Shown: positions 1 through 64,000 of the stretch, one piece after another
Layout: every line of letters starts with the position of its first letter
How positions within the stretch are numbered: the stretch's first letter is position 1
NCBI RefSeq assembly: GCF_034259105.1
Contig: NZ_CP139478.1
Span: 631,001 to 695,000 of the forward strand
Source of the DNA: Limosilactobacillus reuteri
Lineage (GTDB): Bacteria; Bacillota; Bacilli; Lactobacillales; Lactobacillaceae
Length of the DNA: 64,000 nt
Reading direction: 5' to 3'
Notes under the pieces: model-generated
Database searches by the model: none
Told to the model about the DNA's origin: nothing
Seen by the model: only the letters and a program-made list of their open reading frames with translations
Made by a program: the position numbers and the translations under genes

Positions 1-375
1 AGCATCGAATTAGGCCGCAAGATGGTTGACCATTTTCAAAGTGAGGAGCAAGAAAGTGTTTGTATTGCTTGTACAGATATCCATAACGAGATAATTGATT
101 GGAAAATTTTGTTTGTAGGCGGCGGATGCGAATGTATTCTTTATCCTGATAAGATTTTTCAATATGCGCTCCGGTGTTCAGCTCAAGGAATTATTATGAT
201 CCACAATCATCCGACGGGAGACATTCATCCCTCCAAGCAGGATGAATCTTTCACTCGCCGCTTAGAACGAGGATGTGAGATTATTGGGCTTCATTTAGTT
301 GACTTTATGATTGTTGGTCGTGATACATACCATAGTTGGCGTGAAGCTAGTTTCGTTAATGAGCTTAAAAAGTAA
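1..375 (+). CDS. radC: RadC/JAB domain protein, 3' part (5' end outside window)
   Basis: The reading frame is open from the first base (S-I-E-L-G-R-K before the first Met at 22), so the gene begins upstream of the window. The visible 124 residues are the C-terminal JAB/MPN-type domain of the RadC family, with the metal-binding motif HNHPTGD near the middle followed by a Ser and Asp-containing helix, as in canonical HNHPSGDxxPS. The family is named after a supposed repair role that has been disputed, and its true function is unsettled. It lies directly upstream of mreB, the usual order in bacilli and lactobacilli. The start cannot be determined here. Confidence 0.9.
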   Translation, partial: SIELGRKMVDHFQSEEQESVCIACTDIHNEIIDWKILFVGGGCECILYPDKIFQYALRCSAQGIIMIHNHPTGDIHPSKQDESFTRRLERGCEIIGLHLVDFMIVGRDTYHSWREASFVNELKK

Positions 376-457
376 AGAAACTTTTAATTTATTGCAATAA
401 TTACGCTTTCTTTGTTCTTATTAATGTATATTAATGTTCGTATGTACCGAGTGGCTA

Positions 458-466
458 TGGTATAAT
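458..466 (+). promoter_or_regulatory. Extended -10 promoter of mreB
   Basis: TGGTATAAT is a perfect extended -10 element 45 nt upstream of the mreB start. No good -35 hexamer sits 17 nt upstream, which fits an extended -10 promoter. Confidence 0.6.
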
Positions 467-510
467 ATGCACGATATTAATTTGATTTTAAGACGAAGGG
501 AAGAAGCAGA

Positions 511-1512
511 TTGCTAGGAATTGGAACAAAAAATCTTGGCATTGACCTTGGAACTGCTAATACAATTGTCTACCTTGAAGGTAAGGGTATTGTATTAAGA
601 GAACCATCAGTTGTTGCTCGTAATTCTAAGACTAACGAAGTAATCGCTGTTGGCAGTGATGCCCGTGATATGATCGGACGGACGCCAGAAAGCATTGTGG
701 CTATCCGACCAATGAAAGACGGTGTTATTGCTGATTACGACACAACAGTTGCAATGATGAAGTATTATATTGATAAAGCACTAGGAAATAATGGTAAGCC
801 ATATGTTATGGTATGTGTTCCTAGTGGGATCACGGAAGTTGAAAAACGGGCAGTGATTGATGCTACTCGAGTTGCAGGTGCTCGTGATGCTTATGTTATT
901 GAAGAACCATTTGCAGCAGCCATTGGAGCAGGTTTACCAGTTATGGATCCAACTGGTAGTATGGTTGTTGATATTGGTGGAGGTACTACTGATGTTGCTA
1001 CCATTTCATTAGGTGGTATCGTCTCAAGTCGTTCAATTCGAATGGCTGGTGATAAGATGAATGATGCGATTGTTCAATATGTTCGCCAACATATGAATTT
1101 ATTAATTGGTGAACGAACAGCTGAAAAGCTTAAATGGGATATTGGATCTGCATCTGTTGAAGCTGCTGAAGAAATGGGAACAACACAAGTTCGCGGTCGT
1201 GATCTTGTAACTGGATTGCCAAAGACAATGCAAGTATCCGCAAAAGATGTTTCAACGGCCCTCCAAGATGTTGTTGATAGCATTATTACGGCAATTAAAG
1301 GAACACTTGAAGAAACTTCTCCAGAAATTGCTGCTGATGTTATTGATCACGGAATTGTATTAACTGGTGGAGGCACATTATTAAAGCATTTACCAGATGT
1401 TATTGCAGATGCAACCAAAGTACCAGTGTTCATTGCTAACGATCCCCTTGACTGTGTTGCTATTGGTACCGGCGAGTCATTAAAGAGTATTGATGTAATG
1501 AAGAAAAAGTAA
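511..1512 (+). CDS. mreB: Rod-shape determining actin homologue MreB
   Basis: This 333-residue protein is a bacterial actin that polymerises under the membrane and guides sidewall peptidoglycan synthesis. Actin-fold nucleotide-binding motifs are visible: the phosphate-1 segment DLGTANT near residue 12, the phosphate-2 segment DIGGGTTD near residue 155 and the adenosine segment LTGGG near residue 287. The start is TTG at 511 with a GAAGGGA ribosome binding site 7-8 nt upstream. mreC and mreD follow, so this is a normal mreBCD cluster, although a strong hairpin separates mreB from mreC. Length and motifs are typical of the family. Confidence 0.97.
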
Positions 1513-1569
1513 AATGATTCTCTGACAGTGACGTCAGCGATGAATCATCATTAGTACTAACTAATGACT

Positions 1570-1612
1570 GACGGGGCTGATTGCCAAGCAGGATTGTTTG
1601 GCAGGCCCCGTC
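1570..1612 (+). terminator. Strong stem-loop between mreB and mreC
   Basis: GACGGGGC at 1570-1577 pairs with GCCCCGTC at 1605-1612, and an inner arm TGCCAA (1582-1587) pairs with TTGGCA (1598-1603). Only CTTAATT follows, not a proper T-run, so it may be a leaky terminator, a processing site or a stabilising structure that sets mreB above mreCD. Confidence 0.5.
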
Positions 1613-1645
1613 TTAATTACCTTGTGTATGCATTGGAGGGTCATA

Positions 1646-2503
1646 ATGCAGAAATTTTTTTCCAATCGCCGATTAGTTATTGCTGTGATAATTCTAGTTG
1701 TCTGTTTTGGACTAATGGCGGGTTCTGTTTCTTTACGGAATAGGCGAAATACACCACCGATCATCCAACAATTTGGAAATGATATTGTTGGTTTTGTTGA
1801 TAGTGCAGTTGCTCTCCCTGTAAATTGGGCACAGACAAGCGTGAGTTCAATAAATGGGTTGATGAATACTTATTCTGAAAACCGTGAACTTAAACAGCAA
1901 GTAACTGAATTAGCACAAACTAAAGTCCGTGATCAGACCTTAGCTCATGAAAACAAACAATTAAAACAACAGTTAAAACTTAATAATTCAATGACCGACT
2001 ATAATACAGTTACAGCGGCTGTGTTAATGCGCACACCTTCTTCATGGCAAAGACAACTCGTGATTAATAAGGGGCAATCTAGTGGTATTAAGAAGAATAT
2101 GCCTGTTATGAGTGATAGTGGGTTAATTGGTCGGATTACAGAAGTAAATAAAACTAATAGTAAAGTTGAATTATTGAGTGATACCAGTGAATCATCAAAC
2201 CGTTTTGCAATTACTCTTAATGGTCAAAATGGGAAAGTGATTAATGGGATTATCACCGGATATAATGCAAGAAATAACGAGCTTGAAATGGGACAAGTAA
2301 CTTCTAAAGCTAAAATAAAAAAAGGTACCCGAGTAGTAACCAGTGGAATGGGTGGTGTGACACCTAAGGGACTTTATGTTGGTCGCGTGTCACGTGTCGG
2401 TAAAGATGATTATGGTCTCGCCCAGAAAATCTATATTACTCCAGCAACGGACTTTAATGATATTAATATTGTTACAGTTGCTGAAGCGGCCTCACAGGAG
2501 TGA
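1646..2503 (+). CDS. mreC: Rod-shape determining protein MreC
   Basis: MreC is a bitopic membrane protein that links MreB, MreD and the penicillin-binding proteins of the elongasome. The 285-residue protein has a short basic N-terminus (MQKFFSNRRL), one membrane segment at about residues 9-26, a coiled-coil region (about 70-110) and the extracellular beta-rich MreC domain. I chose ATG 1646 because GGAGGG lies 6 nt upstream; the frame also has a TTG at 1598, but that codon lies inside the intergenic hairpin. mreD starts 6 nt after the stop. Confidence 0.95.
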   Translation: MQKFFSNRRLVIAVIILVVCFGLMAGSVSLRNRRNTPPIIQQFGNDIVGFVDSAVALPVNWAQTSVSSINGLMNTYSENRELKQQVTELAQTKVRDQTLAHENKQLKQQLKLNNSMTDYNTVTAAVLMRTPSSWQRQLVINKGQSSGIKKNMPVMSDSGLIGRITEVNKTNSKVELLSDTSESSNRFAITLNGQNGKVINGIITGYNARNNELEMGQVTSKAKIKKGTRVVTSGMGGVTPKGLYVGRVSRVGKDDYGLAQKIYITPATDFNDINIVTVAEAASQE

Positions 2504-2509
2504 TAAATT

Positions 2510-3046
2510 ATGTATCGTTTATCACGCTTAAAATATATATTCCCAATTGGTTTATTTGTATGCCTGTTTTTGGACGGCGCTTTAAGCCATGTGTGGGCAC
2601 CATTATTTTTCAGCTATCCCTATTCAATGGTGAGTGAACTTGTCTTACTATGGTTAGTCTTATCGTATTTCTTTCAAGATGATATTGAGATTCCATTAAT
2701 TCCATTTGCAATTGCTGCCGGTGCAGTTTATGATTTATACTTTTCGGGAATTTTAGGATTGTATATTTTCTTGTATCCATTAGTGGTAGAAATAACTAAA
2801 ATTTTATCTCGTTATTTTAGTTCATCATTTCTTTCGATGATTATGATTTTCTTTGTTGATATTGTCATTTTTGAGACCTTTAATTATTGGGCATATTATT
2901 TAGTAAATATTACTAATGTTGGTTTTGGGGACTATCTTATTTATACGCTTGCTCCAACATTAGCATTGAATTTAATTTATTTTGTTGTCCTCTTCTGGCC
3001 AATTCGCGCAATATATCGCTGGGCATTAGACGATGATCAAATTTAA
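2510..3046 (+). CDS. mreD: Rod-shape determining membrane protein MreD
   Basis: This 178-residue, very hydrophobic protein with five or six predicted membrane segments fits MreD, the integral membrane partner of MreC in the cell-elongation complex. It contains few fixed motifs; the assignment rests on length, topology and position immediately behind mreC (6-nt gap). The transcript probably ends soon after, since a new promoter and T-box leader begin within 10 nt of the stop codon. Confidence 0.92.
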   Translation: MYRLSRLKYIFPIGLFVCLFLDGALSHVWAPLFFSYPYSMVSELVLLWLVLSYFFQDDIEIPLIPFAIAAGAVYDLYFSGILGLYIFLYPLVVEITKILSRYFSSSFLSMIMIFFVDIVIFETFNYWAYYLVNITNVGFGDYLIYTLAPTLALNLIYFVVLFWPIRAIYRWALDDDQI

Positions 3047-3055
3047 AATTAGTGC

Positions 3056-3084
3056 TTGACACAATAGATATTCCAGTATAGGAT
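3056..3084 (+). promoter_or_regulatory. Promoter of the ABC transporter operon
   Basis: TTGACA at 3056-3061, a 17-nt spacer and TAGGAT at 3079-3084. It lies directly upstream of the T-box leader and would start transcription near 3091. Confidence 0.6.
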
Positions 3085-3089
3085 ATTTA

Positions 3090-3358
3090 CAACATCATAA
3101 ATGACAGTGAACAGACTAGTAGAGCTTTAAGCATTGCAAAGAAAGTCCTTAATGATGGGAAGGGATCAATGTTTCGGCTTGAATCACATCTGTGAGTTGG
3201 CCTTCTGAAAGCCATAGTAGGAAGACCCGGGGAAGCCCGTTACAGCGCGGAGTTTATTTTAATGAACTCACTAAGGCTATTATTCGTGAGAAAATAGCAA
3301 GATGAGGTGGAACCGCGGAAACGCCCTCGTAGCCAGTTTAGGCTCGAGGGTGTTTTTT
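3090..3358 (+). promoter_or_regulatory. T-box leader, probably histidine-specific
   Basis: The conserved T-box AGGTGGAACCGCGG is at 3305-3318, followed by a terminator (CGCCCTCG/CGAGGGTG, then six T) at 3322-3358. Upstream lies a Stem I region with AGTA at 3118-3121 on the 5' side and GAA-T-CAC-A at 3181-3188 on the 3' side; CAGA (3112-3115) can pair with TCTG (3189-3192) below it. By analogy with characterised specifier loops (GAA, one base, codon, purine) the specifier is CAC, histidine. Uncharged tRNA would stabilise the antiterminator and switch on the transporter. Reading the frame one base earlier would give TCA (Ser), so specificity is less certain than the T-box itself. Confidence 0.88.
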
Positions 3359-3360
3359 GT

Positions 3361-3466
3361 TTCATTAAAATAGACTTATTAAGGCAAATATTGCGAAATG
3401 TTTGTAAACATGAGGTGGAACCACGATGTACTCGTCCTCTAGGAGGTATCTCCTAGAGGATTTTTT
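3361..3466 (+). promoter_or_regulatory. Second, truncated T-box antiterminator/terminator module
   Basis: A second T-box AGGTGGAACCACG occurs at 3413-3425, about 95 nt after the first, followed by a perfect 11-bp terminator stem (TCCTCTAGGAG/CTCCTAGAGGA, 3435-3460) and six T. Only about 50 nt separate it from the first terminator, too little for a Stem I with specifier loop. It looks like a duplicated expression platform lacking its own codon-reading domain. Confidence 0.75.
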
Positions 3467-3514
3467 CTTTTCCTGTTATTTCTATTAGTCAATAATTTAA
3501 GGAGGCAATAGTAA

Positions 3515-4162
3515 ATGTCAATGCAATATATAAGTGAAATTCTACCTTCATTATTCCAGGGGGCTACTCTTACATTACAAATTTTCTTCTGGACATTAGT
3601 TGGGTCTCTGCCATTAGGGATTTTGGTTAGCTTAGGACTTACTTCTAAAATCAAACCTTTGAAGTGGATATTAGAAATTTATATTTGGTTAATGCGGGGA
3701 ACGCCTTTGCTGCTTCAACTGATCTTTGTATTCTATGGGTTACCAATTATTGGCATTGTTTTTGAACGTTACGATGCCGCCTTAGTTGCTTTTATTTTGA
3801 ATTACGCAGCTTATTTTGCTGAAATTTTCCGTGGTGGTTTCCAATCTGTTGATCAAGGTCAGTTTGAAGCAGCACGTGTTTTACGACTAAGCTACTGGCA
3901 AACTCTTCGTAAGATCATCATTCCCCAGGTAATAAAAATCGTTATTCCATCAATTGGGAATGAAGTTATTAACTTAGTAAAAGATTCATCGTTAGTTTAC
4001 GTAATTGGTCTCGGTGACCTACTTCGTGCAGGAAATGTAGCAACTTCACGGGATGTCACGCTTGTCCCATTGATGTTAGTCGGATTAATCTACTTGATCC
4101 TTGTAGGAATTTGTACATTAATTCTGCGGCAAGTTGAAAAATGTTATGCATACTTCAAGTAA
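3515..4162 (+). CDS. Amino-acid ABC transporter permease (HisM/GlnP family)
   Basis: This 215-residue integral membrane protein has five hydrophobic segments and the polar amino-acid permease signature, including the EAA-like loop QFEAARVLRLSYWQTLRKIIIPQ near residues 122-144 that contacts the ATPase. It forms the membrane channel of an importer together with the next two genes. The ATG at 3515 follows a clear AAGGAGG site. The T-box leader with a likely histidine codon suggests histidine uptake, and his T-box-regulated transporters (called hisXYZ) have been proposed in lactobacilli; substrate assignment here is inference. Confidence 0.9.
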   Translation: MSMQYISEILPSLFQGATLTLQIFFWTLVGSLPLGILVSLGLTSKIKPLKWILEIYIWLMRGTPLLLQLIFVFYGLPIIGIVFERYDAALVAFILNYAAYFAEIFRGGFQSVDQGQFEAARVLRLSYWQTLRKIIIPQVIKIVIPSIGNEVINLVKDSSLVYVIGLGDLLRAGNVATSRDVTLVPLMLVGLIYLILVGICTLILRQVEKCYAYFK

Positions 4163-4176
4163 AGGAGGGGATCTAA

Positions 4177-4827
4177 ATGTTAGAAGTTCGAGATTTAAAA
4201 AAGAGTTTTGGCGATCGGCAAATTTTAGATGGGGTTAATTTAACAGTTAAAGATGGTGAAATTCTTTGTATTGTTGGTCCATCAGGTGCTGGGAAAACGA
4301 CCTTACTTCGTTGCATTACTGGACTGGAAACTCCTGATAGTGGTGAGTTTTTCATTAACGGTCGTCGATTTGACCCTCAGGGAACAGATGCAGCTGACCG
4401 GGTAATCGGTGTGGTTTTTCAAGATTTTAAGCTTTTCCCAAATCTTTCGGTAATGGAAAATATCACGTTAGCGCCGATGATGGTATTGAAAAAGGATAAA
4501 CAAGAAGCAATTGCTGATGCGCAAAAACTGCTTGAAGAATTAGGCCTTAATACAAAAGGGAAATTATACCCCTACCAACTTTCGGGTGGACAAAAGCAAC
4601 GGGTTGCAATTGCTCGTGCATTAGCAATGAAGCCTAAAATTTTGTGCTATGATGAACCGACATCAGCGCTTGATCCAAACCTCCGAAAAGATGTGGCTAA
4701 TATTATTTTGGGATTAAAGAAGGACGGAATGACTCAATTAATTGTTACTCACGATTTAGAATTTGCCGAAGATATTGCTGATGATATTTTACGAGTACAA
4801 CCACTTGATCAACGTCAGAATAAATAG
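4177..4827 (+). CDS. Amino-acid ABC transporter ATP-binding protein
   Basis: The 216-residue cytoplasmic ATPase has Walker A GPSGAGKTT near residue 35, Q-loop QDFKLFPNL, the ABC signature LSGGQKQR near residue 130, Walker B ILCYDEPTSALDP and the H-loop THD. It belongs to the GlnQ/HisP class of polar amino-acid importers. It starts 14 nt after the permease gene with AAGGAGG upstream, so the two are co-translated. The next gene, the binding lipoprotein, begins 17 nt after its stop. Confidence 0.93.
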   Translation: MLEVRDLKKSFGDRQILDGVNLTVKDGEILCIVGPSGAGKTTLLRCITGLETPDSGEFFINGRRFDPQGTDAADRVIGVVFQDFKLFPNLSVMENITLAPMMVLKKDKQEAIADAQKLLEELGLNTKGKLYPYQLSGGQKQRVAIARALAMKPKILCYDEPTSALDPNLRKDVANIILGLKKDGMTQLIVTHDLEFAEDIADDILRVQPLDQRQNK

Positions 4828-4844
4828 TGAGAGGAGAAATACTG

Positions 4845-5696
4845 ATGAAAAAAGCGAAAGCAATTTGGTTACTTATTTTGTTAGTAGTACCTGTTCTCCT
4901 TCTTAGTGGCTGTGAAAGTGTAACGAAGCGTGCTGATACGCAAGATACATGGAACCGGATCGAGCGACGGAAACGAGTGATTGTTGGCCTTGATGATAGC
5001 TTTGTTCCAATGGGTTTTCGCCAAAAGAATGGAAAGCTGGTTGGTTATGACGTTGATCTTGCCCGGGCTGTTTTTAAGCAGTATGGGATAAAGGTTGATT
5101 TTCAGCCAATTGATTGGTCAATGAAAGAGACTGAGCTAAAAAACGGGACGATTGACTTATTATGGAATGGTTATTCTGTTAATCCTAGTCGTGCCAAAAA
5201 GGTTGCCTTTAGTCGTTACTATTTAGAGAATCGGCAGATATTAGTAACTAAAAAGAAGAGTAACATTAAAAATTTGAACGGAATGACTGGTAAAACACTC
5301 GGAGTGCAGAATGGTTCAACGGGAGTAACCGTTTTGGATGAGAAGCCAAAGTTGTTAAAAGATAAAATAAAGAACCATACACCAGTTCTTTATGATACAT
5401 TTCCTAATGCATTCATTGACTTAAATGCAAATCGAATTCAAGGAATTTTAATGGATGAGGTTTATGCTAATTACTATATTAAGCACCAACCAAATAGTAA
5501 TTCATACCGCACTTATATCAGCAAAGAGTTGCCAATGGAACATTTTGCAGTGGGAATGCGGAAAGGTGACAAGACCTTAAAGAAGAAAATTAATCAAGGT
5601 TTAGGTAATTTACAAAAAAACGGTGAATTATGGAAGCTTAATGAAAAATGGTTCGGTCAAGATAGTAATTACTTAGGACCAGATAACACCAAATAA
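4845..5696 (+). CDS. Amino-acid ABC transporter substrate-binding lipoprotein
   Basis: The 283-residue precursor has a lipoprotein signal (KK, hydrophobic stretch, lipobox LLSGC), so it is anchored to the outer face of the membrane by the Cys near residue 22. The rest is a family 3 solute-binding protein, with the typical segments VGLDDSFVPMGF, GYDVDLARA and LWNGYSV. I chose ATG 4845 (GAGGAGA upstream) over GTG 4827, which overlaps the previous stop and would spoil the signal peptide. It captures the substrate for the permease/ATPase pair; histidine is a guess from the T-box. Confidence 0.92.
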   Translation: MKKAKAIWLLILLVVPVLLLSGCESVTKRADTQDTWNRIERRKRVIVGLDDSFVPMGFRQKNGKLVGYDVDLARAVFKQYGIKVDFQPIDWSMKETELKNGTIDLLWNGYSVNPSRAKKVAFSRYYLENRQILVTKKKSNIKNLNGMTGKTLGVQNGSTGVTVLDEKPKLLKDKIKNHTPVLYDTFPNAFIDLNANRIQGILMDEVYANYYIKHQPNSNSYRTYISKELPMEHFAVGMRKGDKTLKKKINQGLGNLQKNGELWKLNEKWFGQDSNYLGPDNTK

Positions 5697-5736
5697 AAAG
5701 AGCAGGGACTTGAAAATAGTTTCTGCCCTTTATTAT
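5697..5736 (+). terminator. Rho-independent terminator of the transporter operon
   Basis: An interrupted stem (AAAGAGCAGGGACT against AGTTTCTGCCCTTT) with a short A-rich loop ends in TTTATTATTT just after the lipoprotein gene. Confidence 0.75.
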
Positions 5737-5898
5737 TTCCTACAAACAAATTAATAAAAATATGATGAATTTACGTAATCGGTTTGTAATTTACTCATAT
5801 TTAACGTATCATTATTCAGTATGATAATTCGAATGTAACTAGGTTGCAGCTAGTGGAATCCCTCTTGCTGCATTTTATATTGAAGGGAGAAAGAGAAC

Positions 5899-7146
5899 GT
5901 GGATTTTAATCTTGCTCGTGGCGTGGACTTGCACATTATACCCACAAAACAATTTAAGATGAATCACGTCTTAATAGATTTTGCGACTCCGCAAACACCA
6001 ACGAATGCTACTGCACGAAATTTATTGGCAAACCTATTAGAGACCAGCACGCATCGCTATCCAACACAGACGGCTTTGGCTCGTCAATTGGCATCTTTAT
6101 ATGGTGCCTATGTTAATTTATATGTTAACCGTCTGGGGACATTGCATACTGTCCGATTACGAGCAAGTTTTGTCAATAATCGCTTTGTTGATGAAGATTT
6201 ATTTGAAAAGATTAGTGGCTTAATAAATGAGATCATTTTCCATCCGCTAATCGATGACGGGGAATTTGATGGTCCTACTTTTAGAATTCAATCTAATAAT
6301 TTAAAAAGTGCGATAAAGTCGCTTTATGACGATAAACAATTTTTGGCTAATCAACGTCTTATGGACTTGTACTACCAAAGTGATTCTGTAATGAAGGTAC
6401 CTAGTTTCGGTCAAATTGCCGATCTTGAGAACCTAAATGCTAAAAGTTTAGTTTCAACGTATCATTCAATGATTAATGAAGATAAAATTGATATTTTTGT
6501 GTTAGGTGACATTGATCCGATGCGTGCTCAGCAAGTTGTTGCTAAGCTGCCTTTTAAGGATCGCAACATTGTTAATAAGTCACCTTTATATCATCAAGCA
6601 TTGTATGATCAAGTTCAAAGAAAAACAGAATATCAACAAGTAAATCAGGCAAAGTTAAATTTGGCATATTCTTTGCCTATCTATTATCATGACGCCGATT
6701 ACTATGCTGGCTTAGTTTTCAATGGACTTTTTGGTGGCACGCCATATTCAAAGCTTTTTACGAATGTCCGTGAAAAAGCTAGTTTAGCTTATTATGCTTC
6801 TAGCCGGCTTCTTCCATTCAATGGGATTGTAAGTGTTCAAACGGGAATTCAAGCGAGTGATCAAGAAAAAGTTCGAAATATGATTCAGGAACAACTATCC
6901 GCTTTACAAAATGGTGATTTTACTACTGAGACGTTAAGTGAAGTTCAAGATAGTTTGATTAACCAATACCGGGCAGGGCACGATTTGGCAAGTAATGTTT
7001 TGGAACAACAGTTAGTTACCAAATTAGTTAATGAATCGGATAAGAACTTTATTACCGAAATAAAAAAAGTAACCGTAGCTGACGTTATGCGTGTTGCTAA
7101 ACAGATGAAGCTTCAGGCAGTTTATTTATTAAGTGGTGAGAAATAA
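5899..7146 (+). CDS. M16 peptidase-like protein, inactive partner (YmfF type)
   Basis: This 415-residue protein belongs to the M16 (pitrilysin) family but lacks the inverted zinc motif HxxEH in its N-terminal domain (the equivalent stretch reads NLLETSTHRYPT), as is usual for YmfF-type members. It probably pairs with the catalytically competent YmfH-like protein encoded next. The C-terminal half has the R/Y substrate-binding region (GLFGGTPYSKLFTNVREKASLAYY). Start is GTG 5899 after AAGGGAGAAAGAG. The stop (7144-7146) is just upstream of ymfH. Function in the cell is not known from the sequence. Confidence 0.85.
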   Translation: MDFNLARGVDLHIIPTKQFKMNHVLIDFATPQTPTNATARNLLANLLETSTHRYPTQTALARQLASLYGAYVNLYVNRLGTLHTVRLRASFVNNRFVDEDLFEKISGLINEIIFHPLIDDGEFDGPTFRIQSNNLKSAIKSLYDDKQFLANQRLMDLYYQSDSVMKVPSFGQIADLENLNAKSLVSTYHSMINEDKIDIFVLGDIDPMRAQQVVAKLPFKDRNIVNKSPLYHQALYDQVQRKTEYQQVNQAKLNLAYSLPIYYHDADYYAGLVFNGLFGGTPYSKLFTNVREKASLAYYASSRLLPFNGIVSVQTGIQASDQEKVRNMIQEQLSALQNGDFTTETLSEVQDSLINQYRAGHDLASNVLEQQLVTKLVNESDKNFITEIKKVTVADVMRVAKQMKLQAVYLLSGEK

Positions 7147-7150
7147 TTAT

Positions 7151-8449
7151 ATGGATAGAGAAGTTTATCAAAAATTTAACCAGTCCATTTACCGTGAACA
7201 ATTATCAAATGGTTTGAAAGTCCAGCTCTTACCAATGGAAGGCTACCATAAGACATATGCTATTTTAACAGCAGATTTTGGTTCCATTGATAATCATTTT
7301 ATACCGTACCATCAAAAGGAGGCAATTACTGTTCCAGACGGGGTTGCCCACTTCCTTGAACATAAAATGTTTGAGAAAAAAGATCATGATGCCTTTGACT
7401 TGTTTGGTAAACTAGGAGCTGATTCAAATGCCTTTACTAGTTTTACCCAAACAAGTTATCTTTTTTCGACGACCAGTAATCTCCATGAGAATTTAGATGT
7501 TCTATTGGATTTTGTTCAAGATCCATACTTTACTGCAGAAACCGTGAAGAAAGAGCAGGGAATTATTGGCCAAGAAATTCAAATGTATGAGGATGACCCG
7601 AGTTGGCGGCTTTACTTAGGTATTTTAGGTAATTTGTACCCCAAAGATCCAATGCGGATTGATATTGCGGGAACGGTTGAATCAATCAGTCATATTACAC
7701 CAGAAATTTTGATGGATAGTTATCGGACTTCCTATCAACCAACCAATATGAACCTTTCCCTTGTAGGACGCTTAGATCCAAAAGAAACAATGGCGTGGAT
7801 CAAACAAAATCAAGAACAAAAGATTTTCGTTCCCGCAGAGACACCCCAACGGTTATTTAGCCTGAACGATCCAACTGCGCATGATGTAATTCCATTCCGT
7901 TCACTAACGATGGATATTGTTCGTCCTAAAGTGATGGTAGGCTTACGAGGAACCAAGCAATTTGATGATGGTAAAGAACGGCTCCACTACAAATTAGCAA
8001 TTGATCTTTTGTTAGATGTTTTGTTTGACGATACTTCAGATAACTATTTACGTTTGTACAACAATGAAACATTGGATGACACGTTTAGCTACAACTTTGA
8101 AATGCAACGGGGCTTTCATTTTGCGTACTTTAGCTCTGATACTGATCAGATGGAACGCTTTGCAGATGAAGTTATTGATATTCTTGAAAGTGCTGATCAG
8201 CAAATTGAAGCGGCGCGGACAAGATTTGAGGGAATTAAAAAAGCAGAACTAGGGCAGTTGATTGGCTTGTTAGATTCGCCAGAAGCAATTGCTAATCGCT
8301 ATGCTGGAGACCTGTTTGCTGGCGCTAGCTTGATGGATGAGATAGCGACCTTGGAAACTATTACGATTGATGATCTTTATCAAGTTGCAAAAGAGTTTAT
8401 TACTCCGCAAGGTATTTCGGTATACCAAGTTGTTCCGCAACATCAATAA
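7151..8449 (+). CDS. M16 zinc metallopeptidase (YmfH type)
   Basis: The 432-residue protein carries the inverted zinc-binding motif HFLEHKMFE (HxxEH) near residue 71 and a downstream Glu region (EEIQMYEDDP-like GQEIQMYEDDPSW), so it should be the active subunit of an M16 pair with the preceding gene. In lactobacilli and bacilli this pair lies upstream of rodZ/ymfM and pgsA, as here. I prefer ATG 7151, with GGTGAG about 10 nt upstream, over an earlier in-frame GTG/ATG overlap inside the previous gene. Substrate is unknown. Confidence 0.9.
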   Translation: MDREVYQKFNQSIYREQLSNGLKVQLLPMEGYHKTYAILTADFGSIDNHFIPYHQKEAITVPDGVAHFLEHKMFEKKDHDAFDLFGKLGADSNAFTSFTQTSYLFSTTSNLHENLDVLLDFVQDPYFTAETVKKEQGIIGQEIQMYEDDPSWRLYLGILGNLYPKDPMRIDIAGTVESISHITPEILMDSYRTSYQPTNMNLSLVGRLDPKETMAWIKQNQEQKIFVPAETPQRLFSLNDPTAHDVIPFRSLTMDIVRPKVMVGLRGTKQFDDGKERLHYKLAIDLLLDVLFDDTSDNYLRLYNNETLDDTFSYNFEMQRGFHFAYFSSDTDQMERFADEVIDILESADQQIEAARTRFEGIKKAELGQLIGLLDSPEAIANRYAGDLFAGASLMDEIATLETITIDDLYQVAKEFITPQGISVYQVVPQHQ

Positions 8450-8500
8450 ACTAAACTTTTCCTATAGATTTATTCCGATAAGCTAATATATAATTGAGCA

Positions 8501-8509
8501 TGATATAAT
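8501..8509 (+). promoter_or_regulatory. Extended -10 promoter upstream of rodZ-like gene
   Basis: TGATATAAT, a perfect extended -10, lies 38 nt upstream of the ATG at 8548. The -35 region is weak. Confidence 0.5.
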
Positions 8510-8547
8510 ATCCAAGAGTAAAGATAAATGAAAATGGAGATAGAATA

Positions 8548-9585
8548 ATGAGTGAGAACGAGAACGATCAAAAACGACTTGAAATCGGTAAAATTTTACG
8601 AAAAGCACGGGAAGAAAAGGGCTATACCCTTGATGACCTTCAACAAATGACTAAGATTCAAAAGCGGTATTTAATCGCGATTGAAGATGAAAACTTTGAT
8701 GAACTTCCTGGTGACTTTTATGTTCGTGCGTTCATTAAGCAATATGCCAATACGGTAGGCTTAGATGGTAATGAATTATTGCAAAAATATGATGATCAAT
8801 TACCACAGACTAAAACGGAAGAGTATTCCGATCACTTGGCTCAAGCAGTTGAAACCCGTGAAAACCAACGAAAAACTGTTAGTGGGAGCGTAGACAAGGT
8901 TCGTAACTACATGCCAACGATTATTATTGCTTGTGTGATTATTTTGGTGTTGGCAGCGATTTGGATTACGGCCATTGCTCGCAATCATCGCGATTCTTCT
9001 ACACGGATTGATAATAGTTCGGTATCTGTTTCTGGAGAGAGTCGTAAAAAGGCCGCTACTTCTGCTAAAAAGACAAGTACAAAGCAGAGCAAATTGACAG
9101 CAATCAAGCTTCAAGAAGCACCTAATCGGAATGACACAAGCGTTACTTATACAGCAAGTCAACTTACTAAAGACACAACGCTACAAATTGAGCCAAGTGA
9201 TCGTTCATGGATGCAGGTAAAGGCAAATAATAATGACTTATTAAACAAAACTTTGAATAACAATGAAAAAACTAGTGTAAAAATAAGTCGTGATACAACT
9301 TCATTAGTAATTACGGTCGGCAATGCTCGAGCAACAAAGTTAAAGCTCGGTAATCAAGAAATCGACTTTACTAATAATGGCCGTTACCAAAACACGCGGA
9401 ATGTAACGATTAACTTTGGTAATGCCCAAACAAGCAGCAGTTCAGCAAGTCAGTCAGCAAATAGTTCAAGTCAAGCTTCTTTATCCTCGGCTCGTCCTAA
9501 TAATGCTACGCAACCATCTGCTGCTAATAATAACAGTCGTCCTCAGACAAGTGCTAGTCAGCAAAATAATCAACCAACTCGTTAA
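8548..9585 (+). CDS. rodZ: RodZ/YmfM-like HTH membrane protein
   Basis: The 345-residue protein has an N-terminal cytoplasmic helix-turn-helix of the RodZ type (GKILRKAREEKGYTLDDLQ, residues 12-70), a single membrane segment at about 128-146 and an extracellular domain (about 190-290) of the DUF4115 type. RodZ couples MreB to the cell-wall machinery. The last 50 residues are a low-complexity tail rich in Ser, Gln and Asn, which is not part of the conserved fold. The gene has its own extended -10 promoter and lies 27 nt upstream of pgsA. Confidence 0.88.
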   Translation: MSENENDQKRLEIGKILRKAREEKGYTLDDLQQMTKIQKRYLIAIEDENFDELPGDFYVRAFIKQYANTVGLDGNELLQKYDDQLPQTKTEEYSDHLAQAVETRENQRKTVSGSVDKVRNYMPTIIIACVIILVLAAIWITAIARNHRDSSTRIDNSSVSVSGESRKKAATSAKKTSTKQSKLTAIKLQEAPNRNDTSVTYTASQLTKDTTLQIEPSDRSWMQVKANNNDLLNKTLNNNEKTSVKISRDTTSLVITVGNARATKLKLGNQEIDFTNNGRYQNTRNVTINFGNAQTSSSSASQSANSSSQASLSSARPNNATQPSAANNNSRPQTSASQQNNQPTR

Positions 9586-9612
9586 TATAAGAGGACTAAA
9601 GGAGTTAGAACA

Positions 9613-10200
9613 TTGAATTTACCAAACAAACTAACTGTTATACGTTTAATTATTATTCCCTTTTTCTTATTATTAATGGTTCTGCCATTACAAAGTTGGG
9701 GAGCTGTAAGTTTTTGGGGAGCAACTATTCCGATGGCTCAGCTTATTGCTGCTATTTTATTTATTGCAGCAACAGTTACTGATAATCTTGATGGACAAAT
9801 TGCGCGACGGCACCATCTTGTAACTAATTTTGGAAAATTTACGGATCCGCTTGCTGATAAGTTGCTTGTCATGACTGCATTTATCGTTTTGACTGGAAAT
9901 GGTGTTGTCCCATCATGGGTCACTTCAATCATTATTTGGCGAGAATTATCTGTTACGGGCTTACGCTTATTATTAGTGGAACAAGACGGGGTAGTATTAG
10001 CCGCTAAAATGCCGGGGAAGATTAAGACAACTACTCAGTTTATTGCAATTATCTTCTTACTCTTAAATAATGTTATTTTTGCTATTTGGAATATTCCATT
10101 TGGTCAAATTATGTTATATATTTGCTTGTTCTTTACTATTTATTCTGGAGTGGATTACTTCATTCAGGGACGCGACGTCTTTTCGGATGGATTTAAATAG
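9613..10200 (+). CDS. pgsA: CDP-diacylglycerol-glycerol-3-phosphate phosphatidyltransferase
   Basis: PgsA makes phosphatidylglycerol phosphate from CDP-diacylglycerol and glycerol 3-phosphate at the membrane. The CDP-alcohol phosphotransferase signature D-x2-DG-x2-AR-x8-G-x3-D-x3-D is intact as DNLDGQIARR...GKFTDPLADK (about residues 57-83). Several membrane helices surround it, and 195 residues is the usual length. The start is TTG 9613, 8 nt after AAAGGAG; no ATG is suitably placed. A strong terminator follows immediately. Confidence 0.95.
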   Translation: MNLPNKLTVIRLIIIPFFLLLMVLPLQSWGAVSFWGATIPMAQLIAAILFIAATVTDNLDGQIARRHHLVTNFGKFTDPLADKLLVMTAFIVLTGNGVVPSWVTSIIIWRELSVTGLRLLLVEQDGVVLAAKMPGKIKTTTQFIAIIFLLLNNVIFAIWNIPFGQIMLYICLFFTIYSGVDYFIQGRDVFSDGFK

Positions 10201-10206
10201 GATATA

Positions 10207-10251
10207 GAGGGTGAGAAAAAACTTTTGTTTTTTCTCACCCTCATGTTTTTT
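10207..10251 (+). terminator. Terminator after pgsA
   Basis: GAGGGTGAGAAAAAA pairs perfectly with TTTTTTCTCACCCTC, followed by ATGTTTTTTT. Confidence 0.9.
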
Positions 10252-10324
10252 ACATTCATAGTTTTAAGATTTTAGTGAAAATGACTATACTTTACGTATA
10301 TATATTAATAGGGGATGAAGTTTT

Positions 10325-11572
10325 ATGGATGCAGAAATTATCTCAGTAGGAACTGAAATAGTCCTCGGACAAATAGTTAATACCAATGCCGCGTACTTAG
10401 CTAACAGACTAACCCAACTTGACTTACCGGCTACCTATCAAACAACTGTTGACGATCAATCACAAAGGTTAGAGCGTGTTATTAATCACGCTTTGACTCG
10501 TGCTAAATTAGTTTTTGTTTGCGGTGGTCTTGGGCCAACTGCAGATGATATTACGATGCCTACAGTTGCTAAAACCCTAGGGAAAGAGTTGCAGACTGAC
10601 GAAGAATACTGGAAATGGATTCAAAAAACATTTGAACAACGACAAATAAAAATGGAACCAGAGAATATTCGTCAAGCCCAGTATCCGCAGGGAGGAGAAC
10701 CGCTTGCTAATCCTGTGGGGCTTGCTCTAGGATGTTGGTATGAAACTAAGGGGAAAGTTGTGGTTGTCTTGCCGGGACCACCCGCTGAATTCAAGGCAAT
10801 GGTTGAAAAGAGCCTGGTTCTTAAACTCCAGCAATATTTTCAAACAAGAAAACAAATTACTAGTCGGACATTAAACTTTTTAGGGCAGCCGGAGTCACAA
10901 TTAATGGATGAAATTGAAGATGCTACTAACGATATCTCAGGGATAAGCATTACTTCTTATGTTCAACCAACGGCAATCCAGGTTCGACTCACCGTGCGTG
11001 ACTTACCAGTGATTGAAGCTGAAGAAAAAATTGATCAGGCACAAAAAGCAATCCTTGCAGTTGAAGAACCATTTTTCTTTGGAGTGGGGGATGACCTTAC
11101 ACTTGCCAAAGTTGTCGTTGAACAATTAAAAAATCGCGGGTGGAAATTGACAGCAGCAGAAAGCTTAACAGGGGGGATGTTCCAAAGTACTATTTGTTCC
11201 GTACCAGGAGCCTCGACTGTTTTTAATGGTGGGTTTGTTACCTATGCTGCTAGTGCAAAGGAAAAGTTATTAGGAATTCCCCATAACACGATTGACCAGT
11301 ATGGGGTAGTAAGTTCTGAAACTGCTGCGGCAATGGCTGAAGGGTGTCGACGAAAATTAAATGTTGAAGTTGGAATCGGATTTACTGGTGTGGCAGGTCC
11401 AGATATGTTAGAAGGACAACCAGCGGGGACGGTCTGGATTGGACTAGCAATGAAGGGACGCCCAACTAAAACCGTTCAATTATATCTTGCATCCTATGTC
11501 GGAAGACAGGCGATTCGTACGTTAAGTGTTCAGTATGGACTTCAATTAATGTACCGTGAACTAAAAAAATAA
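10325..11572 (+). CDS. cinA: CinA family protein (competence/damage-inducible)
   Basis: The 415-residue protein joins an N-terminal molybdopterin-binding-like domain (GGLGPTADDITM near residue 68; GPPAEFKAM near 157) to a C-terminal CinA domain (AAESLTGGM near 279, GVAGPD near 357) that in relatives is a nicotinamide mononucleotide deamidase. It is part of NAD salvage and is often linked to recA, as here. ATG 10325 follows AGGGGATGAAG. The recA operator starts 2 nt after the stop codon, so recA can be transcribed separately. Confidence 0.94.
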   Translation: MDAEIISVGTEIVLGQIVNTNAAYLANRLTQLDLPATYQTTVDDQSQRLERVINHALTRAKLVFVCGGLGPTADDITMPTVAKTLGKELQTDEEYWKWIQKTFEQRQIKMEPENIRQAQYPQGGEPLANPVGLALGCWYETKGKVVVVLPGPPAEFKAMVEKSLVLKLQQYFQTRKQITSRTLNFLGQPESQLMDEIEDATNDISGISITSYVQPTAIQVRLTVRDLPVIEAEEKIDQAQKAILAVEEPFFFGVGDDLTLAKVVVEQLKNRGWKLTAAESLTGGMFQSTICSVPGASTVFNGGFVTYAASAKEKLLGIPHNTIDQYGVVSSETAAAMAEGCRRKLNVEVGIGFTGVAGPDMLEGQPAGTVWIGLAMKGRPTKTVQLYLASYVGRQAIRTLSVQYGLQLMYRELKK

Positions 11573-11573
11573 A

Positions 11574-11587
11574 CGAACTTTTGTTCA
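11574..11587 (+). promoter_or_regulatory. LexA (SOS) box upstream of recA
   Basis: CGAACTTTTGTTCA matches the Gram-positive SOS operator CGAAC-N4-GTTCG at all but the last base. It is just upstream of the putative recA -35 and predicts LexA repression of recA. Confidence 0.75.
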
Positions 11588-11595
11588 CTTTTTTC

Positions 11596-11623
11596 TTGTT
11601 TTTTTGGCTAAAACTGTTATTAT
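11596..11623 (+). promoter_or_regulatory. Promoter of recA
   Basis: TTGTTT (11596-11601), 16-nt spacer, TATTAT (11618-11623). It lies 9 nt downstream of the LexA box and 38 nt upstream of the TTG start. Confidence 0.55.
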
Positions 11624-11661
11624 TAGTTATCGGATAAACCGTAAAAAAGGAGGAATTTGAT

Positions 11662-12750
11662 TTGGCTGACCAACGAAAAGCAGCATTAGATGTTGCTATC
11701 AGAAAGATCGAAAAGAACTTCGGTAAGGGTTCTATTATGCGAATGGGTGATGCCACTGATATGAAGGTTGCTTCAGTTTCTAGTGGTTCCCTTGCTATTG
11801 ACAAGGCACTTGGAATTGGTGGATATCCTCGTGGTCGGATAGTTGAAATTTATGGTCCTGAAAGTTCTGGTAAGACTACTGTAGCATTACATGCGGTAGC
11901 AGAAGTACAACGGCAAGGCGGGACAGCAGCCTATATTGATGCCGAAAATGCTCTTGATCCTCAATATGCAGAAGCCTTAGGTGTTAATATTGATGACCTA
12001 TTGCTTTCGCAGCCTGATAGTGGTGAAGAAGGATTAGAAATTGCTGATGCATTGATTTCAAGTGGAGCAGTTGACTTAGTAATTGTTGATTCAGTTGCAG
12101 CATTAGTTCCTCGTGCTGAAATTGATGGTGATATGGGTGATACCCATGTTGGATTACAAGCTCGTTTGATGTCTCAGGCTCTTCGGAAGCTTTCTGGTGA
12201 AATTAATAAGACAAAGACAATTGCTATTTTCATTAACCAAATCCGTGAAAAAGTTGGAGTGATGTTTGGTAACCCTGAAACAACAACTGGTGGACGGGCA
12301 CTTAAATTTTACTCAACTATCCGGATGGAAATTCGTCGTGCGGAACAAATTAAGAATGGTACAGATGTTATTGGAAATAAAGCTAAAGTAAAGATTGTTA
12401 AAAATAAGGTTGCTCCGCCATTCAAACGTTGTGAAGTTGACATCATGTATGGTGAGGGGATCTCTAAGACTGGTGAATTGTTAGATATGGCGGTTGAAAA
12501 CGATCTTGTTGACAAGAGCGGTGCCTGGTACTCATATGGTAGCGAACGTATTGGGCAAGGTCGTGAAAATGCTAAAAAGTGGCTCAAGGAACATCCAGAC
12601 AGCATGAATGAATTAATGGATAAAGTTCGTGTTGCAAATGGGATGGAACCGTTAAATGAAAAGTCAACGAAAGAAACTGCTGATGATAAAGCCAGTGGTA
12701 AGACCGGTGAAAATAAAAAAGAAACAATTGAAGAAGCAAGTAAAGAATAA
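11662..12750 (+). CDS. recA: Recombinase RecA
   Basis: RecA forms filaments on single-stranded DNA, drives strand exchange and promotes LexA self-cleavage. The 362-residue protein has Walker A GPESSGKT (residues 65-72), the catalytic Glu region [11 protein letters not shown] and Walker [11 protein letters not shown]. The C-terminal tail (from about residue 330) is rich in Lys and Glu, as is usual. The start is TTG 11662, 7 nt behind AAAGGAGG. It appears to be monocistronic: own promoter and LexA box upstream, hairpin terminator downstream. Confidence 0.98.
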
Positions 12751-12769
12751 ATAATAATATTTGAAGTTG

Positions 12770-12823
12770 AAATTCCCTAATTTTTTAGCATTAATAGCTG
12801 AATATTAGGGATTTCCCTTTTTA
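12770..12823 (+). terminator. Terminator after recA
   Basis: AAATTCCCTAAT (12770-12781) pairs with ATTAGGGATTT (12804-12814), followed by CCCTTTTTAT. Confidence 0.75.
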
Positions 12824-12857
12824 TACTGGCTGTTTAAGCAATTGATAAATTCAATAG

Positions 12858-12886
12858 TTGACACCTTAGTGTGGCAAGATTAAAAT
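12858..12886 (+). promoter_or_regulatory. Promoter of rny
   Basis: TTGACA (12858-12863), 17-nt spacer and TAAAAT (12881-12886), about 85 nt upstream of the rny start. Confidence 0.7.
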
Positions 12887-12972
12887 TTAACTTGTGTGAT
12901 GTTTTTTGACGTTACACGGTGAAATTAATTTATTCATACCAACAACATAATAGTTGAAGCGGAGGTGAAATA

Positions 12973-14526
12973 GTGAAAATTTTAATGTTCGCCGCGCTTG
13001 CTATGGTTGTCGGAATTATTGTCGGCTATGTAATTCGCAAGGTTTCATATGAAAAACAAGTGGCAGAAGCACATAATGATGCTAAAGGTATTATTTCTAA
13101 AGCAAAACAAGAAGCAGTAACGGCGAAAAAAGAAGCTATTTTAGAAGCGAAAGAAGAGAGTCATCAATACCGCGAGAGAGTGGAAGATGAGTTAAAACAG
13201 CGGCGGAGTGAGGTCCAACGACAGGAAGACCGATTACTCCAACGGGAGGCTTCTTTAGATCATAAGGATAGCGCTCTAGAAAAAAGAGAGAATGCAGTTG
13301 GCGTTCGTGAACGTAAATTAGATCAAGAAAAAGAGCAGCTTCATCAATCAAAGGAACAAGCAGAAGCCTTAATTGAACAATGCAAACAAGAAGTTGAAAA
13401 AGTTGCTCAAATGTCACAAGAAGATGCTAAGCAGTTATTATTATCTGAAGTAAAAGAACAGTTAAAAACTGAACGAGCAGTAATGATTCGTGACAGTGAA
13501 CAAGAAGCGGAACTTTCTGCAGAACGTAATGCAAAGAAATTAATTGTTGAAGCAATTCAGCGTAGTGCTGCGGATGTTGTCTCAGAGACGACTGTTTCGG
13601 TTGTTAATCTTCCTAATGATGATATGAAGGGAAGAATAATTGGTCGTGAAGGTCGAAATATTAGAACTTTAGAGACGTTAACAGGTATTGATTTGATTAT
13701 TGATGATACGCCAGAAGCTGTCGTATTGAGTGGCTTTGATCCTGTACGACGTGAGATTGCTAAGATCGCGCTTGAAAAATTAATTCAAGATGGTCGTATT
13801 CATCCTGCACGAATTGAAGAAGCTGTTGATAAGGCTCGTAAGCAGATGGATACTCAACTACGGGAGACTGGTGAGCAAGCATTGTTTGATCTAGGAATTC
13901 ATTCAATGCATCCAGACCTAATTAAGACGGTCGGAAGAATGAAGTACCGGACTAGTTACGGTCAAAATGTCTTAGACCACTCAATCGAAGTTGCTAAGTT
14001 AGCCGGAATTATGGCTGCTGAACTTGGAGAAGATGTTACATTAGCAAAACGTGCTGGACTCCTTCATGATATTGGAAAGGCAATTGATCATGAAGTTGAT
14101 GGTTCACATGTTGAGTTAGGTGTAGAACTAACCCGCAAGTATAAAGAGAATAAAGTGGTTATCAATACGATTGCTTCTCACCATGGAGATGTCCCTGCTA
14201 ATTCTGTAATTGCTGTTCTTGTACAAGCAGCAGACGCAATTTCAGGGGCCCGTCCTGGTGCTCGAAGCGAGTCATTAGAACAATACATTCAACGTTTAAA
14301 GAAACTAGAAAGCATAGCAAACAGTTATGATGGTGTCGACCATAGTTATGCAATTCAAGCTGGTCGAGAACTTCGCGTGATTGTCAAACCGAAGAAGATT
14401 TCTGATTTGCAGGCAACAACTTTGTCACATGATATTAAGAACAAAATTGAAAAGCAATTAGAATATCCAGGACATATTAAAGTAACCGTTATTCGGGAAG
14501 TTCGAGCAGTTGATTATGCTAAATAA
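12973..14526 (+). CDS. rny: Ribonuclease Y
   Basis: RNase Y is the membrane-bound endoribonuclease that starts mRNA decay in many Firmicutes. The 517 residues run as N-terminal membrane segment (about 1-22), long charged coiled coil (about 25-195), KH domain with [15 protein letters not shown] near residue 217 and HD domain with [11 protein letters not shown] near residue 363. The start is GTG 12973, 7 nt after GGAGGTG. A terminator follows, so it is probably transcribed alone from the TTGACA promoter at 12858. Confidence 0.97.
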
Positions 14527-14544
14527 ACTGATTTTTCAGTTCCT

Positions 14545-14580
14545 ATAAAGAGGCTGGGTACAACCTTCAGTCTCTTTATT
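14545..14580 (+). terminator. Terminator after rny
   Basis: ATAAAGAGGCTG pairs with CAGTCTCTTTAT (one mismatch), followed by TATTATTTT. Its AGAGGCTGGG core resembles the hairpin arms found after yebC. Confidence 0.75.
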
Positions 14581-14624
14581 ATTTTAAATAACATCCATCA
14601 TTAACAGAGATCTTGCAGTAGATT

Positions 14625-14652
14625 TAGACAAAAAATATAATTAGTTTATTAT
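14625..14652 (+). promoter_or_regulatory. Probable native mutS promoter, cut off by IS30
   Basis: TAGACA (14625-14630), 16-nt spacer and TATTAT (14647-14652). The IS30 target duplication begins 2 nt after the -10. Before insertion this promoter would have been about 45 nt upstream of mutS; it now fires into the IS. Confidence 0.5.
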
Positions 14653-14668
14653 TAAGATTAAAAAATAT

Positions 14669-15947
14669 GGTGGATTATAGAATGAAGTTAGCCACCCAGT
14701 TGGTGGTAAATAAAAAACGCCATTCGGCGTGACATCAGGTATCATATTAAGTGAACCAAACCTATATGAAAGGATGTCCGTCAAATGACGCACTTAAATG
14801 ATACCATGTCTACTAGTTTATTGACTACTCATAAAAAGAATGCTCATCTTACTAAAGAAGAACGTGTGATGATTGCGACTTTAAAGTCGCAAGGACTTTC
14901 CAATCGCGCAATTGGTCGCCAATTAGGAGTTAATCATCAAACAATTAATAACGAGCTCAACCGTGGTACGGTCCGCCAACTTCGTCGTCAAAAATCTAAT
15001 GGTAAGATTTACGAATATTCTTACTACATCTATAGTTATGAAGCTGGTCAGGCCACATATCTTGAACATCACCGCCATTCTGGTCGTCGTCGCTTATATT
15101 ATTCTTCAAAGCAATTTTTACGATTAGCTGATCAGCTAATGCTTGGTGAGTTTGACGACCACCATTACTCCCCACAAGCGGTTATTTATAAGGCTCGAGA
15201 TTTAATGAATGATGGCACCCTGATCCCAAAGTCGGTTGTAACTTTATATCAATGGATTAATGAGGGTGTGCTTCGTACGTCCAATTTAGACCTCTTTGAA
15301 AAACCTAAACGTAAGCATCATCGAACTCATCCGCAAGCTAAAAGGTGCTTAGGGCCTAATATTGCTCAACGACCTCAAACTGCGGACCAACGGTCCGAAA
15401 TTGGCCATTGGGAACTAGATACAGTTCAGGGACAGAAAAACGGTAATGACAGTGTTGTACTAGTAATGACTGATCGCCTTTCACGAGTTAATATCACGAG
15501 TAAAATTGCTGGTAAAACTGCGCATGCAGTAAATCAGTTCTTTATAAATTTACGCCAGAAAATGGGCACAGATGCTTACTATCGCATCTTTAAGACAATA
15601 ACCTCTGACAACGGTTCAGAATTTAGTGAGTTAACACAAGTTCACGATCATGTTTTCTATGCTGATCCGTATTCCCCTTGGGAACGTGGATCCAATGAGA
15701 TCAATAACCGGTTTCTCCGCAAGGAGATTACCAAAGGTGAAGCTATAAATAACTATAGTAGTGCTCAGATCATAGCGACTAATGATTGGATGAATCACTA
15801 TCCACGAGCTATGTTTAATGGACATTCGTCAATGGATATCTATCGTAAGGCCTTCTACCAAGAGATATCACAGCTCCATCAACCAATAATCAATTGGTCA
15901 GTATTATTTATTTGAGTCCAGTGGCTAACTTATTCTTGAAATTTAGG
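14669..15947 (+). mobile_element. IS30-family element, 1,279 bp, copy 1
   Basis: Comparison with the copy at 60596-61874 fixes the ends. The outer 27 nt of both ends are imperfect inverted repeats sharing a perfect AAGTTAGCCAC core. The element is bounded by a 14-bp direct repeat, AGATTAAAAAATAT, at 14655-14668 and 15948-15961, which I read as the target duplication. It contains one intact transposase gene in the orientation of mutS. Near-identity to the second copy indicates recent movement. It is inserted 33 nt upstream of the mutS start codon. Confidence 0.93.
14785..15915 (+). CDS. IS30-family transposase (376 aa)
   Basis: The protein has an N-terminal helix-turn-helix (LTKEERVMIATLKSQGLSNRAIGRQLGV, residues about 22-50, shown here in parts) and a C-terminal DDE integrase core with the IS30 spacing: ELDTVQG near residue 212, TSDNGSEF near 273 and a Glu in the PWERGSNE stretch near 303. 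It is complete and probably active. ATG 14785 follows GAAAGGATG. It differs from the transposase at 60628-61758 by one residue near the C-terminus (Arg here in NHYPRAMFNG, Gln there). Confidence 0.96.
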   Translation: MTHLNDTMSTSLLTTHKKNAHLTKEERVMIATLKSQGLSNRAIGRQLGVNHQTINNELNRGTVRQLRRQKSNGKIYEYSYYIYSYEAGQATYLEHHRHSGRRRLYYSSKQFLRLADQLMLGEFDDHHYSPQAVIYKARDLMNDGTLIPKSVVTLYQWINEGVLRTSNLDLFEKPKRKHHRTHPQAKRCLGPNIAQRPQTADQRSEIGHWELDTVQGQKNGNDSVVLVMTDRLSRVNITSKIAGKTAHAVNQFFINLRQKMGTDAYYRIFKTITSDNGSEFSELTQVHDHVFYADPYSPWERGSNEINNRFLRKEITKGEAINNYSSAQIIATNDWMNHYPRAMFNGHSSMDIYRKAFYQEISQLHQPIINWSVLFI

Positions 15948-15980
15948 AGATTAAAAAATATATTAACGGGGTGAAATTTA

Positions 15981-18626
15981 GTGGAAAAAAAAACAACACC
16001 GATGATGGAACAATATCAAAAGGTAAAAGATCAATATCCAGATGCCTTTTTATTTTACCGACTTGGTGATTTTTATGAGCTATTTAATGACGATGCAGTT
16101 AAAGGAGCGCAACTTCTTGAGCTAACATTAACAACGAGAAATCATAGTGCGAAAAATCCAATTCCAATGTGTGGAGTGCCCCATCGCGCGGTTAATAACT
16201 ATATTGATATTTTAATTGATAAGGGTTATAAAGTAGCAATCTGCGAACAGATGGAAGACCCTAAAAAGGCGAAAGGGATGGTTAAGCGAGCCGTTACCCG
16301 TTTAATTACACCTGGAACGCAAATGGATCTAAATGGTGAACAGGCACGTGATAACAATTATCTTGCAGCGATTAGTGGACAAAATGGGGTATTTAGTATT
16401 GCCTATACCGACTTATCAACTGGGGAGCTTAAAACGACAAGCTTAAATAATGCAAATGACGCGGTTAATGAATTGGTTAATCTCCAAAGCAAGGAAGTAG
16501 TTGTGGACGGTGAGTTGCCAGCTGAAATAACAACTCAGTTTAAGCAACGAAATATCCTTCAATCACATCAGCCAACGGTCCTTAAAAATGCTGAGATTAG
16601 CTATCTTACTCAAGACCTTGATGATCAAGCTCAACAGCACGTTGTTGCGTTACTTGTGTCATACTTATTAACGACCCAAAAGCGCTCTTTGGCCCACCTG
16701 CAGAAAGCAATTGCATATCAACCAAGTTCTTTTATGAAGATCGATCACTATTCAAAAACAAATCTTGAATTAATGCGCAATATGCGAAGTGGGAAGTGTC
16801 AGGGGACCTTGGCATGGCTTTTGGATGAGACAAAAACAGCGATGGGTAGTCGCCTCCTTAAACGATGGATTGACCGGCCATTAATTAATCAAAATGCAAT
16901 CAGTGAACGACAAGATAAAGTCCAAGAGTTATTAGACCACTATTTTGAGAGAAGTAATTTGCAGCAAGAGTTAATTAAGGTATATGACCTTGAACGCTTG
17001 GCAGGGCGGGTTGCCTATGGAAGTGTTAATGGGCGTGATCTTATTCAACTTAAGACTTCCTTAAAGCAAGTTCCTAAAATAAAATACGTTTTAGAAACCC
17101 TTGATTCACCTGTCTTTGAAGAACTGCAAAAACAATTGGATCCCTTGGACGATGTGGCAGATTTAATTGATCAATCAATTGTTGAAGAACCGCCAATTGC
17201 TGTTACTGAAGGTGGCGTAATTAAGGATGGCTATAATGACCAATTAGACCAATACCGTGATGCGATGAATAATGGAAAACAGTGGATTGCGGACTTGCAA
17301 GAACATGAACGGAAATTAACGGGCATAAATAACCTCAAAATTGGTTATAATCATGTATTTGGCTATTATATTGAGGTTACAAAAGTTAATCTTGATAAGC
17401 TTCCTAAAGATCGCTATGAGCGTAAACAAACATTAGTTAATGCTGAACGTTTTTCTACTTCAGAATTAAAAGAAAAAGAGGCATTGATAATGGGGGCGCA
17501 AGAAAAGTCAACAGCCTTGGAATATGATATTTTTGTTAAAATCCGTGAACAAGTCAAGGGACAAATTACACGCCTGCAAAAATTAGCACAACAACTTGCG
17601 GAATTAGATGTACTCCAAAGCTTTGCGGTTGTTAGTGAAGACTACCACTTTGTCCGTCCTGAAATGAATACTGGTCACGTATTAAAAATTAAAGATGGTC
17701 GTCACCCAGTTGTGGAAAAGTTTATGGGACACCAGGAATATGTGCCTAATGATGTTTTGATGGGAGAAGATACAGATATTCTCCTGATTACTGGGCCAAA
17801 CATGTCAGGGAAGAGTACCTATATGCGTCAGCTAGCATTGATTGCGGTAATGGCACAAATTGGCTGTTTTGTCCCTGCTAAATCCGCTGAATTGCCAATT
17901 TTTGATCAAGTCTTTACGCGCATTGGGGCAGCTGACGACTTAATCTCTGGTGAAAGTACCTTCATGGTTGAAATGATGGAAGCAAATAATGCTTTGACTC
18001 ATGCCACGGATCGTAGTTTGATTCTCTTTGATGAAATTGGTCGGGGAACCGCAACTTATGATGGGATGGCATTGGCGCAAGCGATTATTGAGTATGTTCA
18101 TCAGCATGTTCGTGCTAAGACGCTATTTTCCACTCACTATCATGAACTGACAGCTCTTGAGAATAGCTTGGCACGGCTTAAAAATGTTCACGTAGGAGCA
18201 ACGGAAAAAGATGGGGAGTTAGTATTCTTGCATAAGGTAAGCGCAGGTCCTGCAGATAAGTCTTACGGAATCCACGTGGCTAAACTAGCAGGAATGCCAT
18301 CCTCATTGTTAAAACGTGCAGATACTATTTTGCAAAAATTAGAGCAAAAGGATGTAAAACTACCGAATACGCCTAAAACGGCAACAGATAATTATCATAC
18401 GGAACCAATATCAGCGAAGATAAATGAAGCGGCACCTGTAAAGAAAGAGGCTGCACCAGTTGTTGAAGATAATGGTCAACTTGAATTATTTGCTACTCAA
18501 CCTGAGAAAAAAGAATCGAGTGTTGATTGGCGGATTTTACATCAATTAAAAGAACTTAATTTAATGGGGATGACACCCATGGATGTAATGAATCAAATTT
18601 ATAAGTGGCAGCAGAAATTGAAATAA
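15981..18626 (+). CDS. mutS: DNA mismatch repair protein MutS
   Basis: MutS recognises mispaired bases and recruits MutL. The 881-residue protein has the mismatch-contacting F-Y-E (residues 31-33, in GDFYELF), a clamp/lever region, the ATPase with GPNMSGKST near residue 604 and [12 protein letters not shown], and a C-terminal beta-clamp motif QLELF near residue 833. The start is GTG 15981 with GGGGTG 8 nt upstream. mutL follows after 11 nt. An IS30 element ends only 33 nt before the start codon, so the native promoter is now 1.3 kb away. Confidence 0.98.
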
Positions 18627-18637
18627 GGTGATATTTA

Positions 18638-20644
18638 ATGGGAAAGATTCATGAATTAGATAATATTTTAGCCAATCAAATTGCTGCCGGTGAAGTAATT
18701 GAACGTCCAGCATCAATTGTAAAAGAATTAGTTGAAAATTCATTGGATGCCCATAGTCACCGTGTAGATATTATTGTTGAAAATTCTGGCTTAGACAGCG
18801 TGCGGGTGATTGATGATGGTGACGGAATCGCTGCTGAAGATATTAGGCTAGCATTTCACCGTCATGCAACCAGTAAGATTAATTCTCGCCATGACCTCTT
18901 TAAGGTGCAGACGATGGGCTTTCGTGGCGAAGCGTTACCTAGTATTGCTTCAGTTGCTGATGTAACTCTTACGACTGCTCAAGCTGGTCAAGAAGAAGGA
19001 ACAATGATTTATTTGCGGGGAGGAAAAGAATTAGTAGTGAAGCCGGCTGGTGCGCGTCAAGGAACCGATATTAAGGTAACCGACTTATTCTTTAACACTC
19101 CTGCGCGATTAAAGTACTTAAAATCACCTCAAACGGAGCTAACCAGAATTACGGATATCATTAATCGACTTGCCCTTGCTAATCCAGCGGTTGCTTTTAG
19201 CTTTACCCATAATGGGCGGGAATTATTTCGTTCGGCAGGTAATAATAATTTACAGCAAGTAGTTGCAGCAATTTATGGAGTTCAAGCAGGACGCAAGATG
19301 CTTGAAATAAGTGGTGCAGATGATGATTTTAAAGTTAGTGGTTTTGTTTCCTTACCAGAATTAACACGAGCATCACGCCAATATATAACAATCACAATTA
19401 ACCATCGGTATATTCGTAATTTTGAATTAACAAAGGCAATTATTCAGGGATATGAATCAAAACTAATGGTTGGTCGTTATCCGATCGCGGTAATTAACAT
19501 TGACCTGGACCCTGTTTTAGTTGATGTGAATGTCCATCCAGCTAAACGCGAGGTTCGTTTGAGCAAAGAACAGCAACTAATAAAATTGATTGCTGAAACG
19601 ATTCGGCAGCGAATAGCAGTTGAGAACCTAATTCCAGATGTCGATGCTGACCAATTTATTCCTAATGATGATGAGGTAGCGGACCTTGATCGCCGGTTAA
19701 AGGAAGCATCACCTGTTTATTACGCCGCCCCGATTTCGTCAGTGCCGGCAACAGAAAAGGCGGCAACTGAGATTTCAACTCCAGAAGCTGATAATCCAGC
19801 ACATGCTGACGCGCTTGATAGTGAGATTCCAGCACCGATCGTTATCCACCATCTTGAAGATTTAAATACGCCTGCAATGCAAAAATTTGATGAGCGTTAT
19901 CAAAATGAAGGTGAAGTTACGCCATTTTCTGCTCCAGTTCCCACTATGACTAAGAAGCCAGTAAAACCTTCAAATATTGAATTGGATGTTCATGATAAAC
20001 AAGATCAGCAGCAAAATCGGTTTCCTGATCTTCAATATATTGGTCAACTTCAGGGAACCTTTTTATTAGCACAAGCAGGAGATGGTCTTTACATTGTTGA
20101 CCAACATGCTGCTCAGGAGCGAATTAATTATGAGTATTACCGCCAAAAAATTGGGGAAGTGAGCGCTGATCAGCAAAATTTCTTGGTTCCGCTTGTTCTT
20201 AATTATTCGACTGTCGACGCAATGACAATTAATCAGCATCTCGATACGCTTGCAGGGGTCGGATTAGAATTAGAGTCATTTGGTCAGAATAGTTTTATTT
20301 TGCGTTCCCATCCAACCTGGTTTAAAGAGGGGCAAGAAGAAGACACGGCCAAAGAAATGATTGATTGGTTAATTAAGAATGGAAAGCTAACCGTCAAAGA
20401 ATTTCGAATGAAGACAGCGATTATGATGAGCTGTAAGCGGGCCATAAAGGCTAACCACCACCTTGATGAACGGGAAGCTAAAGCCTTGCTGAAACGGTTG
20501 CCACAATGTGAGAATCCTTTTAATTGTCCGCATGGGCGTCCGGTAACTGTTCATTTTAATGATCAGGATTTAGAAAAAATGTTTAAACGAATTCAGGATT
20601 CACACACCCCGTATGCGGATGATTTTGATGACCATGAATTTTAA
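18638..20644 (+). CDS. mutL: DNA mismatch repair protein MutL
   Basis: MutL couples MutS recognition to strand excision. The 668 residues comprise an N-terminal GHKL ATPase (ELVENSLDA, DDGDGI, MGFRGEAL), a variable linker and a C-terminal dimerisation/endonuclease domain. The endonuclease motif DQHAAQERINYE is intact near residue 488, as are the zinc-site segments SCKRAIKAN and CPHGRP near the end, so this is the nicking type found in bacteria without MutH. It begins 11 nt after mutS and ends 12 nt before ruvA, in one apparent operon. Confidence 0.97.
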   Translation: MGKIHELDNILANQIAAGEVIERPASIVKELVENSLDAHSHRVDIIVENSGLDSVRVIDDGDGIAAEDIRLAFHRHATSKINSRHDLFKVQTMGFRGEALPSIASVADVTLTTAQAGQEEGTMIYLRGGKELVVKPAGARQGTDIKVTDLFFNTPARLKYLKSPQTELTRITDIINRLALANPAVAFSFTHNGRELFRSAGNNNLQQVVAAIYGVQAGRKMLEISGADDDFKVSGFVSLPELTRASRQYITITINHRYIRNFELTKAIIQGYESKLMVGRYPIAVINIDLDPVLVDVNVHPAKREVRLSKEQQLIKLIAETIRQRIAVENLIPDVDADQFIPNDDEVADLDRRLKEASPVYYAAPISSVPATEKAATEISTPEADNPAHADALDSEIPAPIVIHHLEDLNTPAMQKFDERYQNEGEVTPFSAPVPTMTKKPVKPSNIELDVHDKQDQQQNRFPDLQYIGQLQGTFLLAQAGDGLYIVDQHAAQERINYEYYRQKIGEVSADQQNFLVPLVLNYSTVDAMTINQHLDTLAGVGLELESFGQNSFILRSHPTWFKEGQEEDTAKEMIDWLIKNGKLTVKEFRMKTAIMMSCKRAIKANHHLDEREAKALLKRLPQCENPFNCPHGRPVTVHFNDQDLEKMFKRIQDSHTPYADDFDDHEF

Positions 20645-20656
20645 GGAGGAATTACC

Positions 20657-21256
20657 TTGTACGAATACTTAACAGGCCTTGTAACCGTTGTTGCACCACA
20701 ATATATCGTTGTTGATGTTAATGGGGTTGGCTATAAATTATTAGTGGCTAACCCCTATCGTTATCAAGAGGATCGGACTAAGAAGGTCCAAGTATATGTT
20801 TACCAAGCAGTTCGTGAAGATAATATTTCCTTGTTTGGCTTCACAGATCAAAATGAAAAAAAACTATTTATGCAATTAATCAATGTTTCTGGAATTGGGC
20901 CAAAGAGTGCTTTAGCAATTTTAGCAAACCCTGATCATCAGGGACTTGTTGATGCAATTACTAATAATAATGTTAGCTATTTAACTAAGTTCCCAGGAAT
21001 CGGGAAAAAGACAGCTTCGCAAATTGTGTTAGACTTACGTGATAAGCTCACTAATGAAAGCAGCAGCTCATTATTTGCAACAACTCAGCTTACCGTTGAT
21101 GCAACAGTAAATCGTGAGTTGAAAGATGCTTTGGAAGCATTGGCCTCATTAGGATACAAGGAACGGGACATTAAAAAGGTTCAAAAGACATTAATGAAAG
21201 AAGAACAAATGGCAACTGATGAATACTTAAGACAAGCATTAAGGTTGCTTAACTAG
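20657..21256 (+). CDS. ruvA: Holliday junction branch migration protein RuvA
   Basis: RuvA tetramers bind four-way junctions and hold the RuvB motors. The 199-residue protein has the N-terminal OB-fold (starting [10 protein letters not shown]), two helix-hairpin-helix motifs ([14 protein letters not shown] near 79 and [13 protein letters not shown] near 114) and a C-terminal RuvB-binding domain. The start is TTG 20657 behind TAAGGAGGA. ruvB begins 14 nt after the stop. Confidence 0.96.
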
Positions 21257-21270
21257 GAGGTGCAAGACTT

Positions 21271-22287
21271 GTGGAAAATGATCATGGTATTTTATCAGAT
21301 CACCCATCAGGAGAAGAAGAAAGCCAAGTGGAGATAACTCTTCGACCACAGAAACTAAGGGAATATATTGGTCAACCTAAAATCAAGCACGAACTAGAAG
21401 TATATATTAAGGCGGCCCAATCCCGGGAAGAAGCCCTTGACCATGTATTGTTATATGGTCCTCCAGGATTAGGAAAGACAACTTTAGCGATGGTAATAGC
21501 TAATGAGATGGGTGTTAATATCAAAACAACTAGTGGACCGGCGATCGAAAAGCCAGGAGATTTGGTTGCTTTATTGAATGAGCTGAAACCGGGGGATGTC
21601 CTTTTTGTTGATGAAATCCACCGGTTACCCAAAGTCGTGGAAGAAATGCTTTATTCAGCGATGGAAGATTACTATATTGATATTGTTATTGGTGAGGGAC
21701 CAACTGCGCACCCCGTTCATTTTCCCCTTCCGCCATTTACATTAATTGGGGCAACGACACGGGCCGGAATGTTATCGGCACCATTACGTGATCGTTTCGG
21801 GATCGTTGAACACATGAACTACTATACTCAAGATGAACTGACAAAAATTATTTTTCGTTCTGCCAAGATTTTCCATACTAGTATTCAAAATGAAGGGGCC
21901 CATGAACTATCTCTTCGTTCACGTGGTACGCCGCGAATCGCAAACCGCCTTTTAAAACGGGTGCGTGATTTTGCCCAGGTAGCAGGGAAACAAAGCATTG
22001 ATTCAGCAATTGTTAAGCAAGCATTATCGCTGCTCCAAGTTGATGATCGGGGCTTAGATGAGATTGATCGGAAAATGTTGTTAACGATGATCAATTTCTA
22101 CCATGGAGGTCCAGTGGGATTAAAAACAATTGCAGCAAATATTGGTGAAGAAACTAATACGATTGAAGAAATGTATGAACCATATTTGTTACAGATCGGC
22201 TTTATTAGCCGTACTCCTCGCGGCCGGTTAGTGACACCGACAGCATATGAACATTTAGGGATTGAATATCCAACTGATAAAAATTGA
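21271..22287 (+). CDS. ruvB: Holliday junction branch migration ATPase RuvB
   Basis: RuvB is the AAA+ hexameric motor for branch migration. In this 338-residue protein the Walker [10 protein letters not shown] (residues 63-71), Walker [10 protein letters not shown], sensor [18 protein letters not shown] and a C-terminal winged helix ([15 protein letters not shown]) are all present. The start is GTG 21271, 9 nt behind TAGGAGGTG. In many lactobacilli queA and tgt come next; here queA is missing and a diverged Tgt-like gene starts 12 nt downstream. Confidence 0.97.
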
Positions 22288-22299
22288 TTGAGGAAAATT

Positions 22300-23388
22300 A
22301 TGAGTAAGTTAGAATTTACAATTAATCAAAGTGATGGCCAAGCACGAACCGGAATTTTGCAGATTAATGGACGACAAATTGAAACACCGGCTTTGGTTGC
22401 CAGTGGAGATGAATTAGCAAAGTTATCACCCAACCAGCTTAATCAGGCTGGTGTATGCGCAGTTAAGACAAGTGGATTAAAGCGTTGGCTAAAATATGGT
22501 TCGATGACTGAAAAATTAGGAGACCTCCACCAACTTTTTCAGTGGGATGGCCTTTTATTTGTGGACTTAGGAACTGAGGAGGCCTATCATTTAGCAAAGC
22601 CACGCGGGGAAAAACATGATGGCGTTCGTTTTCATGATCCGGTAACGGGACAACTAAAATTCTGGCAACCAGAAACTGCTCTTCAAGTTCAAGAAGCGCT
22701 CGGGGCTGATATTTTTCAAAGCTTTGACCAAGCAACAGATTATTATGCGCCAGTTGATGATTTAAAAGTAGGGGTAAGACAAACTAATGACTGGTTATCT
22801 GTTGTTAAGCCCCAAAAAGGACAAGCCCTTGGTTCAATTGTTGGTGGCGGCTTAAAAGATTTGCGGACAGCCAGTATTAAGGCGGTCGATGAGGCTGGGT
22901 TAAGCGGCTATCGTTTGAGTGGGATCCCTAGCAGCTTAGATGATCAAGAGTTTAGTCGAATCATTAATGAAATTACGCCTAAACTAGAAGAGGAAAAACT
23001 GCGCTACCTCCCTGCTGCACTTTCTTTTGACCAGCTGATAGAGGCAATTTTAGCAGGAGTTGATTTAATTGATAGTAATCTAGCAGCTAAAAAAGCGGCT
23101 AATGGGATTGCATTAGTTAATCACGGAGCGACAGTTCTTCATCTTGATCGTCAACATTTTAGCTTCGATTCACAAGTGCTTGATCGTCAATGTGCGTGTG
23201 CAACTTGTCGCGCGGGCTATTCAAGAGCATTGCTCCATAGCTTAATTACCAATCAAAGTTTTTACGGTGAACAACTTTTGCTGCAGCATAATCTGTTTAC
23301 CCTCAATAAATTAATGAGTAGTCTCCGACAAGCAATTAAAAATCATCAAACAAAAAAATTTGTTCAAGAATTATTGCAGAATCAATAG
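22300..23388 (+). CDS. Tgt-like protein with degenerate active site
   Basis: The 362-residue protein aligns end to end with tRNA-guanine transglycosylase and keeps the structural zinc site CACATC...H (about residues 302-334), SFDQ and the ALGSIVGGGLKDLR and YLPAALSFDQLIEAILAGVDLID segments. It lacks the DSGGFQ motif with the catalytic Asp: the matching stretch reads VDLGTEEAY near residue 88. GIVQGG is altered to SIVGGG and the FDCVLPTR stretch has become IDSNLAAKK. It sits between ruvB and yajC, the normal tgt position, but queA is absent. I infer that base exchange is lost and that the fold is kept for another role or is decaying. ATG 22300 follows TTGAGGA. Confidence 0.8.
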   Translation: MSKLEFTINQSDGQARTGILQINGRQIETPALVASGDELAKLSPNQLNQAGVCAVKTSGLKRWLKYGSMTEKLGDLHQLFQWDGLLFVDLGTEEAYHLAKPRGEKHDGVRFHDPVTGQLKFWQPETALQVQEALGADIFQSFDQATDYYAPVDDLKVGVRQTNDWLSVVKPQKGQALGSIVGGGLKDLRTASIKAVDEAGLSGYRLSGIPSSLDDQEFSRIINEITPKLEEEKLRYLPAALSFDQLIEAILAGVDLIDSNLAAKKAANGIALVNHGATVLHLDRQHFSFDSQVLDRQCACATCRAGYSRALLHSLITNQSFYGEQLLLQHNLFTLNKLMSSLRQAIKNHQTKKFVQELLQNQ

Positions 23389-23459
23389 AGCATATAGCTT
23401 TTTGCAGTAAAGTTTGTTAAAGTTAATATTAGTTAACTTTTTGAAGGGATGGATAAACC

Positions 23460-23924
23460 GTGAATAGTTTGAGTAGTTTTGTTCTTGGTGCTGCTTCATC
23501 TAATAATGCAAGTGGTTACTCAGGAATTATTTTAATCATCTTAATGGTAGCATTAATGTACTTCTTTATGATTCGCCCACAACAAAAGCAACGTAAAGAA
23601 CACCAAGAGATGATGAATGAATTACACCCAGGTGATGAAGTTGTTACGATTGGCCGGATGCATGGTAAGATTGATTCAATCAATAAGGCTGACCGGACAG
23701 TTACTTTAGATTGTGAAGGGATCTACCTTACTTTTGATATGGTGGCAATTGCCCGTGTTATCAAACGAGCAGATGTACCAGCTAGTGAAGCTTCCCAAGA
23801 TAATAAAGCTGTTGCTAGTTCTGCAGCTGACAGTTCTGTAGATGCTTCAGCAGATAGCGCTGCTAGTGAGTCTGCATCTGTAGCGAGTGCTAGCGATGAA
23901 CAAAAAGACAGCGAAGAAAAGTAA
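23460..23924 (+). CDS. yajC: Preprotein translocase subunit YajC
   Basis: The 154-residue protein has one N-terminal membrane helix (IILIILMVALMYFFMI, about residues 21-36) followed by the conserved RPQQKQRKEHQEMMNEL segment and a small KOW-like domain (PGDEVVTIGRMHGKI), typical of YajC, an accessory of SecDF-YidC. The last 50 residues are an Ala/Ser/Asp-rich tail that is not conserved. Start is GTG 23460 behind GAAGGGA. A terminator follows. Confidence 0.93.
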   Translation: MNSLSSFVLGAASSNNASGYSGIILIILMVALMYFFMIRPQQKQRKEHQEMMNELHPGDEVVTIGRMHGKIDSINKADRTVTLDCEGIYLTFDMVAIARVIKRADVPASEASQDNKAVASSAADSSVDASADSAASESASVASASDEQKDSEEK

Positions 23925-23932
23925 TTTAATTT

Positions 23933-23976
23933 AGATGAAAATAGTCGTAAACGAGCGAATATTTTCATCTTTTTTA
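23933..23976 (+). terminator. Terminator after yajC
   Basis: AGATGAAAATA (23933-23943) pairs perfectly with TATTTTCATCT (23960-23970), followed by six T. Confidence 0.85.
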
Positions 23977-24050
23977 TTTGGTTGTTAATCGCGTTTATTG
24001 CTATACTAAAAGATAGTGTTAAATTTTATTCGGGTAAGGAGAATAGCATA

Positions 24051-25010
24051 ATGGCAGATCCATTAACAGCAATTTTTGAACAAATCAAAAAGTACAATAA
24101 AATAATTATTCATCGGCATCAACGCCCTGATCCAGATGCAATTGGCTCACAAGTTGGCCTTGCGGAAATTTTACGGGCTTCATTCCCATACAAGCAAATT
24201 TATGTTGTAGGGAAGCATATTCCAGGGTTTGATTGGATCGGTGAGATGGATACGATTGACAATCAGACATTTGATGATGCATTAGTAATTGTTACGGATA
24301 CAGCAAATGCGCCACGAATTGATGATCGGCGCTTTGATAATGGGGACGAGCTTATTAAGATTGATCACCATCCTAATGATGAACCCTTTGGCGATATTAT
24401 GTGGGTTGAACCAGATGCTTCTAGCTGTTCTGAAATGATTTATAGTTTTTATCAACGATTTGCAAAAGAATTAACTCTTCCCCAGAAGGCTGCCCATGCC
24501 TTATATGCAGGAATTATTGGCGATACAGGTCGTTTTCTTTATCCAGCAACAACTCCTCGAACGATGCTAGTTGCAGGTTCGTTAATGGCGGCCGGCGCAA
24601 ATGCAGCGGAAATTAGTCAGCACGAAAATGAAATTACCTTACCAGTGGCCCGGTTATCAGCATACGTTTATGAAAATTTGCAGATATTAGATAATGGAGC
24701 CGCATATGTTATCTTAACCAATGAAATTTTAGAACAATTCGGATTAACTGAAGCCGGGACATCCGCAATTGTTTCTTTACCAGGTCGAATTCATGATGTT
24801 CTTGCCTGGGCGATCTTTGTAGAACAAGAAGATGGCCATTATCGCATTCGTCTCCGTTCAAAGGGGCCAACAATTAATGAATTAGCTAAGCAGCACGATG
24901 GTGGTGGACATCCCCTTGCTAGTGGCGCCAAGGCTAAAGATGAAGCAGAAATTAAACAAGTGATTGATGAATTGGACCAATTAACACAAAGTTATGCAAA
25001 CCAAAAATGA
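24051..25010 (+). CDS. nrnA: DHH-family nanoRNase/pAp phosphatase (NrnA type)
   Basis: NrnA-type enzymes degrade 2-5 nt RNAs and often 3'-phosphoadenosine 5'-phosphate or linear dinucleotides from c-di-AMP turnover. The 319-residue protein has the four DHH metal motifs, RPDPDAIGS near residue 23, TDTANAP, the signature IDHHPND near 105 and GDTGRF, followed by a DHHA1 domain with GGGHPLASGA. I chose ATG 24051 (AAGGAGA upstream) over a longer frame that begins at 23982 in the preceding terminator region. The helicase gene starts 13 nt downstream. Confidence 0.92.
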   Translation: MADPLTAIFEQIKKYNKIIIHRHQRPDPDAIGSQVGLAEILRASFPYKQIYVVGKHIPGFDWIGEMDTIDNQTFDDALVIVTDTANAPRIDDRRFDNGDELIKIDHHPNDEPFGDIMWVEPDASSCSEMIYSFYQRFAKELTLPQKAAHALYAGIIGDTGRFLYPATTPRTMLVAGSLMAAGANAAEISQHENEITLPVARLSAYVYENLQILDNGAAYVILTNEILEQFGLTEAGTSAIVSLPGRIHDVLAWAIFVEQEDGHYRIRLRSKGPTINELAKQHDGGGHPLASGAKAKDEAEIKQVIDELDQLTQSYANQK

Positions 25011-25023
25011 AAGGGAAATAGCT

Positions 25024-26397
25024 ATGAGTGATAAAAAATTTGCTGATTTTCAGTTACAACCTTATCTGTTAACAGCAATTCAAAAAATTAATTTTCGTCA
25101 ACCAACACCGGTCCAACAACGAGTAATACCAGTGATTATGGCGGGACGAAGTGTTGTTGGGCAATCAGCGACTGGTAGTGGGAAAACACATGCCTTCCTC
25201 TTACCGATTTTTTCAAAGATCAATCCAGAAGATCAAACCGTTCAAGCAGTAATTACAACTCCTAGTCGGGAATTAGCATACCAAATTTATAATGCGGCCA
25301 AGCAACTTAATAAATATGCTCCTCATCCTCTTACCATTCACAATTATGTCGGTGGTACAGATAAGCAGCATCAAGTTGACCAATTAAGCCGAAAACAACC
25401 TCAATTGGTTATTGGAACTCCAGGAAGAGTATTGGATTTAATCAAGAGTCAGGCATTGGATATTCACACAGCGAAAATGTTTGTGGTGGATGAAGCGGAC
25501 ATGACCCTAGATATGGGATTCTTGCATGAAGTTGACCAAATTGCCAGTCATTTTCCTGATGACCTTCAAATGATGGTTTTCTCAGCAACGATTCCGCAGA
25601 AACTGCGCCCATTCTTAAAAAAATATATGGAAAATCCAGTAGTTGAAGAGATTCCTACTGAAGCAGTAATTAATCCAGACGTGGATAATTGGTTAATGTC
25701 TACTAAGGGGCAGGATCGTAACCAGCTAATTTATCGTTTGCTGACTCTTGGTGAACCATATCTTGCGTTGGTATTTGCTAATACAAAAGAGCGAGCAGTT
25801 GAATTAACCCAGTACTTAGAAAATCAAGGGCTCAAAGTAGCAATGATTCATGGGGGACTAGAAGCTCGTCGTCGTAAACGGACAATGCGGCAAATCCGTG
25901 ATCTTGAATATCAATATGTTGTAGCAACTGATCTAGCAGCTCGTGGAATTGATATTGATGGAGTATCACTAGTAATCAATGACGACTTACCAACTGATCT
26001 TGAATATTTTGTTCATCGAGTTGGCCGTACCGGGCGAAATGGGATGAAGGGAACAGCCATTACCCTATATGAGCCAGCAGAAGACGATTTAATTGCTAAG
26101 CTTGAGGAGCGGGGAGTTAAATTTGTACCAAAAGAATTAAAGAATGGTCAACTAGTAACTACCCATGACCGTAATCGCCGGAAGCATTATAAGCGGCGGC
26201 AAAATGAACTCGATCCATCAATGAAGGGTTACGTAAAAAAGACTAAGAAGAAGGTTAAACCTGGTTATAAGAAACGGATTAAAAAGGCGATTAAAGAAGA
26301 TGAACAACAAAAACGGAAACTTGAATTACGGCATAAGATTCGGAAAGCTAAACGCGCCCGCCAAAAGCAACATCGCCGTGAACGAAATGCCCGTTGA
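25024..26397 (+). CDS. cshB: DEAD-box ATP-dependent RNA helicase (CshB type)
   Basis: The 457-residue protein holds a full set of DEAD-box motifs: Q motif (FADFQLQPY...PTPVQQ), GQSATGSGKT near residue 46, PSRELA, TPGRVLDL, DEAD, SAT, and in the second half DLAARGID and HRVGRTGRNG. A strongly basic C-terminal tail (from about 375) is typical of the cold-shock helicase CshB and would bind RNA. ATG 25024 follows AAAGGGA. The -35 of the alaS promoter overlaps its stop codon. Confidence 0.92.
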   Translation: MSDKKFADFQLQPYLLTAIQKINFRQPTPVQQRVIPVIMAGRSVVGQSATGSGKTHAFLLPIFSKINPEDQTVQAVITTPSRELAYQIYNAAKQLNKYAPHPLTIHNYVGGTDKQHQVDQLSRKQPQLVIGTPGRVLDLIKSQALDIHTAKMFVVDEADMTLDMGFLHEVDQIASHFPDDLQMMVFSATIPQKLRPFLKKYMENPVVEEIPTEAVINPDVDNWLMSTKGQDRNQLIYRLLTLGEPYLALVFANTKERAVELTQYLENQGLKVAMIHGGLEARRRKRTMRQIRDLEYQYVVATDLAARGIDIDGVSLVINDDLPTDLEYFVHRVGRTGRNGMKGTAITLYEPAEDDLIAKLEERGVKFVPKELKNGQLVTTHDRNRRKHYKRRQNELDPSMKGYVKKTKKKVKPGYKKRIKKAIKEDEQQKRKLELRHKIRKAKRARQKQHRRERNAR

Positions 26398-26422
26398 TTT
26401 TAAAGTAATTGTTCGCTATAAT
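26394..26422 (+). promoter_or_regulatory. Promoter of alaS
   Basis: TTGATT (26394-26399) overlapping the helicase stop codon, 17-nt spacer, perfect TATAAT (26417-26422). Confidence 0.75.
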
Positions 26423-26424
26423 AT

Positions 26425-26640
26425 GACACGTCTGGGACATGCTATAGCTAACGGAAATTTCAGAGACAGTTGGTAAGGTGTGACAACTGATTTCCTAGTT
26501 TTAGTGCTCCCCATTCGGATAATTTGATATTTAACCTTGGGTAACCAAGAAGTAAAGAGGTAAACGAATTCCATCGTTGCAAGCAGAGTGGTACCGCGTC
26601 AATCCGGCGTCTCTGATTCGCAATGGTGGTTTTTTGTTTT
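26425..26640 (+). promoter_or_regulatory. T-box leader of alaS
   Basis: The T-box AGAGTGGTACCGCG lies at 26585-26598. Terminator arms CCATCGTTGC (26571-26580) and GCAATGGTGG (26620-26629) close over an inner CAGAG/CTCTG stem and end in a T-run. In the Stem I region GCT at 26506-26508 stands next to a CCC that can pair with the GGGA at 26433-26436, so GCU (alanine) is a fitting specifier, in agreement with the downstream gene. Uncharged tRNA-Ala would favour read-through. Confidence 0.88.
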
Positions 26641-26658
26641 TTTAGAAAGGGCGATTTG

Positions 26659-29313
26659 ATGAAAGAGTTGAAGAAGCTAAATAGTGCTCAAGTACGGCGG
26701 ATGTACTTGAAGTTTTTTGAAGAGCATGGCCACCAAGTTATGCCGAGTGCATCATTAGTTCCAGTAAATGATCCAACATTACTATGGATTAACTCTGGGG
26801 TTGCCACAATGAAGAAATACTTTGACGGAAAAGTTGTTCCTGACAATCCACGGATGACAAGCTCACAAAAAAGTATTCGAACGAACGATATTGAAAACGT
26901 TGGTAAGACTGCCCGGCACCATACCATGTTTGAAATGTTGGGTAATTTCTCTGTTGGTGATTACTTTAAAAATGAAGTAATTCCATGGGCTTGGGAATTA
27001 CTAACAAGTGATGAATGGTTTGGGTTTGATCCTGAACGGCTATACATTACTTATTACCCTAAAGATCATGACGCTTATAATCGCTGGCGTGAAGTAGGCG
27101 TTGCTGAAAACCACTTGATTGCTGATGAAGATAACTTCTGGGATATTGGTCAAGGTCCATCTGGTCCAGATACGGAAATTTTTTATGACCGTGGTCAAGA
27201 ATTTAATAATTTGGCCGATGATGATCCAGAAAATTACCCTGGTGGTGAAAATGAACGTTACCTTGAAATTTGGAACATTGTCTTTAGTCAATTTAACCAT
27301 ACGCCGGAAGATACTTACGAACCACTTCCTCATAAAAACATTGATACGGGGATGGGTCTTGAACGGGTTGTTTCAATCTTTGAAAATGCCCCTACCAATT
27401 TTGAAACCGACCTATTTATGCCATTAATCAAGCAAGCTGAAGAGTTTAGTGGTACTAAGAAGTATGGTCAAAATAAAGAAGACGATATTCAATTTAAGAT
27501 TATCGCTGATCATATTCGGACAATTACCTTTGCGATCGGGGATGGCGCTTTGCCTTCAAATGTTGGTCGTGGATACGTTATTCGGCGGTTGCTTCGGCGA
27601 GCAGTTGTTGCTGGAAAGAAGCTAGGAATCGATGAACCATTCTTAGCAAAGATGGTTCCAACAGTCGGCAAGATCATGGAAGACTACTATCCTGATGTTC
27701 TTAAAAATGCTGACTATATTGCTTCAGTTATTGAATCAGAGGAAGATCGCTTTAGTGCAACCTTAAATGGCGGATTAAACTTGTTGAATAACGTGATTGC
27801 TGAAGCTAAAGAAAATAAGACCAACGAAATTGATGGACGAACAGCCTTTAAACTTTATGATACTTATGGCTTCCCAATTGAATTAACCAAGGAATATGCT
27901 GAAGATGAAGGATTAACAGTTGATGAAAAGGGCTTCCAAGCAGCAATGACAGAGCAGCAAAATCGTGCTCGTAATGCCCGTGATATGGATAACGGGATGG
28001 GTGTTCAAACTGATTTGTGGACTTCATTCAAAGAAGATAGCAAATATGTTGGTTACACTGATTTGGCCGTTGATAATGCAAAAGTTATTGGTTTAGCACA
28101 TGATGGTCAACAAGCGGATGAAGCACAACCAGGTGATAAGAACATTGAATTAATTTTTGATGTAACGCCATTCTATGCTGAAATGGGAGGCCAAGTCGCT
28201 GATACTGGTGACATTATTGACAACTATGGTAAAAAAGTTGGTCGGGTGGTTGATGTTCAACATGCACCAAACCAGCAAAACCTTCACCGGGTAGAATTAA
28301 CTGCCCCTATTAAAAAGGGTGCTCGTTACAAACTGGTTGTTGACCGTATTCGTCACCTTAAGATTGAAAAGAACCATACAGCAACCCACTTGTTAGACCA
28401 AGCATTACGAAACGTTCTTGGTGGTCATACTCAACAAGCCGGATCATTAGTTGAAGAACATTACTTACGTTTTGACTTTAACCACTTTGGCCAGGTAACT
28501 GCTGAGGACCTTAAGAAGGTTGAAAACATGGTTAATGAGCAAATCTGGAAGGAAATCCCAGTCAAAACAGTTGAAACTGATATTGATTCTGCTAAGGAAA
28601 TGGGTGCCATCGCCTTATTCTCAGATAAGTATGGTGATAAGGTTCGGGTTGTAAAGATTGGTGACTTTAACACTGAATTCTGTGGTGGTGACCACGTTAA
28701 AAACACGAATGAGCTCGGTCTCTTCAAGATTGTTTCTGAAGGAGGAGTTGGTGCTGGAGTACGGCGGATCGAAGCAGTAACTTCCAGTGATGCCTTTAAG
28801 TTCCTTCAAGATCGTGATGACCTCTTAACAAAGAGTGCTGCTAGTTTGAAAGTTGCTCAGATTAAGGAAGTTCCTCACCAAGTAGAAACGCTGCAAAATG
28901 AACTTAAAGAAGCTCAGAAGCAAAATGAGTCTCTTCAAGCTAAGATTGCTGCTCAACAAGCCAATAATGTTTTTGAAAATGTTCAAACAACTAAGAATGG
29001 AAGTTTAATTGCTGCCGAAGTTCAAGTTGCTGGAATGGGTCAATTACGGCAACTTGCTGATACTTGGCGCTCAAAGGCTCTTTCTGATGTTCTAGTTCTT
29101 GCGACAGCCAGTGATGGTAAAGCAAACTTATTAGTGGCTGTTAGCGATGATAAAACTAAGGAAGGCTTAAAAGCCGGTGACCTTATTAAGGCGATTGCAC
29201 CAGCCATTAATGGTGGCGGTGGCGGTCGGCCAAACCTCGCCCAAGCTGGTGGAAAGAATCCAGCTGGAATTAAGGAAGCCTTAAGTCAAGCTAAAGATTA
29301 CCTCGATAAGTAA
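26659..29313 (+). CDS. alaS: Alanine-tRNA ligase
   Basis: AlaRS charges tRNA-Ala and edits Ser/Gly mischarging. The 884-residue protein contains the class II catalytic core (HHTMFEMLGNFSVGD near residue 82, RGYVIRRLLRRA near 304), the editing domain with HTATHLL near 573 and CGGDH near 675, a coiled coil near 745-775 and the C-terminal GGGGGRPNLAQAGG. I chose ATG 26659 (AGAAAGGGCG upstream), because the in-frame TTG at 26623 is inside the T-box terminator. A strong terminator follows. Confidence 0.97.
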   Translation: MKELKKLNSAQVRRMYLKFFEEHGHQVMPSASLVPVNDPTLLWINSGVATMKKYFDGKVVPDNPRMTSSQKSIRTNDIENVGKTARHHTMFEMLGNFSVGDYFKNEVIPWAWELLTSDEWFGFDPERLYITYYPKDHDAYNRWREVGVAENHLIADEDNFWDIGQGPSGPDTEIFYDRGQEFNNLADDDPENYPGGENERYLEIWNIVFSQFNHTPEDTYEPLPHKNIDTGMGLERVVSIFENAPTNFETDLFMPLIKQAEEFSGTKKYGQNKEDDIQFKIIADHIRTITFAIGDGALPSNVGRGYVIRRLLRRAVVAGKKLGIDEPFLAKMVPTVGKIMEDYYPDVLKNADYIASVIESEEDRFSATLNGGLNLLNNVIAEAKENKTNEIDGRTAFKLYDTYGFPIELTKEYAEDEGLTVDEKGFQAAMTEQQNRARNARDMDNGMGVQTDLWTSFKEDSKYVGYTDLAVDNAKVIGLAHDGQQADEAQPGDKNIELIFDVTPFYAEMGGQVADTGDIIDNYGKKVGRVVDVQHAPNQQNLHRVELTAPIKKGARYKLVVDRIRHLKIEKNHTATHLLDQALRNVLGGHTQQAGSLVEEHYLRFDFNHFGQVTAEDLKKVENMVNEQIWKEIPVKTVETDIDSAKEMGAIALFSDKYGDKVRVVKIGDFNTEFCGGDHVKNTNELGLFKIVSEGGVGAGVRRIEAVTSSDAFKFLQDRDDLLTKSAASLKVAQIKEVPHQVETLQNELKEAQKQNESLQAKIAAQQANNVFENVQTTKNGSLIAAEVQVAGMGQLRQLADTWRSKALSDVLVLATASDGKANLLVAVSDDKTKEGLKAGDLIKAIAPAINGGGGGRPNLAQAGGKNPAGIKEALSQAKDYLDK

Positions 29314-29332
29314 ATCAAAAGGGAGCAAGACA

Positions 29333-29357
29333 GAAGTCACTTGTGACTTCGTTTTTT
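29333..29357 (+). terminator. Terminator after alaS
   Basis: GAAGTCAC-TT-GTGACTTC perfect hairpin followed by GTTTTTT. Confidence 0.85.
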
Positions 29358-29398
29358 GACGCGAAGCTAGCCTCTGGGAGCCCCCGCAAGCAACAATA

Positions 29399-29490
29399 GG
29401 CCTCCAACGTTTTTTTACCGGGCGTTGGAGGCCATTGGTGTACTGCGCCATTTGTCTTTTATGAAAGTAACTTGACTTATGTCACAGTCC
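29399..29490 (+). repeat. Dispersed ~92-bp repeat, copy A
   Basis: This copy matches the inverted copy at 38378-38470 over its whole length with scattered substitutions. It starts with a hairpin (GGCCTCCAACG ... CGTTGGAGGCC around TACCGGG) and continues through GTAC...TTTATGA...AGTAAC to TTATGTCACAG. It carries no gene. With the alaS terminator upstream and another hairpin downstream it fills most of the 400-nt gap before ireB. Confidence 0.8.
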
Positions 29491-29493
29491 AAG

Positions 29494-29538
29494 AGATTGA
29501 AAGAAACCAATTTTTGAGTTCTTTCAATCTTTCTTTTT
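29494..29538 (+). terminator. Perfect 12-bp hairpin with T-run
   Basis: AGATTGAAAGAA (29494-29505) pairs with TTCTTTCAATCT (29519-29530), followed by TTCTTTTTG. It is a second terminator between alaS and ireB. Confidence 0.75.
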
Positions 29539-29645
29539 GTAAGAACTTCTTAAGGTAATAAAAAATACTATCAAGAAGCTCTATTATCAGCTATAATATA
29601 AAACTTGTAGTTTAAGATAAAACTAATATTACTGTTTACTTACAA

Positions 29646-29674
29646 TTGACAAATGTAAATTGTGATTTTAATAA
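29646..29674 (+). promoter_or_regulatory. Promoter of ireB operon
   Basis: TTGACA (29646-29651), 17-nt spacer, TAATAA (29669-29674), about 50 nt upstream of ireB. Confidence 0.6.
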
Positions 29675-29723
29675 AAATATAGTAAAATTGATGGTTGAAA
29701 AGAATATCTGGAGGTGACGATTG

Positions 29724-29990
29724 ATGGCTACAAATGATAAAACGATGTTCTTTGATTTCGGTCAAGAACGTCAAGAAGATATCAAGCAAACATTAAAGAC
29801 GGTTTATGAATCATTAGAAGAAAAGGGATACAACCCGACTAATCAAATTGTCGGTTATCTTTTATCTGGTGATCCGGCTTATATTCCGCGTTTGAATGAT
29901 GCACGTAACTTGATTCGTCAACATGAACGTGACGAAATTATTGAAGAGCTTATTCGGTCATACCTAAAGAATAACGGTGAAACTAAATGA
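29724..29990 (+). CDS. ireB: IreB family regulatory protein (UPF0297)
   Basis: This 88-residue protein begins with the family hallmark DKTMFFDFG and continues with the conserved [21 protein letters not shown] segment. In Enterococcus IreB is a phosphorylation target of the PASTA kinase IreK and controls cephalosporin resistance; the same role here is inference. A TTG at 29721 and ATG at 29724 are both possible starts behind GGAGGTGA; I prefer ATG. The stop overlaps the ATG of yqgF by 4 nt (ATGA), the normal ireB-yqgF-DUF1292 order. Confidence 0.93.
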
Positions 29991-30430
29991 GATTAATGGG
30001 ATTAGACGTTGGCTCTAAAACGGTTGGCATTTCCGTAAGCGATCCTCTCGGTTGGACGGCCCAAGCAGTTGAGATTATTCCAATTGATGAAGAAAACGAA
30101 ATTTTTGGGATTGATCGTGTTGCCGAGCTAGTGAAAAAAGAACAGGTAGCTGGGTTTGTAATTGGCCTTCCTAAAAATATGAATAATACAGAAGGTCCTC
30201 GTGTTGAAGCATCTCAGCACTATGGTAAGCTATTACAACAACGTTTTCCAGATATTCCTATTGACTTTCAAGATGAACGTTTAACGACGGTTGAGGCACA
30301 CCGAATGCTAGTTGAAGAAGCGGACATTTCACGTGCTAAGCAGAAAAAAGTTATCGATGAAGTTGCAGCAACGTTCATTTTACAAAGCTATTTGGATCGC
30401 CATGGCCGCCTTGTGAATAAGCTAAAATGA
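29987..30430 (+). CDS. yqgF: Holliday junction resolvase-like protein YqgF/RuvX
   Basis: The 147-residue protein has the RNase H-like fold motifs of Yqg[13 protein letters not shown] at the N-terminus, [13 protein letters not shown] near residue 63 and [15 protein letters not shown] near 93, plus a C-terminal [10 protein letters not shown]. Family members have been linked to 16S rRNA 5'-end maturation and to junction resolution. It overlaps ireB by 4 nt and precedes a DUF1292 gene by 9 nt. Confidence 0.95.
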
Positions 30431-30439
30431 GGTATTAAA

Positions 30440-30736
30440 ATGAGTAAACAAGAAAATAACGAAGACATGATTACATTAATTGATGAGAATGGTAATGAAC
30501 AATTATTTAAGGAATTGTTTACGTTTGATTCTGATGATTATGGCAAATCATATATCTTTATCTATCCAGCGGAACAAGAAAATGACGATTCCGTTGATAT
30601 TCAAGCTTACATTATAGCTGATAATGAAGATAACGATGGACAGGACCTTGTTCCAATTGAAGATGATAAGGAATGGGACATGGTTGAAGAAGTATTAAAT
30701 ACTTTCCTTGATAATGATGGTAATTTCAAGGCTTAA
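30440..30736 (+). CDS. DUF1292 family protein (YrzB type)
   Basis: The 98-residue acidic protein has the DUF1292 pattern: [21 protein letters not shown] near the N-terminus, then a strand pair YIFIYPA and a C-terminal [13 protein letters not shown] helix. It is the standard third member of the ireB-yqgF-yrzB operon. No catalytic residues or membrane segments are visible, and its function is unknown. ATG 30440 follows TGAGGTAT. Confidence 0.9.
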
Positions 30737-30768
30737 TTAAAATTCCAGGATAAATAAAATATTAACAA

Positions 30769-30806
30769 AAGGGAGCTGTAGACACATTTGTCACAGTCCT
30801 TTTTCT
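30769..30806 (+). terminator. Terminator after the DUF1292 gene
   Basis: GGGAGCTGTAGACA pairs imperfectly with TGTCACAGTCC, followed by TTTTTC. The TGTCACAGTCC arm is shared with the end of dispersed repeat A. Confidence 0.65.
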
Positions 30807-30830
30807 TTACAAGCAGAAAGGATCATTAGG

Positions 30831-31367
30831 ATGATTTTAACAACCTTTATTATTTTGATTTTAATGGGGTGCTTTATAAATGGTCATCGCCGCGGATTAT
30901 TGACAATGACGTTAATGCTGGGGACATATATAGTAGCTTGGATCGTTGCTCGCCAGGGAGCCCAATTGATTGGTGGCTGGTTAAAATCATTATTACCAAG
31001 TATTGGAACTCCAGCAACATTTTCCGAGAGCTTGCTTGCAAATGTAAATAGTAATCTTTTCTTTTATAATGGGATTGCATTTATGATAATTTTTACAATT
31101 GTTTCAATTCTTTGTCACTGGGGCATTCGTCAGTTAAACTGGATAAAGAGGATTCCAGTGGTGGGGACAGTTGATAAAATTGCGGGTGGCTTAATCTCAT
31201 TTTTGATTGGCTATTTGATTATTTACGTTGTTTTACTAATTATGCAATTATTTCCAGCAGGTTGGTGGCAAATGCAAATAGCAAACTCAGAACTAGCGCG
31301 TTTTATGATTAATCAAACACCAGGAATAGCGCATTTAGTAATTGATACGCTAGTACAGGGAGGATAA
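30831..31367 (+). CDS. CvpA family membrane protein
   Basis: The 178-residue protein has four predicted membrane helices and the CvpA-family pattern, with an N-terminal GHRRGLLTMTLMLGTYI segment and VVGTVDKIAGGLISFLIGYLI near residue 107. In Bacillus the homologue (YshB) precedes mutS2, as here, where mutS2 starts 1 nt after its stop. CvpA relatives are linked to colicin production or envelope stress, but no biochemical role is settled. ATG 30831 follows AGAAAGGAT. Confidence 0.9.
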   Translation: MILTTFIILILMGCFINGHRRGLLTMTLMLGTYIVAWIVARQGAQLIGGWLKSLLPSIGTPATFSESLLANVNSNLFFYNGIAFMIIFTIVSILCHWGIRQLNWIKRIPVVGTVDKIAGGLISFLIGYLIIYVVLLIMQLFPAGWWQMQIANSELARFMINQTPGIAHLVIDTLVQGG

Positions 31368-31368
31368 A

Positions 31369-33744
31369 ATGAACAACAAAATTTTAGAAACATTAGAATT
31401 TGATCGAATAAAAGGACAACTGGCACAATACCTTGTTTCTGCCGCTGGTCGTTGCGAACTAACGCAGCTTGTTCCACAGACTGATTATGAAGCAGTTAAA
31501 GAGCTTTTGACAGAAACTACTGATGGAACCGATATTTTAAGGTTAGAAGATGGGATTCCTATTCCGCAACTAGCTGATATCAAACCGCAATTGAAACGTT
31601 TGAAAATTAAGGCAAATCTGAACGGCACGGAATTAGCTCAAATTACTAAAGTGCTGCAAACTAGTATGAGTGTAAAAAACTTTTTTGACCAGATGCGGGA
31701 GAAAAAAATTAAATTACGGGTTTTAACTACCCAAGTTGACCGCCTAGTTACAATTCCTTCAATTACCCAGCGGCTAGTTCGTTCGATCGATCCTGATGGA
31801 CGGATAAATGATGAAGCATCGGCTAAACTCCATGGTATTCGGCAATTAATTACCCAAACGGAAACAGAAATTCACCAACAAATGGAAAGGTATACTCGCG
31901 GGAAAAATGCGAAATACTTAAGCGACCCGATTGTCACAATGCGGAATGACCGCTATGTAATTCCAGTAATCGCTCGTTACCGAAATAAATTTGGCGGGGT
32001 TGTTCATGACCAAAGTGCTAGTGGACAAACATTATATATTGAACCTGCAGCCGTTGTGGAGACCAATAATCGGTTACGACAAGCGCAAATAGAAGAACGG
32101 CAAGAAATGCAACGGGTGTTAATTGAATTATCACAAATGATTGCTCCTTACCGGCATGATATTGGCCAGAATGAAGCAATTCTTGGACACCTTGACTTTA
32201 TTAATGCCAAGGCACGCTGGGCACATGATACTAAGGCAACGCTGCCACTCTTAAGCAAAGAAAATCATGTTTCACTACGGAAAGCGCGTCATCCCTTGAT
32301 TGATCCCCGGCGAGTAGTGACAAATGATATTAAGATTGGGGAAGATTACCAAGCGATTATTATTACCGGGCCCAACACTGGTGGTAAAACCATTACGCTT
32401 AAAACTTTGGGAATTATCCAGTTAATGGGACAATCCGGTTTGTTTATTCCCGCAGAAGAAGGCAGTACAATTGGGATCTTTGATAATGTATTTGCGGATA
32501 TCGGTGATGAACAATCATTGGAACAAAATCTGAGTACTTTCTCTGGGCATATGGATGGAGTAAAAGCAATTCTTGAACAAATTACAAGTCGTAGCTTAGT
32601 CCTTCTAGATGAGCTTGGTGCTGGAACTGATCCTAAAGAAGGGGCTGCTTTAGCAATGGCAATTCTTGATAATATTGGCAGTAAAGGAACCATGGTTGTA
32701 ATTACAACCCACTATCCTGAACTCAAAGTTTATGGCTATGATCGTGCTAAGACGATTAATGCTAGTATGGAATTTGACCAAGAAACTCTTAAGCCGACGT
32801 ATAAATTACTGCTAGGAATTCCTGGGCGGTCGAATGGATTAGAGATTGCTCAGCGATTAGGAATTAATCCCCAGGTTATTGATGAAGCACGGACATTTGT
32901 TAGTGATGATAGTCAAGACCTTAACAATATGATTGGTGATTTAGTAGAGCAGCGGAAAAAAGCACGTGAAGAAAGTGAAAGGCTGGCAAAACTAGTAGCC
33001 AAAAACGAAAAAGTTCAGCGTGACCTTGATGAGAAACTTACCCGCTTTAATGAACAGCGTGATAAGTTATATGAGCAAGCACGTTCAAAGGCCAATCATC
33101 AAGTTTCGATGGCGAAGAAAAAGGCTGATCGAATTATTCATCATTTGCGCCAGTTAGAAGTTCAACAGGGCGGAAATGTAAAAGAAAATGAATTAATTGA
33201 TGCACAAGGTCAATTAAACGCTCTTCATCGTGATAATCCCCGGTTGCAACACAACTCAGTATTACAACGGGCTAAGCAAAAGCATGATTTGCATAAAGGT
33301 GATGCAGTCTTGGTAAAATCTTATGGTCAATATGGAGAACTTTTATCTAAGCGGGGAAACCACAAGTGGGAAGTTCAGATTGGGATTCTTAAAATGGAAA
33401 TTGATGAGAATAATCTTGAAAAAGTAGCTAAGAAAGATCTCCCACGAGAAAAAGATGCAAAGCGGCGACCACGAGCTGCTGTGAGAACGACACAAACAAG
33501 AAAGACCTCGGCCCGTCTTGATTTGCGCGGTCATCGCTATGAACAAGCAATGAGTGAGCTAAGTAACTTTATTGATCATGCGTTGTTGAATAATCTTTCA
33601 ACAGTAACAATTATTCACGGAAAAGGAACCGGTGCTCTTCGTAAGGGAACGCAACAATATCTGCAAAGCAATCCACGGGTTAAATCATTCTCCTATGCTT
33701 CCCCTAATGCTGGTGGGGATGGAGCAACAATTGTTAATCTATAA
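31369..33744 (+). CDS. mutS2: MutS2 endonuclease / ribosome-rescue ATPase
   Basis: The 791-residue protein lacks the mismatch-recognition domain of MutS. It has the core and clamp region, an ABC-type ATPase with GPNTGGKT near residue 336 and LLDELGAGTDP, a coiled coil (about 515-620) and a C-terminal Smr domain with LDLRGHRYEQA near 718 and IHGKGTGALRKG near 746. MutS2 in Firmicutes has been implicated in recombination control and in splitting collided ribosomes. It is co-transcribed with cvpA. A short gap with a trxA ribosome binding site follows. Confidence 0.96.
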   Translation: MNNKILETLEFDRIKGQLAQYLVSAAGRCELTQLVPQTDYEAVKELLTETTDGTDILRLEDGIPIPQLADIKPQLKRLKIKANLNGTELAQITKVLQTSMSVKNFFDQMREKKIKLRVLTTQVDRLVTIPSITQRLVRSIDPDGRINDEASAKLHGIRQLITQTETEIHQQMERYTRGKNAKYLSDPIVTMRNDRYVIPVIARYRNKFGGVVHDQSASGQTLYIEPAAVVETNNRLRQAQIEERQEMQRVLIELSQMIAPYRHDIGQNEAILGHLDFINAKARWAHDTKATLPLLSKENHVSLRKARHPLIDPRRVVTNDIKIGEDYQAIIITGPNTGGKTITLKTLGIIQLMGQSGLFIPAEEGSTIGIFDNVFADIGDEQSLEQNLSTFSGHMDGVKAILEQITSRSLVLLDELGAGTDPKEGAALAMAILDNIGSKGTMVVITTHYPELKVYGYDRAKTINASMEFDQETLKPTYKLLLGIPGRSNGLEIAQRLGINPQVIDEARTFVSDDSQDLNNMIGDLVEQRKKAREESERLAKLVAKNEKVQRDLDEKLTRFNEQRDKLYEQARSKANHQVSMAKKKADRIIHHLRQLEVQQGGNVKENELIDAQGQLNALHRDNPRLQHNSVLQRAKQKHDLHKGDAVLVKSYGQYGELLSKRGNHKWEVQIGILKMEIDENNLEKVAKKDLPREKDAKRRPRAAVRTTQTRKTSARLDLRGHRYEQAMSELSNFIDHALLNNLSTVTIIHGKGTGALRKGTQQYLQSNPRVKSFSYASPNAGGDGATIVNL

Positions 33745-33834
33745 TTACTTACTATAAAAAAGTAAGCAACTTAAATGACATTTAAGAAGTGATTTGTTAG
33801 AATAACGTTAAGAAAAACAAAGGAGGAATTGAAG

Positions 33835-34149
33835 ATGGCTGTAAACGTAACTACAGATCAAACCTTTGAACAAGATACTGCAACTGGTGTCGATTTAATT
33901 GATTTTTGGGCAACTTGGTGTGGTCCCTGTCGGATGCAATCACCAGTAGTTGATGCACTATCTGATAAGATGCCCGATATTAAATTTTTTAAGATGGATG
34001 TTGACCAAAATCCAGAAATTGCACAAAAATTCCGGATTATGAGTATCCCTACATTAATGGTTAAGAAAGATGGCAAGGTAGTAGACCAAATCATTGGTTA
34101 TCATAGTGAAGATCAATTAAAGCAAATTTTACAACAATATGTTGATTAG
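33835..34149 (+). CDS. trxA: Thioredoxin
   Basis: The 104-residue cytoplasmic redox protein has the active site WATWCGPCRM (Cys about residues 29 and 32) and the cis-Pro loop MSIPTLMV near residue 72. I chose ATG 33835, 9 nt behind AAAGGAGG; a TTG two codons earlier is also in frame. It lies behind mutS2 with a 90-nt gap and ends at a bidirectional terminator shared with yslB. Confidence 0.96.
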   Translation: MAVNVTTDQTFEQDTATGVDLIDFWATWCGPCRMQSPVVDALSDKMPDIKFFKMDVDQNPEIAQKFRIMSIPTLMVKKDGKVVDQIIGYHSEDQLKQILQQYVD

Positions 34150-34150
34150 A

Positions 34151-34190
34151 AAAAAGCTGGAGAAAACTTTTTGTTTTCTTCCAGCTTTTT
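34151..34190. terminator. Bidirectional terminator between trxA and yslB
   Basis: AAAAAGCTGG-AGAAAAC and GTTTTCTTCCAGCTTTTT form a long stem with A and T runs on either side, so it can serve both converging genes. Confidence 0.9.
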
Positions 34191-34202
34191 CGTATTTTAA
34201 AC

Positions 34203-34757
34203 TTATTTTTTATCTTTTTTTCGTCGCTTTAGTAGTGAATGACGAGTTTCTTTTTTGGGGGCGTCTTCTTTTTCGTCAGGGCGATCAACAGTGATGAATG
34301 TTACCATCTCAGATCGTTCATTATCAGCTGAACTTTGTGGATCATTTTGAATCAAAATATCAACATAATCACGGTGACGGTCAAAGATCTTTGCCTCTGC
34401 AACCGTTCCAAGTTGAAACTCTACTTCTTGAGCAAGAAAACCACACTCTAAACCAAAGGAGGTTTCCTCTTCGTCTCTTTGAATCCGTTCCTTTACAATT
34501 ACCCCTGATAACCGCCACACTTGAGAAGTGTTGCTTTTTTTACGTAAAGCTAAACGGCCAAAGCCAAGTTGATTAGTGAGATATACTAGATCCTCGGCTG
34601 TAGCAACAGGATATACTCGAGCGAGATCTTTACCAATCCAATATAGCATCTCATCGGTTTCTTTGCCTAGGATGGCTGGTAAAATCACGTCGCGCATTGT
34701 TCCAGCCCCTAGCCCTTGATGACCGGCTATTAACTGATTATATAATTTCTGACTCAT
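34203..34757 (-). CDS. yslB: DUF2507 protein (YslB type)
   Basis: The 184-residue protein resembles the DUF2507/YslB family of the V4R-like fold (LPAILGKETDEMLYWIGKDLARVYP near the N-terminus, FGLECGFLAQEVE near residue 110). The C-terminal 25 residues are very basic (RHSLLKRRKKDKK). Function is unknown. I start it at ATG 34757 because AAGGAG lies 9 nt upstream. An IS30 element begins only 38 nt upstream of this codon, so the promoter is at least partly replaced. In relatives yslB lies close to murI (racE), as it did here before the insertion. Confidence 0.85.
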   Translation of the reverse strand: MSQKLYNQLIAGHQGLGAGTMRDVILPAILGKETDEMLYWIGKDLARVYPVATAEDLVYLTNQLGFGRLALRKKSNTSQVWRLSGVIVKERIQRDEEETSFGLECGFLAQEVEFQLGTVAEAKIFDRHRDYVDILIQNDPQSSADNERSEMVTFITVDRPDEKEDAPKKETRHSLLKRRKKDKK

Positions 34758-34794
34758 ATCCACTCGCTCCTTTTTAACAATCATTATTATTATA

Positions 34795-35867
34795 CGCCGT
34801 TTGTAAAATTAAGTTAGAAAAATAGAAAAGCCATTTGTGGTAGACTTTTAAATACCCCTAAACAAAAGAAAGGAAACCACAAATGACTTACACCCATCTT
34901 ACCACAAACGAGCTGACAATCATCGCCCATTCTTTCGTGCAAAAGCTTAAAGCGTACCGAGTGGCCCAAATGATCAACCGTTGCGCCGAAACCGTTTATC
35001 GCGTTTATCGTTACCTGGAAACCGGTGCCTCAATTGCTGATTATCAAGATCACTATATGCGCAATAAGCAACGTTGTGGCCGAAAACGTACTCAGTTGTC
35101 ACTGGCTGAACTCACTTATATCAACGACAAAATTGCCCAGGGGTGGACGCCTGATACCATTATTGGGCGCGCTGAGCGCCCAATTAGTTGTAACCGGCGA
35201 ACTCTTTACCGGATGTTTGAACGTGGCCAGTTCGGCTTCGATGTCCGTTCCTTGCCGATGCGAGGTAAGCGGCACCCGAATGGCTATGTCGAGCGCCGTG
35301 GGAAGGCTGGCCAATTGGGGCGAAGTATTCACGAGCGTGCCAAGGACTTTCCACACTATGCCACTGAATTTGGGCACCTTGAAGCTGATACCGTCCAAGG
35401 CAAAAAGCACCAAGGGGCGGTAATGACCCTGACCGAACGCCAATCGAAGGTCGAAATTGTACTCAATGTGCACGAAAAGACGGCTGATGCGATTAACCAA
35501 CACTTAAGTCAGTGGCTTCGGAAATTCCCGCGGCACTTCTTCAAATCGATTACCTTTGACAACGGAAAAGAATTCGCCGGCTGGCGCGAGATTACCAATC
35601 AATTTGACCTTCACACTTACTTTGCCGAGGTTGGTGCTCCCAATCAACGAGGGCTGAACGAAAACAACAACGGTCTTTTACGCCGGGATGGCTTAACGAA
35701 ACAGCTAGATTTCCGCAATCTTCCTGATGAATTGGTAACCCAACTGATGAGTAAGCGAAATAACCTGCCCCGTAAATCACTAGGCTATCGAACTCCATAT
35801 GAAGTATTCATGTCTTACGTCACTGATGAGCAACTATTTTCTTTCTAACTTAAATTGACATTTCGGG
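34795..35867 (+). mobile_element. IS30-family element (second type), 1,073 bp, copy 1
   Basis: Ends were set by comparison with the copy at 48640-49712 and by the inverted ends (CGCCGTTTGTAAAATTAAG against CCCGAAATGTCAATTTAAG). A 3-bp direct repeat ATA flanks it (34792-34794, 35868-35870), normal for IS30. The coding part is clearly richer in G+C than the surrounding genes, which suggests arrival from another lactic acid bacterium. It separates yslB from murI. Confidence 0.9.
34883..35848 (+). CDS. IS30-family transposase (321 aa)
   Basis: The protein has an N-terminal helix-turn-helix region, basic linker (RCGRKRTQLSL) and a DDE core: EADTVQGKKH near residue 173, TFDNGKEF near 229 and the NQRGLNENNNGLLR segment near 257 with the catalytic Glu. 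It is intact. It differs from the copy at 48728-49693 at two residues (Asn/Lys in QMIxRCAE and Thr/Ala in WREIxNQF). ATG 34883 follows AGAAAGGAAACC. Confidence 0.95.
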   Translation: MTYTHLTTNELTIIAHSFVQKLKAYRVAQMINRCAETVYRVYRYLETGASIADYQDHYMRNKQRCGRKRTQLSLAELTYINDKIAQGWTPDTIIGRAERPISCNRRTLYRMFERGQFGFDVRSLPMRGKRHPNGYVERRGKAGQLGRSIHERAKDFPHYATEFGHLEADTVQGKKHQGAVMTLTERQSKVEIVLNVHEKTADAINQHLSQWLRKFPRHFFKSITFDNGKEFAGWREITNQFDLHTYFAEVGAPNQRGLNENNNGLLRRDGLTKQLDFRNLPDELVTQLMSKRNNLPRKSLGYRTPYEVFMSYVTDEQLFSF

Positions 35868-35987
35868 ATACTTAAATTTCAAGATCTTAATAGGGTTAAA
35901 CCTGAAAAACTTGCAAAATCTTATGGAGAAAAGGATAATATAGTTTCAAGGTTTTAAACGTTTTAATGAATTAACGAGGTGAAGAGA

Positions 35988-36791
35988 ATGGATAAACGAC
36001 CAATCGGGGTTATGGATTCAGGGCTAGGCGGCCTATCTGTAACCCGTGTACTTCGTGAACAAATGCCCCGCGAATCTGTAATTTTTGTGGGTGACCAAGG
36101 GCATTTTCCATATGGAACTAAGACAAAAGAACAGATCCAGCAATTAGCATTACGCATTGGAAAATTCTTGTTAAAACAAGATGTAAAAATGATGATAATT
36201 GCATGTAATACCGCAACTGCAGCAGCTCTTCAACTTCTTCAAAATGAATTACCAATTCCAGTAATTGGGGTAATTGAACCAGGAGCCATGGCTGCTACCC
36301 AACATCATTATAAAAAAATTGGGGTAATTGGCACCGAATCCACTATTAAAAATGGCGCCTATGCTAAAACGTTAGCTAAACTCAATCCTGCTTTAAAAGT
36401 TATCAGTTCTTCCGCCCAACCACTGGTCCCAATTGTTGAACATGGGCAAACAGGGACAGCTGAAGCACAAAAAGCTGTTGATGCTGAATTAAAAGTATTT
36501 GATAATCAATCGATTGAAGCTTTGATCCTTGGATGCACTCATTTTCCGTTTTTACAAAAAGAAATTCATAATAAATTAGGATCTAATGTTCAGTTAATTG
36601 ATCCTGCATTCGAGACAATCAGACAGACAAAGGAATTATTAACTAGTGAAAATCAATTGAGTGATGATTTAGCATCAAGTATCGACCTTTATTCAACGGG
36701 AGATATTAAAGACTTAGTTGCTGGTGCACAACAATGGTTACCGAATGGCTACAGCAAGTGTGCACATATTCAATTAAACGAGGAAGGTTAA
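35988..36791 (+). CDS. murI: Glutamate racemase
   Basis: MurI makes D-glutamate for peptidoglycan. The 267-residue protein has both catalytic cysteines in ACNTATAAAL near residue 73 and LGCTHFPF near 184, the N-terminal GVMDSGLGGLSV and the GDQGHFPYG segment. I chose ATG 35988, 7 nt after GAGGTGAAG, over GTG 35979. rdgB starts 1 nt downstream, so murI-rdgB-yfcE-cbpB appear to form one operon. Confidence 0.96.
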   Translation: MDKRPIGVMDSGLGGLSVTRVLREQMPRESVIFVGDQGHFPYGTKTKEQIQQLALRIGKFLLKQDVKMMIIACNTATAAALQLLQNELPIPVIGVIEPGAMAATQHHYKKIGVIGTESTIKNGAYAKTLAKLNPALKVISSSAQPLVPIVEHGQTGTAEAQKAVDAELKVFDNQSIEALILGCTHFPFLQKEIHNKLGSNVQLIDPAFETIRQTKELLTSENQLSDDLASSIDLYSTGDIKDLVAGAQQWLPNGYSKCAHIQLNEEG

Positions 36792-36792
36792 A

Positions 36793-37383
36793 ATGAAAAC
36801 AATCGTAATTGCAACAAAGAATGCTGGGAAAGCGCGTGAATACCAAGAGATGCTTGCTCCCCTAGGAATTGAAGTAAAAACATTAGCCGATTTTGCACCA
36901 ATAGCAATTAATGAAAATGGTAAAACATTTGAAGAAAATGCAACAATTAAAGCCACTACAGCTGCTAATGAACTTCAATTACCTGTTATGGCGGATGATT
37001 CGGGATTAATGGTTGATGCCCTTGGCGGTGCTCCAGGAGTACGTTCAGCAAGGTATGCTGGTGATCATGACGATGCTGCTAATAATGCTAAACTCTTATC
37101 GGCATTAAATGGGGTACTTGATGAAAAAAGGACTGCTCACTTCCATACTACCATCGTTGGAATTAAGCCTGATGGGACAAAATTAGTTGCTAATGGCCGA
37201 GTTGATGGTCATATTCTTCATCAACTCACGGGAGAAAACGGTTTTGGCTATGACCCGCTTTTTTATGTCGATGAATTAGGCAAATCAATGGCCCAGTTAA
37301 CAGCAGGCCAAAAGAATCAAATTAGTCATCGGGGACGAGCATTACGGTCATTTATGAAGCAATTTAATGATTGGTGGAAATAG
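36793..37383 (+). CDS. rdgB: XTP/dITP diphosphatase (RdgB/HAM1 family)
   Basis: The enzyme hydrolyses non-canonical purine triphosphates to keep them out of DNA. The 196-residue protein shows the HAM1 motifs: ATKNAGKAREYQ at the N-terminus, FEENATIKA near 46, ADDSGLMVDALGGAPGVRSARYAG near 67-90 (in parts) and GENGFGYDPLFYV near 145. It follows murI by 1 nt behind GAGGAAGG and precedes a phosphodiesterase gene by 3 nt. Confidence 0.95.
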   Translation: MKTIVIATKNAGKAREYQEMLAPLGIEVKTLADFAPIAINENGKTFEENATIKATTAANELQLPVMADDSGLMVDALGGAPGVRSARYAGDHDDAANNAKLLSALNGVLDEKRTAHFHTTIVGIKPDGTKLVANGRVDGHILHQLTGENGFGYDPLFYVDELGKSMAQLTAGQKNQISHRGRALRSFMKQFNDWWK

Positions 37384-37386
37384 AAA

Positions 37387-37911
37387 ATGAAGATATTAGT
37401 TGTAAGTGATAACCATCGAGAAGAAAAAATTTTGACAGAGATTGTTCAAGAAATGGGGGATCAGGTTGACCTAATGATTCACTGTGGGGATTCAGAATTA
37501 GCTCCTGATCAGGAACCAATGAGCAATTTTAAGGCAGTGAAAGGGAACAATGATTATGGTTTGTCGTACCCTAATGAGTTGGTAATTAATGCTGGTCAAG
37601 AGCAGCTCTATATCACTCATGGTCATTTACAACGGGCCAATTTTTCTCTTACCCCTCTGATGCTTACCGGCCAAGAAAAGGGAGCCTCTATTGTGTGCTA
37701 CGGGCATACTCATCAATTAGGAGCCGTTTATGACCATCAAATGCTAATAATTAATCCTGGGAGTATCAGTTTTCCTCGTGGTGAATATGCTAAACTCGGG
37801 GGAACCTTTGCAATTATTGATGCACAGTCTGAGCGGTTTATTGTAGATTATTATAACCGTCAGATGGAAGCTGTTCCTGGATTACATTGTGAATTCAGTC
37901 GTCAAAAATAA
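37387..37911 (+). CDS. YfcE/MJ0936-type metallophosphoesterase
   Basis: This 174-residue protein is a small calcineurin-like phosphodiesterase with metal motifs VVSDNHREE, IHCGDSE, VKGNNDY, ITHGHL and CYGHTHQLG in order. Homologues hydrolyse bis-pNPP in vitro but natural substrates are uncertain. Gene order behind rdgB is conserved in Firmicutes (ysnB). It overlaps neither neighbour; cbpB starts 15 nt later. Confidence 0.92.
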   Translation: MKILVVSDNHREEKILTEIVQEMGDQVDLMIHCGDSELAPDQEPMSNFKAVKGNNDYGLSYPNELVINAGQEQLYITHGHLQRANFSLTPLMLTGQEKGASIVCYGHTHQLGAVYDHQMLIINPGSISFPRGEYAKLGGTFAIIDAQSERFIVDYYNRQMEAVPGLHCEFSRQK

Positions 37912-37926
37912 AGGAGTGTATTTTTT

Positions 37927-38370
37927 GTGATTGATCAGCGTTTACGGACCTTATTGCTGAAAAATGAGCAGAAGTTTATGATCCCCGCCAGCTTAGTCGC
38001 GATGGTAAACCAAAGTAATAGTTTAGATCATGCATTCTTAGTTCTTACTAAGGATCGTTATGCTAAAATTATTGTGGTTGACAATAAAAACCATTATTGC
38101 GGTCAGATTTCATTGGCAATGATTACTGACCAATTATTGGAGACAAAGCGGATCAATGTGGAACGCTTAAATGAATTAACGGTCAGGGATGTGATGCAAA
38201 CCGATGCGCCGGTTATTCAAGATCCAACTGATATCGAAGAAAATTTACACCTCTTAATTGACCAGTCGTTTTTACCGGTGGTGGACGATCATAATTACTT
38301 TTGCGGAATTGTGACGCGTCGTGAAGTATTAAAGGCGGTCAATTATACAATGCATACTTTTGGAAAATAA
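37927..38370 (+). CDS. cbpB: CBS-domain protein, CbpB (YkuL) type
   Basis: The 147-residue protein consists of two CBS domains (about residues 14-75 and 85-145), including VRDVMQTDAPVIQ and LPVVDDHNYFCGIVTRREVL. Standalone tandem CBS proteins of this type (CbpB/DarB) bind c-di-AMP in Listeria and Bacillus and regulate Rel. That ligand is inferred here. Start is GTG 37927 behind AAAGGAG. Dispersed repeat B downstream provides a terminator hairpin. Confidence 0.88.
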   Translation: MIDQRLRTLLLKNEQKFMIPASLVAMVNQSNSLDHAFLVLTKDRYAKIIVVDNKNHYCGQISLAMITDQLLETKRINVERLNELTVRDVMQTDAPVIQDPTDIEENLHLLIDQSFLPVVDDHNYFCGIVTRREVLKAVNYTMHTFGK

Positions 38371-38377
38371 TGAAAGT

Positions 38378-38470
38378 GGCTGTGACATAAGTTGAGTTAC
38401 TCTCATAAAAAACAAATAGCGTAGTACAACAAAGGCCTCCAGCGCCCGGTAAAACCGAATGTTGGAGGCC
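38378..38470 (-). repeat. Dispersed ~93-bp repeat, copy B (inverted relative to copy A)
   Basis: This is the reverse complement counterpart of 29399-29490. In plus orientation it ends with hairpin GGCCTCCAGCG ... ATGTTGGAGGCC followed by TCTTTTT, so this copy can act as terminator for cbpB. On the minus strand it lies directly after the stop of the HAD phosphatase gene. Confidence 0.8.
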
Positions 38471-38475
38471 TCTTT

Positions 38476-39312
38476 TTATCGTTCATTTTTAATTAATTGG
38501 TTAATAGTCTGCAAGACGCCATCATGATTATTATCAATTGTGGTGGTGTGGGCAGCTTGCATTTGAATAATTGGTTGTGCATTCTGCATTGCGTAGCTTT
38601 GACTCGTCATCGCTAACATCCCGAGGTCATTTTCATTGTCACCAAACGTAACAATTTCATTTGCCTTTAAATTAAAGTGGGACTGCAAAAGGGAAAGAGC
38701 GTTTTGTTTAGTTGCAGCAGCATTACCGATTAAGTCAGTATTAAAGCCTGAATTTTCCATGATTAAAGATGGCGGTAAGTAACCATCTAAGGTTGTTGCA
38801 ATTTTTTTAAGATCGATATGATTAGCAAAATTAATCGATATCTTGGTAAAATTTTCAGTTGGTCGTTGAGTGAAAATCTGCCGGATATCAGGAATACGCT
38901 CCACATTTTCATAAAAAAGTTTCACAATATTGAAATCATGAGCACTCATCCCCTGATCGACATAAGATTTTTCACTAGTAGAGATTACTAATTGATTAAT
39001 ATCTTGCGGACCATAGAAACGGTCAAGAACATGAATAACTCGGGCTAAAGATTCCTGATTAATAGGAAAAGATTTAAATAATTTGCTTCCTAAATGGATA
39101 ACTGATCCGTTTTGCGAAATAAATCCCATCTTGGCGGTGTAGTCTTTAAATTCACGTTGCAATCGTGGAAAACTGGATCCACTAGCAGCGACAAAGTAGA
39201 TATTATGGCGTTCAAGTTGGCGAAAGACCTTTGCGAATAAAGAATGATTGTAAGTATGGTCGTCTCGTAAAAAGGTTCCGTCCATATCAGTAGCGATTAA
39301 TTTAATGCTCAT
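38476..39312 (-). CDS. Cof-type HAD-IIB family phosphatase
   Basis: The 278-residue protein has HAD motifs ATDMDGTFLRDD at residues 6-17, the Ser/Thr motif AASGSSF near 45, a Lys and the metal-binding GDNENDLGML near 222. These enzymes dephosphorylate sugar phosphates, FMN or similar small metabolites; the substrate cannot be told. I start it at ATG 39312 behind GGGAGGGAG, which places the start 11 nt inside the end of the MscS gene, so the two are translationally coupled. Confidence 0.92.
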   Translation of the reverse strand: MSIKLIATDMDGTFLRDDHTYNHSLFAKVFRQLERHNIYFVAASGSSFPRLQREFKDYTAKMGFISQNGSVIHLGSKLFKSFPINQESLARVIHVLDRFYGPQDINQLVISTSEKSYVDQGMSAHDFNIVKLFYENVERIPDIRQIFTQRPTENFTKISINFANHIDLKKIATTLDGYLPPSLIMENSGFNTDLIGNAAATKQNALSLLQSHFNLKANEIVTFGDNENDLGMLAMTSQSYAMQNAQPIIQMQAAHTTTIDNNHDGVLQTINQLIKNER

Positions 39313-40177
39313 TAGGTGCTCCCTCCCAGGCAATTGGAATATTATTTGTTCGTAATTCTTTAAGATATGCTGCCAAAAAGCGACTAGCGACAGTTGATTG
39401 TTTTCCACTGACTGCTGTTATTGTCACGCGAAAAACGAGCGCACCGTCTGGAGTAACGACTGGTCCGACAATAACTGGTTTTAATTGTAGTGCCTTTGTT
39501 TGTGGCACTAGTTTTTTATTAACTTGCGTAACAATTTCTTCTACCTTGTTAAGCGGGGTCTTCGAAGTAATCCGAATATCAACGTTGCTGACCATATTAT
39601 TTCGTGAAAGATTTTGCACAATGGTAATGTTACGGTTAGGAATAAAATTAAGTGTCCCATCGGAACTAGTAACTTGCGTAGTACGAATTCCAAGCGCGGT
39701 TACTGTTCCTTTGATTTGACCAATTTGGACAGTATCGCCAACGTCTAATTGTTGCTCAAGTAGGATGAAAAATCCAGTCACGATATCACTAACAAGGCTT
39801 TGCGCACCAAGCCCCAATGCTAAACTAAAAATTCCGGCTCCAGCAATCAGAGTGCCCACTGGAACGCCAATTTCTGATAATATAGCGTACAATAAGAAAA
39901 AATAACAAGTATAACGGTAAATGTTTAAGACAAGGGTTTTTACCGTTGCCATTCGGTTGCTATTTTTTAGCACATTGTATTTTTTTGATTCTTGAAAAAG
40001 GTGGACAATGATAACCCGTCCTACCCATAAAATCATTAAAAATAAGACAAACGTAACGATAATTAAAAGAAATTTACTTAAAAGCTGTTGTGAAATTTCG
40101 TGCCAGGATAAATCTGTAAAAGCTTTTTTTAATTGTTCCGTTTGTTTTGATGTAAGTGAAGTGGCACCAGTGATCAT
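39302..40177 (-). CDS. Small-conductance mechanosensitive channel (MscS family)
   Basis: The 291-residue membrane protein has three or more N-terminal helices and the pore-lining glycine/alanine-rich TM3 (GTLIAGAGIFSLALGLGAQSLVSD, shown as family motif near residues 112-135), followed by the beta domain (FFILLEQQLDVGDTVQIGQIKGTV) and a C-terminal mixed domain. MscS channels release solutes on hypo-osmotic shock. ATG 40177 follows TAGGAGG. It precedes the HAD gene in one operon. Confidence 0.93.
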   Translation of the reverse strand: MITGATSLTSKQTEQLKKAFTDLSWHEISQQLLSKFLLIIVTFVLFLMILWVGRVIIVHLFQESKKYNVLKNSNRMATVKTLVLNIYRYTCYFFLLYAILSEIGVPVGTLIAGAGIFSLALGLGAQSLVSDIVTGFFILLEQQLDVGDTVQIGQIKGTVTALGIRTTQVTSSDGTLNFIPNRNITIVQNLSRNNMVSNVDIRITSKTPLNKVEEIVTQVNKKLVPQTKALQLKPVIVGPVVTPDGALVFRVTITAVSGKQSTVASRFLAAYLKELRTNNIPIAWEGAPNEH

Positions 40178-40319
40178 AATAACCTCCTAAAAAATACTAA
40201 TAAATATTTTAACAGGGAAGATAAGCTTCTGTCGACTACACTAGATTATCGTTTTTATTTGTTTTATGATATTCTTAGTATTGAATAAGTATTTTGAAAA
40301 CTAAAGGAGGGATTATCAG

Positions 40320-40760
40320 ATGACTTTTGGTCAGTTGGCAGGGTTAATTGCGGCAATCGCATTCCTAATATTAGTCATTTTTGCATGTATCCTGTTGAAT
40401 CAATTGAGTAAGACAATGAAAGAAACAAATAAAAGTATTTCAACTTTAACGCGGGATGTTCATTATCTTAGCCAAGAAATGGAGGACGTGCTAAGTAACA
40501 CGAATACATTGTTAGACGATATTAATCATAAATCAGAACAACTAGATCCGGCGGTTAAAGCAGTTGCAGATGTAAGTCAGAGTGTTTCAGAAGTGAATGC
40601 CTCACTTCAAGAAATGGTCGAGAAAGCCCGGCTGCACCGCGAGAAGCGACAATTTGACCGGAGTATTTTTAAGTTTGCAGGAAAGACGCTTGTTTTAGAT
40701 GCTTTCAACAAATTTAGACAGCATCGGAAGCAAAAGAAAGGAATGACAAATAATGAGTAA
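40320..40760 (+). CDS. DUF948 membrane protein (YtxG type)
   Basis: The 146-residue protein has one N-terminal membrane helix (about residues 5-26) and then a long charged coiled coil with heptad Leu/Val (NQLSKTMKETNKSISTL onward), as in DUF948 proteins. The C-terminus is basic. In Bacillus ytxG-ytxH-ytxJ encode general-stress proteins; here the following gene fits YtxH. Role in the cell is unknown. ATG 40320 follows AAAGGAGGG. The next gene overlaps it by 8 nt. Confidence 0.85.
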   Translation: MTFGQLAGLIAAIAFLILVIFACILLNQLSKTMKETNKSISTLTRDVHYLSQEMEDVLSNTNTLLDDINHKSEQLDPAVKAVADVSQSVSEVNASLQEMVEKARLHREKRQFDRSIFKFAGKTLVLDAFNKFRQHRKQKKGMTNNE

Positions 40761-41211
40761 AAAGTTACTTGCTGGGATATTATTAGGTGGAGCTGCAACA
40801 TATGCCGCATGGAAGAAAATGGCACCAGCTAAAAAAGAAGCATTGAAAGAAATCGTTGATGAAAAGATTAATAAAGTTGCTGATTATGTGACTGATTACA
40901 CCTTAGACGCATTAGATATTGTTGATGATCTTATGAGTGATTCTAACTTGAACGATAAGGTGAGCGGCGCTGCGGATGCTGTTAATAATGTTAAGGGTAA
41001 GGTAAAAGATAGCGCCAATAAAGTAGTTAATCATATGACTAATGATGACTTTGATAAGCAAACTGCTGATATTCGTGAGGAATTAGCGAAGAATAAAGAA
41101 GCAGATGAAGATAATAACGATATTATTATCGATGCTACTAGTGATCAAAAGCCAGCATCTACTGAAGACGATGAAGCAGATCAAGCTGATGCTAAGATAG
41201 CCAATAAATAA
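40753..41211 (+). CDS. YtxH-like small surface/stress protein
   Basis: The 152-residue protein starts with a short hydrophobic, glycine-rich segment (KKLLAGILLGGAATYAAW), a membrane anchor or glycine-zipper, as in YtxH proteins. The remainder is a charged, predicted helical region with VNNVKGKVKDSANKVVN repeats and an acidic tail rich in Asp/Glu. It overlaps the DUF948 gene by 8 nt, so both are made together. The precise function is unknown. Confidence 0.75.
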   Translation: MSKKLLAGILLGGAATYAAWKKMAPAKKEALKEIVDEKINKVADYVTDYTLDALDIVDDLMSDSNLNDKVSGAADAVNNVKGKVKDSANKVVNHMTNDDFDKQTADIREELAKNKEADEDNNDIIIDATSDQKPASTEDDEADQADAKIANK

Positions 41212-41217
41212 GTAAAT

Positions 41218-41247
41218 AAAAAAGCTGAGAAATTTCTCAGCTTTTTT
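41218..41247. terminator. Bidirectional terminator
   Basis: AAAAAAGCTGAGAAA/TTTCTCAGCTTTTTT is nearly perfectly symmetrical and sits between two converging genes. Confidence 0.92.
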
Positions 41248-41250
41248 ATT

Positions 41251-42360
41251 TTAATGAGGGAAAGTTAGCAATTCTTTAGTTGTATGCGTAAATGGTTCGC
41301 AACCATCTTCTGTAATATGAACACAGTCTTCAATCCGGACGCCGGCAAAACCTGGAATATAAATGCCTGGTTCAATAGAGAAGCACATGCCAGGTTCAAG
41401 AACTAGCTGATTTCCTTCCATGATTGATGGAAATTCGTGTTCACTGCTGCCCATTCCGTGCCCAAGCCGGTGAATAAAGTATTCGCCATAACCGGCTGCA
41501 GTAATGATATCACGAGCGATCTTATCTAATTCTTCAGCAGTCATTCCCGGCTTCGCAGTATTTTGAGCGGCCAATTGAGCCTCTAAACATACTTTGTAGA
41601 TGTCTTTTTGTTTGTCATTTAACTTTCTTACAGCCACTGTTCGGGAAGCATCACTAATATAGCCATCAACAATTGTTCCTAAGTCAAAGAGGACGAGCTG
41701 ATTATTTTGGATTTTATTACTGGAGGTAGCTCCATGAGGCTCGGCAGCATGAGGACCAGCTTGAACTAGAGTATCAAAACTCATTTTATTAATCCCGTGT
41801 TGCTTAAGAGCGTATTCTAAATCGGCAGCAACTTCTTGTTCTGTTTTACCAATTTGAATTGCTTCGAATCCTACTTTAAAAGCGAAATCAGCCCATTTTC
41901 CGGCTTCATTTAACTTAGCGATCTCATCATCGCTTTTAATCATTCGCATTTTTGCTATCAAAGGAGAGAGATCAGTATTAAAATGGGCATTAGGGAGGAC
42001 TTTTTCTAAAGCACGAAGACGGTCAACAGTTAGTGATTCTCCCTCAATTCCCCAGTTAATTGGTGAACCAGCGTGATTTTTGATGTGTTCAGCAATAAGC
42101 TCAAAAGGTTTTTCGTGATCTAAGTACCCATATACCGGATATTTCCAACCAGTATCCTTTATTGCTTCTACTTCAAGCGCTGGGGCAAACAGAAATGGCT
42201 CACTATCGGTAAAAAAGGCTAGTGCTAATACCCGTTCTACTGGATCACTGTAGAAACCAGTTAGGTAATTAATGGTCATTGGATCACTAATATAAGCAGC
42301 ATCTAATCCTTTTTCAGTAAGAGCGCTTTGTAATTGATTAAGTTTTGTCACTGCATTCAC
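41251..42360 (-). CDS. pepQ: Xaa-Pro dipeptidase (M24 family)
   Basis: PepQ cleaves X-Pro dipeptides in the cytoplasm. The 369-residue protein has the creatinase N-terminal domain and the M24 pita-bread domain with metal ligands in FDLGTIVDGYISDASRT near residue 225, HRLGHGMG near 290 and two Glu-containing stretches (SIEPGIY, VRIEDCV). Divergent pairing with ccpA is the classical lactobacillus arrangement. The ATG at 42360 has AGGAAGTGAATGC upstream. Confidence 0.95.
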   Translation of the reverse strand: MNAVTKLNQLQSALTEKGLDAAYISDPMTINYLTGFYSDPVERVLALAFFTDSEPFLFAPALEVEAIKDTGWKYPVYGYLDHEKPFELIAEHIKNHAGSPINWGIEGESLTVDRLRALEKVLPNAHFNTDLSPLIAKMRMIKSDDEIAKLNEAGKWADFAFKVGFEAIQIGKTEQEVAADLEYALKQHGINKMSFDTLVQAGPHAAEPHGATSSNKIQNNQLVLFDLGTIVDGYISDASRTVAVRKLNDKQKDIYKVCLEAQLAAQNTAKPGMTAEELDKIARDIITAAGYGEYFIHRLGHGMGSSEHEFPSIMEGNQLVLEPGMCFSIEPGIYIPGFAGVRIEDCVHITEDGCEPFTHTTKELLTFPH

Positions 42361-42425
42361 TTCCTAAAAAAGATTGCGAATATTATAACATATTGTTATG
42401 AAAGTAAAAAAATAATGAAGAACGT

Positions 42426-42454
42426 TTGCTAATTAAAACTAAATCTGCTATATT
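42426..42454 (+). promoter_or_regulatory. Promoter of ccpA
   Basis: TTGCTA (42426-42431), 17-nt spacer and TATATT (42449-42454), 57 nt upstream of the ccpA start. Confidence 0.65.
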
Positions 42455-42511
42455 AACTAGGTTATGAAAAAATATGAAAACAGATTATACCAATAAAGAA
42501 AGGGCTATCTT

Positions 42512-43522
42512 ATGGAAAAACAATCAGTAACAATTTATACGGTTGCCCGAGAAGCTCGTGTCTCAATGGCCACTGTTTCACGGGTAGTAAATGGCAATCC
42601 AAATGTAAAGCCAGAAACTAGACAAAAAGTTTTAGATGTAATTAAGCAGCTTAATTATCGTCCTAATGCAGTTGCACGGGGATTAGCTTCTAAAAAGACA
42701 ACGACTGTCGGGGTAGTTATTCCTAATATAACTGATCCATACTTTGCGGAATTAGCATTGGGGATTGATGATGTTGCTTCAATGTATAAGTACAATATCA
42801 TTTTAACTAATTCTGATTCTGATGATGAAAAGATTCTAAAAGTGGTGCGGAGCTTGCTTGCTAAACAGGTTGATGGACTTATTTTTATGGGTCATGATGT
42901 TTCTGATGATCTGCGAAATGAATTTGAAAGCACAAATACACCAGTTGTAGTAGCTGGTTCTGTTGTTAATGATGATACTTTACCAAGCGTTCGGATTAAC
43001 TACCAAGCAGCTGCCAAGGAAGCAACAGAATTTCTGCTAAAGCATGGTGATCAACAAGTCGCCTATATTACTGGTCCATTACGATACTCAATTAATGGTA
43101 AAGACCGACTCAATGGATATAAAGAAGCATTGACAAATAATAATGTGGCATTTAATGATTCATTAGTAATTGAAACAAACGGGTCTTATCAAGCAGGATA
43201 TGCAAAGGCACAAGAAGTTATCGAAAAGGGCTTAAAGGCTGCTTATGTAACAGATGATAGTTTAGCTGCGGGGCTCTTGAACGGGCTTACAGATGCTGGT
43301 ATTAGTGTTCCAGCTGAGTTTGAACTAATTTCTTCCAATGACACTAATTATACAAAGGTTGTCCGGCCGACAATTACTTCAATCACTCAACCCCTTTATG
43401 ATCTTGGAGCCATTTCAATGCGGTTGTTGACAAAATTAATGGATGGCGATGACAGCAATGATGATGAAAAGAATGTTATTTTAGATCATGGCTTTATTGA
43501 ACGCCAATCAACTCGTAAATAG
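42512..43522 (+). CDS. ccpA: Catabolite control protein A
   Basis: CcpA is the LacI-family regulator that, with phospho-HPr, represses or activates genes at cre sites. The 336-residue protein has the N-terminal HTH (TIYTVAREARVSMATVSRVVNG, positions 7-28) and hinge NYRPNAVARGLASKK, then a periplasmic-binding-protein-like effector domain (TTTVGVVIPNITDPYFAEL). Divergent to pepQ, as in other lactobacilli. ATG 42512 follows AAAGGGCTA. An unknown membrane protein gene starts 13 nt downstream. Confidence 0.96.
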   Translation: MEKQSVTIYTVAREARVSMATVSRVVNGNPNVKPETRQKVLDVIKQLNYRPNAVARGLASKKTTTVGVVIPNITDPYFAELALGIDDVASMYKYNIILTNSDSDDEKILKVVRSLLAKQVDGLIFMGHDVSDDLRNEFESTNTPVVVAGSVVNDDTLPSVRINYQAAAKEATEFLLKHGDQQVAYITGPLRYSINGKDRLNGYKEALTNNNVAFNDSLVIETNGSYQAGYAKAQEVIEKGLKAAYVTDDSLAAGLLNGLTDAGISVPAEFELISSNDTNYTKVVRPTITSITQPLYDLGAISMRLLTKLMDGDDSNDDEKNVILDHGFIERQSTRK

Positions 43523-43535
43523 GTTGTGATTTGTT

Positions 43536-44381
43536 GTGACAACCCGAAGTGAATTGCGAGCACAACGACAAGAAAAAGTTGAGAAACCAGTAGAAGAAAC
43601 ACCGAAAAAGCTTCATTTTCTATACTGCTTATGGGGTGTAATCTGTGTGACTTTACTCGGGCTAACATTACTAATTAATTCGACACTCTTAAATGTTAAC
43701 TTTGTAAAAGAAGAAGTTACAAGTTCGTCGCTTGAATCAGTTATGTTAAGTCAGGTTAACAGCAGTCTAACTCAGTACGGGATTTCAACTTCTGTCTTAA
43801 AGAAAAGTGATACTGACAAGCTAATTAATCAGGCAATTGATCAGGTATATGCAGGTGAAAAAATTAATCTTGACCTATCATCTATAGTTAATAATGTGGG
43901 CACATCTGTTAATTCCCAATTAACTCAATATGGTTTGTCGACGTCCATGTTACCAGCAGGCAGTTCTTCAGCAATTACTGGTAACATTAATTCGGTGGTT
44001 AACAGTCAGTTAAATACTCCCGAAGTTGCACAGTTAATTAATGGGATTAAAATTGCTAAAACGGTTATTAATATTATTTTAGTGATTTCAATTATCAGCC
44101 TCGTTCTATTGATTTTTAAGGGGTTATGGCAGCATCACTTAATTGGTAGTTTTAGGTGGATTTATCTGTGGGGAACTGTTTTATATACAGGAATCGTTAT
44201 GACTATTCATGCGATTGCTCTTCAAATGGGTGCTGGACAACCAGACATAAGCCCCTTTATTTCCCAGGTTGCCAATGATTTTCAGCAGACTGGATTTCAT
44301 GGTTCAATGATGCTGATTGTTATTAGTATTGTGTTATTTATTCTGCAATTTGTAAAACGAAAATGGCAACCTCACCGTTAG
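43536..44381 (+). CDS. Membrane protein of unknown function with internal repeat
   Basis: I do not recognise a family. The 281-residue protein has a charged N-terminus (30 residues), one membrane segment at about 30-48, an extracellular Ser/Asn-rich region of about 130 residues, then three further membrane helices (about 178-197, 207-227, 254-276). The extracellular part has a repeated motif VNSxLTQYGxSTSxL at about residues 74-89 and 125-140. Start is GTG 43536. The last codon (CGT) and stop (TAG) come from the ISLre2-like element inserted here; restoring the target gives PHQ-stop, so the length is unchanged. Confidence 0.75.
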   Translation: MTTRSELRAQRQEKVEKPVEETPKKLHFLYCLWGVICVTLLGLTLLINSTLLNVNFVKEEVTSSSLESVMLSQVNSSLTQYGISTSVLKKSDTDKLINQAIDQVYAGEKINLDLSSIVNNVGTSVNSQLTQYGLSTSMLPAGSSSAITGNINSVVNSQLNTPEVAQLINGIKIAKTVINIILVISIISLVLLIFKGLWQHHLIGSFRWIYLWGTVLYTGIVMTIHAIALQMGAGQPDISPFISQVANDFQQTGFHGSMMLIVISIVLFILQFVKRKWQPHR

Positions 44382-44467
44382 TGTAAGATTTTCATAGGTT
44401 GGATGAATAATTCATCTGGTCGTGGAAATCTTTTTTGTAGACCAATTTACTTATTTACAAAAAAAGA

Positions 44468-44517
44468 AAAGACCAGTAGCCTTTAGTGTGTCGAATACTA
44501 AGCAAAGGCAGGTCTTT
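44468..44517 (+). promoter_or_regulatory. Long nested hairpin over the transposase ribosome binding site
   Basis: AAAGACC/GGTCTTT, then GCCTTT/AAAGGC, then TTAGT/ACTAA nest in one stem ending 4 nt before the transposase ATG. Read-through RNA would fold and hide the weak AGGCAGG site, while RNA starting inside the hairpin would not. Confidence 0.6.
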
Positions 44518-44521
44518 CCTC

Positions 44522-45904
44522 ATGGATATTTTAACAGAAATCGAGCAGAATTTGGTGAAATCAGGCAGTTTATTTGAAGCTGAACAGATTATTTTAAAAG
44601 GGGTATTGGAGTTAGGACAAGTAATCATGCAAAACTTTTTGGAAAGCTTAGATCGAAGCTTAAAGTCCCAAGCTCCAGCGAACTATCAAGTAATCAATAA
44701 ACAGCCACGGACGCTTAACTTTATCTTTGGCCCGGTGACTTTTCAACGACGGTATTATCAGGCTGGGACAAAGAAACGTGAATTTTACTTAGACCAACAA
44801 TTAAAAATTAAACCACGTCGTCGTTTATCGCCGCACTACTTAATGATGATGGCTAAGATTGCCCAAACAACTACAATGCGTAATACTGCCGACATTTTGA
44901 ACCTTGTATTTGACAGCGGAATTACTGCCGATTCGGTAATGCACGCCGTGCATGAGTTAGGAAATCAGGTAGCTAAACAAACTCAAGCAAAAGAACACCA
45001 AACTACTCCTCGCCATATGCCTAAAAATTTAACTATTGAGGGTGATGCCTTTATGATTAAAGGCAAAAAAGAAGCAGGTCAGCTGACTCTTGTGCACCAT
45101 TATCGGGTTTATGAGCGAGTAGCTAATCAAATCATTAATCGGCATGACTTTCTCAGTGTTGGGCACCAAGGACGGCTTGAAGCACGACTAAGTGATTATT
45201 TAGACCGCCATTATAAGCTTGCCGGTCAAACGATCTTTTTGGCCAGTGACGCTGGCCCAGGTTACGAACCAGCTAAGCTATTAAGTCTAGTTCCTCAAGG
45301 TGCACATGGTGAATACTTTCTCGACCGCTATCATTGCTTACAGAAAATTGAACATACTTTAGGTCATCACAACGAATTAGCTATGCGAGCAATTAAAGCG
45401 GTTCGCCATCATGATCAAGCAGAGCTAACGATAATTTTAGATACTTATGAATCACAAAACTTAACAGAAAAACAAGCAGACGACCTAATGCGTTTAAGAA
45501 AATATCTACAGCGAAATTGGCGGTACATCCTCTCGCCACAAATGCGTGGATTTAAGGATATTCATTTAATCGGTTCAGTCGAAAGTTCTCACCGGGCTTT
45601 TACTTACCGGATGAAGAAACAGGGCAAGTCGTGGACTGAGCAGGGGGCTAAGGCCATGATTGGTTTAATTGAAGCCCGAATGAATGGTGAACTGCAAGCT
45701 AGTTTAAATACGATCCTAGAACAATTAACAGTTCTTCCTCGAGTGGCTCAAACCAGCCTATTACAGGAAATACATATTCGAACTGGAGAGTTTCTAAGAA
45801 AAGCACCGACAAAGCCGTCAATTGGAGCAGTACAAGGAATAATTCCGATTAACACGGCCACAAGTAGACCAATGGGACAACTTTTTAAGGCACTAACCCA
45901 CTAA
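44522..45904 (+). CDS. ISLre2-family transposase (UPF0236)
   Basis: The 460-residue protein belongs to the UPF0236/ISLre2 transposases, with the family segments FGPVTFQRRYY near residue 70, IEGDAFMIKG near 172, LASDAGPGYEP near 241 and YFLDRYHCLQKIEHTLG near 263, and an acidic residue in GSVESSHRAFTYRMK near 358. The DDE-like carboxylates are probably in these segments. I chose ATG 44522 immediately after the hairpin; a longer frame back to 44486 would begin within the hairpin. It is intact and likely functional. Confidence 0.94.
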   Translation: MDILTEIEQNLVKSGSLFEAEQIILKGVLELGQVIMQNFLESLDRSLKSQAPANYQVINKQPRTLNFIFGPVTFQRRYYQAGTKKREFYLDQQLKIKPRRRLSPHYLMMMAKIAQTTTMRNTADILNLVFDSGITADSVMHAVHELGNQVAKQTQAKEHQTTPRHMPKNLTIEGDAFMIKGKKEAGQLTLVHHYRVYERVANQIINRHDFLSVGHQGRLEARLSDYLDRHYKLAGQTIFLASDAGPGYEPAKLLSLVPQGAHGEYFLDRYHCLQKIEHTLGHHNELAMRAIKAVRHHDQAELTIILDTYESQNLTEKQADDLMRLRKYLQRNWRYILSPQMRGFKDIHLIGSVESSHRAFTYRMKKQGKSWTEQGAKAMIGLIEARMNGELQASLNTILEQLTVLPRVAQTSLLQEIHIRTGEFLRKAPTKPSIGAVQGIIPINTATSRPMGQLFKALTH

Positions 45905-46034
45905 AACTGTATATTTAAAGGCTACCTATGAAAACTTGACAGATACAACCTCACCAATAACCTTGAATTAACGATGAATATTTGCTAAAATTTATCTGTT
46001 TGTATTACATTAATAAAGAAAAGAGGAGTCAGTA

Positions 46035-46781
46035 ATGTCAGGACATTCAAAATGGCATAACATTCAGGGACGTAAGAACGCCCAAGATGCTAAGCGTGGT
46101 AAGATTTTCCAAAAGATTTCACGTGACTTGTACCAAGCAGCTAAAGCAGGTGATCCTGATCCAGCGAACAACGCTCAATTACGGCTTGTAATCGATAAGG
46201 CACACGCGGCCAACATGCCTAAGAAAAACATTGACCGTGCTATTGCTAAAGCTTCAGGTATTGGTGGAGCTAAGTTCGAAGAAGTTACTTATGAAGGTTA
46301 TGGACCAGGTGGGGTAGCAGTAATGGTTTCTGCTCTTACTGATAACAAGAACCGGACTGCATCTGCTGTTCGTTCAGCATTTAGTCACTCTGGCGGTTCA
46401 TTAGGTGCTAGCGGATCAGTTTCATACATGTTCGACCGTAAAGGATTAATCGAAATTCTTCGTGATGGTCTTGATAAGAGCGAAGATGATATGTTAATGG
46501 ATGCTTTGGATGCTGGAGCTGAAGATATGAAGGCAACTGAAGAAAAGTTCCAAATCTTCACTGATCCAAGTAGCATGACTGATGTTCGTGATGCTCTTCA
46601 AGGACAAGGCTACGAATTAGATACTGCTGAAGTTACCATGATCCCTCAAAACCGGACCGAGGTACCTGCAGATAAGGCAAAGCAATACCGTCATTTGATT
46701 GATGAATTAACAGAAAACGATGATGTTGCTGATATTTACGAAACTGGTATTTTATCAGACGAAGATGACGATGAAGAATAA
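46035..46781 (+). CDS. yebC: YebC/PmpR family protein
   Basis: The 248-residue protein begins with the family signature [21 protein letters not shown] and contains [13 protein letters not shown] near residue 95. YebC proteins were long called transcriptional regulators; recent work shows that YebC-type members help ribosomes through proline stretches. ATG 46035 follows AGAGGAG. It formerly lay next to comGA, as in other Firmicutes; two insertion sequences now separate them. The end of an antisense transposase frame overlaps its last 27 nt. Confidence 0.95.
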
Positions 46782-48485
46782 TTCAATCATTGTTATTAGA
46801 GGCTGGGAATTAACTATTAAATTCCTTCCTCTGAATATTAAAATCCGAACCATAATTTTTGATTTTCCAGAAATTATGGTTCGGATTTTTCCTTTTTCAA
46901 TTAATTTTGTCCCTGCTTGAGCTACTAACTTTCCCAATTTTGTTAAATTCATAGCCATTAGTGTAAATCCGGTGTCATTTTCCACAGCGCGTTGCCCACG
47001 TAAATGTGTTCGGCGTACGCCAAAATCCCTCTTCATGTGACCGAAAACGGGTTCAACGTCGTACTTACGTTGACGATAAATTGCCTTACCTTCGTCACTT
47101 GAGAGGGTTGCTTTAACTTTAGCTTTATAGTAATTCCAAGTTGGATTAACTTGCATATAGCGTTGACGTCCACTTGGTGTTTTCGCTAATTGATCTAATT
47201 GTACTGATAATTGATGTTTATCTGCCCGATAAAGTTTAAAATCACGTTTAAATCCATATTTATCAATTCTTCGACTGTAACGATAAAAACTAAAACGAAC
47301 TCCTAGATGGTCAATGTAATAATCATCTTCGGCATTATATTGCCAGTTTTGTGATTTAGTTGGATCAGTTTTGTATTTTCGTTTCTGTTCCTTTTGGTAA
47401 GTCGTATATGGAATAACAGGCTGTTTTTCAAACTGATCAATAATTGTCGTGTAATTATATTCACTACCATACCCTGCATCAGCCACGATATGATCAAAGA
47501 AATCTAAAGAATGAAATTGAGCAAGAAATGGTACTAATGTTCTAGTATCTGTCGGATTAGAATATAAGGCATAATCAAGAACAAATTGATTGTGGGTAGC
47601 GATTTGTAAGTTGTATCCAGGTTTCAATTCTCGGTTTTTCATTGGATCTTCTTTCATACACATGAATGTGGCATCATGATCTGTTTTTGAAAAGCTATTG
47701 CGGCCCTTAAAAATATCTTCTGCTTCTTCATACTTATTAGCACGAGGTATAAAGTCTTCTTTTAATTGTCGACGAATCTTTTTTAAGAAACGGCGTCGTC
47801 GTTTCTTAACTGAACCACCCTTGATTACTTTAGGTTCTTGAGCTATTTCTTCATTCAATTCACTGATTTTATCATCAATATTTTCAGCCATAAGAGCCAT
47901 TCCATTAGCGGTTTCCACTAGTTCTGGACTCATCGCTTTAACTACCCGTTTTTCGACTAAATCTTCGTAAAGTTTGATTGTTTTTTCTTTTAATTTTGCA
48001 TGATATTTTTCAACAGCTCGACGCCAAGTAAATGAATACTTATTGGCATCTGCCTCAAGCTTTGTCCCATCAATAAAGAAAGCATCACTTTGAATTAGTC
48101 CGTGATCCTTTAATGCCATCGTAAAGTACACAAAAGAACGTTTGATTAAATTATTAGCGTGTTGACTTTGGCGAAAATTATTAATTGTATGGTAACTATA
48201 GGTATGATCACGTGCCAACCAACGCATTGGTAAATTCTCTTCAAGCATCAACTCAATTTTCCGACCAGAATAAGTTTGACGTGAATAGGCAAATAATAAA
48301 ATTTTAAGCATAATCGCTGGATGAGAAAGTGGGCGACCGGTAGTCGCTACTTTGTCATCCAATAAAATTTCTTGTGGAATCGAATCTACAAAAGCATCAA
48401 TCATACGTACAATATGTCTTGATGGAACATTATAATCATAATTTAGTACGAATTCTGTTTGCACTGTGATATAATTTTGATACAT
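46755..48485 (-). CDS. IS1182-family transposase, frame running past the element end
   Basis: The 576-residue protein has the DUF772-type N-terminal region ([34 protein letters not shown]) and a DDE core ([16 protein letters not shown] near residue 137, [12 protein letters not shown] near 339, [20 protein letters not shown] near 502), typical of IS1182. ATG 48485 follows AGAGGAG. No stop codon occurs inside the IS: the frame crosses the terminal hairpin and ends in flanking DNA, 27 nt into the antisense strand of yebC, so the last 25 or so residues are host-derived. Confidence 0.9.
46798..46832 (+). terminator. Hairpin after yebC, without T-run
   Basis: AGAGG...CCTCT enclosing GGAATT...AATTCC. 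The left arm AGAGGCTGGGAA also matches TTCCCGGCCTCT at 48621-48632 followed by TTTT, which looks like the original 3' arm now displaced 1.8 kb by IS1182. Confidence 0.5.
46841..46900. terminator. Terminal hairpin at left end of IS1182
   Basis: AAATCCGAACCATAATTT pairs with AAATTATGGTTCGGATTT, ending in TTTTTCC on one strand and A-run on the other. It would stop transcription into or out of the element, even though the transposase frame crosses it. Confidence 0.7.
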
Positions 48486-48555
48486 GAAAATCGCTCCTCT
48501 TTGTTTGTTTTTAGGGGTAATTACATCATATCAGGAACGATTTCCTGTGTACATA

Positions 48556-48602
48556 AAAATCCGTACAATGAATCTTTGTAGAATTCATTGTACGGATTTT
48601 TA
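48556..48602. terminator. Terminal hairpin at right end of IS1182
   Basis: AAAAATCCGTACAATGAAT (48556-48574) pairs perfectly with its complement at 48584-48602. Flanking A and T runs make it terminator-like in both directions and shield the transposase from outside transcription. Confidence 0.7.
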
Positions 48603-48639
48603 TTTTCAACTAGGAGTTTTTTCCCGGCCTCTTTTAGTT

Positions 48640-49712
48640 CGCCGTTTGTAAAATTAAGTTAGAAAAATAGAAAAGCCATTTGTGGTAGACTTTTAAATAC
48701 CCCTAAACAAAAGAAAGGAAACCACAAATGACTTACACCCATCTTACCACAAACGAGCTGACAATCATCGCCCATTCTTTCGTGCAAAAGCTTAAAGCGT
48801 ACCGAGTGGCCCAAATGATCAAACGTTGCGCCGAAACCGTTTATCGCGTTTATCGTTACCTGGAAACCGGTGCCTCAATTGCTGATTATCAAGATCACTA
48901 TATGCGCAATAAGCAACGTTGTGGCCGAAAACGTACTCAGTTGTCACTGGCTGAACTCACTTATATCAACGACAAAATTGCCCAGGGGTGGACGCCTGAT
49001 ACCATTATTGGGCGCGCTGAGCGCCCAATTAGTTGTAACCGGCGAACTCTTTACCGGATGTTTGAACGTGGCCAGTTCGGCTTCGATGTCCGTTCCTTGC
49101 CGATGCGAGGTAAGCGGCACCCGAATGGCTATGTCGAGCGCCGTGGGAAGGCTGGCCAATTGGGGCGAAGTATTCACGAGCGTGCCAAGGACTTTCCGCA
49201 CTATGCCACTGAATTTGGGCACCTTGAAGCTGATACCGTCCAAGGCAAAAAGCACCAAGGGGCGGTAATGACCCTGACCGAACGCCAATCGAAGGTCGAA
49301 ATTGTACTCAATGTGCACGAAAAGACGGCTGATGCGATTAACCAACACTTAAGTCAGTGGCTTCGGAAATTCCCGCGGCACTTCTTCAAATCGATTACCT
49401 TTGACAACGGAAAAGAATTCGCCGGCTGGCGCGAGATTGCCAATCAATTTGACCTTCACACTTACTTTGCCGAGGTTGGTGCTCCCAATCAACGAGGGCT
49501 GAACGAAAACAACAACGGTCTTTTACGCCGGGATGGCTTAACGAAACAGCTAGATTTCCGCAATCTTCCTGATGAATTGGTAACCCAACTGATGAGTAAG
49601 CGAAATAACCTGCCCCGTAAATCACTAGGCTATCGAACTCCATATGAAGTATTCATGTCTTACGTCACTGATGAGCAACTATTTTCTTTCTAACTTAAAT
49701 TGACATTTCGGG
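48640..49712 (+). mobile_element. IS30-family element (second type), 1,073 bp, copy 2
   Basis: Same ends and length as 34795-35867, flanked by GTT at 48637-48639 and 49713-49715. It starts 30 nt after the IS1182 end and finishes 63 nt before the comGA start codon. The very few differences from copy 1 point to recent duplication. Confidence 0.9.
48728..49693 (+). CDS. IS30-family transposase (321 aa), copy 2
   Basis: This is the same protein as at 34883-35848 with two substitutions (Lys in QMIKRCAE and Ala in WREIANQF). The DDE segments EADTVQGKKH, TFDNGKEF and NQRGLNENNN are intact. It is transcribed towards comGA; no terminator is visible between its stop codon and comGA, so read-through into the com operon is possible. 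Confidence 0.95.
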   Translation: MTYTHLTTNELTIIAHSFVQKLKAYRVAQMIKRCAETVYRVYRYLETGASIADYQDHYMRNKQRCGRKRTQLSLAELTYINDKIAQGWTPDTIIGRAERPISCNRRTLYRMFERGQFGFDVRSLPMRGKRHPNGYVERRGKAGQLGRSIHERAKDFPHYATEFGHLEADTVQGKKHQGAVMTLTERQSKVEIVLNVHEKTADAINQHLSQWLRKFPRHFFKSITFDNGKEFAGWREIANQFDLHTYFAEVGAPNQRGLNENNNGLLRRDGLTKQLDFRNLPDELVTQLMSKRNNLPRKSLGYRTPYEVFMSYVTDEQLFSF

Positions 49713-49775
49713 GTTTTAAATTTTTTAGTGCATTTTTAGAATTTATCCGTATTTAAATAATAGGGAGGTTAAAAT

Positions 49776-50753
49776 ATGCCGAGTTTTGAAGAAGAATTAA
49801 CAAGAATAATTCGCAAGCAACCGAGTGACCTATACATCTTACCTCATGATAGGTATTATCAATTATCCTTAGCGATAAAGGGGATCCTATTTCCTTTTAA
49901 ACAGGTTACACGTGACTATGGTCAACGTTTTATCTCATACTTAAAATATTGCGCCAATATGGCAGTTAGTGAGCATCGACGACCCCAGCTAGGCGCTTTT
50001 AAATTTACTTATGGTCACCAAAAGATCAATTTACGTTTATCAAGTGTTGGTGATTATCAAGGGAGGGAATCACTAGTTATTCGCTTTATATATCCCCTTA
50101 ATGATATTAGGTTTAATTTTTTAATTCCTCATCAGTGGGAAATATTACAGAAGTACCGTCAACAAAGAGGTTTGATTCTTTTTGCCGGGCCAATGGGGGC
50201 TGGTAAAACAACTACCATGTATCAGCTTGCTCGACAGCTATTGCCGAAACAAATTGTATTAACAATTGAGGATCCCGTAGAAATTGATCATCCGGGATTT
50301 ATCCAATTGCAAGTAAATGAATTAGCGGGAATGGACTATGAAAGTTTATTAAAATTGGGATTACGGCATCGCCCAGATGTGTTTATCATTGGAGAAATCC
50401 GTGATTCACAGACAGCGGCGATGTCAGTCCAAGCCGCATTAAGTGGTCACTTAGTTTTGGGAACTATCCATGCTCAAAATGCTTATGGCGTTGTTTCTCG
50501 TCTTCAACAATTAGGGATAGATTCTTATTATCTTAAGCAAGTATTAACGGCGGTATCTTATCAGCGTTTAATTCCGTTGGTGAATGGAGAACAAGCCATC
50601 TTATGTGACCTGTTAAATCGGCATCAATTTAGTGATTTGCTCAATGGCACCAAGAAAGGAGGAATGTCTGATGAATGGTCAAAAGCTCTTCAGCAGGCTG
50701 CGGAAAATGGAAAAATTACGGAGAATACTGCACGTCAATACCAACAAGGTTAA
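49776..50753 (+). CDS. comGA: Competence pilus assembly ATPase ComGA
   Basis: ComGA powers assembly of the transformation (type IV competence) pilus. The 325-residue protein has Walker A GPMGAGKTTTM near residue 137, the Asp box TIEDPVEIDH, Walker B RHRPDVFIIGEIRDSQTAAM and the His box GHLVLGTIHAQ, all intact. ATG 49776 lies 7 nt behind TAGGGAGG. An IS30 copy ends 63 nt upstream, so the native promoter may have been displaced. comGB overlaps its end by 83 nt. Confidence 0.95.
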   Translation: MPSFEEELTRIIRKQPSDLYILPHDRYYQLSLAIKGILFPFKQVTRDYGQRFISYLKYCANMAVSEHRRPQLGAFKFTYGHQKINLRLSSVGDYQGRESLVIRFIYPLNDIRFNFLIPHQWEILQKYRQQRGLILFAGPMGAGKTTTMYQLARQLLPKQIVLTIEDPVEIDHPGFIQLQVNELAGMDYESLLKLGLRHRPDVFIIGEIRDSQTAAMSVQAALSGHLVLGTIHAQNAYGVVSRLQQLGIDSYYLKQVLTAVSYQRLIPLVNGEQAILCDLLNRHQFSDLLNGTKKGGMSDEWSKALQQAAENGKITENTARQYQQG

Positions 50754-51741
50754 ATTCAATCATCAGCAACAAGCAAATTTTTTCCTTTTATTAGCAGATT
50801 TGTTAAGTGTTGGTTTTTCTATCAGAGAAGCACTTGGTTTTATCAAGGCTGTCGAACCGAAGCTAGCTCCTTGGCTTGCTTTTATAGACAGCCGAATGCA
50901 AAAGGGAGCAAGTTTTGCCCAGAGCCTGCAGCCAGAAGTAAAAGACGATTTATTTTATCAATTACTATTAGCAGAAAAGCATGGTAATTTAACAAAAACA
51001 TTGAGTGAAGTAGGAAAGATACTTACAGCACGAGAACGGCAACGAAAAAAATTGTTTAGTCTCCTGCAATATCCGCTAATTCTTTTAGGAATGTTAGGAA
51101 TGGTGATCTGTGGATTAATTTTGTTTGTTTTTCCAGAATTGAAGGTCTGGCAAGGCGAGAGGCAAACTTTGCCGCTGATTCACATGATTACGTTAGGAGC
51201 AACTTATCTTTTTACCGTTATCTTTATTAGCGCCGTATTTCAGTGGCTAAGATGGCATCAAATGAATAAGGAACAACGGCTAATTAAGATCTGTACAATG
51301 CCAATAATCGGTAAATGTTATTGTTATTATTTTCAATATTATTTAACTAGTATATTAGGATCAATGTTGCAACAAGGATTATCGTTGGCTGAAATTTGTG
51401 AGATTACCCAGAGCTTTGATAGAAAATCAATTCTTTATATTTTTGGTAACAAAATAATGACTACTATTCAACGTGATGGAGATATTTCAGAAGTGGTGGC
51501 TACCTACTCTTTTCTCCCTAATGAATTAATCGTTTTTATGAATAAGGGGGCGACCAGGGAAAATATGGGACGGGATTTAATTGTTTTCGCAAATTTAAAA
51601 TTTAAGGCCCTCACAACTGCAATTGAACATTTATTGATTTTTGTTCAACCAGTTATCTTTAGCATTATTGCAATCATAATTGTTATTTTATATCTTAGTA
51701 TCCTATTGCCAATTTATCATTCATTCCAAGGAGTTTATTAA
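50671..51741 (+). CDS. comGB: Competence pilus membrane platform ComGB
   Basis: The 356-residue protein is the polytopic platform of the competence pilus, a GspF/PilC relative with two repeated cytoplasmic domains (LLADLLSVGFSIREALGF near residue 30; LTSILGSMLQQGLSLAEICEI near 225) and three membrane helices (about 137-155, 175-195, 325-348). I chose ATG 50671 with AAAGGAGG 8 nt upstream, inside comGA. Its stop overlaps the next start (TAATG), so no room exists for a separate comGC gene. Confidence 0.92.
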   Translation: MNGQKLFSRLRKMEKLRRILHVNTNKVKFNHQQQANFFLLLADLLSVGFSIREALGFIKAVEPKLAPWLAFIDSRMQKGASFAQSLQPEVKDDLFYQLLLAEKHGNLTKTLSEVGKILTARERQRKKLFSLLQYPLILLGMLGMVICGLILFVFPELKVWQGERQTLPLIHMITLGATYLFTVIFISAVFQWLRWHQMNKEQRLIKICTMPIIGKCYCYYFQYYLTSILGSMLQQGLSLAEICEITQSFDRKSILYIFGNKIMTTIQRDGDISEVVATYSFLPNELIVFMNKGATRENMGRDLIVFANLKFKALTTAIEHLLIFVQPVIFSIIAIIIVILYLSILLPIYHSFQGVY

Positions 51742-52184
51742 TGAAAATTTTAAAGAAAAAACAATCAGGCTTCACCTTGCTCGAAGCCATCATTGTTTTA
51801 GGGATAGCGGCCCTCCTTTTACTAATTACAATTCCAAATTTTACAAAAACGCGTCAAAAAATGGCTGAAGAACAATTTTGGCAATCATTGCGTCAAGATT
51901 GGCAGTGGGCGCAATTAAAGTGTGAGAATAAACATCAATTTGTTGTAATTCGCCACGACAAAAATAACGAAATGATTACTTTTCGCATAAATGATCAAAC
52001 AAGAGAAACAAAAGAAATTCTTATTCCCTCGACACTGAATGTTGAGTGGTTTGGTGAACTTTATCTTACGCCAAATGGCTATACGCGTCCCTGTACCCAG
52101 CGTTTTAAATCATTAATCGATGGCCGCTATTACTACATGAAGATTCAATTAGGATGGGGAGGATACCGAATTGAGAAACGCTAA
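51741..52184 (+). CDS. comGD: Competence pseudopilin, ComGD-like
   Basis: The 147-residue prepilin has a class III signal with the cleavage motif SGFTLLEAIIVLGIAALLL (G-F at about residues 10-11). The body, with EEQFWQSLRQDWQWAQ and the end LGWGGYRIEKR, resembles ComGD rather than the about 100-residue ComGC. The IPNF right after the hydrophobic helix is more ComGC-like, so this gene could be a ComGC-ComGD fusion produced by deletion. It overlaps comGB by 1 nt. It is processed by ComC in relatives. Confidence 0.8.
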   Translation: MKILKKKQSGFTLLEAIIVLGIAALLLLITIPNFTKTRQKMAEEQFWQSLRQDWQWAQLKCENKHQFVVIRHDKNNEMITFRINDQTRETKEILIPSTLNVEWFGELYLTPNGYTRPCTQRFKSLIDGRYYYMKIQLGWGGYRIEKR

Positions 52185-52461
52185 AGCAAAGGCATTTATG
52201 ATGGCAGATAGTTTAATTAGTTTGCTTGTTGTAGCAATGGGGATAAATTTATTTTTTATTTGCGAAAAACAATTGTGGTTACAAAATAGAAATCTTCAGC
52301 TAAAAATGGCCGCAACGAGGTTAGGAAAAGAGGCTAGTGATTTATATGCGGTTAAAAAGCAACCAGTTATTTTAAGCCGTGGTGATTTAATCGCAAAAGC
52401 AACGGTCCAAAGGGTAGTTGTTTATAATAACGATCGATGCCTTTGTCGGGTTGAAAAATGA
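52171..52461 (+). CDS. comGE: Competence minor pseudopilin, ComGE-like
   Basis: The 96-residue protein has an N-terminal hydrophobic helix (MMADSLISLLVVAMGINLFFI) with short basic leader, followed by a charged helix, consistent with a ComGE minor pilin that helps initiate the pilus. The G-F cleavage motif is degenerate (KAFMMADS). The TTG start at 52171 lies behind GGGGAGG and overlaps the previous gene by 14 nt. Assignment rests mainly on position and topology. Confidence 0.75.
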   Translation: MRNAKAKAFMMADSLISLLVVAMGINLFFICEKQLWLQNRNLQLKMAATRLGKEASDLYAVKKQPVILSRGDLIAKATVQRVVVYNNDRCLCRVEK

Positions 52462-52889
52462 AGAAGGGGGCCTTTACTTTAATAGAAGCGACTTGCGCAT
52501 TAATTATTTCTTCATTAGTGATTATCAATATAAGCTTAGTTACTACTAGCATGAGACAAGTAGGTAAAATGAATTTAGAATCAACGATCACTTGGCATTT
52601 GTTTTTACGGGAATTAGAATCGGTCAATCATCGTTTTGAATTAATGGAGGCCCGTGATGATCGGTTATTGCTGTACAGTCAGACAACTGATCAAAAGTAT
52701 GAATTAAGAGAAAACCATGCTCTATACCTAACGTGTCAGAATAAAGGTGGTTATATGCCATTGTTAGATAACATTAAGAATCATGAATACTCGTTTACGC
52801 AACTTGATTCTCAAAGAGTATTGATTAAAGTGACAAGGAAGGATGGAGAGAAAGCAAGTGCAATTGTTAAGTTTTATCCGCCAAAATAA
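52458..52889 (+). CDS. comGF: Competence minor pseudopilin ComGF
   Basis: The 143-residue prepilin starts MKKGAFTLIEATCALII, with A-F-T-L-I-E as a processing site, and contains the ComGF-type segment TWHLFLRELESVNHRFEL near residue 47. It overlaps comGE by 4 nt (ATGA) and the next gene by 47 nt. ComGF stabilises the pilus tip complex in relatives. A Cys-containing stretch (LTCQNKGGYMPL) is conserved in many homologues. Confidence 0.85.
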   Translation: MKKGAFTLIEATCALIISSLVIINISLVTTSMRQVGKMNLESTITWHLFLRELESVNHRFELMEARDDRLLLYSQTTDQKYELRENHALYLTCQNKGGYMPLLDNIKNHEYSFTQLDSQRVLIKVTRKDGEKASAIVKFYPPK

Positions 52890-53049
52890 AAAAGAGGGTT
52901 CTATTTTATTTATAAGTATTGCCGTCCTACTTATAATTAGTTCAGTTTTATTGTTTCAATATCGATATTATCAAAATTATCAGGAAATGGGACGGGACCT
53001 TTGTTCAATTTATATTGATAAAATAAAAGATAATCTAAGAGGTCAATGA
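52843..53049 (+). CDS. comGG: Competence minor pseudopilin, ComGG-like, short
   Basis: The 68-residue protein has a basic N-terminus, one hydrophobic helix (GSILFISIAVLLIISSVLLF, about residues 19-38) and a short charged tail. Position at the end of the operon suggests ComGG, although usual ComGG proteins are longer (about 100-125 residues), so it may be truncated. ATG 52843 or GTG 52858 may be the start; the whole N-terminus overlaps comGF. Confidence 0.65.
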   Translation: MERKQVQLLSFIRQNKKEGSILFISIAVLLIISSVLLFQYRYYQNYQEMGRDLCSIYIDKIKDNLRGQ

Positions 53050-53126
53050 GAGTGTTATCTTGAATTTGCTAGGAATAATAGTTAAACTAATAAGGTAATG
53101 ATTGTATTATTTGGAGGCGACTAGCA

Positions 53127-54137
53127 CTGACACAGAAAACACCACAGCAATTATTTGAGCTTTTTGATAAGGCCACTGAAATTTTACAAGCAGCGTTAAA
53201 TTGTTCGTATTTAGATGCGCTATTAGAAAACGCAGAAAATATTATTGACAATAATACTGTTCGTGTTGATGACGGTGTTCCTGATGAAAAAACTGTAAAT
53301 GAATTGCAGAAAATATACCAAGAATTAAATTTACAAAATGTGAAGCCAGAAATTATCCGGCAAATTATCCAGCTGAGTTTTTTGAAAGTAATTCGAAAAG
53401 ACGCAATTCAGGCTAATCATCAAATGACTCCTGATACAATTGGCTTAATCATGGCTTTCTTAATTGAAAAGGTTACAAAAATCAAGGAGATTAAGAATGT
53501 TTTTGATCCAGCCGTTGGGACAGCTAATTTATTAACGACTGTTATGAATCAGCTTAAAGTAAATGGAGATAAAGACATCGTTGGTTACGGAATAGATAAT
53601 GACGAAGATATGTTGGAAGTTGCGAGCGTAAGTACAGAATTACAACACCTTAATGTAAAGTTGTATCATCAAGATGCTGTAACCGCTTTGGATATTCCTC
53701 AATGTGATTTAGCTATTTCTGATTTGCCAATTGGTTACTATCCGCTTGATGAAAACGCCAAAAACTATCAAACACGGGCTAAAGAGGGTCATTCATATGT
53801 TCACCATTTGTTGATTGAACAATCTATGAATTATCTTAAGCCCGGTGCATTTGGGGTATTCTTAGTGCCTAGTAGCTTGTTCCAAACTAAAGAATCACAA
53901 TCATTTGTTAAATGGATTCAGTCTGTTGCTTATTTACAAGGACTTATCAATTTACCAGCGGAACTTTTTGCTAATCCGAATGCGCAAAAATCAATTTTGT
54001 TATTGCAGCGCCAAGGCGGAGATAGTAAACAAGCAGTTAAAGTTTTGCTGGGTGAGTTTCCTTCATTTAAGGATAAAGAAAAATTTGCTTCATTCATGGA
54101 TGATATTAGTAAATGGGTAACAACGAATTTACGTTAA
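53127..54137 (+). CDS. ytxK: Class I SAM-dependent methyltransferase (YtxK type), CTG start
   Basis: The 336-residue protein follows comGG and precedes ackA, the conserved position of ytxK. It has the SAM motif I FDPAVGTANLL near residue 126 and the motif IV SDLPIGYYPLDEN near 197, like N6-adenine methylases. The frame is open and family-like from about residue 1 (TQKTPQQLFELFDKATEIL), well upstream of the first in-frame TTG at 53304. The only well-placed start is CTG 53127, 9 nt after GGAGG. Methylation target is unknown. Confidence 0.85.
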   Translation: MTQKTPQQLFELFDKATEILQAALNCSYLDALLENAENIIDNNTVRVDDGVPDEKTVNELQKIYQELNLQNVKPEIIRQIIQLSFLKVIRKDAIQANHQMTPDTIGLIMAFLIEKVTKIKEIKNVFDPAVGTANLLTTVMNQLKVNGDKDIVGYGIDNDEDMLEVASVSTELQHLNVKLYHQDAVTALDIPQCDLAISDLPIGYYPLDENAKNYQTRAKEGHSYVHHLLIEQSMNYLKPGAFGVFLVPSSLFQTKESQSFVKWIQSVAYLQGLINLPAELFANPNAQKSILLLQRQGGDSKQAVKVLLGEFPSFKDKEKFASFMDDISKWVTTNLR

Positions 54138-54177
54138 AGTCATGTGGTAATAAGTCAAGATGAAATTATCACTGACG

Positions 54178-54194
54178 AACTTGTTTTGACCAGA
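54178..54194 (+). repeat. Left half of the palindrome split by IS110
   Basis: AACTTGTTTT (54178-54187) is complementary to AAAACAAGTT at 55808-55817. TGACCAGA (54187-54194) recurs at 55801-55808. Removing one repeat plus the element restores a perfect 10-bp hairpin with a GACCAG loop. Confidence 0.8.
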
Positions 54195-54276
54195 TTTTTG
54201 ACGCACTTAAATAAGCCTTGATACCAAGGTGTTTTAAAAATTAAGCGTCGAGAATCAAGTTATCTTCCTATACCAA

Positions 54277-55509
54277 TTACCTCTTCTCCTGATAGATTTG
54301 ATGATTTTTGAGTAGGAAGAAAATCACCCTGATAAGTTTACGTGCGGTAAGAACGAGGGCGCGTTTTGATGGTGTATGCTTCACTTCTTTATATTTACGC
54401 TGATAATACTCGCCAAAAACTGGATCCTGAATTCTAACGCGGTTGGCAGCTTCAACCAGATAGTATCTAAGATAAGCATTGCCAGTTCTTTTGAGTGGAG
54501 TGTTGTCACTAGCGTAACCTCCGGACTGCTTTTCTCGCCAGGAAAGCCCAGCGTACTTAGCTAGCTTAGCTTCATTATCAAATCGGTTAATTTGACCAAT
54601 TTCGGCTAAGATACCAGCAGCGTATACTGGTCCAATTCCGGGAATTGAACGCAGAACTTCTTCCTCCTTACCGATGACTTTCGTTACTTCTTCAATTGCC
54701 TTGTCGAGGTCTTTAATCATTTTCTGAAAAGCTTTAATTTCCTCGGCATAAACTGAGAGAACAGTATCAACCGAATTAGCAATTACCTTGTCTAAACGAT
54801 AAGAAGCGCGAACTGCTTTTTGAATCGTTTTTGCCAAGGCTTCAGGGTTCGCGAAGCGACCCCGACCGTGTTCATTCAGGTAATCAGCTAAATCATTAAT
54901 TGAAATGTTAAGTAAGTCATCAGTGGTCATATCTTCGGTTAACAGACTCATCATCGTCGAACCAAAGACGGAGGTATTAAGTTCATCAGAAATCACTAGT
55001 TTATTGAGCTTATAATATAAATTCTCAATAAAGTGTTGCTTGGCGCGAACTAAGCTTTGAACAAGCTCATACCGGGAACGCGTTAATCGTTGCAGGGCAA
55101 TATAGTTTTCTTGGCGAACAATCCCTGTTGAATAACGTCCAACACGTAAGAAGTCCGCAATATAAAAAGCATCAATTTGGTCATTTTTATCTTCAGCGAA
55201 GACATCATGATACCGCTTAGTTTTCTTGGGATCGATGACTACTGATTGCGTATTAAGTTTTTTGAGGTCAGCGTCTTCTTGAAAAAACATTGCGGGGTGA
55301 AAACTGTAAATGGAAGTAGCTTCCATGCCAATCACAACTTGGTCGAGATGATTTGAATTCGCCGTGTTAATAATAATGGTTTTTAATTCGGTTGCGCCTT
55401 TCAAATCATTAACAAAGTTACCTTGAAAAACAACATCACATGTTTCTTCAGAAATCATTGAAGTGACTAAATCTTTTGAGCTAACGTCAATACCGACAAA
55501 AAGTTTCAT
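54277..55509 (-). CDS. IS110-family DEDD recombinase
   Basis: The 410-residue protein has the N-terminal RuvC-like DEDD domain (FVGIDVSSKDL with first Asp near residue 8, MEATSIYSFH with Glu near 62, DPKKTKRYHDVFAEDKNDQIDA with the last Asp pair near 100-115) and the C-terminal Transposase_20 domain (SIPGIGPVYAAGILAEIG near 288 and the catalytic Ser in KRTGNAYLR near 345). It is full length. ATG 55509 has AAAGGAGGCC 9 nt upstream. Such enzymes use a bridge RNA from the same element. Confidence 0.95.
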   Translation of the reverse strand: MKLFVGIDVSSKDLVTSMISEETCDVVFQGNFVNDLKGATELKTIIINTANSNHLDQVVIGMEATSIYSFHPAMFFQEDADLKKLNTQSVVIDPKKTKRYHDVFAEDKNDQIDAFYIADFLRVGRYSTGIVRQENYIALQRLTRSRYELVQSLVRAKQHFIENLYYKLNKLVISDELNTSVFGSTMMSLLTEDMTTDDLLNISINDLADYLNEHGRGRFANPEALAKTIQKAVRASYRLDKVIANSVDTVLSVYAEEIKAFQKMIKDLDKAIEEVTKVIGKEEEVLRSIPGIGPVYAAGILAEIGQINRFDNEAKLAKYAGLSWREKQSGGYASDNTPLKRTGNAYLRYYLVEAANRVRIQDPVFGEYYQRKYKEVKHTPSKRALVLTARKLIRVIFFLLKNHQIYQEKR

Positions 55510-55800
55510 TGGAATGGCCTCCTTTCATTAAAATTTACTGGTCTTAATCTGATCACTGCATGATAGCCCCTAATTACAATCACTAAAAACATCCTCGCAA
55601 GTATCAGTATTCATTGGTTAGAGAGTCAAAGCTGCACCTAATCCTACTCTGAATTAGCAAACTTTCTAATCGATACAGCATGTGAGTTCGAAAATCAGTT
55701 GATTGTCTGGGCGGCAGACTTTTTAAGTAGTTAAAACTACAGGAGAAAATAACCTATACCAGCTGACCAAAGCCAATGATAATTAGAGGTTATCATGCGG
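55510..55800 (-). ncRNA. Candidate IS110 bridge RNA region
   Basis: The 290 nt upstream of the transposase contain no gene but many local stems: ATGATAA/TTATCAT (55776-55796), GTAGTT/AACTAC (55727-55740), GTCTG/CAGAC (55705-55719), ATTAG/CTAAT (55653-55670) and an outer CTGAT/ATCAG stem enclosing a large loop (55549-55607). IS110 elements encode a bridge RNA at this position. The strand follows the transposase. Two 6-nt matches to the target core TGACCAGA lie in it (55764-55769 and, in complement, 55538-55543). Exact RNA ends are unknown. Confidence 0.55.
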
Positions 55801-55871
55801 TGACCAGAAAACAAGTTGTAATGTAACAAAATCCGTAAGGATATATTTATAGAATACGAGGAGAAAAGTCA

Positions 55872-57068
55872 ATGTCAAAAACAATTGCAGTTAACGCTGG
55901 TAGTTCAACACTTAAATTTAAATTATTTGATATGCCGAGTGAAGATGTAGTAGCTGAAGGTACGATTGAACGTATTGGTGAAAAGATGGGTCATGCTAAG
56001 ATTAAGTATGGTAATGGTCAAAAGCATGAAGAAGATAAGCCATTTGCTGATCATGCTGCCGCAGTTAACTACTTGTTAGATAAGTTAATTGAATTAAAGA
56101 TTGTGGCAAGCTATGATGAAATCACAGCAGTAGGTCACCGAATCGTTGCCGGTGGGGAATTCTTTAAGGATTCAACAATTATTGATGATGATGTTATTAG
56201 CAAGATTGATGAATTGTCAGAATATGCTCCACTCCATGAGCCTGCAGAATTAGTTGGTATTAAAGCTTTCCGTAAGGTATTACCTAATGCATTTGCGGTT
56301 GCTGTTTTTGATACATCATTCCATGTTGATATGCCAGAAATGAATGCATTGTACAGTGTGCCTTATGATTGGTATGAGAAGTATGGTGCTCGTAAGTATG
56401 GTGCTCACGGTACCAGTCACCGTTACGTATCTGCACGTGCTGCGGAAATGTTAGGAAAACCAATTGAAGAGCTTAAATTAATCACTATGCATATTGGAGC
56501 AGGTGCGTCAATCACTGCCGTAAAGAATGGTAAGTCATTCGATACATCAATGGGCTTCACGCCTGTTGCAGGAATAACAATGGCAACTCGTTCAGGGGAT
56601 GTTGATCCATCCTTAATTGCTTTTATGCAGGGTAAACTAAACTTATCCTCAGATGAGATGATTGATATTTTGAACCATAAGTCTGGTTTACTTGGTATTT
56701 CTGGTATCTCACCAGATATGCGTGATATTCTTGCAGCTGCTGAAAAGGGTGACGACCGGGCACAACTTGCATTAGATATTTATGTTAACCGCATTGTCCG
56801 TTACATTGGCGCATATATTGCTGAAATGGGTGGCGCAGATGCCATTGTCTTCACTGCCGGTGTTGGTGAAAACAGCATTCCAGTACGAAAGATGATCACA
56901 GATAAGCTTGACTACTTTGGCATTAAGATTGATCAAGAAAAGAACGACTGCCATGGTGTTGAACGTGATCTTTCCGCTGATGATGCAAAAATTAAGACAT
57001 TGTTAATTCCAACTAACGAAGAATTAATGATTGTTCGTGACATTGAACGTTTAAAGAAAAATAACTAA
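55872..57068 (+). CDS. ackA: Acetate kinase
   Basis: AckA interconverts acetyl phosphate plus ADP and acetate plus ATP. The 398-residue protein has the acetokinase motifs NAGSSTLKFKLF (residues 7-18), GHRIVAGGEFF near 86, VFDTSFH near 148 and HIGAGASITAVKNG near 211. The ATG at 55872 follows ACGAGGAGA. It is the usual neighbour of ytxK; the IS110 element now lies between them and begins about 60 nt upstream of this gene, so the promoter region on that side is new or shortened. Confidence 0.96.
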   Translation: MSKTIAVNAGSSTLKFKLFDMPSEDVVAEGTIERIGEKMGHAKIKYGNGQKHEEDKPFADHAAAVNYLLDKLIELKIVASYDEITAVGHRIVAGGEFFKDSTIIDDDVISKIDELSEYAPLHEPAELVGIKAFRKVLPNAFAVAVFDTSFHVDMPEMNALYSVPYDWYEKYGARKYGAHGTSHRYVSARAAEMLGKPIEELKLITMHIGAGASITAVKNGKSFDTSMGFTPVAGITMATRSGDVDPSLIAFMQGKLNLSSDEMIDILNHKSGLLGISGISPDMRDILAAAEKGDDRAQLALDIYVNRIVRYIGAYIAEMGGADAIVFTAGVGENSIPVRKMITDKLDYFGIKIDQEKNDCHGVERDLSADDAKIKTLLIPTNEELMIVRDIERLKKNN

Positions 57069-57182
57069 GTACTAAATAATTTGCTAAAAGATGACTAGTT
57101 GACAAGAAATGTTTGTCTCTAGTCTCTTTTTATTTTAGAATTTAAGATAACTATATTGCCTTTTCAAGAAAGAAGATTCTTT

Positions 57183-57791
57183 ATGAAGTTTTGTACGTCA
57201 GATACTCATTTTTTTCATGACAGTCTCCTTGGTACGAATAAATTTGCACCAAGACCATTCAATAATGTCGATGAGATGAACCAAACGATTATTGATAATT
57301 GGAATGATAAAGTTGGTAAAAATGATATTGTCTATCATTTAGGAGATATTGCTCTGTACTTTACTAAACCTCAACGAGATGCCTATCAAGCAATTCTTGA
57401 GGTATTATTACAGTTACATGGGCACTTAATATTGGTAAAGGGGAATCACGATAATCGCGCCCTTTTTAAGTATCTAGAAAATAATAATTATGAGTTTAAT
57501 GGACTTCCTAAATTTCAGTTTCATGACGTGGGGGTACTGTTAAAATATAATCACCGTCAATATTACTTAACTCATTACCCGCTTATGTTAGGAATAGCGC
57601 CGCAAATTATTAACCTTCATGGCCATATTCACCATTATTCTGTTCCCATTAAAGAAAATATAAATGTAGGTGTGGACGCTCCTGAATTAGACTATCTCGA
57701 AAATAAGCCTAAGTTTGGAGCACCGCTGAATTTTCATGAAATAGAAGAAATCGTGGCTAAGAAAACTATAAAGTATCCGGGACAAAAATAA
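57183..57791 (+). CDS. Calcineurin-like metallophosphoesterase
   Basis: The 202-residue protein contains the dimetal site motifs TSDTHFFHD (residues 5-13), YHLGDIALY near 55, KGNHDNRALF near 92, THYPLML near 128 and HGHIHHYS near 144. The sequence is close to phage- and Firmicutes-type phosphoesterases whose substrate is unknown. ATG 57183 follows AAGAAAGAAG; a longer frame to 57156 exists with no good site. It starts 115 nt after ackA and probably begins a small operon with yutD. Confidence 0.88.
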   Translation: MKFCTSDTHFFHDSLLGTNKFAPRPFNNVDEMNQTIIDNWNDKVGKNDIVYHLGDIALYFTKPQRDAYQAILEVLLQLHGHLILVKGNHDNRALFKYLENNNYEFNGLPKFQFHDVGVLLKYNHRQYYLTHYPLMLGIAPQIINLHGHIHHYSVPIKENINVGVDAPELDYLENKPKFGAPLNFHEIEEIVAKKTIKYPGQK

Positions 57792-57811
57792 TCAAAAGAA
57801 GGTGGAAAAAG

Positions 57812-58348
57812 ATGAATAGAGCTAAGATTCAAGATTATATTGATCAGCGTGAAGAGCAGCGTTCTTTAATCTATCATATTGAAGAAAAAGACCAGACACA
57901 TTTTACCGTTAATGGACATCCCTACGAATTAGTAAAGGACTATCGTGATGGCTTTAATTCAGGAAAATTCGCAGAACGGTTTAGTAGTGTCCTAAGTAAA
58001 TATGACTATATCGTTGGGGATTGGGGATATGACCAATTACGCTTAAAAGGTTTTTATGATGATGATAATCCCTTATTTGAACCAGAATTGGGTATTGATA
58101 CGATTGAGGATTATTTATTTGAGTATTGTAATTTTGGCTGTGCGTACTTTATTCTTCACAATGATGATGTTTGTATTCCACGGCACAGTTACCGTCAGCG
58201 TCGAAAGAAAACTACGCCAGTCATCCATGAACGGCGACGGCAGGTTAAACAACCGAACGTGCGTCAACGGCATAATCAGCGTGCAGAACGTGTAAAAAAC
58301 GGTCACCGGCAAAAATTTGTGATTCATCAACGAAAAAAGAGGAGCTAA
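57812..58348 (+). CDS. yutD: YutD family protein (DUF1027)
   Basis: The 178-residue protein has the YutD core (YELVKDYRDGFNSGKFAERFS, KYDYIVGDWGYDQLRLKGFYDD, IEDYLFEYCNFGCAYFILH) in its first 130 residues, followed by a very basic tail with many Arg/Lys/Gln (RQRRKKTTPVIHERRRQVK). In Bacillus yutD precedes yutE/yutF; here a NagD-type HAD gene follows by 8 nt, preserving the cluster. Its function is unknown. ATG 57812 follows AAGGTGG. Confidence 0.9.
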   Translation: MNRAKIQDYIDQREEQRSLIYHIEEKDQTHFTVNGHPYELVKDYRDGFNSGKFAERFSSVLSKYDYIVGDWGYDQLRLKGFYDDDNPLFEPELGIDTIEDYLFEYCNFGCAYFILHNDDVCIPRHSYRQRRKKTTPVIHERRRQVKQPNVRQRHNQRAERVKNGHRQKFVIHQRKKRS

Positions 58349-58356
58349 GGCAAACG

Positions 58357-59127
58357 ATGAAAGATTATCAAGGATATTTTATTGATTTAGATGGGACTAC
58401 TTACAAGGGGAAAAAGCAAATTCCAGCAGCCGGAAGATTTATCAAACGACTGCAAGATGCAAAAAAAGAAGTACTATTTGTAACAAATAATAGTACCAGA
58501 ACACCAGATTTTGTCGCTGAAAACCTTCGTGAAAATCATAATATTAATGTTACGGCGGAAAATATATATACAACAGCAATCGCAACTGCTGACTATTTAC
58601 GGTCAATAGCGCCAATAAAAAGTAAAATTTATGTTATTGGTGAGTCGGGATTAAAGTTAGCTTTAGAAAAGCGTGGTTTTATCTTGACTGATGATCAACC
58701 TGAATATGTCGTTGTAGGATTAGATACGAGTGTTACTTATGAGAAACTTGAGAAAGCGGTTTTGTTAATTCGAAATGGCGCTAAATTTATTGGAACCAAT
58801 GCTGACAGTAATTTGCCCAATGAGCGAGGAATGGTACCGGGAGCAGGTTCGATTGTAAAATTAGTAGAATATGCAACTCAAGTGAAACCTGTGATGATTG
58901 GTAAACCAGAAGCAATAATTATGAAAATGGCACTTGAAAGAGTTAAATTGCCTAAAGAAAGGGTAATTATGGTCGGCGATAACTATCATACTGATATTGA
59001 GGCAGCAATTAACGTTGGAATGGATAGTTTATTAGTTTATACTGGTTTATCGCGCCTAGAAGAAGTTAGAAAAGAAAAAATCCAGCCAACATATAAGGTG
59101 AATAATCTTGATGAATGGGAAATTTGA
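58357..59127 (+). CDS. yutF: HAD-IIA (NagD/YutF-type) phosphatase
   Basis: The 256-residue protein has FIDLDGTTYKGKK at residues 8-20 (catalytic Asp), FVTNNSTR near 43, the lysine region MIGKPEAIIMKMAL near 182 and GDNYHTDIEAAINVGMDSLLVYTG near 207 onward. The TIGR01457 class dephosphorylates small sugar phosphates such as glycerol phosphates or p-nitrophenyl phosphate. It follows yutD by 8 nt. Its end overlaps the next gene by about 17 nt. Confidence 0.92.
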   Translation: MKDYQGYFIDLDGTTYKGKKQIPAAGRFIKRLQDAKKEVLFVTNNSTRTPDFVAENLRENHNINVTAENIYTTAIATADYLRSIAPIKSKIYVIGESGLKLALEKRGFILTDDQPEYVVVGLDTSVTYEKLEKAVLLIRNGAKFIGTNADSNLPNERGMVPGAGSIVKLVEYATQVKPVMIGKPEAIIMKMALERVKLPKERVIMVGDNYHTDIEAAINVGMDSLLVYTGLSRLEEVRKEKIQPTYKVNNLDEWEI

Positions 59128-59764
59128 ATTTATTCAATGGGGGAGAGCAATCTTATTGACACTACTTAGTTTAGTTGTTGCAATTAGTAGTGCTCTTTTT
59201 ATCGTTATTAACATCTCACCTTTTTTTATAACAATTCCTAAGCACCTTTTAGGATTATCTGCTTCTGAATTAATGACCGATTATGGAAATGTTATTAAAT
59301 ATATCCAGCTTCCGACCCAGCGAGCCCTTGAACTAAATTATTTGCTAATTGCTCCTTCTGCGGTTCATCATTTTAAAGACGTCAAGCATTTGATTTTATT
59401 GAATGAAGCTGTGATGGTGGGTTCGATTCCGTTGTTAGTATTTGGATTAAAAAAACAAAAACGGCAAAATCAGCTCTGGCGCTTGATCTTACCGTTTCAG
59501 ATGTTATTTATTTTGTTGCTCTTTAGTGGGTTTATGGGAATAACAAATTTCAATACTTTCTTTATTAAATTCCATTATCTTTTCTTTAGCAATATGGATT
59601 GGCTATTTGATCCACGAACAACGCCAATCATATTACTGATGCCTGAAAGATTTTTTACAGTACTATTTGGATTATGGTTAGGATTTACATTGATAATCTT
59701 ACTTTTGATTTGGGGATGGATAAAGCTGATGTTAAGCATCTTCTTTAACAAAACGCGAACGTAA
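59111..59764 (+). CDS. TIGR01906/DUF1461 integral membrane protein
   Basis: The 217-residue protein has five predicted membrane helices (about 11-35, 95-115, 118-145, 150-165 and 175-205) with an extracellular loop containing PKHLLGLSASELMTDYGNVIKYIQLP, typical of DUF1461. The usual gene order yutD-yutF-DUF1461 is kept. It is of unknown function. ATG 59111 (or TTG one codon earlier) with AAGGTG upstream is inside yutF. Its 3' end overlaps the convergent DedA gene by 33 nt. Confidence 0.85.
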   Translation: MNGKFEFIQWGRAILLTLLSLVVAISSALFIVINISPFFITIPKHLLGLSASELMTDYGNVIKYIQLPTQRALELNYLLIAPSAVHHFKDVKHLILLNEAVMVGSIPLLVFGLKKQKRQNQLWRLILPFQMLFILLLFSGFMGITNFNTFFIKFHYLFFSNMDWLFDPRTTPIILLMPERFFTVLFGLWLGFTLIILLLIWGWIKLMLSIFFNKTRT

Positions 59765-60379
59765 TGCTCCAACAACGGCTGGAATTAACGTAACCACAAT
59801 AATTGCAAGGATGATGACAGAGAAGTGTTCTTTAACGAACGGAAGATTACCGAAGAAGTAACCACATCCACAGCAAAGTGCTACCCAGATAACACAACCA
59901 ATTACACTATAACGAATAAATTGCTTGTAGGGAAAACCAGAACCTGCTGCCGCAAATGGAGCAAATGTTCTAATGATCGGAATAAAACGGGCGAGAATAA
60001 TAGCGGGCGCACCATGCTTTTCAAAGAAGACTTCGGCACGTTCTAGACTATCTTTATCAATTAATTTACCAAAAAGTGAATGGTTAGAAAGACTCTTCCC
60101 AATCTTATGACCAATTAAAAAGTTAAGGGAGTCTCCACCCAAACAGGCGCATAAGAAAATAAAAATAAAAATCCAAATATTAAGATGATAACGTGGGTCA
60201 GCAGCTAGTGCACTTGCAGCAAAGAGAAGGGAATCTCCAGGTAGAAATGGCATTATGACTGCACCAGTTTCAATAAAGATAATAGCGAATAAAATTAAAT
60301 AGGTCGCATCGCCAAATTGATTAACAATCTGAATTAAATGAACATCAATATGTAATATAAAATCAATAAGAGTTGCCAA
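59732..60379 (-). CDS. DedA/SNARE-associated family membrane protein
   Basis: The 215-residue protein has five or six membrane segments and the DedA signatures FIETGAVIMPFLPGDSLLF (about residues 34-52) and the RFIPIIRTFAPFAAAGSGF stretch near 129-147 with the re-entrant Arg/Pro pattern. DedA proteins act in undecaprenyl phosphate or phospholipid flipping and membrane homeostasis. The start is TTG with AAAGGAG 6-8 nt upstream. Its 3' end overlaps the convergent DUF1461 gene. Confidence 0.92.
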   Translation of the reverse strand: MATLIDFILHIDVHLIQIVNQFGDATYLILFAIIFIETGAVIMPFLPGDSLLFAASALAADPRYHLNIWIFIFIFLCACLGGDSLNFLIGHKIGKSLSNHSLFGKLIDKDSLERAEVFFEKHGAPAIILARFIPIIRTFAPFAAAGSGFPYKQFIRYSVIGCVIWVALCCGCGYFFGNLPFVKEHFSVIILAIIVVTLIPAVVGALRSRFVKEDA

Positions 60380-60595
60380 AGTAATTCTCCTTTGTGTAAT
60401 AAGATAATACTGTTAAAGTGTAGCAAGATAGAAAAATGTTGTGAAGAGGCGTTTAAAACTTTTAATAATTTTTGAAAAAATATATTTATTGTAAGTATAA
60501 ATTAGTCGTGTGAGACTAGTTCATTCATAGTCAATGATGAAAGGATCATTGCGCCTTTTTTGAAAAGGCTGAATAACGTTTATTATCATAATAAT

Positions 60596-61874
60596 CCTAA
60601 ATTTCAAGAATAAGTTAGCCACTGGACTCAAATAAATAATACTGACCAATTGATTATTGGTTGATGGAGCTGTGATATCTCTTGGTAGAAGGCCTTACGA
60701 TAGATATCCATTGACGAATGTCCATTAAACATAGCTTGTGGATAGTGATTCATCCAATCATTAGTCGCTATGATCTGAGCACTACTATAGTTATTTATAG
60801 CTTCACCTTTGGTAATCTCCTTGCGGAGAAACCGGTTATTGATCTCATTGGATCCACGTTCCCAAGGGGAATACGGATCAGCATAGAAAACATGATCGTG
60901 AACTTGTGTTAACTCACTAAATTCTGAACCGTTGTCAGAGGTTATTGTCTTAAAGATGCGATAGTAAGCATCTGTGCCCATTTTCTGGCGTAAATTTATA
61001 AAGAACTGATTTACTGCATGCGCAGTTTTACCAGCAATTTTACTCGTGATATTAACTCGTGAAAGGCGATCAGTCATTACTAGTACAACACTGTCATTAC
61101 CGTTTTTCTGTCCCTGAACTGTATCTAGTTCCCAATGGCCAATTTCGGACCGTTGGTCCGCAGTTTGAGGTCGTTGAGCAATATTAGGCCCTAAGCACCT
61201 TTTAGCTTGCGGATGAGTTCGATGATGCTTACGTTTAGGTTTTTCAAAGAGGTCTAAATTGGACGTACGAAGCACACCCTCATTAATCCATTGATATAAA
61301 GTTACAACCGACTTTGGGATCAGGGTGCCATCATTCATTAAATCTCGAGCCTTATAAATAACCGCTTGTGGGGAGTAATGGTGGTCGTCAAACTCACCAA
61401 GCATTAGCTGATCAGCTAATCGTAAAAATTGCTTTGAAGAATAATATAAGCGACGACGACCAGAATGGCGGTGATGTTCAAGATATGTGGCCTGACCAGC
61501 TTCATAACTATAGATGTAGTAAGAATATTCGTAAATCTTACCATTAGATTTTTGACGACGAAGTTGGCGGACCGTACCACGGTTGAGCTCGTTATTAATT
61601 GTTTGATGATTAACTCCTAATTGGCGACCAATTGCGCGATTGGAAAGTCCTTGCGACTTTAAAGTCGCAATCATCACACGTTCTTCTTTAGTAAGATGAG
61701 CATTCTTTTTATGAGTAGTCAATAAACTAGTAGACATGGTATCATTTAAGTGCGTCATTTGACGGACATCCTTTCATATAGGTTTGGTTCACTTAATATG
61801 ATACCTGATGTCACGCCGAATGGCGTTTTTTATTTACCACCAACTGGGTGGCTAACTTCATTCTATAATCCACC
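60596..61874 (-). mobile_element. IS30-family element, 1,279 bp, copy 2
   Basis: This copy is the same length as 14669-15947 and inverted. It is flanked by TTATCATAATAAT at 60583-60595 and 61876-61888, a 13-bp direct repeat (a 14th base differs, A/C). The inverted ends share AAGTTAGCCAC. It is inserted about 55 bp upstream of the -35 of the first rRNA promoter, with the transposase pointing away from the rRNA genes. Confidence 0.93.
60628..61758 (-). CDS. IS30-family transposase (376 aa), copy 2
   Basis: It is identical to the product of 14785-15915 except for one residue (Gln in NHYPQAMFNG). HTH (residues about 22-50) and DDE segments ELDTVQG, TSDNGSEF and PWERGSNE are intact. ATG 61758 follows GAAAGGATG on the minus strand. 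Confidence 0.96.
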   Translation of the reverse strand: MTHLNDTMSTSLLTTHKKNAHLTKEERVMIATLKSQGLSNRAIGRQLGVNHQTINNELNRGTVRQLRRQKSNGKIYEYSYYIYSYEAGQATYLEHHRHSGRRRLYYSSKQFLRLADQLMLGEFDDHHYSPQAVIYKARDLMNDGTLIPKSVVTLYQWINEGVLRTSNLDLFEKPKRKHHRTHPQAKRCLGPNIAQRPQTADQRSEIGHWELDTVQGQKNGNDSVVLVMTDRLSRVNITSKIAGKTAHAVNQFFINLRQKMGTDAYYRIFKTITSDNGSEFSELTQVHDHVFYADPYSPWERGSNEINNRFLRKEITKGEAINNYSSAQIIATNDWMNHYPQAMFNGHSSMDIYRKAFYQEISQLHQPIINWSVLFI

Positions 61875-61929
61875 CTTATCATAATAATGGTAAAGTAAAC
61901 GAAAAAATAAATAAAAATCAAAAAAAGTG

Positions 61930-61958
61930 TTGACGAGGGAGTGAAATCCATGTATAGT
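61930..61958 (+). promoter_or_regulatory. rRNA operon promoter P1
   Basis: TTGACG (61930-61935), 17-nt spacer, TATAGT (61953-61958), behind a long A-rich stretch (61898-61926) that could serve as UP element. Confidence 0.75.
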
Positions 61959-62023
61959 AGTTATCGTTGTCAAAGCAGTTAAGTGCTGTTGAGATGGTTT
62001 AACAAAAAAGTTAAAAATAATTG

Positions 62024-62052
62024 TTGACATCGACTTGGCAATATGATATATT
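62024..62052 (+). promoter_or_regulatory. rRNA operon promoter P2
   Basis: TTGACA (62024-62029), 17-nt spacer, TATATT (62047-62052), preceded by an A/T-rich tract. Confidence 0.8.
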
Positions 62053-62112
62053 AATAAAGTTGCTGATTGAGTTATCGATCAAAAGGGATTCAAAAATAAT
62101 TAAAATTTCTTC

Positions 62113-62142
62113 TTGACAAGTTAATTCAATACATGTTATAAT
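62113..62142 (+). promoter_or_regulatory. rRNA operon promoter P3
   Basis: TTGACA (62113-62118), 18-nt spacer, perfect TATAAT (62137-62142). About 180 nt of leader follow before the 16S gene, including ACCTTTGAAAACTGAACAA, a boxA-like leader segment common before lactobacillus rRNA genes. Confidence 0.85.
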
Positions 62143-62320
62143 GAATGTGTTGATTGGCTGCTTGATTAGCCAACAGGTAGACCTTTGAAAACTGAACAAA
62201 GTTTCGACGAATCAAATGTGTAGGGTCTTCAATCACGATGTGATTTGAAGCAAAACATTTGCGAAGTCAATTCGCTTAATAACAAAGATAATTGAGAGCT
62301 ATTCAAGTTCTTATATATTT

Positions 62321-63902
<1,582 letters not shown>

Positions 63903-63988
63903 ATAAAACGGAACCTACACATCGAAGAAACTTTGTTTAGTTTTGAGAGGTTTACCTCTTAAAACTTTAACCTATAAGACGCTTATTT

Positions 63989-64000
63989 GGGCCTATAGCT
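63989..64000 (+). tRNA. tRNA-Ile (GAT), first 12 nt, cut by window end
   Basis: GGGCCTATAGCT is the usual start of tRNA-Ile(GAU) in the 16S-23S spacer of lactobacilli. The 91-nt stretch before it (63898-63988) is spacer and contains the processing stem partner segment AGTTTTGAGAGGTTTACCTCTTAAAACT (given in parts: AGTTTTGAGAGG with CCTCTTAAAACT). The rest of the tRNA lies outside. Confidence 0.6.

Follow-up and report, generated by a model that had tools for sequence, protein, structure and literature searches.

An IS110-family element that inserts into Shine-Dalgarno sequences, very probably guided by a bridge RNA from its own left end

The window analysed here, a stretch of 64,000 nucleotides from Limosilactobacillus reuteri, contains an IS110 element on the minus strand, inserted immediately upstream of the start codon of a gene that we take to be ackA (the gene names ackA, ytxK and exoA are presumed from protein features). 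The element and its target comprise the following features.

54138..55860, minus strand: whole element with both core copies (1,721 bp with one core; comparison of empty and filled ackA and exoA sites)
54277..55509, minus strand: intact IS110 recombinase, 410 aa (list of open reading frames, Pfam, NCBIfam, alignment)
54138..54139, minus strand: right-end core CT, AG on the plus strand (empty and filled sites)
55859..55860, minus strand: left-end core CT, AG on the plus strand, also the first two bases of the ackA Shine-Dalgarno (SD) sequence AGGAG (empty and filled sites)
55859..55874, plus strand: target, the ackA SD AGGAG and start codon, ATG at 55872 (empty sites, site table)
54178..54187, no strand: internal inverted arm in the right end, half of the palindrome of an earlier, sequence-only reading (arms in 3 of 13 element types)
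55808..55817, no strand: internal inverted arm in the left end (likewise)

The recombinase, correctly recognized by the sequence-only reading as an intact DEDD/Ser enzyme, has both IS110 Pfam domains and scores 236.1 bits against the NCBIfam profile “IS110 family RNA-guided transposase” (cut-off 140). In an alignment of 17 proteins, none departs from D8, E63, D110, D113 or S329-G330, and the relatives from outside the L. reuteri group are 46-60% identical to the recombinase; these residues are the motif counterparts of D11, E60, D102, D105, S241 and G242 of IS621 (PMC11208160, PMC11208158). ISCro4 and IS621 are its best PDB sequence matches and also came first in a fold search, with low TM-scores of 0.31-0.33 on the query, using a structure model of modest quality (mean pLDDT 75.1, pTM 0.50). 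The protein exceeds the IS621 recombinase (328 aa in the PDB chain) by about 80 residues, and the model shows helices at residues 183-214, partly of low confidence, inserted between two long helices.

The source genome (G000) carries two copies of the element, the window copy before ackA and another before exoA, which are identical to each other over 1,731 bp, far beyond the inverted arms that were initially thought to delimit an element of 1.6 kb. Matches to the element were found in 8 of 50 genus genomes, own genome counted, at 22 places among the matches listed; the left end could be located at 15 of these loci and the right end at 11. The outer left flank (CTCCTCGTAT..., minus strand) is recognizable, if variable, in 14 of the 15 left ends, L024 retaining its outermost part only, and the outer right flank (...TTGACTTATTACCACATGACT, minus strand) likewise in all 11 right ends. 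Ends of the same kind occur in relatives from Enterococcus and other Bacilli. The identity of the two G000 copies past the arms and the outer flanks that travel with the element thus contradict the arms as ends.

Comparison of empty and filled sites at two loci places the ends about 40 bp outside the arms. For ackA, 30 loci were found, and upstream DNA was read for those in the displayed orientation, loci in the opposite orientation being left out. Among the loci with upstream DNA displayed, the site is empty in G034, G037 and G007 (TTACGTTAAAGGAGAAAAGTCAATG), and the filled site of the window reads TTACGTTAA-AG-(element)-AG-GAGAAAAGTCAATG. The exoA site is empty in G034 and G004 (AAATAAAAAGGAGAAATAGCTGTG) and filled by the second G000 copy as AAATAAAA-AG-(element)-AG-GAGAAATAG. 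These comparisons establish a core of AG (CT on the element strand) in place of the GACCAG core proposed earlier, a length of 1,721 bp, and the SD sequence as the target; the 2-bp core is not accompanied by a longer target duplication at either locus. Within the ackA SD sequence, the insertion point is AAAGGAGAAAA. Counting cores, the non-coding left end measures 351 bp and the right end 139 bp. G037 encodes a 99%-identical recombinase at exoA and at another gene, yet its ackA site is empty. Three further configurations were encountered. At L043 (G035), the SD stretch seen in L040 and L042 is missing, and the stop codon upstream runs straight into the ackA start codon (GTTAAATGTC). L024 (G049) is a relic of a left end, about 100 bp long and lacking the recombinase, which runs from position 925 on the reverse complement and still lies at an SD preceding a start codon. 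At L094 (G611) and L098 (G509), the DNA past the right end is CT-CGTAT, which resembles the element's own left end and perhaps reflects re-insertion at a site already holding a relic left end.

Most insertion sites precede start codons. We counted as qualifying a start codon of an open reading frame of at least 60 codons located 11-15 nt from the first core base; 52 of 58 distinct insertion sites lie directly before such a start and 6 of 58 do not, L022 and L093 being kept among the latter. The first site set contained 33 left-end sites (32 distinct) from 17 element types. Thirty of the 32 distinct ones have a qualifying start, at a distance of 13 nt in 21 cases, 14 nt in 7 and 12 nt in 2, and four of the starts are GTG or TTG; without the rule on reading-frame length, 31 of 32 have a start at 12-14 nt, 22 of these at 13. 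A held-out set was counted after six short-pattern matches (L182, L183, L185, L187, L189 and L194), beyond which the sequence is not that of the element, had been dropped and four more candidate rows already present in the first set had been removed. In this set, 22 of 26 sites qualify (11 at 13 nt, 7 at 14, 1 at 12, 2 at 11 and 1 at 15). By comparison, natural AGGAG motifs preceding gene starts in stretches of four host genomes lie at 13 nt in 50 of 200 cases and at 12-14 nt in 110 of 200. The first set, with 22 of 32 sites at 13 nt, is more tightly spaced than these natural SDs (p = 2.4e-7), and the held-out sites deviate in the same direction, more weakly (11 of 22 at 13 nt, p = 0.01, or p = 0.04 over all 26; 19 of 22 at 12-14 nt, p = 0.002).

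Upstream of the recombinase gene lies gene-free DNA, present where the sequence-only reading had noted it, from which we predict the following RNA.

55549..55844, minus strand: predicted bridge RNA (the -10 box gives the estimated start, the closing stem the end)
55780..55807, minus strand: closing stem, 5′ strand (19-pair helix)
55549..55576, minus strand: closing stem, 3′ strand (19-pair helix)
55727..55740, minus strand: hairpin between the target guides (second helix of the covariation analysis)
55741..55749, minus strand: left target guide TTTTCTC-CT (guide-target permutation tests)
55719..55726, minus strand: right target guide TTAAAAAG (guide-target permutation)
55677..55686, minus strand: left donor guide CTCACATGCT (guide-donor permutation)
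55594..55604, minus strand: right donor guide ATACTTGCGAG, pairing discontinuously (by eye)

Left-end regions from 20 elements were aligned and then folded jointly. In 19 of 30 pairs both partners vary while remaining paired, and most of this covariation (16 pairs) falls in the 19-pair outer stem that encloses both loops. Paired cells amounted to 94.8%, against 80.4% in shuffled alignments and 33-45% when partners were slid; folded alone, the window copy gave z = -2.65. At gathering score, Rfam matched only 16S rRNA and a T-box in the window and nothing inside the element; the T-box leader (3098-3331, plus strand, RF00230, 98.9 bits) is unrelated to the element. The suggestion that a bridge RNA is encoded upstream of the recombinase thus gains support, as a prediction, from covariation and from the guide agreement described below. 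The predicted RNA has two loops, one for the target and one for the donor.

Joining the ends in a circle would bring together a promoter and the donor.

54153..54158, minus strand: -35 box TTGACT, used in the circle (TTGAC(T/A)-17-TAnnnT pattern)
55851..55856, minus strand: -10 box TATTCT (same pattern)
54140..54147, minus strand: left donor CCACATGA, end of the right end (donor-guide agreement)
55852..55858, minus strand: right donor CGTATTC, start of the left end (pairing read by eye)

By pattern, a predicted sigma-70-type promoter, TTGAC(T/A)-17-TAnnnT, spans the joined circle ends in 13 of 13 element types. It resembles the junction promoter reported for IS621 (PMC11208160, PMC11208158). 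A pattern scan revealed no outward promoter from the left end towards ackA. The integrated copy displays a promoter-like TTGACA-16-TATTCT at 55851-55878 of the window, minus strand; because TTGACA comes from the ackA start and the -10 box is the element's own, the integrated copy might transcribe its RNA without excision.

The two loops of the predicted RNA match the target and the donor, respectively, as in IS621. On the element strand, the target sites read TTTTCTC-CT-TTAACG at ackA and ATTTCTC-CT-TTTTATT at exoA. Over nine positions, left target guides agreed with their own sites at 189 of 279 letters (31 distinct sites, 16 types), against a mean of 154.1 and a maximum of 182 in 20,000 trials with guides permuted among types (p = 5e-5); here, as for the other permutation tests, the p value ignores kinship among element types. 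Guides match their sites in part, averaging about 6 of 9 letters, and because nearly all sites share CTC-CT, the signal sits at positions -4 to -8. The relic type X (L024) has no guide and was outside the test. At held-out sites, agreement reached 100 of 144 letters versus 71.4 for other guides (p = 4e-4; 16 sites, 3 types), and the element's own guide ranked first in all three types over nine positions, with one tie for first at -4 to -8. Those 16, out of 26 held out, come from G023 (11 sites), G061 (3) and G200 (2); the contigs of G046 and G368 end before the guide, L190, L193 and L197 (G061) look degenerate, and these, with L199, fell outside the test. On the right side of the target, 55 of 88 letters agreed versus 36.0 permuted (p = 1.5e-4; 22 sites, 13 types): the right guide of type O predicts CT-GCT and its site has CT-GCT, and type I gave 0 of 4 matches. 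Guides that differ between elements therefore go with differing targets.

Agreement extends to the donor. The left donor stretch before the core (CACATG, CACAAG, CACTAG, CGCAGG or CGCTGG) recurs in the guide of 15 elements, with 98 of 105 letters agreeing versus 74.4 permuted (p = 5e-5); the L018 copy (G037) has one mismatch, and the donor contains an extra base (A, T or G) between the left stretch and the core that is absent from the guide. Read by eye, the right donor guide consists of CGAG, a G facing T, 2-4 unpaired bases, and AU or UU, facing CTCGTAT or CTCGTAA, which resembles the pattern of flipped-out bases and a G-T pair described for IS621 (PMC11208160, PMC11208158). Two hexamers put forward earlier as guides lie away from these positions: 55538-55543 adjoins the 3′ strand of the closing stem and 55764-55769 falls in a small predicted hairpin.

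In most cases the left target guide has CUC-CU at its end, as does the anti-SD of 16S rRNA; the window's own 16S gene ends in GGATCACCTCCTTTCTAA (from 63882). Close to the core, most guides and right targets carry the anti-SD string CTC-CT-TT; types diverge further out, and TT on the right is not specified in types F, G, H, O and C. A guide directed against SDs would in any case be expected to show this resemblance. L188 and L192 (G200) have the guide UUCACCC-CU and the targets CTTCACCT-CT and CCTCACCT-CT, an SD of the AGGTGA kind offset by two bases relative to other types.

These observations make it very probable that we are dealing with an IS110 subfamily whose insertion into SD sequences is directed by a bridge RNA from the element's left end. 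Built on the ends, core, target, conserved RNA structure and guide-target and guide-donor agreement read from the sequences, a model covering expression, excision, mechanism and the effect on the target gene would run as follows. Excision would yield a circle whose joined ends form the sigma-70-type promoter and the donor (CCACATGA-CT-CGTAT). Transcription from the circle promoter would produce an RNA of about 300 nt, in which a long closing stem would enclose a target and a donor loop. Through its left target guide, in this case UUUUCUC-CU, the RNA would pair with the gene-sense strand of the SD (AGGAGAAAA), and through its right target guide with the opposite strand just upstream of it, and the recombinase would join donor and target at the CT core. 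The recombinase gene comes to lie antisense to the target gene, which keeps its own SD and start codon while being cut off from its upstream DNA.

An alternative in which the element inserts widely, copies before gene starts survive and the RNA guide plays a minor part appears improbable. It draws on the observation that, of 38 guide-like 13-mers (11-12 of 13 positions matching) in 400 kb of G000, only 4 lie 12-14 nt before a start, most being elsewhere in the host. However, guides fit the targets of their own elements better than other guides do, at held-out sites as well, and survivorship does not predict the tight spacing of the first set, even if that of the held-out set is weaker. Because guide-like 13-mers lie mostly elsewhere, the guide alone is nonetheless insufficient to explain the sites under RNA-guided insertion into SDs: either selection removes other insertions or the start codon is also read, the preferred spacing being an argument for the start being read to some extent. 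By eye, no CAT is found at the corresponding guide position of types A, G, J and N that could pair with the start codon; helices 183-214 of the recombinase model are a possible seat of such reading. More speculatively, and with the odds in our view against it, bridge recombinases across the Bacilli might read a two-part signal, in which an anti-SD guide is combined with a second reader (the longer recombinase or another part of the RNA) that measures to the start codon, so that translation initiation regions would be recognized as a class, not as a single sequence.

The inverted arms remain to be accounted for. Both AACTTGTTTT (54178-54187) and AAAACAAGTT (55808-55817) are present, as is TGACCAGA at both inner junctions (54187-54194 and 55801-55808), but all lie inside the element and represent neither its ends nor a repeated target. 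Among the 13 types with both ends, arms are recognizable only in A, B and C, all of the L. reuteri group; in type C the two arms have changed in step (TCTTGTCTT and AAGACAAG). No arm pair is seen at the corresponding place in the ten remaining types. The left-end CTGGTC is the beginning of the 5′ strand of the closing stem. Durrant et al. give subterminal repeats of 2-3 bp for members of the IS110 group, against 7-17 bp for IS1111 (PMC11208160, PMC11208158); the 10-bp arms may thus be a longer version of such repeats. A nested origin, with an inner IS110 element lodged in a separate small repeat, about 116 bp long and mobile towards ribosome-binding sites in its own right, seems highly unlikely: arms and direct repeat do look like an old palindrome insertion, in the L. 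reuteri group only, but no empty 116-nt unit exists in G000 (matches were four half-matches of the two filled copies and four weak chance matches), and the outer parts carry the conserved -35 box, -10 box and donor and recur in armless types from Enterococcus and other Bacilli. Least credible of all is the sequence-only proposal of a 1.6-kb element in the GACCAG loop of a perfect palindrome, for the perfect arms and the repeated TGACCAGA that inspired it are outweighed by all five empty ackA and exoA sites, which lack the palindrome (the outcome that this proposal had itself named as refuting it), by outer DNA that moves with the element, and by the confinement of the arms to three of 13 types; the 26-nt palindrome itself has no match in the window, and the claim is an artefact of the internal arms.

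Recombinase matches were obtained in 10 of 251 family genomes at E<=1e-100 and in 10 of 299 class genomes at E<=1e-90, own genome counted in both, and the right-end pattern was found in 7 of 395 order genomes. The plasmid collection yielded no recombinase match; four stretches of viral contigs matched, with no confirmed relative among them. The termini, circle promoter and left-end RNA are common to relatives across the class Bacilli.

The element points to natural bridge RNAs whose guides address ribosome-binding sites, a functional class of target abundant in bacterial genomes. The many natural guide-target pairs constitute a test set for the pairing rules of bridge RNAs, and the family supplies Gram-positive bridge recombinases with a different predicted RNA layout. 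Our results also correct a plausible misreading, in which internal arms are mistaken for a target palindrome. A literature search on IS110, IS900 and bridge RNA, whose scope excluded preprints and most subscription journals, showed among the papers listed no report tying SD targeting to a bridge-RNA guide.

The element belongs to the IS110 group, as its catalytic residues, family profile, 2-bp CT core, longer left end and circle-promoter pattern attest. According to PMC11208160 and PMC11208158, it shares with IS621 a DEDD/Ser recombinase, a CT core, a long left end and an RNA upstream of the recombinase, as well as a promoter at the junction, loops for target and donor, core-containing guides and a discontinuous right donor guide. 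IS621, however, is described there as targeting REP elements and having an RNA of 177 nt, whereas the element described here targets SDs and has a predicted RNA of about 300 nt with a long stem around both loops. IS1111/seekRNA elements (PMC11187229) likewise have related DEDD recombinases, an element-encoded guide RNA and subterminal inverted repeats, but encode this RNA at the right end, past the recombinase gene, and not upstream as here, which sets our element apart from the IS1111 group. Moreover, the 10-bp arms are found here only in types of the L. reuteri group. IS900 reportedly targets translation starts, a statement for which Doran 1997 is cited. In the description of this IS110-family element of Mycobacterium avium subsp. 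paratuberculosis (PMC8141618), the target motif CATGNNNNNNTCTCCTT comprises an SD and a start codon, with a spacing that, compared by description only, is that of most sites here; insertion between upstream DNA and the SD and start codon, with the recombinase antisense, is the same choice of target. That description also includes an opposite-strand open reading frame (hed) spanning IS900, whereas the longest plus-strand reading frame listed inside our element has 62 aa. A guide RNA directed at SDs offers a molecular reason for the reported targeting of start sites by IS900. Targeting of SDs was thus already known for IS900, and SDs as target class together with the predicted RNA layout make the present element a distinct variant of bridge-RNA element.
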